This document shows, piece after piece, positions 1-40,297 of a stretch of DNA of 40,297 bases; positions within the stretch are counted from its first letter, which is position 1, and every line of letters begins with the position of its first letter. The DNA comes from Rhodospirillaceae bacterium. GTDB lineage: Bacteria > Pseudomonadota > Alphaproteobacteria > UBA7985. The notes under the pieces are model-generated. The model did not search any database. It was not told the origin of the DNA and was given only the letters and a program-made list of their open reading frames with translations. Where the stretch lies: NCBI GenBank assembly GCA_002700865.1, contig PAFB01000141.1:1-40297 (forward strand), written 5' to 3'. The translations under genes were made by a program, and so were the position numbers.

Positions 1-2
1 AC

Positions 3-581
3 TTGGATGAAGCCCAATTTCAAAAAATATTGTTTAAACAAGTCAAAAAAACCCACCCAGCAAAGGTCGTCGTTGACTCATCTAAATCGTACTCTCATCT
101 GAAAACCTTGTTTGAGAACGGTGTAGTCGCACCCGAAGAGGTAAAGATTATTTTCGTACAAAAAGACATCAGGGCGTGGGCACATTCGTTTCGCAGACAC
201 AGAACATGGCAAACGGGTAAGACCCCCTCTTACTACCTCGCTTTCCTAGGCTGGGTCGTGAAAATACGCTTTTATAAACTTCGTTTGAGGATGCTCAAGC
301 TCGACCACACCGTCATAAAATACGAAGACCTATGTCAAAATACAAAGCCGACTTTAACGGATGTGTGCGGTTTTTTGGGTCTCGATTTTGAGAATGAAAT
401 GCTCTCGCCTCAACGCGCCGGTACGCATTTTGTGACAGGAAATAAGATGCGGACAGCAGATGTAGACCGTATTGAAATCAAGCTCGATACCAAATGGCAG
501 GATGACCCAAATTGGCGCACGCCCTACGCTCTGTACTGCTTTTTTTACCGCCTGTTTAATATCTTCAAGTCTGTACGATAG
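3..581 (+). CDS. Sulfotransferase family protein, C-terminal part (5' end probably outside window)
   Basis: ORF open at window edge; VVDSSKSYSHLKTL and IKYEDLCQNTKPTL resemble sulfotransferase motifs. Confidence 0.6.
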   Translation: MDEAQFQKILFKQVKKTHPAKVVVDSSKSYSHLKTLFENGVVAPEEVKIIFVQKDIRAWAHSFRRHRTWQTGKTPSYYLAFLGWVVKIRFYKLRLRMLKLDHTVIKYEDLCQNTKPTLTDVCGFLGLDFENEMLSPQRAGTHFVTGNKMRTADVDRIEIKLDTKWQDDPNWRTPYALYCFFYRLFNIFKSVR

Positions 582-595
582 CAGCGATGGGGCCG

Positions 596-1582
596 CTATG
601 GGAAATCGAGTGAGATTGATGCGGTATCAGTGAGGCCATTTCCATCAGAAACGGTTATTTCCCAAGTCCAGGTATCAGAAGCAAGAAGACTGCTTGAAAT
701 ACCGTCGTACCAATTTTGAATTTCATCGGACCAAATGAAGTAGGCCGATCCTGCATCGCTCCAGTAAATGTCGAACTCAGCGAGCAACTCAGACGGTGAG
801 TCATAGTCACTGTCATACCCTGTGTAGTCGGTGGAACTGACCCCCGTCAGTGCCCATACCAAAGCGTCACCATCAACATCAGTTGCACGAGCATAAGGCC
901 ACACGGATGGTTCGCTACTCGGCATCACCTGTCCTGCCGCATTTAAGAATGGACCGCTTGTATCAAAATCGGATGACCAAGCATTTCCAAATACATCACG
1001 ACCCATTCTGCCAATCGCATCGGCCTCCAAAATTTCAGGTGCTTGGTTCGACAGGCTTGGTGGGGCGCTTTCCTCAATGCTGCCTTGGTCCTCTCCAAGG
1101 TCATCGCTCCGGGTTAGCTTGCTGAGCAGAACCATCCCCAGTGGTGTTATGGCAACCAACGAGCCAAGGGAAAAATCAGCATTCTCTTCATCAGGTAACT
1201 GCGCAACTTCATGCGTCTGCAACTCAAGCTGCTCAGACAGGCGTGGCGCTTGGCCCTCAGTGATCGACAGGGTCTGGGCCGGTGTGGCTTCAGCAACGGT
1301 GCCATCAATCGTAGTGATCGGGGTCAGGTCGGAAAGCCACTGGGCTCGCACCGATCCCATCAATGGCAGGCTGGAGATCGAGGCCTGGGCCAACTCGTCG
1401 GTAATGAGCAACAGGCCGTTTTCCATCAACGCGTAGTGTTCGGGCAGGAGCGTCATCGGCGAGGCCGTCTCATCGCCGACTGCTTGAGCCAGCTCAGACC
1501 CACCCACAGCACCTGCTGCGAGACCAAAGAAAGAAGCAAACGATCGTATCGACTTGCGTGGTGGCTGTTGCACGATAGGCAT
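596..1582 (-). CDS. Acidic surface/secreted-type protein with one cadherin/VCBS-like domain
   Basis: ATDVDGDALVWALTG and WTWEITVSDGNGLTDTASISLDF resemble cadherin/Ig-like repeats of large adhesins. Confidence 0.55.
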   Translation of the reverse strand: MPIVQQPPRKSIRSFASFFGLAAGAVGGSELAQAVGDETASPMTLLPEHYALMENGLLLITDELAQASISSLPLMGSVRAQWLSDLTPITTIDGTVAEATPAQTLSITEGQAPRLSEQLELQTHEVAQLPDEENADFSLGSLVAITPLGMVLLSKLTRSDDLGEDQGSIEESAPPSLSNQAPEILEADAIGRMGRDVFGNAWSSDFDTSGPFLNAAGQVMPSSEPSVWPYARATDVDGDALVWALTGVSSTDYTGYDSDYDSPSELLAEFDIYWSDAGSAYFIWSDEIQNWYDGISSSLLASDTWTWEITVSDGNGLTDTASISLDFP

Positions 1583-1888
1583 CCCTGGGGACGGCTCCGG
1601 ACAGAACTCTGCAGGGTGGTTGAAGGTTTAATTTGCCAGCCACAGGCACGCAAACCGGATGGGTTTCTGTGAGGTAAGAATCTCGGTTTGGTCACGGCAT
1701 CTATCTGAAAAGAAAAACCATTCTTGGTGTTTTCTCTCTTTGGTTGATATCGTTACGATTATGCGAACTCGTTTGCGGTAAAGACAACCGTACTGTGCTG
1801 GGTTTCCTCACCCAATCAAACATGACTCAAACATGAACCACTGTTTCAACGATGGTCCAGACCCGGACAATCAAGAGCCGAAAGTGCT

Positions 1889-2515
1889 CTATTCCTCGGA
1901 GATCGTCCCCCGCATGAAGTCGGCCAGGGCCTTGGTATCGAGACCAGTGGGTGAGTTTTCAACCGCGGCCGCAGCGTTAAGCCGGGACTCTGGCGGCTGG
2001 GTTTGATCAAGTTTCCACGTTCCTTCGACCGCTTCGATCTGGAAGCGGTAGGGAACAATTTGGGCCATCAGGCCGTCCATGGGCTTATCTTTGATATCTT
2101 CACTGCGCCATGGGGATTTGCCGTTCACTCTCATCTCAAATTCTGTCGTGAGTTCACTCACGATCCTGCGTAATTCTTGACGGTCTTGCAGGACCACAGT
2201 CCCCTTGATGTGGACAGCCACATAGTTCCACGTCGGACCCTGATGGGGCGCTTGATACCAATCGGGTGAGACATAGCCGTGGGGCCCCTGAATCACGAGG
2301 GTCGCTGTCGTCTTCACGAGGCCGGTGGAAACAATCGCGTTGTTCTGCGCGAGGTGCAGGTCGAACTCGTCGCTTTCGGGATTGAGATGGAAAGGCAGAT
2401 GGCTCACCAGCGTTTCACCTTCAAACGGAACGCACAGCATGCCAAAGCCTGTCTGAGCGGCAAAACGCAGATTTGTATCCCTCGTTGCCTGACGAAATGC
2501 AGGATGCGGGTGCAT
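1889..2515 (-). CDS. PaiB-like FMN-binding negative transcriptional regulator
   Basis: MHPHPAFRQ..., LVSHLPFHLN, TATLVIQGPHGYVSPDWY, PTWNYVAVHIKG match the PaiB family; start chosen at the internal Met of the 1889..2596 ORF. Confidence 0.85.
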   Translation of the reverse strand: MHPHPAFRQATRDTNLRFAAQTGFGMLCVPFEGETLVSHLPFHLNPESDEFDLHLAQNNAIVSTGLVKTTATLVIQGPHGYVSPDWYQAPHQGPTWNYVAVHIKGTVVLQDRQELRRIVSELTTEFEMRVNGKSPWRSEDIKDKPMDGLMAQIVPYRFQIEAVEGTWKLDQTQPPESRLNAAAAVENSPTGLDTKALADFMRGTISEE

Positions 2516-2714
2516 GGCAATTGATCCTTCCAGAACCGCAAAAACCAACTTTGACTGATGGTTTTGCCGTTGTTGGGTCGATGAGGATTTCTTCAATCTT
2601 TAGGGCCGAACCAGGGGGGAAGTATGCCCTGACAAAATCCTCGGCATCAAGCCACACGGTCTTTGTTGCCAGCACCCGGGAGGTCGCGGTTCAATCCTGA
2701 CCGCGCGTCAGATT

Positions 2715-2732
2715 TATATGATTGAACATATA
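2715..2732. promoter_or_regulatory. Palindromic operator candidate TATATG-attgaa-CATATA between paiB-like and marR genes
   Basis: Perfect 6-6-6 inverted repeat about 50 bp upstream of the MarR ATG (2782); same pattern at 8018. Confidence 0.6.
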
Positions 2733-2781
2733 TGTGAAATCATGTTACCCCGACACGCATTCCGCGGAGCGTCGCAAACCC

Positions 2782-3261
2782 ATGAAATTCCACAACATCG
2801 ACAGCGAAACTTTACCGCAAAGCGCCAGCTTTCTGGTCAAGATCATCCATCGAATGAGCACGCTTTTGACGCGCGCTACGACGGCCGAATTTGCGTCTGT
2901 GACCATGTTCAATATCGTTGAATGGCGCGTGGTTTCGCTGCTCTATGCCTTCGGAAACTCCCGGCAGAAGGATTTGGTCGACTTCAGCTTAGCGGATCAG
3001 GCACAGACCAGCCGTGGCCTCGCTGATCTTGAACGCAGCGGGATGGTGCGATCCCTGCCCAGCGGCGACGACCGCCGGGTTAAGAACTTCGAGCTGACTG
3101 AAGAGGGTCGACACGAGGTTGAAGCCGCGCTGCCTGCCATCGTTTCCTACTTCAGCCAGATAGACCAGTCGTTAACCGAGGCGGAAAAAGCAACGCTGAT
3201 TGCCCTGCTCGACCGCATTCTCGATTCCGCAACAAGCAATCGCCAGCCGCCAGAGGGCTAA
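2782..3261 (+). CDS. MarR family transcriptional regulator
   Basis: FNIVEWRVVSLLYAFGNSRQKDLVDFSLADQAQTSRGLADLERSGMVRSLPSGDDRRVKNFELTEEG winged HTH. Confidence 0.88.
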   Translation: MKFHNIDSETLPQSASFLVKIIHRMSTLLTRATTAEFASVTMFNIVEWRVVSLLYAFGNSRQKDLVDFSLADQAQTSRGLADLERSGMVRSLPSGDDRRVKNFELTEEGRHEVEAALPAIVSYFSQIDQSLTEAEKATLIALLDRILDSATSNRQPPEG

Positions 3262-3284
3262 GGCATTTTCAAAAGGAGGGACGC

Positions 3285-4460
3285 ATGCTGCTTACCGTTT
3301 ATTTTATTGTTCTCATCGGACTTGTTTTGGCGGAGTTGACCAAGGGCCTGAGCGCAAACGGCACCCCTCCCATCCTGCAGAAACTGCCCGGCCAGATGCA
3401 CCTTGCCCGCTTCATGTGGTCAAACATCATGCTGATCCGGGTGGTGCTGATCATTGCACTGGTTGCGATGGTGGTTCTGGCCTCAGGCAACGCACGGTGG
3501 GTCATGATCGGCGGCGCTGTGCCCCTTGGCCTGGCTTGGTTCGGTGTCTTCTGGATCTTTGAGAAACTCTGGAACGGGCGGGTCAAATTCCCCGCAATCA
3601 CCCAAAAGGTGTTTGCCACAGCCACGGAAAACGAGCTTGATCTCGATCTGCAGGTGATCGGTGTGGACCACGGCGGCGAGCAAAAGGCTTTTCCCGTCAA
3701 CATGATCACATTCCACCACCAAATCGTCGATCAGGTTGCCGACTTGCCGGTCTGGGTGACGTACTGTGGTCTGTGCCGCAGTGGCCGGGTCTACGACAGC
3801 ACCGTCGATGGTCAGGCACTCGACTTCAAGCTGATCGGTGCGATTTCTTTCAACGCCACCTTTAAGGACAACCAGACCGGTACATGGTGGCGGCAGGAAA
3901 CCGGCGAGGCCGCGAAGGGCAAGCTGGCGGGCCGGGTTCTGGAAGACGTGGCATCCGAGCAGATGACGCTGGGCAACTGGCTCGAGAAGTACCCTTCGAG
4001 CCTGGTTCTGCAGTACGACCCCGCGTTCACCCGGCGCTACAACTTCATCAACAAACTGCACCGGTTTGAAGCGACCAAGCCAGCCTGGCACATGCAGGAA
4101 ACACCGGCGCTGGTCATCGGTGTTGAGAGCAAAGGCACCGCTCGCGGCTACGACTGGGAGCAGCTCAAGTCGCGCGGGATGGTCAATGATGACCTCGGCG
4201 GTGCAAAAATCGTTGTGACCACTGACCCGGAACGGACATCGGCGGCGGCCTATTTGCGAGATGTTGACGGCGAGGCTCTGGACTTCAAGCCCAGCGAAGA
4301 CGGCATGATCGACGAACAGACCGGCTCGACTTGGAACTGGTTCGGCACGTGCCTCGCGGGCAAGATGAAGGGTAAACAGCTCACCCAGTTGCAGAGCTAC
4401 CAGCAATACATTCGCTCGTGGATCACCTTCCACCCTGAAACCAGCTTCTACGACTTCTAA
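3285..4460 (+). CDS. DUF3179 domain-containing membrane protein (copy 1)
   Basis: N-terminal TM helices; WVTYCGLCRSGRVYD, GTWWRQETGEAAKG; follows marR by 23 nt with an aaaggaggg RBS. Confidence 0.82.
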   Translation: MLLTVYFIVLIGLVLAELTKGLSANGTPPILQKLPGQMHLARFMWSNIMLIRVVLIIALVAMVVLASGNARWVMIGGAVPLGLAWFGVFWIFEKLWNGRVKFPAITQKVFATATENELDLDLQVIGVDHGGEQKAFPVNMITFHHQIVDQVADLPVWVTYCGLCRSGRVYDSTVDGQALDFKLIGAISFNATFKDNQTGTWWRQETGEAAKGKLAGRVLEDVASEQMTLGNWLEKYPSSLVLQYDPAFTRRYNFINKLHRFEATKPAWHMQETPALVIGVESKGTARGYDWEQLKSRGMVNDDLGGAKIVVTTDPERTSAAAYLRDVDGEALDFKPSEDGMIDEQTGSTWNWFGTCLAGKMKGKQLTQLQSYQQYIRSWITFHPETSFYDF

Positions 4461-4475
4461 GCCGCTATCCTGACC

Positions 4476-4508
4476 GCGCTGACCGCCCACACCTTCCGCG
4501 GTCAGCGC
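4476..4508. terminator. Convergent intergenic hairpin, possible bidirectional terminator
   Basis: GCGCTGACCGC (4476-4486) / GCGGTCAGCGC (4498-4508) perfect 11-bp inverted repeat between convergent gene ends; no clear T-tract. Confidence 0.45.
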
Positions 4509-6118
4509 GCACCGGCGTCTGCGAGGATAAGGTCAGCGCACTGGTCGGCGATCATCATGGTTGGAGCGCCGGTGTTGCCCGACACCAGCGCCGGCATGAC
4601 CGAGCAATCGGCAACTCGGAGCCCGTCGATGCCACGGACCCGCAACTGCGGATCAAGCACAGCCTTGCTGTCTCCCCCCATGCGGCACGTCCCCGAGGGG
4701 TGGTAGATCGTCCGCGCCTGTTCCCGGATTGCGTCGTCAAGGTTGTTAGAACCCTGCGCCACGCTGATCCCTGGGCCGGGCCATACCTCCTCTGCCACCA
4801 ACTCACGCATTTCAGCCTGATTAAGGATATCACGCGCCAGCCGCACACCGCGGCGCAAGACCTCAAGGTCTTCCGCGTGCCCCAGCGCCTCTGCTTGAAA
4901 CCGCAGGGAGTCACGGGGGTTGGATGATCTCAGCCCCAGCCGCCCCCGGCTCTTGGGTCGCATAGTCATAGGGTGAATTTGCAGCGCGTGAAAGTCCAGC
5001 GGCGGCATGCCCGGCCGACCCGGCGCAAACGGGGCAATATTGTACTGCACATCCGGACGGCCGCTGCCGCCAGTATCGACACAAGCCCCGCCCTGCAGCA
5101 GGTTGGTCGTCAGCAGGCCACGCCGCCGCAGGACATAGTTCAGGCCATGGCCCAAGGCCTTCAATCCTTTATCAGCGCCGTGCAGGCCGACGCTGTCTTT
5201 CATGCGCGCGGTCAGCGGTGCGCCAACGTGGTCCTGATAGTTGTCGCCGACCGCGGGCGCGTCTTCGATAACGTCGATGCCGTGGCGGTCCAGATGCTGC
5301 TTGGGCCCGATGCCGGAGAGCAGCAGCAGCTTGGGAGACTGAAAGCTCCCTGCGGTCAGCACGATTTCGCGCCGCGCCTTGATGAGCACCGGCGCTCCAT
5401 CGCCGTCAAAAGCCTCAACGGCACAGGCCCGCCGGCCCTCGATCCGCAGTCTTGAAACATCCATCCCGGTTAACAGCGACAGATTTTCCCGACCCAGCGC
5501 AGGCCTAAGAAAACAAGTGGCTGCCGACTGGCGTCGCCCTTTGTGGGCTGTAACCTGATACCACCCGACCCCGTCCTGCCGAGCGCCGTTGAAATCTGTA
5601 TTGAGCGGCAAACCGCAGGCGACAGCTGCGTCAATGATCTGCTGAGTTACCGGATGCTTTGTGCTGGGATCATCAACGATGAGCGGGCCGTTCGCGCCAT
5701 GGAACGGGTCATCGCCGAGGCGGGAATTCCGCTCCTGACGTTTGAACACCGGCAAAACATCGGCGTACCCCCATCCTTGGCAACCAAAGTCGCTCACCCA
5801 GTCGTCGTAGTCGCGGGCCTGACCGCGCATATAGATCATGCCATTGACGGACGTTCCCCCGCCAAGCACTCGGCCTTGCGGCACGACAAAAGCGCGGTTT
5901 TCGAGGGTCAGGTCAGGCTCGGAGGTCTGGGCTTCAACATCCTGGCTCTGGATCGCCTTGAAGAAGGTCGCTGGGATGTGAATCCACGGATTACTGTCCT
6001 TCCGCCCACGCTCGACCAGAGCGACGGAGGCCTCGGTATCCTGCGCGAGCCGGGCCGCCAGAACACAGCCCGCAGCACCGCCGCCAACGATGACAAAATC
6101 GAAGTCGAGGGTCTTCAC
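4502..6118 (-). CDS. GMC family oxidoreductase (choline/alcohol dehydrogenase-like)
   Basis: DFVIVGGGAAGCVLAARL, GGGTSVNGMIYMRGQ, IYHPSGTCRMGGDSKAVLDPQLRVRGIDGLRVADCSVMP. Confidence 0.92.
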   Translation of the reverse strand: MKTLDFDFVIVGGGAAGCVLAARLAQDTEASVALVERGRKDSNPWIHIPATFFKAIQSQDVEAQTSEPDLTLENRAFVVPQGRVLGGGTSVNGMIYMRGQARDYDDWVSDFGCQGWGYADVLPVFKRQERNSRLGDDPFHGANGPLIVDDPSTKHPVTQQIIDAAVACGLPLNTDFNGARQDGVGWYQVTAHKGRRQSAATCFLRPALGRENLSLLTGMDVSRLRIEGRRACAVEAFDGDGAPVLIKARREIVLTAGSFQSPKLLLLSGIGPKQHLDRHGIDVIEDAPAVGDNYQDHVGAPLTARMKDSVGLHGADKGLKALGHGLNYVLRRRGLLTTNLLQGGACVDTGGSGRPDVQYNIAPFAPGRPGMPPLDFHALQIHPMTMRPKSRGRLGLRSSNPRDSLRFQAEALGHAEDLEVLRRGVRLARDILNQAEMRELVAEEVWPGPGISVAQGSNNLDDAIREQARTIYHPSGTCRMGGDSKAVLDPQLRVRGIDGLRVADCSVMPALVSGNTGAPTMMIADQCADLILADAGAR

Positions 6119-7983
6119 GGCGTTGCAATCTCAAACCAAAGGTCAAAGCTGTCGTGCAGCGCTAACCAGCGGTCGAACAGCGCCTCGTCGCCGTCAATAT
6201 GGATCTCGCCGGGCTGACCATTCATGCGCGCCTCCAGCGCTTGCCGGGTTGCCGTGACCGTGACGCCCGGCGGGTCTGCCGGGGTGGCGCCGATGCGCGC
6301 GAACTCGGTCTGCCGTGCCACCGTCACAAGGGCATGGCCCTCCGGCAGTTGGAGCAGCAGGCTGAAGGCCTCACCCCGTGCGCGGTCGGGATTGAGGCGA
6401 ATGGCGTAGGCGTCCAGCCAGTCCTTGAGTGAAAGGGTGGCGGCCAGCTCTGCATTCCGGCCACCGGCAGCAGGCAGCGCCCTGACACCCTGCTCTAGTT
6501 CTTGAGCGCCAGCGAGGCAGATATTGCGCTCGATCCCGCTTTCCGCGCGGTAAGCCATGTTGCGGTAAATTTCACTCAGCAGCGACTTGGCTTCCTGGCT
6601 GGGGTCTCCGGCAAAGACCACATGATTGACCAGCGTTGCCGCCCACTGCAGGTCGTCCTGCTCCACCGCTTCCCGAGCCAGTTCAAGCACCCTTTGCTCG
6701 CCACCCAGCGCCTTAAGATAGCGCTCACCTTCCGCTGCAGGCGACAGCGGATTGAGGTCAACCGGACGGCCATCGAAGGCGCCGTAATACTTCTGATAGA
6801 CCGCGCGGGCGTTGAAAGGGAGCATCCCATAGTAGCCCCGAACATGCAGCGCCTCACAGGCGAAATCCGGTTCCTGCAGGGCTTGTCCAACCTCCTTGAT
6901 GGTCATGCCATGGTTGGCCAAACGCAGGGTTTGGTCATGGATATATTTGTAGATATCCCGCTGTTCCAACATGAATTCTTGCACCAACTCCCGTCCCCAG
7001 ACCGGCCAGTTGTGTGAATTGATCAGGACCTGTGTGCGGTCTCCGAACCGGACGAGCGCTTCGTCGATTACCCGCGCCCACAGCCGAGCATCGCGTACTT
7101 CCGCACCCCTTGGGGTCAGCAGGTTGTGCTGGGTCTGCGTGCAAACCTCGGCCATGCACAGCACGCCTTGCTCGGGCAGGAAAAAGGTAAACTCTGCAGG
7201 GGCCTCTGTGCCGGAGCCCATCAGGAACTCGAAGGCGACACCATCGATATGGACCGAAGGCTCGTTCTCACCGATTTCCCGCGTCGGCTCACGGAAACCG
7301 CGATAGCCGCGCGCCACCGTTTTACCAATGCCACCGTCGACCAGCCCCTCGGGTCCAAATGGCAGGGCAAGGCCAAACTGGTCGATGGCTCGCCGCGAGG
7401 TGTGATTGCCGCCAAGCACACCTTCAGCCGCGGCGTAGTTCATGAATTCCTCGGGCACGTAAATCGGAATGTCGTCCCCCTCGCCCACAACGCCGCCCAA
7501 ACCACCGAAATGATCCGCGTGCGTGTGCGTCACCAGAACCGCGCTCACCGGCCTGTGGCCCAAGGTGTCGTTGACCAGCTTGAGCGAGGCTTGAGCGGTT
7601 TCCCGAGTCAGTAGCGGATCAACGATGATCCAACCGCTGGCACCCGCAATGATGCTCATATTGGCATAGTCGGCAGCCCGCACCTGCCAAACACCGTCCG
7701 TGACTTCGAACAACCCACTGATCGCATTCAACTGCGCGTGGCGCCAAAGCGAGGGGTTTACGGTCTCGGGGCAGTCTTCCTGCAAGAACGAAAACCAGGC
7801 CGGGTCCCACGCCTTGCCACCATCTGCGCGACCGATCCCACCTGCGGGTAAATCCGCGATCTTGCCCCGCTCTGCAGCCTCAGAAATGGTCGGATTATCG
7901 AGGTTCAAACGCTTTCGAACCCGAGCGTTGAACTGCCGGGTCGAACTGTACACGCGTGTCGTCAATTGCTTTACTTTCCCCAC
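6115..7983 (-). CDS. SdsA1/BDS1-type alkylsulfatase (MBL fold)
   Basis: VTHTHADHFGGLGG, HNLLTPRGAEVRD, INSHNWPVWG; length about 620 aa with C-terminal SCP2-like region. Confidence 0.88.
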   Translation of the reverse strand: MGKVKQLTTRVYSSTRQFNARVRKRLNLDNPTISEAAERGKIADLPAGGIGRADGGKAWDPAWFSFLQEDCPETVNPSLWRHAQLNAISGLFEVTDGVWQVRAADYANMSIIAGASGWIIVDPLLTRETAQASLKLVNDTLGHRPVSAVLVTHTHADHFGGLGGVVGEGDDIPIYVPEEFMNYAAAEGVLGGNHTSRRAIDQFGLALPFGPEGLVDGGIGKTVARGYRGFREPTREIGENEPSVHIDGVAFEFLMGSGTEAPAEFTFFLPEQGVLCMAEVCTQTQHNLLTPRGAEVRDARLWARVIDEALVRFGDRTQVLINSHNWPVWGRELVQEFMLEQRDIYKYIHDQTLRLANHGMTIKEVGQALQEPDFACEALHVRGYYGMLPFNARAVYQKYYGAFDGRPVDLNPLSPAAEGERYLKALGGEQRVLELAREAVEQDDLQWAATLVNHVVFAGDPSQEAKSLLSEIYRNMAYRAESGIERNICLAGAQELEQGVRALPAAGGRNAELAATLSLKDWLDAYAIRLNPDRARGEAFSLLLQLPEGHALVTVARQTEFARIGATPADPPGVTVTATRQALEARMNGQPGEIHIDGDEALFDRWLALHDSFDLWFEIATP

Positions 7984-8017
7984 CAGAACTTATTGCCAAA
8001 AATTACCATGACGGGAC

Positions 8018-8037
8018 ATATATGCCTATTCATATAT
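8018..8037. promoter_or_regulatory. Palindromic operator candidate ATATATG-cctatt-CATATAT between alkylsulfatase and VOC genes
   Basis: Perfect 7-6-7 inverted repeat 35-54 bp upstream of the alkylsulfatase start; same architecture as 2715-2732. Confidence 0.6.
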
Positions 8038-8177
8038 CCCGGAACGGTGACGGCTTCAGGTCGGTTTAACCCGGCTGGCCCCTCGGTCTGACCGGCGCAT
8101 GGGCCTTTAGCCCTTGGTCTGGGCACGAACCTGAGTCACTGTGGAGCTCACTGTTTTTCAAGGAGAGGAATGCCGCA

Positions 8178-8567
8178 ATGATTGGTTATCTTATGGTCGG
8201 TACAAACGACTTGGCTCGGTCCTTAAGCTTTTACGATGCTGTATTCGCGCCGCTTGGTTATCAGAAAGTCAAAACCAAGGAGCGTTACGTGGCCTATGGC
8301 AACCCTGAAACCGGCGGTCGTTCTGAGTTCTATGTCACCGGTCCCTTTGACAAAAAACCCGCAACGGCTGGAAACGGCACGATGGTCGCGCTGCCAGTGC
8401 CAACGCTTCAGATACTGCACGATATCTACGAGATCGCAGGAAACAGTGGTGGCCTTCAGGATGGCGCTCCCGGCCCCCGAGTGGCAAACAGCCCCACGCA
8501 CTACGCCTATGTCAGAGACCCGGAAGGTAACAAGCTGGCTTTCTACTGTGACGATCCAACGGCCTGA
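8178..8567 (+). CDS. VOC (glyoxalase/bleomycin resistance) family protein
   Basis: MIGYLMVGTNDLARSLSFYDAVFAPLGYQ ... YVRDPEGNKLAFYCDDP. Confidence 0.9.
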   Translation: MIGYLMVGTNDLARSLSFYDAVFAPLGYQKVKTKERYVAYGNPETGGRSEFYVTGPFDKKPATAGNGTMVALPVPTLQILHDIYEIAGNSGGLQDGAPGPRVANSPTHYAYVRDPEGNKLAFYCDDPTA

Positions 8568-8671
8568 TCACTACCGCCGAACAAACAGGGCGGCACGAAG
8601 AAAAGCCGGGGGCGCGGTCTGAGTTGATCGCGTCCTGATAGGTCCCAAGGCGTCGCGACGGTGTTTCAGAG

Positions 8672-9589
8672 CTATCCTGCCTCATCCCCTTCCGTCAGCT
8701 CCTGCACCAAGAAATCAACCGCGACTTTGGTTTTCATCAGTCGGTATTTTGGCTGAAGGTAGAGGAGATAGGTGCCGGTTTCTTCGTTGCGGGACAAAGC
8801 CAATTTACTGTCTTCGAGGATGAGTATTTGCAGAAGTCCGCTGGCGACCTGCTCTTTGATCGCCCAGCCGGGAACGACCGCCAGCCCATTCCCAGCCTCC
8901 GCCTCGGCAACCAGCTCCTTACCGATGTTGCAGATGAACGTGGGATTGGTCTTGATTTCTGCCCATCCGCCGGCGGTCTTGGCTTGCCAGTAAACGATGC
9001 GGTCAGGGCCGCGGTAAAGGAGTGTTCGGTGGTTCTGGAGGTCGTCGAGACAGCGGGGATATCCATGCTTTGACAGATAAGCCGGAGCCGCGACCAGTAC
9101 GTATTGATTGCTGTTCAGCCGCCGCGCAATTGCCCGCTGCGGCGGACTTGCTGTGGCTCGAATGGCAATATCGATTTCATCACTGGTCAAATCCGTCACC
9201 TGATCGGTCAAATCCAGATCAACGACAAGCCCCGGGTAACGCTGCCGCATGCGACGCAGCGCCGGGACAAGCCGGTATTCGCCATACCCGGCAAGCGCTG
9301 AAATCCGAAGCGTCCCTGTTGGGGAATCCAGGTGATGTTTCACCAGTTCATTCGCATAGCGCAGATCATCGAGGGTCGGTCGAACCCGATCGAGGTAGAG
9401 TTGGCCTAGTTCAGTCAGGCGTACCACGCGGGTCGTTCGGCTGAGTAGAATCACGCCCAACTCCTCCTCCAAATCTTGCAGGCGGCGAGATACCGACGAA
9501 GCGGGTACACCCAGAGCCCGCGCAGCTTCGGCAAAGCTTCTCAGTTCGGCTACTTTGATGAAACAACTGATAGCGCGTAGCTGGTCCAT
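8672..9589 (-). CDS. LysR family transcriptional regulator
   Basis: MDQLRAISCFIKVAELRSFAEAARALGVPASSVSRRLQDLEEELGVILLSRTTR; start chosen at the internal Met. Confidence 0.93.
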   Translation of the reverse strand: MDQLRAISCFIKVAELRSFAEAARALGVPASSVSRRLQDLEEELGVILLSRTTRVVRLTELGQLYLDRVRPTLDDLRYANELVKHHLDSPTGTLRISALAGYGEYRLVPALRRMRQRYPGLVVDLDLTDQVTDLTSDEIDIAIRATASPPQRAIARRLNSNQYVLVAAPAYLSKHGYPRCLDDLQNHRTLLYRGPDRIVYWQAKTAGGWAEIKTNPTFICNIGKELVAEAEAGNGLAVVPGWAIKEQVASGLLQILILEDSKLALSRNEETGTYLLYLQPKYRLMKTKVAVDFLVQELTEGDEAG

Positions 9590-9716
9590 TGATCCTAATC
9601 TCCAAGGGATGATTATTGCTGTTTTAGCAATTAACTTCACAAGAAACCGCTATGTTATCGCTCTTTTGCGCTCTTATATACAGAATATGCTAACAATTGA
9701 GACACTGGAAGACCTT

Positions 9717-10691
9717 ATGAAAGTCATCGAATACAACCGGATTGGTAATCCAGCCGACGTCCTTGAGATCAAGGAAGTACCCTCGCGTGCGCCGGCGGGC
9801 GGGTGAAGTTCGCGTGCAGGTTCTGGCGACCCCCATTCACCCGTCCAACTTGCTTCAGATTGCCGGTCTGTACGGCACCATGGCAACGTTTCCGTCGACC
9901 CCGGGTGCCGAAGGCGTCGGTGCGGTGGTGGAGATTGGTGAAGGTGTCAGTCATTTGCAGGCAGGCCAAAAGGTATTGCTGGCAGGTGTTGGCGGCACAT
10001 GGCGCGAAGAGATTACAGCACCGGCACAGGCTTTCATCCCTGTTCCCGATGGCGATCTGGACCAACTGTCCATGGCAGTCATCAACCCCATGACCGCTCA
10101 TTTACTTCTCACCGCAATAACAGACCTGAAAGAGGGCGATTGGATCATCCAGAGTGCGGCGAATTCAGCGGTTGGCGAATACCTGATTCAATTGGCGGCG
10201 CAGAGGGGCATCAATACGATCAACGCGGTGCGACGCGAAAGCTGGCCCCTGAGCTTAAGTCACTGGGTGCAACTGTTGTTCTGGTCGATGGGCCCAATCT
10301 GGTTGACGAGGCGCAAGCGGCGACCGGCGGCGCTGACATTGTTTACGGCATTGACAGCGTGGGTGGAGAAACCTTTTCCCGGATGTTACAAACCCTGTGC
10401 TTCGGCGGAACCCTTGCTTCCTATGGCTTGCTGTCAATGCAGCAACCTTCACTGGATCTGTCCAAAGTCATTTTCAACGATATTCGTGTCAAAGGCTTTT
10501 GATTGGCCAAATGGTTTGAAACCGCTTCTCCCGAAGACAAACAAACAGCGTTTGGCACGATCATCCCGCTCATCGCAGGCGGCAGCATCAAATCGACCAT
10601 CGACGCCCGCTTCAAGCTTGAAGACATCGCCAAAGCGGTGACTCGGGCAGGAGAGTCAGGACGCGGCGGCAAAGTGCTTTTGACGCCTTGA
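9717..10691 (+). pseudogene. Zinc-independent MDR / quinone oxidoreductase-like gene, disrupted
   Basis: MKVIEYNRIGNPADVLEIKEVPSRAPAG / GEVRVQVLATPIHPSNLLQIAG...NAVRRE / LAPELKSLGATVVLVDG...FNDIRVKGF* / LAKWFETASPEDK split over two frames plus a TGA at 10500-10502. Confidence 0.85.
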
Positions 10692-10767
10692 TTGACGTCA
10701 AGGCCGGGCGGTGCGCCCTTCACAGCGCCGCCCGGCAGACCGCGACTTGAGCGCGTACGCCGCGCGG

Positions 10768-11736
10768 TCAGGCCACCATTTCTTCAATCAGTTTCTGGAT
10801 GGCGAGAGCATCATTGAAGGATGCGAGCCTCTGCTGACGGGTATCAAATTGGACCGCCAACTGATCCAACTGTCCGTGATAGGCAGCGATTGGCAAGTGC
10901 TGGTTTGCGTCCAGAACCGTTTCAGTGCCCGCTGTACTTTCAAGGATCAGATTGTACCAGTTATCGAACCTCAGACACCCTTTGCTGCCCAGAATTCTAT
11001 AGCTCGCCGTGTCATGCCGCTCGCCCCCGACGACACCCGAAACCGTCACTCGACCCAAGGCCGTATCCCAAATTGCCAGCATGACGGTTTCTGAGCCTTC
11101 CTGCGGCGGCTCAAATCGCGCTAAAACCGGACCGCTCAGGCTTGGCATTCCCAGTAAGAGCAGCGTCAAATAGGCGTGGTGCGAGATCATTTCTCGGGTG
11201 AAACCGCCTTCGGCCCGTGTTGATAACCAGTGCGCATGGGCTTGAAATGCGCGCGGCCAGCGGCTCAAACGTACATCGAGTTCGGCTCCCACAATGTCAC
11301 CGATGGTGCCTTCATCAATCAGCTGTTTGGCGCGGAGCGCGGCGGGCGCGCCGGAATAGACAAAATTGACAGCCTGCTCCAAGCCACTGGCGTTCATTTC
11401 TCGGGTGAGCCCTGTACTGTCTTCGATATCGACCCCAAGGGGCTTTTCACAGAAGATCCTCCACCCTTTCGCAATGCCGTGACGGACATACTCAGCGTGC
11501 GATTTTGGCGGTGTGCTGACGTACAGGACGTCGATGTCATCTCGGGAAAGCACAGCCTCAAAATCGTTGGTGCTGCTGATGTCAGGTGCCTGTTCACGGA
11601 ACGCTGATAGTGCAGATGCCGACGCATCAAACCCGATGACGGGCTCAAAGCGATCGTGGTTTTGCATGGTCCCGATCATGCGGGTTCCAACGGCACCTAG
11701 GCCAACAACGGCCACTCTATAGGTCTTTTGATTCAT
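10768..11736 (-). CDS. Gfo/Idh/MocA family oxidoreductase
   Basis: YRVAVVGLGAVGTRMIG; DVLYVSTPPKSHAEYVRHGIAKGWRIFCEKPLGVD. Confidence 0.92.
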   Translation of the reverse strand: MNQKTYRVAVVGLGAVGTRMIGTMQNHDRFEPVIGFDASASALSAFREQAPDISSTNDFEAVLSRDDIDVLYVSTPPKSHAEYVRHGIAKGWRIFCEKPLGVDIEDSTGLTREMNASGLEQAVNFVYSGAPAALRAKQLIDEGTIGDIVGAELDVRLSRWPRAFQAHAHWLSTRAEGGFTREMISHHAYLTLLLLGMPSLSGPVLARFEPPQEGSETVMLAIWDTALGRVTVSGVVGGERHDTASYRILGSKGCLRFDNWYNLILESTAGTETVLDANQHLPIAAYHGQLDQLAVQFDTRQQRLASFNDALAIQKLIEEMVA

Positions 11737-11802
11737 CGTTCCCCTGCCTTTGGCCCGCTTGATTAGAGCAGCTGAGCCGAATGTATGCCCTGATCACGGT
11801 GT

Positions 11803-12585
11803 TCAGAGGGTCTGTGCCTTGAACCACCGTTTTCGGCGATCACGGACCTCAAGCCAAAAAACCACACCAACACATAGGGCTGTCCACGCCAACCAGCTTG
11901 CTACCCAGACGGCCTCTGGCACGCCAGTCAATACGGCCAGACCTGCGGCGTCTGAGTACTCGCCAAAACCAAAGAGGTAGGAAACTGAGCGCAGTCCACC
12001 GGTAATCATCGTTGCCGCTACGATCCGCTGCACCCAGTCTACGGGAATGTATCGTTTGAGCACCGTTGCACAGATCAGCGCGAGCATGAGCAGGCTCAGA
12101 ACAAGGATGGCCCCGATAGACAGGGTTGTTGCGGGGTCTGCCTTGGGCAACAATAACAAGGCAAGGGTCAAGACGATGGCAACGGCAAGCAAGGTGCCTT
12201 GCGTTTCCAACCCGCGGTCATTGGCTTCCCAATAAAGGAAGGCACCAACCAAAGGCGGCATGGCATAGCCAACCCAGCCGATGGGAAAGGCCGCGCTGTT
12301 GAGCATATATGACACGCTGCCGCCGCCATCCCAGTAAAGGTTGAACTCCAGAATTTCGCTTGTGCTGGCCAAGACAACCAAGGCATGGCCGAACTCGTGG
12401 AAAAAGGTGTCGAACCATTCAAACCAAATGCTGATTGGGATCAGCACCAGCCCGAGCGGGCCCAGCATCCCGCTGAACTGGATCAAGATCAGGCTCACAA
12501 GCGCAGCAATCGCCATTTCCCTTGCGACTTTTCGGCGAAAGGCGGGAGGCTGGGGCGGGTTGGATGGCGTTTCTGAATCAGACAT
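11803..12585 (-). CDS. M50-like membrane metallopeptidase family protein
   Basis: DTFFHEFGHALVVL (HExxH) within a multi-helix membrane protein. Confidence 0.7.
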   Translation of the reverse strand: MSDSETPSNPPQPPAFRRKVAREMAIAALVSLILIQFSGMLGPLGLVLIPISIWFEWFDTFFHEFGHALVVLASTSEILEFNLYWDGGGSVSYMLNSAAFPIGWVGYAMPPLVGAFLYWEANDRGLETQGTLLAVAIVLTLALLLLPKADPATTLSIGAILVLSLLMLALICATVLKRYIPVDWVQRIVAATMITGGLRSVSYLFGFGEYSDAAGLAVLTGVPEAVWVASWLAWTALCVGVVFWLEVRDRRKRWFKAQTL

Positions 12586-12811
12586 AAGTCAACCATTCTG
12601 CATATTGCGTGCGGGGCAGCATAATTATGTCTTTTGCATTAATCCATATCACGCCGATAGGCGCTGAAAGCCAAATCCGCTCAAAGCGCCCTGCCAGACC
12701 GACTGCTTATTCTCGATTTCGACCGTAAACTTTGAAGTCTTACTGGACAGCACACGGGCAGTCCTGTTTTTTCATGGCGTTAATTCGGGGCTGTCAGGGA
12801 GGCGGAGCGGC

Positions 12812-14020
12812 GTGACTCGGACGCGAACAACGAGCTTGGCAACGCACGTCCTGCGCTCAAACAACAGATTTGCGGTGCTGAGTTGCCTGCGAGCCAACGG
12901 GCCCCTGTCTCGTGCAGCCTTGGCCGAGGCCCTTCAACTGAGCGCGCCTACCCTCACCAACATCACCAACCAGCTCATTGAAGAAGGGGCTTTAGAGGTC
13001 GCTACTGAGCAACCGGCCAGCAATACCGGTTACGGTCGACCGAGGGTCAATTTGCAACTTTCTGGACAGCATTCCTACGTTGCAACCTGCATAATGACCT
13101 TCAATGGCGTGGTGGTCGAAGTGATCAATTTTGCAGGGGAGGCGGTGAGTCAGACATCCTCCGCCCAAGTCATCCAGAACCTGGACGGGCACCATCTGTC
13201 CAAGCTGGTGCAGGATTTGGTCGCCCAAGCCGCTCACGCCTCAGACGTTGCAATCGAAAAGCTCTGCATTTCTATCCAGGGCGTAACCACCGCCGAACAC
13301 AGCGAGATATTGTGGTCTCCGGTTGTTTTCGATGATGCCCTGAACTTCCCACAACTCATTGAACAAGAGATGGGAATCCCGGTTTTTGTCGCGAACGATG
13401 CTGCGATGATGGCTCAGGGAATCCACGCCCGAAATGGTTTTGCCGAAAATAGCTTTGCTGCCGTGCTGATGTCCTACGGGATTGGCCTGGGTCTTTATCG
13501 TGAGGGAACAGCCTTTGTCGGCAACAGTTCCAGTGCCGCGGAAATGGGTCATTTGCCTTACATCGCCGGAGGCGCGAAGTGCCGGTGCGGTAAGCAAGGC
13601 TGCATCGAGGCTTACGCCAGCGACTACGCTATTCTCCGGCGCTCACAGGGATTGCCCACCAGCGAGTTGATCGCAGACCGCGTCAGCAACGATGACATCA
13701 CGGCAATCTATCAGCGCGCCGAAGCCGGGGATCAAGCGGCAAAAGCTGCTGTGCTGGACGCTGCAAAGGCGCTTGGTTTTGCCCTGGCCTCGCTGTTTTC
13801 CATCTTCGATGCTTTCCCCGTGGTCTTTGTTGGCCCTGCTGCGCGGTTACTGCCGCTGATGGAACCGCAACTGCGGCTCAGCCTTCGCGAAAACTTCAGG
13901 ATCAACCGGCGGGTTGATGTCAGCTTTACAGTGCTGGAGGACGATCAGGCGTTATCGCTGGCGGGCACAAAAGCCTACGCGCTGACGAAAGTTGACCGCC
14001 AGTTGGCGGACCAACGCTAA
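12812..14020 (+). CDS. ROK family transcriptional regulator/sugar kinase-like (GTG start)
   Basis: N-terminal HTH LSRAALAEALQLSAPTLTNITNQLIEEGALE; CRCGKQGCIEAYAS ROK signature. Confidence 0.9.
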   Translation: MTRTRTTSLATHVLRSNNRFAVLSCLRANGPLSRAALAEALQLSAPTLTNITNQLIEEGALEVATEQPASNTGYGRPRVNLQLSGQHSYVATCIMTFNGVVVEVINFAGEAVSQTSSAQVIQNLDGHHLSKLVQDLVAQAAHASDVAIEKLCISIQGVTTAEHSEILWSPVVFDDALNFPQLIEQEMGIPVFVANDAAMMAQGIHARNGFAENSFAAVLMSYGIGLGLYREGTAFVGNSSSAAEMGHLPYIAGGAKCRCGKQGCIEAYASDYAILRRSQGLPTSELIADRVSNDDITAIYQRAEAGDQAAKAAVLDAAKALGFALASLFSIFDAFPVVFVGPAARLLPLMEPQLRLSLRENFRINRRVDVSFTVLEDDQALSLAGTKAYALTKVDRQLADQR

Positions 14021-14045
14021 CGACGCCAAGACGCGACGACGCCAA

Positions 14046-15218
14046 TCAGAACTCGTAAAACGTGGTATTGCCGTGAAAGGTAATCCAACTGCGGACGAAT
14101 TGCTGATAGCTTTGCACCAAAGTCAGCTGCTGCCCCTTAAGTGCGCCCTCTGTGCACTGGCCGAAATGGTTCCACATGGACCCTGTTCCGAGGTCACGAA
14201 TACCCGCTTCAGTGCGCTCGAATTCCAGAATTTCAGCGCCATGCCTGCGGTCGTACACAAACCCGGACGTCTGGTCAGGGTCGACCAGAACGAGCAGGGC
14301 ATGGTCTCCGACTTGATCCTGCACGAGACCCCTTCCCTGCAACTGGGACCAGTCGTAGGCGCGGGCGTGCTCGCCCAAGTCGACGCCAATGACCAAAGGC
14401 GGCGAACCGACCATGTGCCAGGCGGGTTTGCTGGCCTCGTAGTTGAGCAGCTTGCCGAAGAACTCGTATCGGTGCGTGAAGGTCGGGTCATACTGCAAGA
14501 CCAGCGACTCAGGGTACTTTGTCAGCCAATTACCCAAGGTCATCTGCTCACAGGGGTAATCCTCAAGAACGCGTCCCTTCAGCGGTCCTTTTGCGGCCTC
14601 ACCGGTCTCCTGCCGCCACCAGGTACCGGTTTCACTGTCCCGGAAGGTGGCATTGAAGGAAACCGCGCCAACCAGTGTCAGCGTCAGCGGTCGGCCATCA
14701 ACCACGGTGTCATAAACCCGGCCACTCTGGCACAGGCCACAGTACGTGATCCACAGCGGCTTGTTGCCGACGGTATCGGGGATTTGGTGGTGCCAGTAGA
14801 CCATATTTGCCGGGAAGGCCTTGGCCTCGCCGTCAACGACAACCCCAATGATTTGCAGCCCAAGATCGACCTTGTTTTCAGCAGCGCCAACGAAGGTTTT
14901 CTGCGTGATCAGCGGAAACTTGATCCGGCCAACCCACCAACGATTGAACAACCAATAGACCCCCAACCAGAGCGCCAGCAGTGGCACAGCCCAGAGAACC
15001 ATGCTCAGGCGATCCGCCGCTGGGACCAGCAGCGCAGAACCAGCGATGGCCAGTCCGGCCACCACGCGCATCGCGCCAATGGTGGACCACATGAAGTAGG
15101 CGAGATCCATCTGCCAGGAAAAACGCTGCAGGACGGGCGGCGTGCCGTTGGCGCTGAGGCCCTTGATCAACTCCAAGGCAGCGATAAGCAATAGCAGGAC
15201 GACAAATACGGTAAGCAC
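14046..15218 (-). CDS. DUF3179 domain-containing membrane protein (copy 2)
   Basis: Clear paralogue of 3285..4460: KGLSANGTPP, ITYCGLCQSGRVYD, GTWWRQETGEAAKG, SYQQFVRSWITFH. Confidence 0.82.
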   Translation of the reverse strand: MLTVFVVLLLLIAALELIKGLSANGTPPVLQRFSWQMDLAYFMWSTIGAMRVVAGLAIAGSALLVPAADRLSMVLWAVPLLALWLGVYWLFNRWWVGRIKFPLITQKTFVGAAENKVDLGLQIIGVVVDGEAKAFPANMVYWHHQIPDTVGNKPLWITYCGLCQSGRVYDTVVDGRPLTLTLVGAVSFNATFRDSETGTWWRQETGEAAKGPLKGRVLEDYPCEQMTLGNWLTKYPESLVLQYDPTFTHRYEFFGKLLNYEASKPAWHMVGSPPLVIGVDLGEHARAYDWSQLQGRGLVQDQVGDHALLVLVDPDQTSGFVYDRRHGAEILEFERTEAGIRDLGTGSMWNHFGQCTEGALKGQQLTLVQSYQQFVRSWITFHGNTTFYEF

Positions 15219-15281
15219 TGTTGTTTCCTAGATGGTCTGGTCAAAAATCAGGATCGCAGCACCCAAGCAACGACAGTGCGA

Positions 15282-16379
15282 TCACGGACTCCGGTAGGCC
15301 TGCCCCAACTTGTTCCATAAATCGAGGAAGATTTCATCCCGCTGCACATCATAAGCTTCCCGCATCGGATGCCGGTCATCGCTTTTCGCCCAGAACAGGT
15401 CGTCCGTCAGCTTCGGCGACGTGGTCATGAAGGTGGCAACCCAGCTTGGGTTGATCAGCCAGGCGATGTTAATGATGTCCCAGATGACCCAAGTCCGCTT
15501 CTCCCTGTTGGTTATCGCGAACATGTCGTGCAGCGGATTGTGCGTGAACAGGTGAAACAGGTAGTCAGCAACGTCGCTTTGTCCCTTCACGTAATCCCGC
15601 ATTTCAGCGAACGAAATCTTGAGCTGCGCACCCACGTGATAACCGGGCAGGTAAACGTGGGGTACGCCGCAGTCGAACAGCAGCCGCGATGCGTGGACAT
15701 CTTGAACCAGATTGAGCGAAGGTCGATTGTTGTGCGGTGCGTGAGACGGGAAGGATGAGGTCCAAATCACCACAATATTCTCTCGGATATCAGGCGCTTT
15801 GAGGATGGCCGAAGCGATGTTGGTGACGCAGCCCATAGCCGCGATGTACAGCGACTGGTCGGTCTTTCGGGCGAGCTCGATAATGGTGTCAACAGCCTCG
15901 GATTCGACGATGTCGGTTTCATGGGCCATGTACCGGGTCGCCCCGCGGAATACCCGGCCCGCATGAGGTTCCTTCATCTTGTCGAAGATCGTGATGATTT
16001 CCTGATAACTCAGCTCCATACCTTCATCGGGCAAGGTGAAGTTTAGGTCTGCCGCCCGCCGTCCCTGTGCGTGCAGGCGCTCGATCCAGCCTTGGAACCC
16101 GCCCACCAAATATTCTGAATAAGCCTTGCCGCTCTCAATCGCTTGTTCGGCGGCGAGCAGGCCGGGCTTATGATGAGCGAAGGAAAACGGCTCGGCTGTC
16201 ACGGCCTCCACCGTCATATGGTCGGGCGAAAGCAATGCCCAGGCTACGGCGTATTGGTCATCAATCTCGTTCGCCGTGTCAGTATCAATAAGCAAACGCA
16301 CCGGCTGGTCTGTCGGCAGTTTCAGGCGTTCTTCGATCAGAGCTTTGGATAGGGGTTCAAAGCCTTGTTGGGCGGACAT
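15282..16379 (-). CDS. Nucleoside hydrolase family protein
   Basis: VRLLIDTDTANEIDDQYAVAWALLSPD; YIAAMGCVTNIASAIL; NLVQDVHASRLLFDCGVP. Confidence 0.85.
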   Translation of the reverse strand: MSAQQGFEPLSKALIEERLKLPTDQPVRLLIDTDTANEIDDQYAVAWALLSPDHMTVEAVTAEPFSFAHHKPGLLAAEQAIESGKAYSEYLVGGFQGWIERLHAQGRRAADLNFTLPDEGMELSYQEIITIFDKMKEPHAGRVFRGATRYMAHETDIVESEAVDTIIELARKTDQSLYIAAMGCVTNIASAILKAPDIRENIVVIWTSSFPSHAPHNNRPSLNLVQDVHASRLLFDCGVPHVYLPGYHVGAQLKISFAEMRDYVKGQSDVADYLFHLFTHNPLHDMFAITNREKRTWVIWDIINIAWLINPSWVATFMTTSPKLTDDLFWAKSDDRHPMREAYDVQRDEIFLDLWNKLGQAYRSP

Positions 16380-16380
16380 A

Positions 16381-17148
16381 CTACAGCTCCTGTGCGATTG
16401 GACTGGTGTGCCGAAGCTGGCGTGTCGATTGCGCAAGGTTAAAGCTCACAGACCCCATGCGAAGCACTTCTTCATGGAAGACGATTTTGCCGTCATCGTC
16501 GAAAGCCGAGCACGCTTGCTTGAGCAGCGGCTGGCCCACCGGCATGGCAAACATCTCTGCCAGCGGCGCGTCAGCCAGAATCGGGCTGATGTCCTCACAA
16601 GCCGCCGACCATGTCAGAGCGAAACGGTCACTCAGGATGCGCAGGATCGACTGATTGGGGCCAAGCTCGGGAAAATCTTCCGGGCGCGCGCCGTCGAGAT
16701 ACTGGGTTGGCGCGTAAGTTTGGACGAGCATGCTGGGCCGATTATCCACCAGCCGCAGCCGCACAACACGCGTGACCGGCAGCGCTCTCAACTCAGCAGG
16801 CAGCGCCGCAAGACTGGGGTCATCGGGTGCAAAGTGATCGATCGAAATGAACTTGGACCGCGGCTCGAGACCCGCCCGCAACATGGCGTCGGTAAAGGAC
16901 GTCAGACAGGTGTCGGAGGCTGGCGTCAGCGTGATCACCCGGTAGCCGCTACCCTGGCGGCTCTCGACGTAACCATCCTGAATCAGCATATCGAGCGCGC
17001 GTCGGATGGTTACCCGGCTCACACCGAATTGCCCGGCCAATTCCACTTCGGTCGGCACGCGTCCACCAACTGGATAATGCCCGTCTTTCAGTCGTTTGAG
17101 GATCGAGCGGTAGGTACGCTCGTACTTTGGCACGCTATCAGTTTCCAT
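16381..17148 (-). CDS. GntR family transcriptional regulator (HutC/UTRA type)
   Basis: YPVGGRVPTEVELAGQFGVSRVTIRRALDMLIQDGYVESRQGSGYRV plus UTRA-like C-terminus. Confidence 0.93.
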   Translation of the reverse strand: METDSVPKYERTYRSILKRLKDGHYPVGGRVPTEVELAGQFGVSRVTIRRALDMLIQDGYVESRQGSGYRVITLTPASDTCLTSFTDAMLRAGLEPRSKFISIDHFAPDDPSLAALPAELRALPVTRVVRLRLVDNRPSMLVQTYAPTQYLDGARPEDFPELGPNQSILRILSDRFALTWSAACEDISPILADAPLAEMFAMPVGQPLLKQACSAFDDDGKIVFHEEVLRMGSVSFNLAQSTRQLRHTSPIAQEL

Positions 17149-17195
17149 TGGTTCTGTTTCCCTGTTTTCCTCGAAGGTCGCTTTCCGGGCGATGC

Positions 17196-18860
17196 TTAGG
17201 TTTGTGGGTTACGCTCGGCCTTACGGAGAAGGCGTCGATTGATCTTTCCGGACGACGTCATGGGAAAATCTGTCACAAAGACAACTTCTCGGGGTGCCTT
17301 GTAACCGCCCAGCGCGTCACGGACATGGTGGCGGAGGGTGTCTGCTAGCACGGTGTCACCACTCACCCCGACGTGCAGCTTGATCAGAGCCTTGACGATG
17401 GCGCCACGGTCGGGGTCGGGCTTGCCGATCACTGCCACCTCTGCAACGGCAGAATGGGCAAGCAGGCATTCTTCGATCTCTGCCGGTCCGATACGGAAGC
17501 CTGACGACTTGATCAGGTCGTCCGACCGGCCTTTGTACCAGTAGTATCCATCGCGATCTCGGACCGCGATATCGTTGGTACGCAAAAACGCCCCAAGGCT
17601 CATTTCTGCAGTTTTTTGCGGATCACGGTAGTAGCCCAGAAAGCGGGTTGGGGAAGTGTCTGGCGTGACGATTTCGCCCTCCTCGCCCTCGGCCACTTCG
17701 TTGCCCTGAGCGTCAACCAGTCTGACATCGTGGCCGGGATAAGCCCGCCCCATGGAACCCGGCCTGCGCGGAAACAAAGCCGCGCAGTTGCCGATCAGGT
17801 GATTGACCTCGGTCATGCCGTAAAACTCATTACAGACCGCGCCCAGCCGGGTTTCCACCCATTGTAACGTTTCCGCCGCCAACGCTTCACCGCCGGTACA
17901 AATGACACGCAGGTTCAGGTCATAATGCTGATTTGGGTGCGCTGTCTGCGCCAGCCGTTTGATGGCCGTTGGTGCGAGGAAGACATGCGTGACGCGGTGC
18001 CGCTCCATGAAAGCGTAGGCCTGTTCTGCCTTGAATCGCGCCAGACTGGTTGCCACGGGGCGGCCTGCCATCCAGGCTGGAAACAGCATATCCAGCAGTC
18101 CGCCAACCCACGCCCAGTCCGAGGGTGAGTAGTAGACCGCGTCCTCGTCTTCCATCGCAAGGTTGAAGAACAGATTGATCGAAGGCGCGTATGCCGCCAG
18201 TACCCGATGCGCGTGCAAAATACCCTTGGGCTTTCCGGTCGAACCGGAGGTGTACATCAGCAGCGCTGGATCATCGCGACCTGTGTAGGCTGGCTCAAAG
18301 TCAGCCGGGGCCGGGGTTTCAAGGCTCAGCCCGAGATCGTGCTCGTCCGGCGCAGGGTCGCGGCACAGGACGTGGCGCAGATGCGGGACGTCTTCGGCAA
18401 GGCTTGCACGCAAGGGCGACCAGGCCGCATCCGTGGTCAGAATAACCGGAAGCGCACAGTCATTCATCGCGTGCTTTATGGTGTCGGGGCCGTACAACTG
18501 GGACAAGGTAACGGCAACACCACCAAGTTTACAGACTGCCATATGGGCAATACCGGTGTCAGGGGATTGGCCGGTGTGAATGCCGATCAGGGCGCCCGGT
18601 CCATACCCTAAAGCCTTGAGCTTGGCCGCCAAATTAGTCGCCGCCGCGTCAATGTCAGCGAAAGTCTGAACCTGCACGGAGCCATCTTCACGCTCATACA
18701 CCATCGCAGGCTTATCGCGGCGTTCAGGGCTCAGGTGTCGCCCGACTGTCATATGGAAAATGTTGCTCTCCGGGGCAACGGCGATCTCATAGCCCATGCC
18801 GGCTTGCCGGAGATTCATGGCGGGTAGCAGCGCTTCGGGAATGGAAAAAGATGAGGTCAT
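17196..18860 (-). CDS. AMP-binding acyl-CoA synthetase/ligase
   Basis: LLMYTSGSTGKPKGILHAHR, FYGMTEVNHLIGN, YYWYKGRSDDLIKSSGFRIGPAEIE, SSGKINRRLLR. Confidence 0.94.
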   Translation of the reverse strand: MTSSFSIPEALLPAMNLRQAGMGYEIAVAPESNIFHMTVGRHLSPERRDKPAMVYEREDGSVQVQTFADIDAAATNLAAKLKALGYGPGALIGIHTGQSPDTGIAHMAVCKLGGVAVTLSQLYGPDTIKHAMNDCALPVILTTDAAWSPLRASLAEDVPHLRHVLCRDPAPDEHDLGLSLETPAPADFEPAYTGRDDPALLMYTSGSTGKPKGILHAHRVLAAYAPSINLFFNLAMEDEDAVYYSPSDWAWVGGLLDMLFPAWMAGRPVATSLARFKAEQAYAFMERHRVTHVFLAPTAIKRLAQTAHPNQHYDLNLRVICTGGEALAAETLQWVETRLGAVCNEFYGMTEVNHLIGNCAALFPRRPGSMGRAYPGHDVRLVDAQGNEVAEGEEGEIVTPDTSPTRFLGYYRDPQKTAEMSLGAFLRTNDIAVRDRDGYYWYKGRSDDLIKSSGFRIGPAEIEECLLAHSAVAEVAVIGKPDPDRGAIVKALIKLHVGVSGDTVLADTLRHHVRDALGGYKAPREVVFVTDFPMTSSGKINRRLLRKAERNPQT

Positions 18861-19225
18861 GCTGTGTCCTCCAACCCTAAAACCAGCCGCGGCGGGTCAC
18901 TGGCCTGCAACACAAGGGGAGACTGGGCCACAGTCGCCGTGGATTGCAGGGCAACGGTGGTCAGTCCGTCAGCGCCGTCAAACTGGGCAAGGGCAAAGTC
19001 GCCGTCGAGCCCGCTGGTCCGGGTTATCACTGTCGCCCTACCGGACAAGATCACCCACTCACCCTCTGCACTGCCGCACGTGCACGTCCGCAAGGGTGGA
19101 AAGCTGACCCGCCCACAGGCTGCGCACACCCGCGCGACCGCCCGACCTTGAGTGAGCCCTTCGACAAAGGGCGATAGCCAGCCAGCCTTCAGGTCATATT
19201 CCAGTGGCAGATGAACCGTTGTCAT
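18857..19225 (-). CDS. DUF35/OB-fold zinc-ribbon acyl-CoA-associated protein
   Basis: VCAACGRVSFPPLRTCTCGSAEGEWV followed by OB-fold-like region; overlaps thiolase and CoA ligase genes. Confidence 0.82.
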   Translation of the reverse strand: MTTVHLPLEYDLKAGWLSPFVEGLTQGRAVARVCAACGRVSFPPLRTCTCGSAEGEWVILSGRATVITRTSGLDGDFALAQFDGADGLTTVALQSTATVAQSPLVLQASDPPRLVLGLEDTA

Positions 19226-20394
19226 AGCCCCCCCGACCGTCTCAAAATCGTGACTGCCGCAGTGGTACAGACCCCGCCGTGCGTGTCAGCAAGGGCGTAC
19301 TCAGGCGGGACTGAAGGCTGAAGCGCTCCGTGATAGCGTCCTTCGAGAAGGCGCGCTGCCGTGGCGACTTGTGCAACGCCAATCGCACCGGCGGGCGCGC
19401 CCTGTCCCATCAGGCCACCCGAGAGGTTTATGGGGCAGCGCCCATCGGGGGCAAAAGCGCCTGAGCTCAGGTCCTGATCTACCTGCTCACTCAGACCCAA
19501 GGCTGCGACGGCTTGCAGTTGAGCACCGGCATAGGCGTCGTAGACTTCAGCCGCTCCGATTGCCTGCGGGTGGATGCCAGCAGCATCACAAGCGCGTTTC
19601 ATAGCCCGCTGCTTGGCCGCAAACGACCCCGGTTCCGACCGCGCACCAAGGTGCATGTGATCCGTCGCAGCGCCGATACCAACAACCTGCGGCGCGGTTT
19701 TTCGCGGGGCAGCTTTCGCATGGGAGAGGATCAATGCAGCAGCACCATCGGACAGCGGCGAGCAGTGCAATCGGCGGTACGGGCTGGCCACCAGCGGACT
19801 GGCATCAATGGCGTCTGCATCATCCTTTCGCGGCAAGTGTGCGTCCGGGTTGGAACAGGCATTGGTGCGGTTCTGCTGGGTGACGTGCGCGAGGTGCCTT
19901 GGTCCAAGGCCTTGTTCAGCGGAGAAATGCTGCCACGACAAGGCGTAGAGCGCCGTCGCGGTCAAACCGGTCATGCCATCGGTCCAGTTGTCGAAAGAGA
20001 ACCCATAAAGCGACCGGATTTTGTCACCGGGGAGGCCAGAAGCCGAGGCATCCAGACCGATCACCGCTGCGTGGCTGATCAGGCCGCTCTGGATCGCCAA
20101 GGTTGCCATCTGAACCGCCGACTGCCCCGAACAGCCCCCGCTTTCACAGCGGACAACAGCCGCGCCGGTCAGTCCCAATTCGCTGGCAAGGATCGATGCA
20201 GGATTAAGCTGCAGGGCGAAAAAGTCGCTTTCGCTGGCTAGGTAAAGCGCCTCAATCTGGTCGGTTTCAACGCCCGCCATCGCCACTGCGTCTGCAAAGG
20301 CCAGCATCGCCCAGTCGCGGGGTCCCGTACCATCTTTGCGCCGGTTGAATGGCGTTTGCGCCGCACCGGTAACGACAACTTGAGGGTCCCACAT
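19222..20394 (-). CDS. Thiolase-family protein (SCPx/Ltp-like)
   Basis: MWDPQVVVTGAAQTPFNRRKDG; RCESGGCSGQSAVQMATLAI; SGGLMGQGAPAGAIGVAQV; start chosen at internal Met. Confidence 0.85.
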   Translation of the reverse strand: MWDPQVVVTGAAQTPFNRRKDGTGPRDWAMLAFADAVAMAGVETDQIEALYLASESDFFALQLNPASILASELGLTGAAVVRCESGGCSGQSAVQMATLAIQSGLISHAAVIGLDASASGLPGDKIRSLYGFSFDNWTDGMTGLTATALYALSWQHFSAEQGLGPRHLAHVTQQNRTNACSNPDAHLPRKDDADAIDASPLVASPYRRLHCSPLSDGAAALILSHAKAAPRKTAPQVVGIGAATDHMHLGARSEPGSFAAKQRAMKRACDAAGIHPQAIGAAEVYDAYAGAQLQAVAALGLSEQVDQDLSSGAFAPDGRCPINLSGGLMGQGAPAGAIGVAQVATAARLLEGRYHGALQPSVPPEYALADTHGGVCTTAAVTILRRSGGL

Positions 20395-20447
20395 GTCGGT
20401 CTGCTGATCTCCTCGCTCAAGGCAGCCTTTTGCGCCTGATGAACAGA

Positions 20448-20470
20448 ACTTATTTGTATTTACAAGTTGC
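20448..20470. promoter_or_regulatory. Operator candidate ACTTATTTGTATTTACAAGTTGC between thiolase operon and MFS gene
   Basis: Contains perfect TTGTA-TT-TACAA palindrome (20454-20465); aligns with sites at 32767 and 34401. Confidence 0.5.
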
Positions 20471-20512
20471 TGGCATATCAATAGCTCATCTGTGCTCTTC
20501 GTAGGATTCAAG

Positions 20513-21691
20513 ATGAGGTTTTGGCGTTACCTGACCGCCGTTGTTATGGGATTTGGTGCCGGTGCGCTTTATGGCTGGAGCGCTCTGGCGGCGCCGCTGC
20601 AGCAGGCCTTTGATGTTCGGACGGCTGAGATCGGTATGGTGTTTTCGATCGCTCTGGTCAGCTTTACTGTCGCCGTCCTGCTCGCGCCTGCGTTCACCCG
20701 CCTGATGGGGTCAGACCGAGTGCTTGCCGTGGGGGCTTTGGCGGCGGCGCTGTGTACGACACTCGCAGCCTTCGCCCCCAACTTTGCGCTGTTTGTTGCC
20801 CTCTTCAGCGTCGGCTTTGGGACCGCCAGCGGACTGCTTTATTCCACGGTCCTAACGATTGCAGCTCAGAGCCCAAGGCCCCAACTCGTCACCCCGATGT
20901 TTGTTACGGTCTTTGGATTGGGCGGCGTTGTTTTCGGGCCCGTTTGGAAAATCCTGGCTGCTGCCGATTGGGGGCTGACGGCGCTACTGCCTCTGTCGGC
21001 GCTTTTACTTATCGCCAGCCTGCTGGCTTGGTTTACGGGCAACAGAAAGACAGTTGACGGCGTTCAGGTCAAACAGAGCACAACCGATTCAGTTTCCGCT
21101 TCTGCTTCTGCTTCTGTTTCCGCTCCTGCCAAGTCGGCCACGCCGGGCCAGTTGCTGCACATCTGGTTGATCTTTGCCAGCGGCGCTTTTGCCGGTCTTA
21201 TGGTGCTGGGGCTAGCAGCAGAGATAATCGAAGCGGGCCCCTCGACCCTGTTCCTGACCAGCGCCGTACTCGCGGGCGTTGCCTTGGCCAATACAACGGG
21301 GCGCTTGTCTGGCGCGGCCTTTGGCAAGGCGGCTGACAGTCCCCTGAATGGTCTCCACGTCTCAGCCCTGATCACCCTCGTCGGGCTCACCACCGTGCTG
21401 TTGGCCCCTCAAGGGCTGGCGGTGGGGATTGGTCTGGTCCTGATCGCTGGCGGCTACGGCTTGCTGGCCTCAACAATCACCATGCTGACAGCCCGGCAAA
21501 CCCGGCCCGCTGATTTCCAACGGCATTTTGGATTGGTCTTTACCGCGTGGGGCGCGGCAGGGTTCGTCGCCCCGTGGCTAAGCGGCATCATTTTCGACCG
21601 GTACGGAGATTTCAGCTTGGCTTACCTTATCGCCGTGTCGACGACGGTGGCCTTGGCGCTGCTGGTCTGGGGATTCAGGCGGCGGCTTTAA
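20513..21691 (+). CDS. MFS transporter (OFA-like)
   Basis: MRFWRYLTAVVMGFGAGALYGWSALAAPLQQAF; about 12 hydrophobic segments. Confidence 0.85.
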   Translation: MRFWRYLTAVVMGFGAGALYGWSALAAPLQQAFDVRTAEIGMVFSIALVSFTVAVLLAPAFTRLMGSDRVLAVGALAAALCTTLAAFAPNFALFVALFSVGFGTASGLLYSTVLTIAAQSPRPQLVTPMFVTVFGLGGVVFGPVWKILAAADWGLTALLPLSALLLIASLLAWFTGNRKTVDGVQVKQSTTDSVSASASASVSAPAKSATPGQLLHIWLIFASGAFAGLMVLGLAAEIIEAGPSTLFLTSAVLAGVALANTTGRLSGAAFGKAADSPLNGLHVSALITLVGLTTVLLAPQGLAVGIGLVLIAGGYGLLASTITMLTARQTRPADFQRHFGLVFTAWGAAGFVAPWLSGIIFDRYGDFSLAYLIAVSTTVALALLVWGFRRRL

Positions 21692-22571
21692 TCAGGCGTC
21701 GTAACCGCTGGATTCCGGTCGTGCTCAGCCAGTCCCGCAGCTGCGCTTCGCCTGATTGACCAAACACACTGATGGCATCGGACCACAGCGCCCGTCCGCA
21801 CATGAAGCCGGAAAAATCGACCCCGGCTTCACGGGCCAGTTGCAGCGAGGCTTCAAAGGACTCAAACGCCACGCCGGCACTTAGGTAGACCAGCCCTTTA
21901 CCCTGCGCCGGTGCTGCCGCACGGCGGAACGCCTCCAGCGCCTGCGTGCGGCTCATGGCCGGTTCGCCAAAGCCCTCGACAAAGGCCAGGTCCACAGGAA
22001 CTTCGACTTTGAGCACATCGACCTGAAACCTTTCGTCGGCAAAGGCCTGTGTCGCCCGCGCGACCAGATTGGGTTTGATCGCTGCATAAGCTGCGCTCCC
22101 GGGTTCCAGGGTCGGGTGATAGACCAAAGGTTCCATGAGGAACTGCACCCCTGCGCGCTGGCACCGCGCGCCAATGCCCTCCACAATCTCCTGCTTACGC
22201 GCATTCAGGGCGGGGTCTTCATCAGGGGCATAGTACATGAAAAACTTAAGCTGCCTGACGCCCAGACTGGGAAAATCTTCGATGGTCAAATGGTCGGGAA
22301 GAACGGTCACTCGATCCTGACCGGTTATCCTGTAAACGTCGGCCTCAAAAGCCAGCATCCGCGCGCACGTCGCCGGATAGGCATCCAGCAGCGCTGGGCC
22401 ATATTCGGCATCAAGCAGAACCGTCGTTGCGCCCTGTCCCAGTTCTTCGAGCACCGCGCGCTTGAAGGTCACAGCATCGGTATCGAGCGCGTGGGCCCCA
22501 CGGGCTTGGCGCAGGCTGGCGGCGAGACCGCTTCCTGCATCAACGGCAACCCCGTGTATCCGCTCAACCAT
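21675..22571 (-). CDS. LacD-type class I aldolase (tagatose 1,6-diphosphate aldolase family)
   Basis: TVLLDAEYGPALLD, FMYYAPDEDPALNARKQEIVEGIGARCQRAGVQFLMEPLVY, VDVLKVEVPVDL (Schiff-base Lys context). Confidence 0.85.
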   Translation of the reverse strand: MVERIHGVAVDAGSGLAASLRQARGAHALDTDAVTFKRAVLEELGQGATTVLLDAEYGPALLDAYPATCARMLAFEADVYRITGQDRVTVLPDHLTIEDFPSLGVRQLKFFMYYAPDEDPALNARKQEIVEGIGARCQRAGVQFLMEPLVYHPTLEPGSAAYAAIKPNLVARATQAFADERFQVDVLKVEVPVDLAFVEGFGEPAMSRTQALEAFRRAAAPAQGKGLVYLSAGVAFESFEASLQLAREAGVDFSGFMCGRALWSDAISVFGQSGEAQLRDWLSTTGIQRLRRLIKAAA

Positions 22572-22574
22572 GAG

Positions 22575-23612
22575 TCAGTCCCCTAGTCCGGTGTTAAGCT
22601 GCGGGAACATCGGTGCCGCATGGGGCGCGCGCCAGTACCGGGCCATTTCGGCCGTCGGTGTGAACAGCGAGATTGAGAAGCCGCCCATTTCCTGTGTCGT
22701 GGAATAGGAACCAATCATCGGGGCCTCAGTGGGAATGTTCTTTTCGCCCAGATATCCAGCGACTTCGCCGTAGATGGTGAGCAATTCCATCATCGTTGTC
22801 CCACCTGATCCGTTGATCAGCACCAGCGTATCCGTACCCGCCGCAATCGGTCTGTCGGCCAGCAACGCATCCACCATATCCCGAACCAAAGTACGGGCAG
22901 GCGCGATCTGGCGATGGCCTGCCCCACGTTCGCCATGAACCCCCATCCCAATCGCAATTTCACCGGGCGGCAGGGTAAACATGGTTTCCCCGGTCAGTGG
23001 CGAGGTTCCGGGAAACAGCGCTGCGCCCAATGTTCGTGTGGCATCCCGCACCGCTTCGCCCAGGGCCACGAGAGCATCAAGATCCAGACCCGCTTCAGCC
23101 GCCGCGCCGAGGATTTTGTAGATGAACATGGTGCCCGCTGCGCCGCGTCGCTCGTCTTCCTGACCTTGAGGCGCTGAGGAAATATCGTCGTACATCAGCA
23201 AAGGACGGACATCGAGGCCCTGATCCTGCGCCATAAAGGCAGCCGCGTTGCCATTGATCACGTCGCCTTCGTGGCGCGATATCAGCAGAACGGCACCCGC
23301 CGGGCCGGTGACTTCGATGAGGCCATCCAGAATAGCGTCTGGTGATGGGGCCGTGAACACGTCGCCGACCACGTTGGCGTCGAGCAAGCCTTCACCGACA
23401 AAGCCCATGGCGATGGGTTCATGGCCCGAGCCGTTGCCAATGAGAACGGCAACCTTATCCGCGTCGGTCCGCAGCGCTTTACGGCGCACTACGCGACGGT
23501 TCGATGATCCCAGCGATATCAGCGCCGGATAGGCCGCAACGAAACCAGCGATCATGTCGTCCGCCATGGTTTCGCGGCTGTTATAGACCTTGTTCATGCG
23601 TTCTTGGGTCAT
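22575..23612 (-). CDS. dhaK: Dihydroxyacetone kinase subunit DhaK-like
   Basis: KVAVLIGNGSGHEPIAMGFVGEGLLDANVVGDVFTAPSPDAI; MGVHGERGAGH. Confidence 0.9.
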   Translation of the reverse strand: MTQERMNKVYNSRETMADDMIAGFVAAYPALISLGSSNRRVVRRKALRTDADKVAVLIGNGSGHEPIAMGFVGEGLLDANVVGDVFTAPSPDAILDGLIEVTGPAGAVLLISRHEGDVINGNAAAFMAQDQGLDVRPLLMYDDISSAPQGQEDERRGAAGTMFIYKILGAAAEAGLDLDALVALGEAVRDATRTLGAALFPGTSPLTGETMFTLPPGEIAIGMGVHGERGAGHRQIAPARTLVRDMVDALLADRPIAAGTDTLVLINGSGGTTMMELLTIYGEVAGYLGEKNIPTEAPMIGSYSTTQEMGGFSISLFTPTAEMARYWRAPHAAPMFPQLNTGLGD

Positions 23613-24130
23613 GGAGCCTCCCTATTCGCAAACAGCTTCAGAAGCTCAGCGACGGAGGTGGCACCGGCGTCAACATGCCCGACTCCCGCCCCTTCGACAT
23701 ATTTTGCGCGCCCCCGCCGAGCCGCCATCGCCCGAGTCGCCTCACAGCCAGCTTGAGCAGCAGTCGCCGCTTCACCAAGGGTCGCACACGCTGCCGCTGG
23801 GATGAGCGCATCAAGCATGGTTTTGTCGCCGGCTTTAGCCTGCCCGAGCATTGAAATCCGCTGGACCGCCTTACCCAAGGCTTCAGCAACGGAACCGCCG
23901 GCTTCGATATGAACGAGCGCGTCGATTACCTGCGCGAACAACATGCCGGATGCACCGCCCGCCGCCTTGCGAAAGGCCGTGCCGGGCTCTTCATCCGCCT
24001 GAGCCGCAGCGCGTAGCCCCTTGGCCATGGTTGCCCCGTGATCACCGTCGCCGGTCGCTGCATCCAGCCGGTTCAGCGTCGCCTCCAGCGCCTCAAAGTG
24101 CGCGACTGCTGCTCGCAATGCCGCGCTCAT
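23609..24130 (-). CDS. dhaL: Dihydroxyacetone kinase subunit DhaL-like
   Basis: LDAATGDGDHGATMAKG and AQAGCEATRAMAARRGRAKYVEGAGVGHVDAGATS. Confidence 0.9.
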   Translation of the reverse strand: MSAALRAAVAHFEALEATLNRLDAATGDGDHGATMAKGLRAAAQADEEPGTAFRKAAGGASGMLFAQVIDALVHIEAGGSVAEALGKAVQRISMLGQAKAGDKTMLDALIPAAACATLGEAATAAQAGCEATRAMAARRGRAKYVEGAGVGHVDAGATSVAELLKLFANREAP

Positions 24131-24963
24131 CCGAAAGTCGCTTTCATGAAGGCAAGGCTGGCTTCAGCAGCGCGGGTGGCTTCCGGCTCGATGTCCCGCC
24201 AGATGTTGAGGTCCGCGCTAGCAGGGTTCCCCGCGATAACGAACATTTCTGCGGTGATCCAACCATCATAATTGGCCGCCGCCAGACCATCTTGCACCTG
24301 CGCCCAAGGCACGTGGCCAGAACCCGGCACTCCGCGGTCGTTATCGGAGACGTGGAAATGAACCAAGGTGTCAGCCGAGGCCGCGATGGCCTGCGCCATG
24401 TCTTTTTCCTCGATGTTCAAGTGGAAGGTATCGAGCAAGACCCCCACCCGATCAGAACCCGCTGCCCGCGCCAACGCGCAGGCTTCTTCTGCTGTGTTCA
24501 GCAAGTCTGTTTCAAACCGGTTCAGCGCTTCCAGACCCAGCGTAACGCCTTCGCCATCCAGCCGGTCATGCACAGCCGCCAACGCCCGCGCCGATCTCGC
24601 CAGGCGTTCGGACTTGCGCGCCGGGTCGAACTGACCCCAGGGCGCAAACAGCACCCCGGCCAACCCGCGCGAGCCCAGTTTTGCCGTCGTCTCCACCGCC
24701 CAGTGCAGATAAGCCACCCCAGCCGCCCAGACGTCGGCGTCTGCTGAGGTGATATCGTGCGCGGTCGAGAGCCCGTCGGAACAGGTTACTTCCAGCCCAT
24801 GATCAGCAATCACTCGACCCAAGGCCGCCGCCTTCTCATCCGTCATGCCGAGCAGCGAGATTTCCACGCCATCAAAGCCCAGCTCAGCCGCCGTGCGGAT
24901 TGCAGGTTTGATGTCGTCTGTCCAGCGTGCCAGCCACAGGCCTGTGTGAATGCCAAACTTCAT
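24127..24963 (-). CDS. Sugar phosphate isomerase/epimerase (xylose isomerase-like TIM barrel)
   Basis: ELGFDGVEISLLG; LGLEALNRFETDLLNT; VGVLLDTFHLNIEEKDM; HFHVSDNDRGVPGSGHVPW. Confidence 0.9.
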   Translation of the reverse strand: MKFGIHTGLWLARWTDDIKPAIRTAAELGFDGVEISLLGMTDEKAAALGRVIADHGLEVTCSDGLSTAHDITSADADVWAAGVAYLHWAVETTAKLGSRGLAGVLFAPWGQFDPARKSERLARSARALAAVHDRLDGEGVTLGLEALNRFETDLLNTAEEACALARAAGSDRVGVLLDTFHLNIEEKDMAQAIAASADTLVHFHVSDNDRGVPGSGHVPWAQVQDGLAAANYDGWITAEMFVIAGNPASADLNIWRDIEPEATRAAEASLAFMKATFG

Positions 24964-24972
24964 GCTGTGATC

Positions 24973-26022
24973 TCAGTCCTTTGCATGGGGCAGAACCCAG
25001 ATTTTCTCAGCGGGCAGATGCAGCATGACCGTCGAACCGGTGCCGTATGTCTTGATGATCCCGGCGTCGGCGACAACGTGGAACTGATGCGCCCCAACGT
25101 CGACTTTGAGCCGCGAGTGCGTGCCAACGTAGACGTGGCTGACGATATTGCCGGAAACGACATTTTCGCCCGGCGCTTCGCAAATTTCGATGTCTTCGGG
25201 CCGTATGGTGGCAAGCCCGCTGCCCGCTTCAATGCCGCGGGGGGCGCTCCACGCGCCGAGATCGCTGGTAAAGCGGCCTTTGTCCTGCGTGCCTGTCACA
25301 AAGTTCACCCCACCAAAGAAATCAGCGATAGCGCGTGATTTCGGAGACTCATAGAACCCCATCGGCGGATCGTACTGCTGCAGCGTGCCATCGAGGATCA
25401 GGGCGATCTTGTCCGAAAGCACCGCTGCTTCCTCCTGATCGTGTGTGACGAACAGCGTGGTGATCCCCATCTCCTGCTGAATTTCCCGGATCAGGTCCCG
25501 CATCTCGAACCGAAGGTGCGCATCGAGGTTACTCAGGGGTTCGTCCAGCAACAGCAGATTTGGCTGCACGATCAACGCCCGCGCCAACGCGACCCGCTGT
25601 TGCTGCCCACCTGACAGCTCCTTGGGGCGGCGGTCGCCGAGGCTGGGCAGCTTCACCAGTTCGAGCATTTCCCCGACCCGGCGATCAATCGTGGCCTGAT
25701 CAACCTTACGCATCTTGAGGCCATAGCCCACGTTCTGGGCGATGGTCATGTAGGGGAACAGCAGATAGTTCTGGAACACCATCACCGCCCCACGCTTCTC
25801 CGGCGCGATGTTGAGAATGGACTGGTTATCAAACAGGATATCGCCGGAAGTCGGCTCCAGCAGTCCGGCAATCATCTTCATCGTCGTTGTCTTTCCGCAC
25901 CCCGAAGGTCCGAGCAGGGCAACGAGTTTGCCGCTTTCGACTTCCAGGCTCAGCGAGTCAATCGCGGGCTTTTCCTCGCCCGGGTACCGCTTGGTCAGAG
26001 CATTGATAGACAAGTGGGTCAT
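24973..26022 (-). CDS. ABC transporter ATP-binding protein
   Basis: LLGPSGCGKTTTMKMIAGL, LSGGQQQRVALARALI, LLLDEPLSNLDAHLR. Confidence 0.96.
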   Translation of the reverse strand: MTHLSINALTKRYPGEEKPAIDSLSLEVESGKLVALLGPSGCGKTTTMKMIAGLLEPTSGDILFDNQSILNIAPEKRGAVMVFQNYLLFPYMTIAQNVGYGLKMRKVDQATIDRRVGEMLELVKLPSLGDRRPKELSGGQQQRVALARALIVQPNLLLLDEPLSNLDAHLRFEMRDLIREIQQEMGITTLFVTHDQEEAAVLSDKIALILDGTLQQYDPPMGFYESPKSRAIADFFGGVNFVTGTQDKGRFTSDLGAWSAPRGIEAGSGLATIRPEDIEICEAPGENVVSGNIVSHVYVGTHSRLKVDVGAHQFHVVADAGIIKTYGTGSTVMLHLPAEKIWVLPHAKD

Positions 26023-27974
26023 GCGTGACTCTCCAATGGAATTTCAACAATGGCGACGCTGTGCGCAGGCAGGACGAGTGAAGCGTTCATCGGCCAGTCT
26101 TCGCGTTCGATTGTGACCGCCTCCGGCGCATCTTCGGTGTTGAGGGCTTGCGGGCCATGGCCCTGTATCAAGTGGATGGCGGCAGGTCCGGCACGGTCTA
26201 TGCCGCTGATCTCAAGCTCAGCCGGGCGAGCAGGGTCTCGGTTGACCACAGACAGGAACAGCGTGGCCCCGTCCGCCGAGCGGGTTGCGGCAGCGTCAAC
26301 CAGGCTGACAGCGTCAAAGGCGGGCAGGTTGCCCAGCTCGGGCGTGGCAACTGTCTCAGACGTTGCGCGACACCCAACGGCCCGGTCGCCACGGTGCCGT
26401 GTGTAGAGCTCAAGCACCAAGCCGGTGGGCGTCTTCCAGACGCCGGTCGGGCTGACCCTGAGATTGCCCATGACGTTGAGCAGATTGAAACTCGCCGACA
26501 TTTTGATCCACGCTGCCCGCTGCAGACAGGCGTTCATCAGAGCGCCGGCGTAAATCGCATCCGCCATGCTGTAGTTTTCAAAAAAATCAGGCGGCTTGGC
26601 TTCGACGTACGTGTTCCACTCGTCGAAGATAAGGGGCGGCGGCGGGTCTGCGTGCGTGCAAACAATCTCATAGGTGCGGTCGAGCATCTCCTCCACTTCA
26701 TGAGCCGAGGCGACCTTGGGCCAGTACATTTCCTCCACCACAGGCGTCACATCGCGCTTTTCTGTGCGGATCGAATAGTAATGGACGCTGAGTTTCTTGA
26801 TGGCGGTCCCAGCCGTGTGAAGCACCAACTCGTTCCAGTGCCCGTAGAGGTCAGCGGGCGCGCCCACCGCAATAAGGTCCAGTGTCGGGTCAACGGCGAG
26901 CATGGCAGCGGCATAGTCGAGGTAGCGGCGGGCATAGGTTTCCGCGTCACAAGTACCAACCTGCCAGTTGCCAAATTGCTCGTTACCGACGAACCAAGTG
27001 CGCACGTTGAAGGGCTCCGGGCTGCCGTTTGCGGCCCGGATTTGGCCCATCGGCGTGTCAGCATCACCGTTACAGTACTCAACCCAACGCGCCGCTTCGG
27101 CCGGATCGGCATTGCCCATGTTGATGGTGAGGATTGGTTCTGAACCGACGTGACGGCACAAGTCGATGAACTCGTGCGTACCCACGTCGTTCGGCTCCCA
27201 CGTATTCCAGGCCGGGTCAAGGTAGCCGGGCCGCTTATCCCGTGGGCCTAAGCCCTGCTCCCAGCGATAGGCCGAAGCGAAGTTGCCGCCGGGCCAGCGC
27301 AGAAAAGTCGGCGTCCAGTCCTTCAGCGTGGCGACAACATCAGCGCGGTGCCCGTCCAGCGTCCGAGCCGGCATGACTGACGTACAGCCGATCCAAAGAC
27401 TGCCCTGCTCAGCATGCGCGATGGAGAATAGCGCGCTGTTGTCGCTGGCCGTGACCGTCAGATTCCGCCGGTATTCCTGCCAGTCCGGGCCAACCGCATT
27501 GATTGTCCAGGTCTGATCCCCCAGGACAACCTGCACCTGCTGCCCCATGCCCTTTAGCACCAGGCTGATGGTGTAGGTCGCGCCAGCAACGACTGTAAGG
27601 CCGTCCTGCTGCACCCCATGAAAACCGCCATCTGCGTCCCGGATGGTGATACGCTGGGACTGATCGCCGGTGTAGAACTCACTGTTGTCGTGCACACACA
27701 GCACCCGCTGATAATCGGGGGCCAGGGCGGTCCAGGGGGTTACAACGCCGTAGCTCGAATCATGATGCGACAGGCGTTCATTCGCGCCCACAAACATCTT
27801 GTCGTGGCCGAGGAACTTGCGGTTTCTCAGCATTTCCGCCCAGTGCCCCTGATAAACGCAGCGCCCGATATGTTCGAGGTTGGCCCCATATAAATGGTCA
27901 TGCACCGCGCCGCGATCGACGCTGAGGTCGATGGCGATGGAGCCTTTGTGCGAAGGGTGGGAGGAGCCGGGCAT
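26019..27974 (-). CDS. GH51-type alpha-L-arabinofuranosidase-like glycoside hydrolase
   Basis: FLRWPGGNFASAYRWEQGLGP, WFVGNEQFGNWQ (acid/base), LIFDEWNTYVEA (nucleophile); no signal peptide. Confidence 0.85.
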   Translation of the reverse strand: MPGSSHPSHKGSIAIDLSVDRGAVHDHLYGANLEHIGRCVYQGHWAEMLRNRKFLGHDKMFVGANERLSHHDSSYGVVTPWTALAPDYQRVLCVHDNSEFYTGDQSQRITIRDADGGFHGVQQDGLTVVAGATYTISLVLKGMGQQVQVVLGDQTWTINAVGPDWQEYRRNLTVTASDNSALFSIAHAEQGSLWIGCTSVMPARTLDGHRADVVATLKDWTPTFLRWPGGNFASAYRWEQGLGPRDKRPGYLDPAWNTWEPNDVGTHEFIDLCRHVGSEPILTINMGNADPAEAARWVEYCNGDADTPMGQIRAANGSPEPFNVRTWFVGNEQFGNWQVGTCDAETYARRYLDYAAAMLAVDPTLDLIAVGAPADLYGHWNELVLHTAGTAIKKLSVHYYSIRTEKRDVTPVVEEMYWPKVASAHEVEEMLDRTYEIVCTHADPPPPLIFDEWNTYVEAKPPDFFENYSMADAIYAGALMNACLQRAAWIKMSASFNLLNVMGNLRVSPTGVWKTPTGLVLELYTRHRGDRAVGCRATSETVATPELGNLPAFDAVSLVDAAATRSADGATLFLSVVNRDPARPAELEISGIDRAGPAAIHLIQGHGPQALNTEDAPEAVTIEREDWPMNASLVLPAHSVAIVEIPLESHA

Positions 27975-28041
27975 TTTACCTCATGTCACTTTCATTCTTG
28001 TTGTGGTCGCCGCGCGTCGGGGTTGGTTGCCTTCAAGCCGA

Positions 28042-28929
28042 TCACACACGTCCAAAGCCACCCGCAGCGCTGGACTCACCCGACAGGTAGCGTGACGTCA
28101 CGAGCAGGATCAGGATGGCCGGCGCGATGAACACCAGCGAAATCGCCGCAATCATGGCGTTGTTGCCGCTACCTGCCGCTGAGAACAATAAAGCCGGCAG
28201 CGTGACCACGCGGCCCTGTCCAATCAGGAAGGTGAGCAGGTATTGGCTCCACGACACTAGGAACGCAAACAGCGCAGCAACGAACAGACCGGGGAGAATC
28301 GCCGGCAGCGTGACATCCCAGAATATCCGCCAAGGCGGAGCACCCAGACTGCGCGCCTGCGCTTCGTAGTCGGCATCATAGTTGGCGAAAACCCCGCTGA
28401 GCGTCAGCACCACGTAGGGCATCACCGGCACGAGATGCACCAGGGAAACACCGAACACACTGCCGGCAAGATCAATGGGAATGCCCGCGTTCATCAGCGC
28501 CATGTCCCAGCGAATGAAATTGATGTTCAGACCAAGGCTGAAAGCGATGGGCGGCACGATCGTCGGGGCGATAATCATAAACTCGACGATCTTCTTTCCC
28601 CGGAAGCGATACAAACCAAGCGCGCGGGCAGCGGGCAGACCGATGATCACCGACGTTCCCGTCACCAGCGTTCCGATAGCCAGACTCAGCCACAGCGCAG
28701 AAATGACGTCCGGCACGCCAGTCCAGAGATCGATAAAGCTCTCCAGCGTGCGGTCGCCTGGACGCGGGATCAACTTCAGCCGAACCCAAGCCTGCAGGCT
28801 CCATTCCTTCGGCACCAATTGCGGGTAGAACCAGCGATAGGCGAAGGCGTTGATCATGAACGATATGACCGGCGCGAGGAAAGCGATGCTGATGGCGATG
28901 ACGGCAGCGTAGAAGGGAACACGTCTCAT
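28042..28929 (-). CDS. ABC transporter permease
   Basis: Multi-TM; EAQARSLGAPPWRIFWDVTLPAILPGL EAA-loop. Confidence 0.93.
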   Translation of the reverse strand: MRRVPFYAAVIAISIAFLAPVISFMINAFAYRWFYPQLVPKEWSLQAWVRLKLIPRPGDRTLESFIDLWTGVPDVISALWLSLAIGTLVTGTSVIIGLPAARALGLYRFRGKKIVEFMIIAPTIVPPIAFSLGLNINFIRWDMALMNAGIPIDLAGSVFGVSLVHLVPVMPYVVLTLSGVFANYDADYEAQARSLGAPPWRIFWDVTLPAILPGLFVAALFAFLVSWSQYLLTFLIGQGRVVTLPALLFSAAGSGNNAMIAAISLVFIAPAILILLVTSRYLSGESSAAGGFGRV

Positions 28930-28933
28930 CGGC

Positions 28934-29809
28934 TCAATCCTTCCGCACTGTGCGGGCGGTGATATACATGTAGATGAAGATCAGGACGAGCACGATAAAC
29001 GCGATAATCATGCTCAGCGCCATGCCTTCAGCCCGGGCATTGAGATCGGGGTTGAGGAAGAAGTCCAGTGACATGACCGGGAGCATCTTGGGATAGCCGA
29101 CCCCCAATATCCGCGGCACCTCGTAACTGCCAAAGGTAAAGGCAAAGACGATGATGGATGCCGACATGAGGCCCGGCATGATCAGCGGCAGTGTCACTGT
29201 CCTGAAACGCTGCCAGCGGTTGGCGCCAAGGCTTTGAGCAACCGCCTCGTAATCCTCGCCCAAGGATTGCAGGATCGCCAAAACGATGATGCCGAAGAAG
29301 GCAACTTCCTTCCAGATGTAAGCCAGAATGATCCCGATCCCGTAGGCATCTTTGGTAAGCGCTGGAAAATCGCGCGGCGACGTTACCAGCCCGAGCTCAC
29401 CCAGCATCCGCGAAACCAGACCGCTCTGGCTGAACAGCATGATCATACCGACCGCGATCACCAGATGCGGGATCGGCAGGTTCAGCTGGAAGAAAAACAC
29501 CGCCAGTTTCTTGCCAAAGAACGTGCGCCGCAGCAGCAGAGCCACGAAAATCGCAATCGCAGCGGAAACAAAAGTCGAGCAAAAGGCGACCCACAGGCTC
29601 AAGGTCAGGCCGGACCAGAAGCGGCCGGAGAATTCTTCAGAAAACATGACGCGCAGATAGGCGTCGAAATTGATGTCAGTGGCACCGATGTTCGGATTGT
29701 AGCCAAGGCTCTGCAGGAATCCGTAGAGCAAGGAACCAAAGAACAGAATGCTGATGACGAGCAGCGTCGGTGCCAGCATCACCGCTATTCGGATACGTTC
29801 CCACTTCAT
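28934..29809 (-). CDS. ABC transporter permease
   Basis: Multi-TM; EAVAQSLGANRWQRFRTVTLPLIMPGL EAA-loop. Confidence 0.93.
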   Translation of the reverse strand: MKWERIRIAVMLAPTLLVISILFFGSLLYGFLQSLGYNPNIGATDINFDAYLRVMFSEEFSGRFWSGLTLSLWVAFCSTFVSAAIAIFVALLLRRTFFGKKLAVFFFQLNLPIPHLVIAVGMIMLFSQSGLVSRMLGELGLVTSPRDFPALTKDAYGIGIILAYIWKEVAFFGIIVLAILQSLGEDYEAVAQSLGANRWQRFRTVTLPLIMPGLMSASIIVFAFTFGSYEVPRILGVGYPKMLPVMSLDFFLNPDLNARAEGMALSMIIAFIVLVLIFIYMYITARTVRKD

Positions 29810-29855
29810 ATTGAGTCTCTCGCCTGAGCCTTAAATTCAAATTTTGTAGAAAGGT

Positions 29856-29884
29856 GGGAGGGGGCGTCAACCGCGCCCCCTCCC
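29856..29884. terminator. Strong GC hairpin between binding-protein and permease genes
   Basis: GGGAGGGGGCG (29856-29866) / CGCCCCCTCCC (29874-29884), 7-nt loop, T7 on + strand at 29885-29891. Confidence 0.6.
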
Positions 29885-29910
29885 TTTTTTTACGGTCCTT
29901 ACAACCGGGT

Positions 29911-31197
29911 TTACTCGGGCAGTGGCTCGCCGCGCAGGACGTACTTCTGCCAGTCTTCCTCGATCAGGTTCTGGTACTCACCCGCGATATCAGCCACCAG
30001 CGCACCGGACAAACGAGCTGGGTCAGCCGCAGCGTCGCCCAGGTTCATCATTGCGGTTTCGATGGCTGCAATCTGGTCAGCATCCGTGACACGGGAAACG
30101 TCAATTGCCCAGCCACAGCAGAACCCGTTCGCAGGCTGCACCTGCGCTGCCTGACGATCAGGCCGCAGAACCAGGTTCGCCGTCACCAGTGCTGCCGCTT
30201 TGTTCGGAGCGTTGTATGGGATGGCGAGGTAGTTGAAGTCACCGATCATGTAGTTGTCGAAGCTGAAGGCACGGGACGTCGGTGCAATCACACCGGCACC
30301 AATGTCCGGACCAGCCCCGGCAGGCGACTGGGTAAAGGCAAACTCAACCTCTCCATTCGCAAACAGGCTCTTAAAGTCTGCGTTGCTCTCAGGGTAGGTG
30401 TTGCCTTCGCGCCAGAGGTTTGGCTCCCACGAAATCAGCTCTTTCCATGTTGCCATGCTCCACTGGTCGTAAAGCTCCTGATTGAACGGGCCGACCCACT
30501 GTTCGTGGTTGCCAGACAGTTCGAACATCAGCTGCTTGACAAAGCGGGTCCCGATGAAGTTCCCGGGTCCGGGCGCAACGTAGCTGAATTGGCCCGGGTT
30601 GGCAGCGATCCAGTCCCCGAGTTCCGCGTAAGAACGCGGCAGCTCAGAGTCGCTGAGGCGTGCGCTGTCGTACATGAAGTGGAACTGCGCGCTGGACCAA
30701 GGGCTTTCCATGCCCTCAACCGGCTTGCCAAAGTCGAGGTTAATCGCAGGGTTCCCCCAATCAACCAGCGCCGAGTTTGGAATGCTCTCAGCCCATGGAC
30801 CGTAGAGCAGGCCAGCCTGCTGCATGGTTTTGAAGTTCTCACCGTTGATCCAGATCATATCGACTGAACCCGCGTCGCCATCGGCGCCGGCTTCTTTCTC
30901 AGAAATCACCTGGTTCACGGCATCCACGGTCCCGGCGAGCGGCACGCGCTCAAGGTTGATGCCGTATTCTTCCTTCAGTGGGTCGCCGTAGAATGTATCC
31001 ACGAAGCCGTTGATGGCATCCGAGCCACCCCACATGTACCAATAGACAGTCTGACCGCGGGCTTCCTCCAGCACCTGGTCCCAGCTGTCATAGCCTGGCG
31101 GGGACTCTGCATGAGCATGCACCCCGATTGCGCTGACTGCGGACAGCAGCGCGACTTGGATTGTTCTTTTCAATGAAATCACTTTTCGAACTCCCAT
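29911..31197 (-). CDS. ABC transporter substrate-binding protein (YnjB-like)
   Basis: Signal peptide; VYWYMWGGSDAINGFVD...YGINLERVPLAGTVDAVNQVISEKEAGADGDAGSVDMIWINGENFKTMQQAGLLYGPW. Confidence 0.85.
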   Translation of the reverse strand: MGVRKVISLKRTIQVALLSAVSAIGVHAHAESPPGYDSWDQVLEEARGQTVYWYMWGGSDAINGFVDTFYGDPLKEEYGINLERVPLAGTVDAVNQVISEKEAGADGDAGSVDMIWINGENFKTMQQAGLLYGPWAESIPNSALVDWGNPAINLDFGKPVEGMESPWSSAQFHFMYDSARLSDSELPRSYAELGDWIAANPGQFSYVAPGPGNFIGTRFVKQLMFELSGNHEQWVGPFNQELYDQWSMATWKELISWEPNLWREGNTYPESNADFKSLFANGEVEFAFTQSPAGAGPDIGAGVIAPTSRAFSFDNYMIGDFNYLAIPYNAPNKAAALVTANLVLRPDRQAAQVQPANGFCCGWAIDVSRVTDADQIAAIETAMMNLGDAAADPARLSGALVADIAGEYQNLIEEDWQKYVLRGEPLPE

Positions 31198-31220
31198 TCA
31201 GTGACATTTTGGTTTTTTGT

Positions 31221-32669
31221 TTAGACATTGACCCCGTCGATTTGGACGTGATCGGCGTAAGGTACGGGTTGGAGAAGCTGCATTCCGGTCCAGGCAGCGA
31301 GTTCCATGAGCTCGCTGCTCATGTCCCCCTGACCCATGGCGAAATGATGCTGGACCCCTCTGACCGTCAGGGTGTTAATCAACGCCCAAACGTCGATTTT
31401 CTGGCCATTCATGGTCAGGTTGGAGACCCAGCCTCGGGTCCCGTCAAAGCCCGCGTCAGGGTGATCAACAACCTCGGACCCGAGAACCAGCAGTTGCTTG
31501 GCGTCCTCGTTCAGGTAGCTGATCGTGACAGGCTGAGGGGCGAAGATCTGGTCGCCCGAGACCCCGTAAGGCCCATCAGTGCCGTTGCGGCCCAGCGTGA
31601 CGTGATCCACCCACGCGATGCCATCCTCGTTAGCAAAGTGTCGAGGGGTCACACCGCAGTGCCACATTTGCACGGCCTGTCGCTCAGGATCGAGTGAAGC
31701 CAGATCGAGCAGCGTCGAAGACCCTTCTTTGCCCGAAATCAGGTTCAGCATGTACATGCTGATCGCGCCAAGAACGTCGCCTTCACAGGAAACCGGGAAG
31801 TTGTGATCGCTGCCGAGCCAGCTGTAAGCCATACAGGGAGCAATGTTGTAGAGTTCTTGAATGGTCGACCAGCACTGGACCGCCATCGTGTCGAGTTGCA
31901 TCTCCTGCGAGGTATCCAGCAGCGCAAGGTAAAACCGCGTCACCCGCTCGAAAGACCCGGGATCGGAAAGCACGACCTCGCGCGCTGCGCCCCGGATCAT
32001 TTCCGCCGCCGTTGCGACCCGGCCTGAGTCCATGGCCTCGGCGCGCTTGACGATAGCGGCGAGGTCCATTTGTTCGATGGTCAGTCCAAGGTTGGTCTGC
32101 ATGGCCGCTTCATCCGGCAGCATCCCGTCAAAACCCGGTGAGACACCACCGATCCAGCCGACGCGCGCCGCCCGCAAATTCTTCTCAGCCCGAACCGCCT
32201 TAACCGTCACGGTGAAACGGTTGGAAAATTTCTCCTGATCCGGGTTGCCATAGAACCACTTGAAGGGAATATCGCGATCCTTGAAGTAGCTCTTTATCAG
32301 GCTTGCGTAGTGGCTCATCGACACCATGGAATGCAGCTGAACCGGTCCGGAACTTTGCGGGTCAGGGACCGACCAGAGCCCTAGCTTCGGCGCAGCGTCG
32401 ATAAAGGGATGTAGCTGCTCGCCCATGGCACAGGCGGCGGTTTGGATCAGCAGAAAATCAACCCCGGCAGCTTTGATTTCCCGCGCAGCTTCCTCGGCAT
32501 GCTCCAAAGAGTGGATGGGCCGTTCTACCGCGATCAGATCGAAATCAAGTTCCTGAGCATAGCCCCTGAGCGCTGCAACCGCATTTTCACGCACCCGGTA
32601 CTTCTCGGCGAAGTACGGTGTGATCGACACGCCGACGTATCCAACCCTTAGACGGTGCCGTGCACTCAT
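31221..32669 (-). CDS. L-fucose/L-arabinose isomerase family protein
   Basis: FucI/AraA-like fold pattern: VDFLLIQTAACAMGEQLHPF..., QCWSTIQELYNIAPCMAYSWLGSDHNFPVSCEGDVLGAISMYML. Confidence 0.85.
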   Translation of the reverse strand: MSARHRLRVGYVGVSITPYFAEKYRVRENAVAALRGYAQELDFDLIAVERPIHSLEHAEEAAREIKAAGVDFLLIQTAACAMGEQLHPFIDAAPKLGLWSVPDPQSSGPVQLHSMVSMSHYASLIKSYFKDRDIPFKWFYGNPDQEKFSNRFTVTVKAVRAEKNLRAARVGWIGGVSPGFDGMLPDEAAMQTNLGLTIEQMDLAAIVKRAEAMDSGRVATAAEMIRGAAREVVLSDPGSFERVTRFYLALLDTSQEMQLDTMAVQCWSTIQELYNIAPCMAYSWLGSDHNFPVSCEGDVLGAISMYMLNLISGKEGSSTLLDLASLDPERQAVQMWHCGVTPRHFANEDGIAWVDHVTLGRNGTDGPYGVSGDQIFAPQPVTISYLNEDAKQLLVLGSEVVDHPDAGFDGTRGWVSNLTMNGQKIDVWALINTLTVRGVQHHFAMGQGDMSSELMELAAWTGMQLLQPVPYADHVQIDGVNV

Positions 32670-32757
32670 GGCTCCTTACCTACCAACCCAGTTTCGATGC
32701 CCCACGTTATCGTTAAATCAGGCATGCATTCACCTCATAGTATGTGCTGCTAAAATA

Positions 32758-32788
32758 ATTGCAATGACTAATTTGTAGTAACTTATTT
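32758..32788. promoter_or_regulatory. Operator candidate ATTGCAATGACTAATTTGTAGTAACTTATTT upstream of isomerase-led operon
   Basis: 28/31 identical to 34392-34422; intergenic, about 90-120 bp upstream of the isomerase start. Confidence 0.6.
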
Positions 32789-32916
32789 TTCCAAGAACGA
32801 GCATTTCTACTCCGATGCCTCTCTAATAATCAGGCTGCTAAAACATTGAAAATTCGCGTCTTTTCACATTTCTTGGCGGATGCGTCAGTGCACCCCTTGC
32901 GTCGAAGCACTCCGGG

Positions 32917-34344
32917 TTAGGCGTAGCCGGCGATGGACTTGAGTTCGAGGTACTCATCAATGCCCCATTCACCCTGCTCCCGGCCGTTTCCAGACTGCTT
33001 ATAGCCGCCAAAGGGAGCATAAGCGGACCACTCGGCCCCATTGATCCAAATGGCGCCCGCACGCATTTGCTGAGCCACCCGCCGCGCCCGTTCCAGCGAG
33101 CCGGACTGCACGTATCCCGCGAGGCCGTAGACCGTGTCGTTAGCGATCTCGATTGCCTCTGCTTCGTCACCGTAACCAATGATGGATAGCACGGGGCCAA
33201 AGATTTCTTCGCGGGCGATTGCCATATCGTTGGTGACATCGCCGAACACGGTCGGGCGGATGTAGTACCCGCGATTGAGCCCAGCAGGCCGCCCGACGCC
33301 ACCGGTAACCAGCGTCGCCCCTTCGTCGATCCCCGCCTGGATCAGGCTTTGGATGTGATTGAACTGCCGCTCGTTGACCACTGGCCCCATAGACACGTCC
33401 GTCATCGGATCACCCACCGTGTAGGTCTCCGCAGCCTCACCGGCGAGGGCTTTGGCTTCCTCCATCCGATCCGCTGGAACAAGCAGACGCGACGGCGAAC
33501 GACAGGACTGGCCCACGTTAACAAAGCACCAGTCCACGCCGTCCCGCACCGCTTGTTCCAGATCGGCATCGGGGAGGATGATGTTGGGCGACTTGCCGCC
33601 CAATTCTTGGGAAACACGCTTGACTGTTTCTGCAGCGGCCCGCGCAACGGCAATTCCGGCACGCGTTGACCCCGTAATCGACACCATGTCCACATCCGGG
33701 TGTCGCGCCAGCGCTTCACCGGCGACATGCCCGTAGCCGGTCAGATGGTTGTACACCCCCGGCTGAAACCCCGCCTCGTGCACCAGTTCAGCAAAGCGCA
33801 GGGACGACCGAGGCGAGAATTCTGAAGGCTTGGCGATCATGGTACAGCCAGCCGCGAGCGCGGGCACGACTTTGAGCACCAACTGGTTCATCGGCCAGTT
33901 CCACGGGGTGATGAGCGCACAGACGCCGATAGGCTCCTTCGACAACAGCGTATCACCACGACGCTCCTCAAACGGCATGGTTTCGAGGAAATGAATCAAG
34001 GCTTCAAAGTGCTCGGCACCGATCCAGGCCTGCGTCGAGAGTGAAAAAGCCTGCGTTGACCCCATTTCCTCGACCATCAAGGCGGCGATTTCATCAAAGG
34101 CCTCATTATAGAGCGCGTGGAGTATGCGCAGTAAGCGGATGCGTTCGGCTCGTGTGGTCTGAGAAAATGCCGGAAAAGCCGCCTTTGCCGCTGCGACCGC
34201 AGCGTTAACGTCGTGCTCGTTACCCATGGGGATTTTGCAGATTTCTGCCTCAGAAGCCGGGTTGATCAGCGCGTGGGCCTCACTGCCAACAGGCCGAACC
34301 CATTCTCCGTTGATGTAGAACTTCCCAATGTTTTGCATGTCCAC
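32917..34344 (-). CDS. Aldehyde dehydrogenase family protein
   Basis: ITPWNWPMNQLVLKVVPALAAGCTMIAKPSE, QELGGKSPNIILPDADL, VGQSCRSPSRLLVP, FGGYKQSGNGREQG. Confidence 0.96.
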   Translation of the reverse strand: MDMQNIGKFYINGEWVRPVGSEAHALINPASEAEICKIPMGNEHDVNAAVAAAKAAFPAFSQTTRAERIRLLRILHALYNEAFDEIAALMVEEMGSTQAFSLSTQAWIGAEHFEALIHFLETMPFEERRGDTLLSKEPIGVCALITPWNWPMNQLVLKVVPALAAGCTMIAKPSEFSPRSSLRFAELVHEAGFQPGVYNHLTGYGHVAGEALARHPDVDMVSITGSTRAGIAVARAAAETVKRVSQELGGKSPNIILPDADLEQAVRDGVDWCFVNVGQSCRSPSRLLVPADRMEEAKALAGEAAETYTVGDPMTDVSMGPVVNERQFNHIQSLIQAGIDEGATLVTGGVGRPAGLNRGYYIRPTVFGDVTNDMAIAREEIFGPVLSIIGYGDEAEAIEIANDTVYGLAGYVQSGSLERARRVAQQMRAGAIWINGAEWSAYAPFGGYKQSGNGREQGEWGIDEYLELKSIAGYA

Positions 34345-34391
34345 CCCTCCGCCGAACCTGCGAGAGGTTCAGACTATGGGTTAGGGGATAA

Positions 34392-34422
34392 ATTGCAACG
34401 ACTAATTTGTATTAACATATTT
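34392..34422. promoter_or_regulatory. Operator candidate ATTGCAACGACTAATTTGTATTAACATATTT upstream of ALDH
   Basis: 28/31 identical to 32758-32788; 48-78 bp upstream of the ALDH start. Confidence 0.6.
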
Positions 34423-34433
34423 AAGCGCCGCCC

Positions 34434-36035
34434 TTAGGCCCCCGCAGCCCGGATTATTGATGCTGCCTTCTCGGCAATCATGAAGGTTGGTGCGTTCGTG
34501 TTGGCAGAAGTGATGCGGGGCATGACGGAGGCATCCACCACCCGCAGCCCCTCCGCGGCGTTAACGCACAAGCTCGGATCAACCACCGCACTTTCGTCAC
34601 GGCCCATGCGACAGGTTCCGACCAGGTGGTAGACGGTTGCGGACATGCGGCGAACGGCGTCGATGATCTCTTTGTCGGTCTGGTGCTCGGCACCGGGAAT
34701 GATCTCACGCTGCCAGCGGTGCTTAAACGCCATCTGTTCATAGATCTCCCGAACCATGCGCAACCCCTCGATCATGACCTTCTGGTCCCGTTCGGCGGAC
34801 AGATAATTGGTTGTGATTTTTGGGTCGGAGAGCGGGTTGGCGTCAGCAATCTGCACAGATCCTCGGCTTTCAGGGTGGCACTGCCAGAAAGACGTCGTGA
34901 ACCCGGAATATCGGTGCAGCGGCATGCCGGGCTTATCCACCGACAGCGGCATGACAAACAGCTGCAAATCTGGTTGACCATCCTCCGCATACTTGGAGCA
35001 GGCCGCGCCGCCAACCTGTCCTGCGCCCACCGTAAGCGGACCGCGCTGACCGATCAACCAATCCAGCCCCATTTTGGCCAGGCTGAAGGGATTTCGCACG
35101 TGATCGTTGAGCGACACACCCGGTTCGGCAAGCTCTACAATGGTCCGCATTTGTAAATGATCCTGCAGGTTTTCACCCACTTCGGGAGCATCGTGCCGAA
35201 CCCTTATGCCGTGATGCCGGAGTAACGCCGCCGGGCCGATACCTGAAATCTGCAGCAGTTGCGGGGTCTGCACCGAGCCGCCGCAGAGAATGACTTCAAC
35301 GTCAGCATGGACAGTGTGAACAGCCCCGTCCTGCTGATACCGAACGCCGACAGCGCGCGAGCCCTCAAACACGATTTCGGTGACATGAGCGCGGGTTTCC
35401 ATATCGAGATTGGGACGAGACAGGGCTGGATGCAAAAATGCCGTCGCCGCGCTTTCCCGCCATCGACCCCGAACCGACAACTGGTATCGGCCAACGCCAT
35501 AAGCTGAGGCGCCGTTGAAGTCGTCATTCCAAGGCAAACCAAAGGCCTGTGCTGCCTCTAACCAATCATCGCAGGCGTCGTTCTGGTTCTTCAGATCGCT
35601 GATACGCAAAGGACCCTGCGCGCCGCGATACTGCGAAGGAGCCCCCTCATAGGTTTCGATTGACCTAAAGTGCGGTAGGACATCCTGAAAGGACCAGCCA
35701 TCTGCACCCATGGCTTGCCATTGGTCAAAATCCTGATGCTGACCCCGGATATAGATCAGTCCATTGATCGAGCTGGAACCACCAACGACCCGACCCCTTG
35801 GGCAGTCCATTGACCTGTCCGCAATCCCGGCGTCAGGCTCGCCACGGTAGAGATGCGAAACGCGGGCATCGTAGATGGACTTGTAGTAGCCCACCGGCAG
35901 CTTGAGCCAGAAACCCCGGTCCGCACCACCGCATTCCAGCACCAGAACCCGTGCGGAAGGGTCTTCAGAAAGACGGGCCGCGAGTGTCGAACCTGCAGTC
36001 CCTGAGCCGACGATAACGTAGTCATACCCCTTCAT
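34434..36035 (-). CDS. GMC family oxidoreductase (second copy)
   Basis: YDYVIVGSGTAGSTLAARL, GGSSSINGLIYIRGQHQDFDQW, VYHLVGTCRMGRDESAVVDPSL. Confidence 0.93.
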   Translation of the reverse strand: MKGYDYVIVGSGTAGSTLAARLSEDPSARVLVLECGGADRGFWLKLPVGYYKSIYDARVSHLYRGEPDAGIADRSMDCPRGRVVGGSSSINGLIYIRGQHQDFDQWQAMGADGWSFQDVLPHFRSIETYEGAPSQYRGAQGPLRISDLKNQNDACDDWLEAAQAFGLPWNDDFNGASAYGVGRYQLSVRGRWRESAATAFLHPALSRPNLDMETRAHVTEIVFEGSRAVGVRYQQDGAVHTVHADVEVILCGGSVQTPQLLQISGIGPAALLRHHGIRVRHDAPEVGENLQDHLQMRTIVELAEPGVSLNDHVRNPFSLAKMGLDWLIGQRGPLTVGAGQVGGAACSKYAEDGQPDLQLFVMPLSVDKPGMPLHRYSGFTTSFWQCHPESRGSVQIADANPLSDPKITTNYLSAERDQKVMIEGLRMVREIYEQMAFKHRWQREIIPGAEHQTDKEIIDAVRRMSATVYHLVGTCRMGRDESAVVDPSLCVNAAEGLRVVDASVMPRITSANTNAPTFMIAEKAASIIRAAGA

Positions 36036-36266
36036 CCGGCAGCTCTCCTTTGTCCCTCGAGCGGCAAATCCAGCACCGGTTCATGAGAACATAGGCCATG
36101 TCAGGTAATCAATGAGTTTGATTTTCGGCCTGTAAACAGAGCGGAAAACAGGCTTTTCCCCTTGAAACCCGACGCGGTTCCGCGTCCTAATTTACCCCCG
36201 CGACCAGCCATGAGCCAGCCACAACCAAAGCGGTCGGCAAGCGAGCGTGGCAAAGGGAGAGCGCCC

Positions 36267-37406
36267 ATGATTCACATCACGCGGATACAGGCTTGGGCCT
36301 TCCGCAGTCCGACACCAAAGCCAGTGGCGACGTCCTTTGGCGTCATGCACGACCGCCCGGGCGTTTTGGTCCGTGTCGAGGCCGCGGACGGTGCTTTTGG
36401 CTGGGGTGAAATCTTTGCGAACTGGCCGGCAGCGGGGGCGGAGCACCGTCTGAGACTGCTGCAAATGGATATTGCTCCGTTGGTGTTCGATGCCCGGTTC
36501 GGCCATCCATCTGATGTCTTCCACCACCTCGACAAACAGACCCGCATTCGGGCGGTGCAATGCGGTGAAATTGGTCCCTTTGCGCAAGTCATTGCGGGCT
36601 TGGATATGGCCGTTTGGGACCTCGCCGCGCGCCGTGCTGGTCACCCGCTTCGGCAGTTCATTCGCGCAGACGCCCCCAATCGCGTTGCTGCCTACGCCAG
36701 CGGCATTCCGGCGGCAGATGCCTCCCAAGTCATCCCACGCGCGCGCGCCGCCGGACATCGTCGGTTCAAGGTCAAAGTTGGCTTTGATCTGGCACAGGAC
36801 ACAGCCGCCGTTCGCTCCATCTTCGAACGTGCACAGCCAGAAGAAAAGATTGCCTGTGACGCCAATCAAGCCTGGACCCTGGATCAGGCACAGGCTTTTC
36901 TCAAAGCAGTTGAGGGCCAGCCCCTGCTCTGGCTGGAAGAGCCCTTGCCGATGTTTGAGGATGAGTGCAAGTGGCGTGCGCTGGCCGAGGCATCTTTGAT
37001 CCCCTTGGCCGGCGGGGAAAACATCCATGGTCAAGCGGCCTTCGCCGAAACCATTCAAGCCGGGCACTTAGCCGTAATCCAGCCGGATGTCGCCAAATGG
37101 GGTGGCATCACCGGCTGCCTCGCCGTAGCGCAGCAGGCACGATCAGCGGGCCTGCGCTACTGTCCGCACTTTCTGGGCGCCGGATTGGGCCTTATCGCCT
37201 CAGCCGAGCTGCTGGCAGCGGTCGGGGGTGATGGTTTGCTGGAGGTTGACGTTAACGAAAACCCGCTGAGGACGCTTTTCTTTGATCAGGGGGAACCCAT
37301 CGAGGCTGGTCAATGGATCTGTCACAGTGACAGCGGCCTTGGCGTGCAGCAGCTACCGGAACCGCTGTTCGCCTTTCAAACCAGCGCTTGCGACATTTCC
37401 CAATAA
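36267..37406 (+). CDS. Mandelate racemase/muconate lactonizing enzyme family (enolase superfamily)
   Basis: RFKVKVGFD (KxK), CDANQAW, LEEPLP, GGENIHG, QPDVAKWGGITG; start chosen at internal Met. Confidence 0.92.
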   Translation: MIHITRIQAWAFRSPTPKPVATSFGVMHDRPGVLVRVEAADGAFGWGEIFANWPAAGAEHRLRLLQMDIAPLVFDARFGHPSDVFHHLDKQTRIRAVQCGEIGPFAQVIAGLDMAVWDLAARRAGHPLRQFIRADAPNRVAAYASGIPAADASQVIPRARAAGHRRFKVKVGFDLAQDTAAVRSIFERAQPEEKIACDANQAWTLDQAQAFLKAVEGQPLLWLEEPLPMFEDECKWRALAEASLIPLAGGENIHGQAAFAETIQAGHLAVIQPDVAKWGGITGCLAVAQQARSAGLRYCPHFLGAGLGLIASAELLAAVGGDGLLEVDVNENPLRTLFFDQGEPIEAGQWICHSDSGLGVQQLPEPLFAFQTSACDISQ

Positions 37407-37437
37407 ACCGGCGATTGTCGCGGCTGGATTGCGGGGA

Positions 37438-38574
37438 TCAGGCCGACAGTCGTTCAGGGGCAAGATCAGACAGCGCCACACCTTCGGCAACCATAGACGC
37501 AGGCAGTGGCTTTCCCAAGACCAGGGCAGCAGCAAGTTCCCCCAGTGCTGGCGCGGTTTGGATGCCGTAACCACCCTGCCCCGCCAACCAGAAAAAGCCG
37601 GGCACTTTGGCTGAAAATCCGGCAACAGGGCATTTGTCGGCGACAAAACTCCGCAAGCCCGCCCAGCGCGTTTGTATTCGCGTCACGCGCAGGTCAAAAG
37701 CCCTCTCCACCCGATCGATACAGATCGCGACATCCAGCTCATCCGGTTGCACGTCGCAGGGCAGGTCCGGGTCTTCATTGGCGGGGGAGAGAAGCAACTG
37801 TTGCGAGACCGGTTTGACGTAAAACTCTTCGTTAACGTCCACTGCAATCGGCAAATGACCGATTTCCATATCAGCGGGCGGGTTAATTTGCATGGCCGTG
37901 CGTCGCTTGGGAACCAGGCCGATCGGCTCCGCCCCGGCCATCTGACCCAATTGGTCCGCCCAGGCCCCTGCGGCATTGATCACGCAAGGCGCTTCGAACG
38001 CCCCGGCGGAGGCAGTCTGCACCCGCCATCCGCCAGCCTGCTGCGCCAATGCTGTTACTTCAGCACCGGTCACCACCGAACACCCCTGCGCCCGCGCTCG
38101 CTTCAAAAAGCCTTGATGCAGAGCCGCGACGTCGATGTCCTGACAGTTTTCATCGTAAAGCCCGGCAGTTGCATAGCCCTCGGTCACCAGCGGGTGGAGA
38201 CGCCGGATACCAGCAGCGTCGAGCTGCTGAAAGTTGCCCTCCGACCGAAGTTCGTCATGAAGCTCATTGAGGTCTGGCTCCTGATCCGCACGCGCGATGA
38301 ACAGCGCGCCTCGCGGTGTCAGTATCGGGCTATCCGTGAAGCCAGCGGGCGGGTTGGACATGAAGGCGGCTGAAGCACGGGTCAGCGCCCGGATGGGGGC
38401 TGGGCCATAAACTGGCGCGAACAACGCCGCCGACCGACCTGTGGTGTGGTAGCCGGGCTGAGGCTCACGTTCGAGGACCACCACCCGACAGGCCGCCGAC
38501 AAAGCATCGGCGACGGATGCCCCTGCGATACCGCCGCCAATTACGATTACATCACTTCGGGTCGTTTCGCCCAT
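37438..38574 (-). CDS. FAD-dependent (DAO-type) oxidoreductase
   Basis: SDVIVIGGGIAGASVADALSAACRVVVLEREPQPGYHTTGRSAALF; VINAAGAWADQLG. Confidence 0.92.
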   Translation of the reverse strand: MGETTRSDVIVIGGGIAGASVADALSAACRVVVLEREPQPGYHTTGRSAALFAPVYGPAPIRALTRASAAFMSNPPAGFTDSPILTPRGALFIARADQEPDLNELHDELRSEGNFQQLDAAGIRRLHPLVTEGYATAGLYDENCQDIDVAALHQGFLKRARAQGCSVVTGAEVTALAQQAGGWRVQTASAGAFEAPCVINAAGAWADQLGQMAGAEPIGLVPKRRTAMQINPPADMEIGHLPIAVDVNEEFYVKPVSQQLLLSPANEDPDLPCDVQPDELDVAICIDRVERAFDLRVTRIQTRWAGLRSFVADKCPVAGFSAKVPGFFWLAGQGGYGIQTAPALGELAAALVLGKPLPASMVAEGVALSDLAPERLSA

Positions 38575-38760
38575 CTTTGCCCGCCCTTGCTTAATGAGAT
38601 TGGCAACAGACTGACGACAATTTGGCAAGCACACAAGACGGTTGGAGACCCATGTCAAACACCGCTGACTCAGGTTTTAGCCAGACCAGAGCGCCCTTAA
38701 GGGGTCTTCACACCGGCAAAAAATTCCGCCAGCACGGCGTTGTTCACGCTTTGATTAAAG

Positions 38761-38792
38761 CAAAAGGCTGACGAAGCGCCGTCAGCCTTTTG
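38761..38792. terminator. Bidirectional intrinsic-terminator-like hairpin
   Basis: CAAAAGGCTGACG (38761-38773) / CGTCAGCCTTTTG (38780-38792), perfect 13-bp stem with A4/T4 flanks. Confidence 0.75.
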
Positions 38793-38886
38793 GTTCTTCG
38801 GACTATCCCCTTTTCCCCGCCTCAGCCTCAGCCTCAGGCTTTCAGGGCCAAAGCTGCGGTAAAGGGACCTTTTAGGAGGGCGCAGA

Positions 38887-39315
38887 TCAGCGTCCGCGCA
38901 CCTTCGACAGGCAGGCAATCAGGGTGATAAGCGGAATGAGCATCAGTACCGCCGCAATGATATTGAAACCACTGAAACCATTGTAGCCATAGCTGCTCGC
39001 CATGCCCGCTGCGATGAATTGCGTTCCCATGACAGCGATCACGGCAATGGCGCCAACCCGCGCCCGCACAGGGTCAGCGACGAACAGGCCAATCGCAAAA
39101 ATCATCACGCCCATACCGAGCATGTGCGCGAACCACACGACCTCGACCACAATGGCAATGTTCAACTCTTTCTCAGTCAGGTCGCCGCCCCAGAAACCGG
39201 GAGCGCCGCTGGCGGCTTGGCCTGACGACAGCGCAAACGCTGTGAACGCCGTCAGGAATGCGCCCATGGCCATTAGCCAGAAGCGTGTATTGAGGATGGT
39301 GCTAAGGGCTTGCAT
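38887..39315 (-). CDS. Small hypothetical membrane protein (about four TM helices)
   Basis: MQALSTILNTRFWLMAMGAFLTAFTAFAL...; ATG at 39315 chosen because the upstream extension is non-hydrophobic and lacks support. Confidence 0.65.
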   Translation of the reverse strand: MQALSTILNTRFWLMAMGAFLTAFTAFALSSGQAASGAPGFWGGDLTEKELNIAIVVEVVWFAHMLGMGVMIFAIGLFVADPVRARVGAIAVIAVMGTQFIAAGMASSYGYNGFSGFNIIAAVLMLIPLITLIACLSKVRGR

Positions 39316-39332
39316 ACTGATTCTCCAACAGC

Positions 39333-39365
39333 ATTTAGTGAAAGTCGCATATTGTTTCACTAAAT
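39333..39365. promoter_or_regulatory. Perfect inverted repeat ATTTAGTGAAA-N11-TTTCACTAAAT upstream of membrane gene
   Basis: 11/11 matching arms at 39333-39343 and 39355-39365; 18-50 bp upstream of the ATG at 39315. Confidence 0.65.
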
Positions 39366-39520
39366 TTGCGGTTCTGTCCATGCGCTTTGTGTGAGTGGGT
39401 CCACGGCGTAACCTGACCAAAGATGCGGAGACAGCATGGTTGTTTCGATGCCTCTGGGGCCCGACTTGGGCCTCGGGCGATGGCATGAGCTTCAATGAGA
39501 GCAGCGGCGGCAGCGAGGCT

Positions 39521-40009
39521 TCAGCAACGCGCCCAGACGAACAGGACCCCGTTTCGCTGAACGGCATGCTTGAAGTAAGTACCCAATTTATCACCATCCT
39601 GAACCACGGCACCGCCTGAGGGGATCATGCGCCATGGGATGTTGTTGACCTGGCACCAGCGATAAAGGACAGACCCTTCTTTCTCCACCGAAGGTCTTGG
39701 CTTTGGCGCGGTCACCGAAATGGCAGTTTCCTGGCTGAGCTGATCGCGGAGGCTCGACAGCTCGCGCTGACTGGGCTCCATTTCCCGCCGTAGCAACTGG
39801 ATCTCGTAGCGCTTCAGTTCCAACTCTTGCCGCAACAAGCTGATCTCCTCACGACGCAACTCCAGTTCCTGTTGAAAATAGTTTGTTTCCAACCTTTCGG
39901 CTTCTGCTGAGAGTTCAGCGAAGGAAGCAGAGACTTGTACTTGCGCATTCGACAGTGAGGCTGACAATGCAAGGAGCGAGGTCGTTACTAAAGTGATCGC
40001 TGATTTCAT
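39521..40009 (-). CDS. Secreted/periplasmic coiled-coil protein of unknown function
   Basis: Signal peptide MKSAITLVTTSLLALSASLSNAQ; heptad-rich ELELRREEISLLRQELELKRYEIQLLRREM; small C-terminal domain. Confidence 0.65.
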   Translation of the reverse strand: MKSAITLVTTSLLALSASLSNAQVQVSASFAELSAEAERLETNYFQQELELRREEISLLRQELELKRYEIQLLRREMEPSQRELSSLRDQLSQETAISVTAPKPRPSVEKEGSVLYRWCQVNNIPWRMIPSGGAVVQDGDKLGTYFKHAVQRNGVLFVWARC

Positions 40010-40297
40010 AGAAATCCATACTCAAAATTGCCAAAGATTAACGACGGGCCCGACCTAGTAGAATCAGATACCGCGCTGAGGCGATTCAGCCAAAAATTGG
40101 CGTTGGCGAAACCGTAAGAACTTCTTGAAAATCGGTGAAACTTATCAAGAATTTCTTATTCATTAGCGCCGGAAATATTGAGCTACTTGCATTACTCACC
40201 AAACTGGCAAGTTTAAATTGTTGCTGCATGCCAACGCATTTTAAAAGTAGAAGTAAGGTCACTTCCAATAGCAACATATTTTTTGCGTTTCGATAGA

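Follow-up and report, generated by a model that had tools for sequence, protein, structure and literature searches.

A candidate 30-bp MarR operator upstream of marR and of an alkylsulfatase operon in a Rhodospirillaceae bacterium

The genes and the palindrome at two promoters

The window analysed here is the whole 40,297-nucleotide stretch of contig PAFB01000141.1 from a Rhodospirillaceae bacterium, whose assembly comprises 2.32 Mb and is 73% complete. One of its gene groups is headed by marR (2782..3261, forward strand), which encodes a MarR-family regulator of 159 amino acids. The MarR domain (PF01047) scores 36.7 bits, above the Pfam cut-off of 24.6, and the closest relatives of the protein in the PDB are MarR chains (E 9e-10); a structure predicted by a single-sequence model is of low confidence (pLDDT 44). 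After a gap of 23 bp, which contains a AAAGGAGG ribosome-binding sequence, marR is followed by a DUF3179 gene (3285..4460, forward strand; Pfam DUF3179, 191 bits) coding for a membrane-anchored-looking protein, and the two genes are probably read as one transcript. Divergent from marR lies the gene of a PaiB-like FMN-binding protein (1889..2596, reverse strand; Pfam FMN_bind_2), the true start of which is probably the ATG near 2515.

The second group is headed by alkS (6115..7983, reverse strand), which starts at GTG 7983 or at TTG 7965. The domains Lactamase_B, Alkyl_sulf_dimr and Alkyl_sulf_C all score above the Pfam cut-off, and the nearest PDB relatives are PSdsA, with a full-length alignment, sec-alkylsulfatase, YjcS and SdsA1. 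The motif THxHxDHxGG is present as THTHADHFGG at residue 152; the full published motif, with Ex18AEx44H, is not found letter for letter, the first spacing, counted by hand, being x17 and not x18. By domains and motif AlkS is a type III alkylsulfatase of the SdsA1/YjcS kind, with alkyl sulfate hydrolysis as its predicted activity. The gene of a GMC flavoprotein oxidoreductase (4502..6118, reverse strand; Pfam GMC_oxred_N and GMC_oxred_C), a candidate for the alcohol oxidation step, shares 4 bp with the end of alkS. Divergent from alkS is an ORF (8178..8567, forward strand) that owes its name of VOC/glyoxalase-like protein to the first-pass annotation and has no Pfam or NCBIfam match at 1e-3. 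It is 39% identical to an ORF of a Paracoccaceae contig which also carries a MarR gene, and which was set aside as an unrelated neighbourhood with no site.

The first-pass annotation had reported the same palindrome in both divergent promoters, and TATATG-N6-CATATA is indeed exact at 2715-2732 and at 8019-8036 (8018-8037 counting the outer A/T pair). Three matches with up to two mismatches occur in the window; the number expected from shuffling is 0.19, and not one of 100 shuffles got to three. In pattern searches of the whole assembly at up to one mismatch, the palindrome has just these two matches, but its reversed control is matched equally often, twice; at up to three mismatches the counts are 136 and 121, which is near background. 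Since the control counts match the real ones, the bare palindrome cannot decide the matter, does not speak for a broad regulon, and was dropped as proof. The genome search proposed in the annotation thus recovered the two sites together with an equal number of control matches. Occurrence at background frequency, which the annotation had named as grounds for rejection, holds for the bare palindrome in the whole assembly but not for the longer unit described below.

A 30-bp unit with three half-sites

Both palindromes sit within a longer asymmetric unit of 30 bp, TATATG-N6-CATATATG-N6-CATG, which has 18 fixed positions, all of them exact in either copy. Unit 1 (2715..2744, forward strand; TATATG-ATTGAA-CATATATG-TGAAAT-CATG) faces marR and lies 37 bp ahead of its start codon, the extended consensus reaching position 2747. 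Unit 2 (8007..8036, reverse strand; TATATG-AATAGG-CATATATG-TCCCGT-CATG) faces alkS, 23 bp ahead of GTG 7983 or 41 bp ahead of TTG 7965; the latter codon has the better ribosome-binding sequence ahead of it, and its distance nearly equals that at marR. These are the only two exact copies in the 2.3 Mb assembly. One further copy each, again with 18 of 18 fixed positions exact, is found in the marR promoters of the sister genomes G001 (TATATG-TATAGT-CATATATG-TAGGGT-CATG) and G004 (TATATG-TTTTCA-CATATATG-TATAGT-CATG).

Allowing up to three mismatches in six congeneric genomes added to these four copies a single match, an opposite-strand self-overlap of unit 1 with three mismatches, and the reversed control of the unit gave none. 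No additional unit at this threshold, and so no wider regulon, was found in the source genome, where further targets may be missing because the assembly is 73% complete. Among 385 genomes sampled from the class there were no further exact copies, and look-alikes with two mismatches elsewhere in the class were scattered. From base composition, about 1e-5 chance occurrences of the unit are expected per genome.

Comparison of the four sites revealed 21 invariant positions out of 30 inside the unit and 3 out of 60 in the flanks, and this divergence of the flanks makes the unit a phylogenetic footprint. The differing spacers and flanks argue against recent copying of a promoter and suggest that the half-sites are under selection. 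Once the additional invariant bases are included, the consensus becomes TATATG-N2-T-N3-CATATATGT-N4-TCATG-N-TA, and the layout is that of an element of about 30-33 bp with three half-sites, TATATG-N6-CATATATG-N6-CATGNTA, the third of which differs from CATATA. The 18-bp palindrome, taken in the annotation for a dimeric-repressor site, does resemble one and is common to the two promoters, and is actually the left part of this larger unit. Judged by its conservation, the 30-bp unit is almost certainly a real operator.

The regulator and its probable targets

Orthologs of marR were found in two of the five sister genomes, G001 and G004 (68% and 65% identical), and the presence of the unit tracks that of the ortholog in all six genomes, the three sister genomes without marR also being without the unit. 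In the three genomes with the gene, the distance from the unit to the marR start codon is 37-39 bp, and the presumed recognition-helix residues DQAQTSR are identical. No unit was found near those MarR genes of the class that are less closely related, and a search for plasmid orthologs gave nothing beyond <35% identity. The protein encoded at 2782-3261, which the annotation had called the obvious candidate, is very probably the binder of the unit. A palindromic operator in the gene's own promoter, recognised by sequence and conservation, is a classical signature, and the best reading is that the marR copy would be autoregulatory.

A site for some other regulator that controls both marR and alkS, for example the LysR-type protein encoded at 8672-9640 or the GntR-type protein encoded at 16381-17148, is an unlikely alternative. 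The LysR gene lies 105 bp past the VOC gene, LysR-type proteins govern known alkylsulfatases (sdsA is under LysR-type control, through SdsB), and GntR operators are likewise palindromes. Against this, the unit in G001 and G004 adjoins marR, and no homolog of the source LysR or GntR protein was found there by tblastn. The presence of the unit follows that of marR, although other genes could have the same presence pattern.

The surroundings of marR and alkS differ between the genomes. In G004, three GST genes lie divergent from marR, and the product of the first has LigF as its nearest relative among solved structures; then comes a gene of the carboxymuconolactone-decarboxylase (CMD) family, divergent from alkS-GMC, and DUF3179 is convergent to the GMC gene. 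In G001, marR is also divergent from GST genes, and alkS, GMC and DUF3179 are on a separate contig. In both sisters the gene divergent from the alkylsulfatase is of the CMD family, not VOC, and neither has a PaiB-like counterpart in these neighbourhoods. PaiB and VOC had been listed as regulon members; the units face marR and alkS, unit 2 lies 141 bp from the VOC gene, and with sister marR divergent from GST genes the pairing is not conserved, so that the two genes are left without support as targets from this side. Each is a weak candidate for MarR control. The remainder of the list fared better, the alkylsulfatase-GMC pair and DUF3179 being likely targets in the source genome.

Control of alkS by MarR in the source genome is suggested with good probability by unit 2, and among the genomes compared it appears to be particular to this genome, a statement that concerns one alkS copy. 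The alkS-GMC pair is retained in G001 and G004 with about 80% identity; the MarR unit is absent from their alkS promoters, where the best match has 4 mismatches of 12. These promoters have instead two GGATCC boxes, spaced exactly 62 bp apart in both genomes. The same pair of boxes recurs in both sisters with a GntR/FCD gene on one side and, on the other, a GST-ALDH-GST-SDR gene row to which a second alkylsulfatase-like gene is convergent, and this position points to the GntR/FCD regulator as a protein that may act at the boxes. The GGATCC pair is absent from the source genome in its 73%-complete assembly, and the best relative there of the sister GntR/FCD protein is about 30% identical, compared to 89% between G001 and G004. 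Most simply read, the sister and source promoters would reflect an operon that was conserved while its operator and its regulator were exchanged. The chief reservation about such a swap is the 27% of the assembly that is missing. The fullest version, in which a three-half-site MarR operator is occupied by two dimers at an offset of 14 bp and the master of alkS-GMC has changed from GntR/FCD to MarR by operator replacement within the genus, with enzymes still about 80% identical, is put forward as speculative and is somewhat doubtful as a whole.

The lack of a sister counterpart also leaves room for a reading in which the marR copy is a true autoregulatory operator and the alkS copy either a remnant of rearrangement or a site acting on VOC. 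The order of genes around marR, DUF3179 and alkS is rearranged between the source genome and G004, as this reading would have it. The alkS copy, however, keeps the 18 fixed positions and the extra invariant bases despite spacers and flanks unlike those at marR, and it faces alkS just as the marR copy faces marR, which makes this reading improbable, slightly more so than a foreign regulator. Chance similarity of AT-rich promoter sequence or core-promoter elements, with TATATG as -10 boxes, might account for the likeness of TATATG to a -10 box, for the equal frequency of the reversed palindrome at up to one mismatch and for background counts at up to three, but it is highly improbable given the fixed N6-N6 spacing, four exact copies of the unit that are all upstream of marR or alkS, zero control matches at up to three mismatches and no sigma-70 promoter match near the sites.

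The preferred explanation, to which a probability of about three in four is assigned, is that the palindromes are the left parts of two copies of one operator through which MarR would repress itself, together with DUF3179 in the source genome, and the alkylsulfatase-GMC operon. One MarR dimer would sit on TATATG-N6-CATATA and a second on the overlapping TATATG-N6-CATGNTA, 14 bp further, with the central CATATATG in common; the layout of the half-sites gives such double occupancy a little less than an even chance. Bound MarR would lie over the promoter or the start region, at a distance of 37-39 bp from the start codon of marR and of 23 or 41 bp from that of alkS, and block transcription of marR-DUF3179 and alkS-GMC. 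A small ligand, such as an alkyl sulfate, a fatty alcohol or an aldehyde, as substrate or product of the pathway, would then release MarR, which would confine alkyl sulfate hydrolysis and oxidation of the alcohol to conditions in which they are needed. An effector from the alkyl-sulfate pathway is a tentative proposal. The MarR protein and its two orthologs contain no cysteine, and the N-terminal sensing cysteine of the OhrR/EstR peroxide sensors is accordingly absent, which makes peroxide or redox sensing of that type unlikely.

Comparison with known systems

The analysis provides a concrete predicted two-promoter regulon and a 30-bp candidate operator for an uncharacterised MarR protein. It also connects MarR-type regulation with an alkylsulfatase-GMC pair, and searches of the literature for an alkylsulfatase with MarR, or for MarR with CATATATG, turned up nothing relevant. 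If the sister comparison holds, the locus would offer a small, clean example of a conserved catabolic operon whose regulator was replaced. The control itself would be ordinary bacterial gene control and no great surprise to a specialist in bacterial regulation.

AlkS has the same domain architecture, over its full length, as SdsA1 of Pseudomonas aeruginosa and YjcS of E. coli, and it is about 40% identical to characterised or plasmid-borne type III alkylsulfatases. The slf module of the Psychrobacter plasmid pP62BP1 combines a type III alkylsulfatase with a GMC oxidoreductase, for which a route from alkyl sulfate to alcohol to aldehyde has been proposed (PMC3346939), and the alkS-GMC pair matches the SlfS-SlfH steps of this module. 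Whereas slf has the AraC-family regulator SlfR and an operon that includes genes for aldehyde dehydrogenase and acyl-CoA ligase, the operon described here consists of alkS and GMC behind a putative MarR operator.

On the side of the regulator, EstR of Agrobacterium tumefaciens, a member of the MarR family, represses its own gene and the neighbouring hydrolase gene estC via palindromic operators that overlap the promoters (PMC5201249). The present case likewise joins an alphaproteobacterial MarR-family regulator, its own gene, a hydrolase gene and palindromic operators, with repression as a prediction. EstR uses two operators of the GTTATCGCGATAAC type that lie apart from each other in a single intergenic region, whereas the three-half-site TATATG/CATATATG element occurs in two intergenic regions; EstR senses hydroperoxide via Cys16 (PMC5201249), and the MarR protein described here is free of cysteine. 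Precedents for two dimers on one operator are the MarR protein Rv2887, for which two dimers (chains A/B and C/D) are described on a 30-bp duplex, both of them bending the DNA (PMC5526998), and QacR of the TetR family, two dimers of which bind overlapping palindromes within about 28-30 bp (PMC6018408). The unit has the length of the Rv2887 and QacR operators, and its two half-site pairs, offset by 14 bp with CATATATG in common, suggest that it might be occupied in a similar way.

Operator-like sequences in sister genomes

In G001 and G004, two sister genomes, the promoter of the alkylsulfatase gene carries the GGATCC box twice, with a spacing of exactly 62 bp (L073:8387-8454 and L071:10657-10724, respectively). 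The pair recurs at L125:2763-2830 and L126:2472-2539, where it is flanked on one side by a GntR/FCD gene and on the other by a row of genes in the order GST-ALDH-GST-SDR; it is absent from the genome of the window. It looks like an operator of the adjoining GntR/FCD protein. In a further sister genome, G003, the sequence CATGATAGTTCATATATG (L074:5138-5175) lies immediately 5' of the start of a distant MarR gene (24% identity) and contains two of the three half-sites of the MarR unit, the 30-bp candidate operator found before marR and alkS. This sequence is perhaps a related operator.

Further genes of the window and contig C13

A second DUF3179 gene (14046-15218, -), paralogous to the one behind marR, has no MarR unit; next to nothing on DUF3179 is found in the literature. 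Between marR and the PaiB-like gene, and in a frame different from that of the latter, lies a short ORF (MLATKTVWLDAEDFVRAYFPPGSALKIEEILIDP..., 2424-2675, -) with no Pfam match; this ORF represents a small gene or else a 5' part displaced by a frameshift. A gene for a zinc-type alcohol dehydrogenase/quinone reductase at 9720-10700 (+) is apparently split across three reading frames (ORFs 9555-9806, 9742-10641 and 9999-10502) and appears to be either a pseudogene or the product of a sequencing error. Contig C13 of the same assembly looks like an inverted self-duplication, because its matches form mirrored pairs with a constant coordinate sum; this is probably an assembly artefact.

GST gene rows near alkylsulfatase genes

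Rows of GST genes with SDR and ALDH genes are located near alkylsulfatase genes in G004 (L071:7386-9897) and G001 (L125:2938-6847). They possibly represent an ether- or lignin-type degradation set of the genus; the nearest solved structure to one of their GSTs is that of the beta-etherase LigF.
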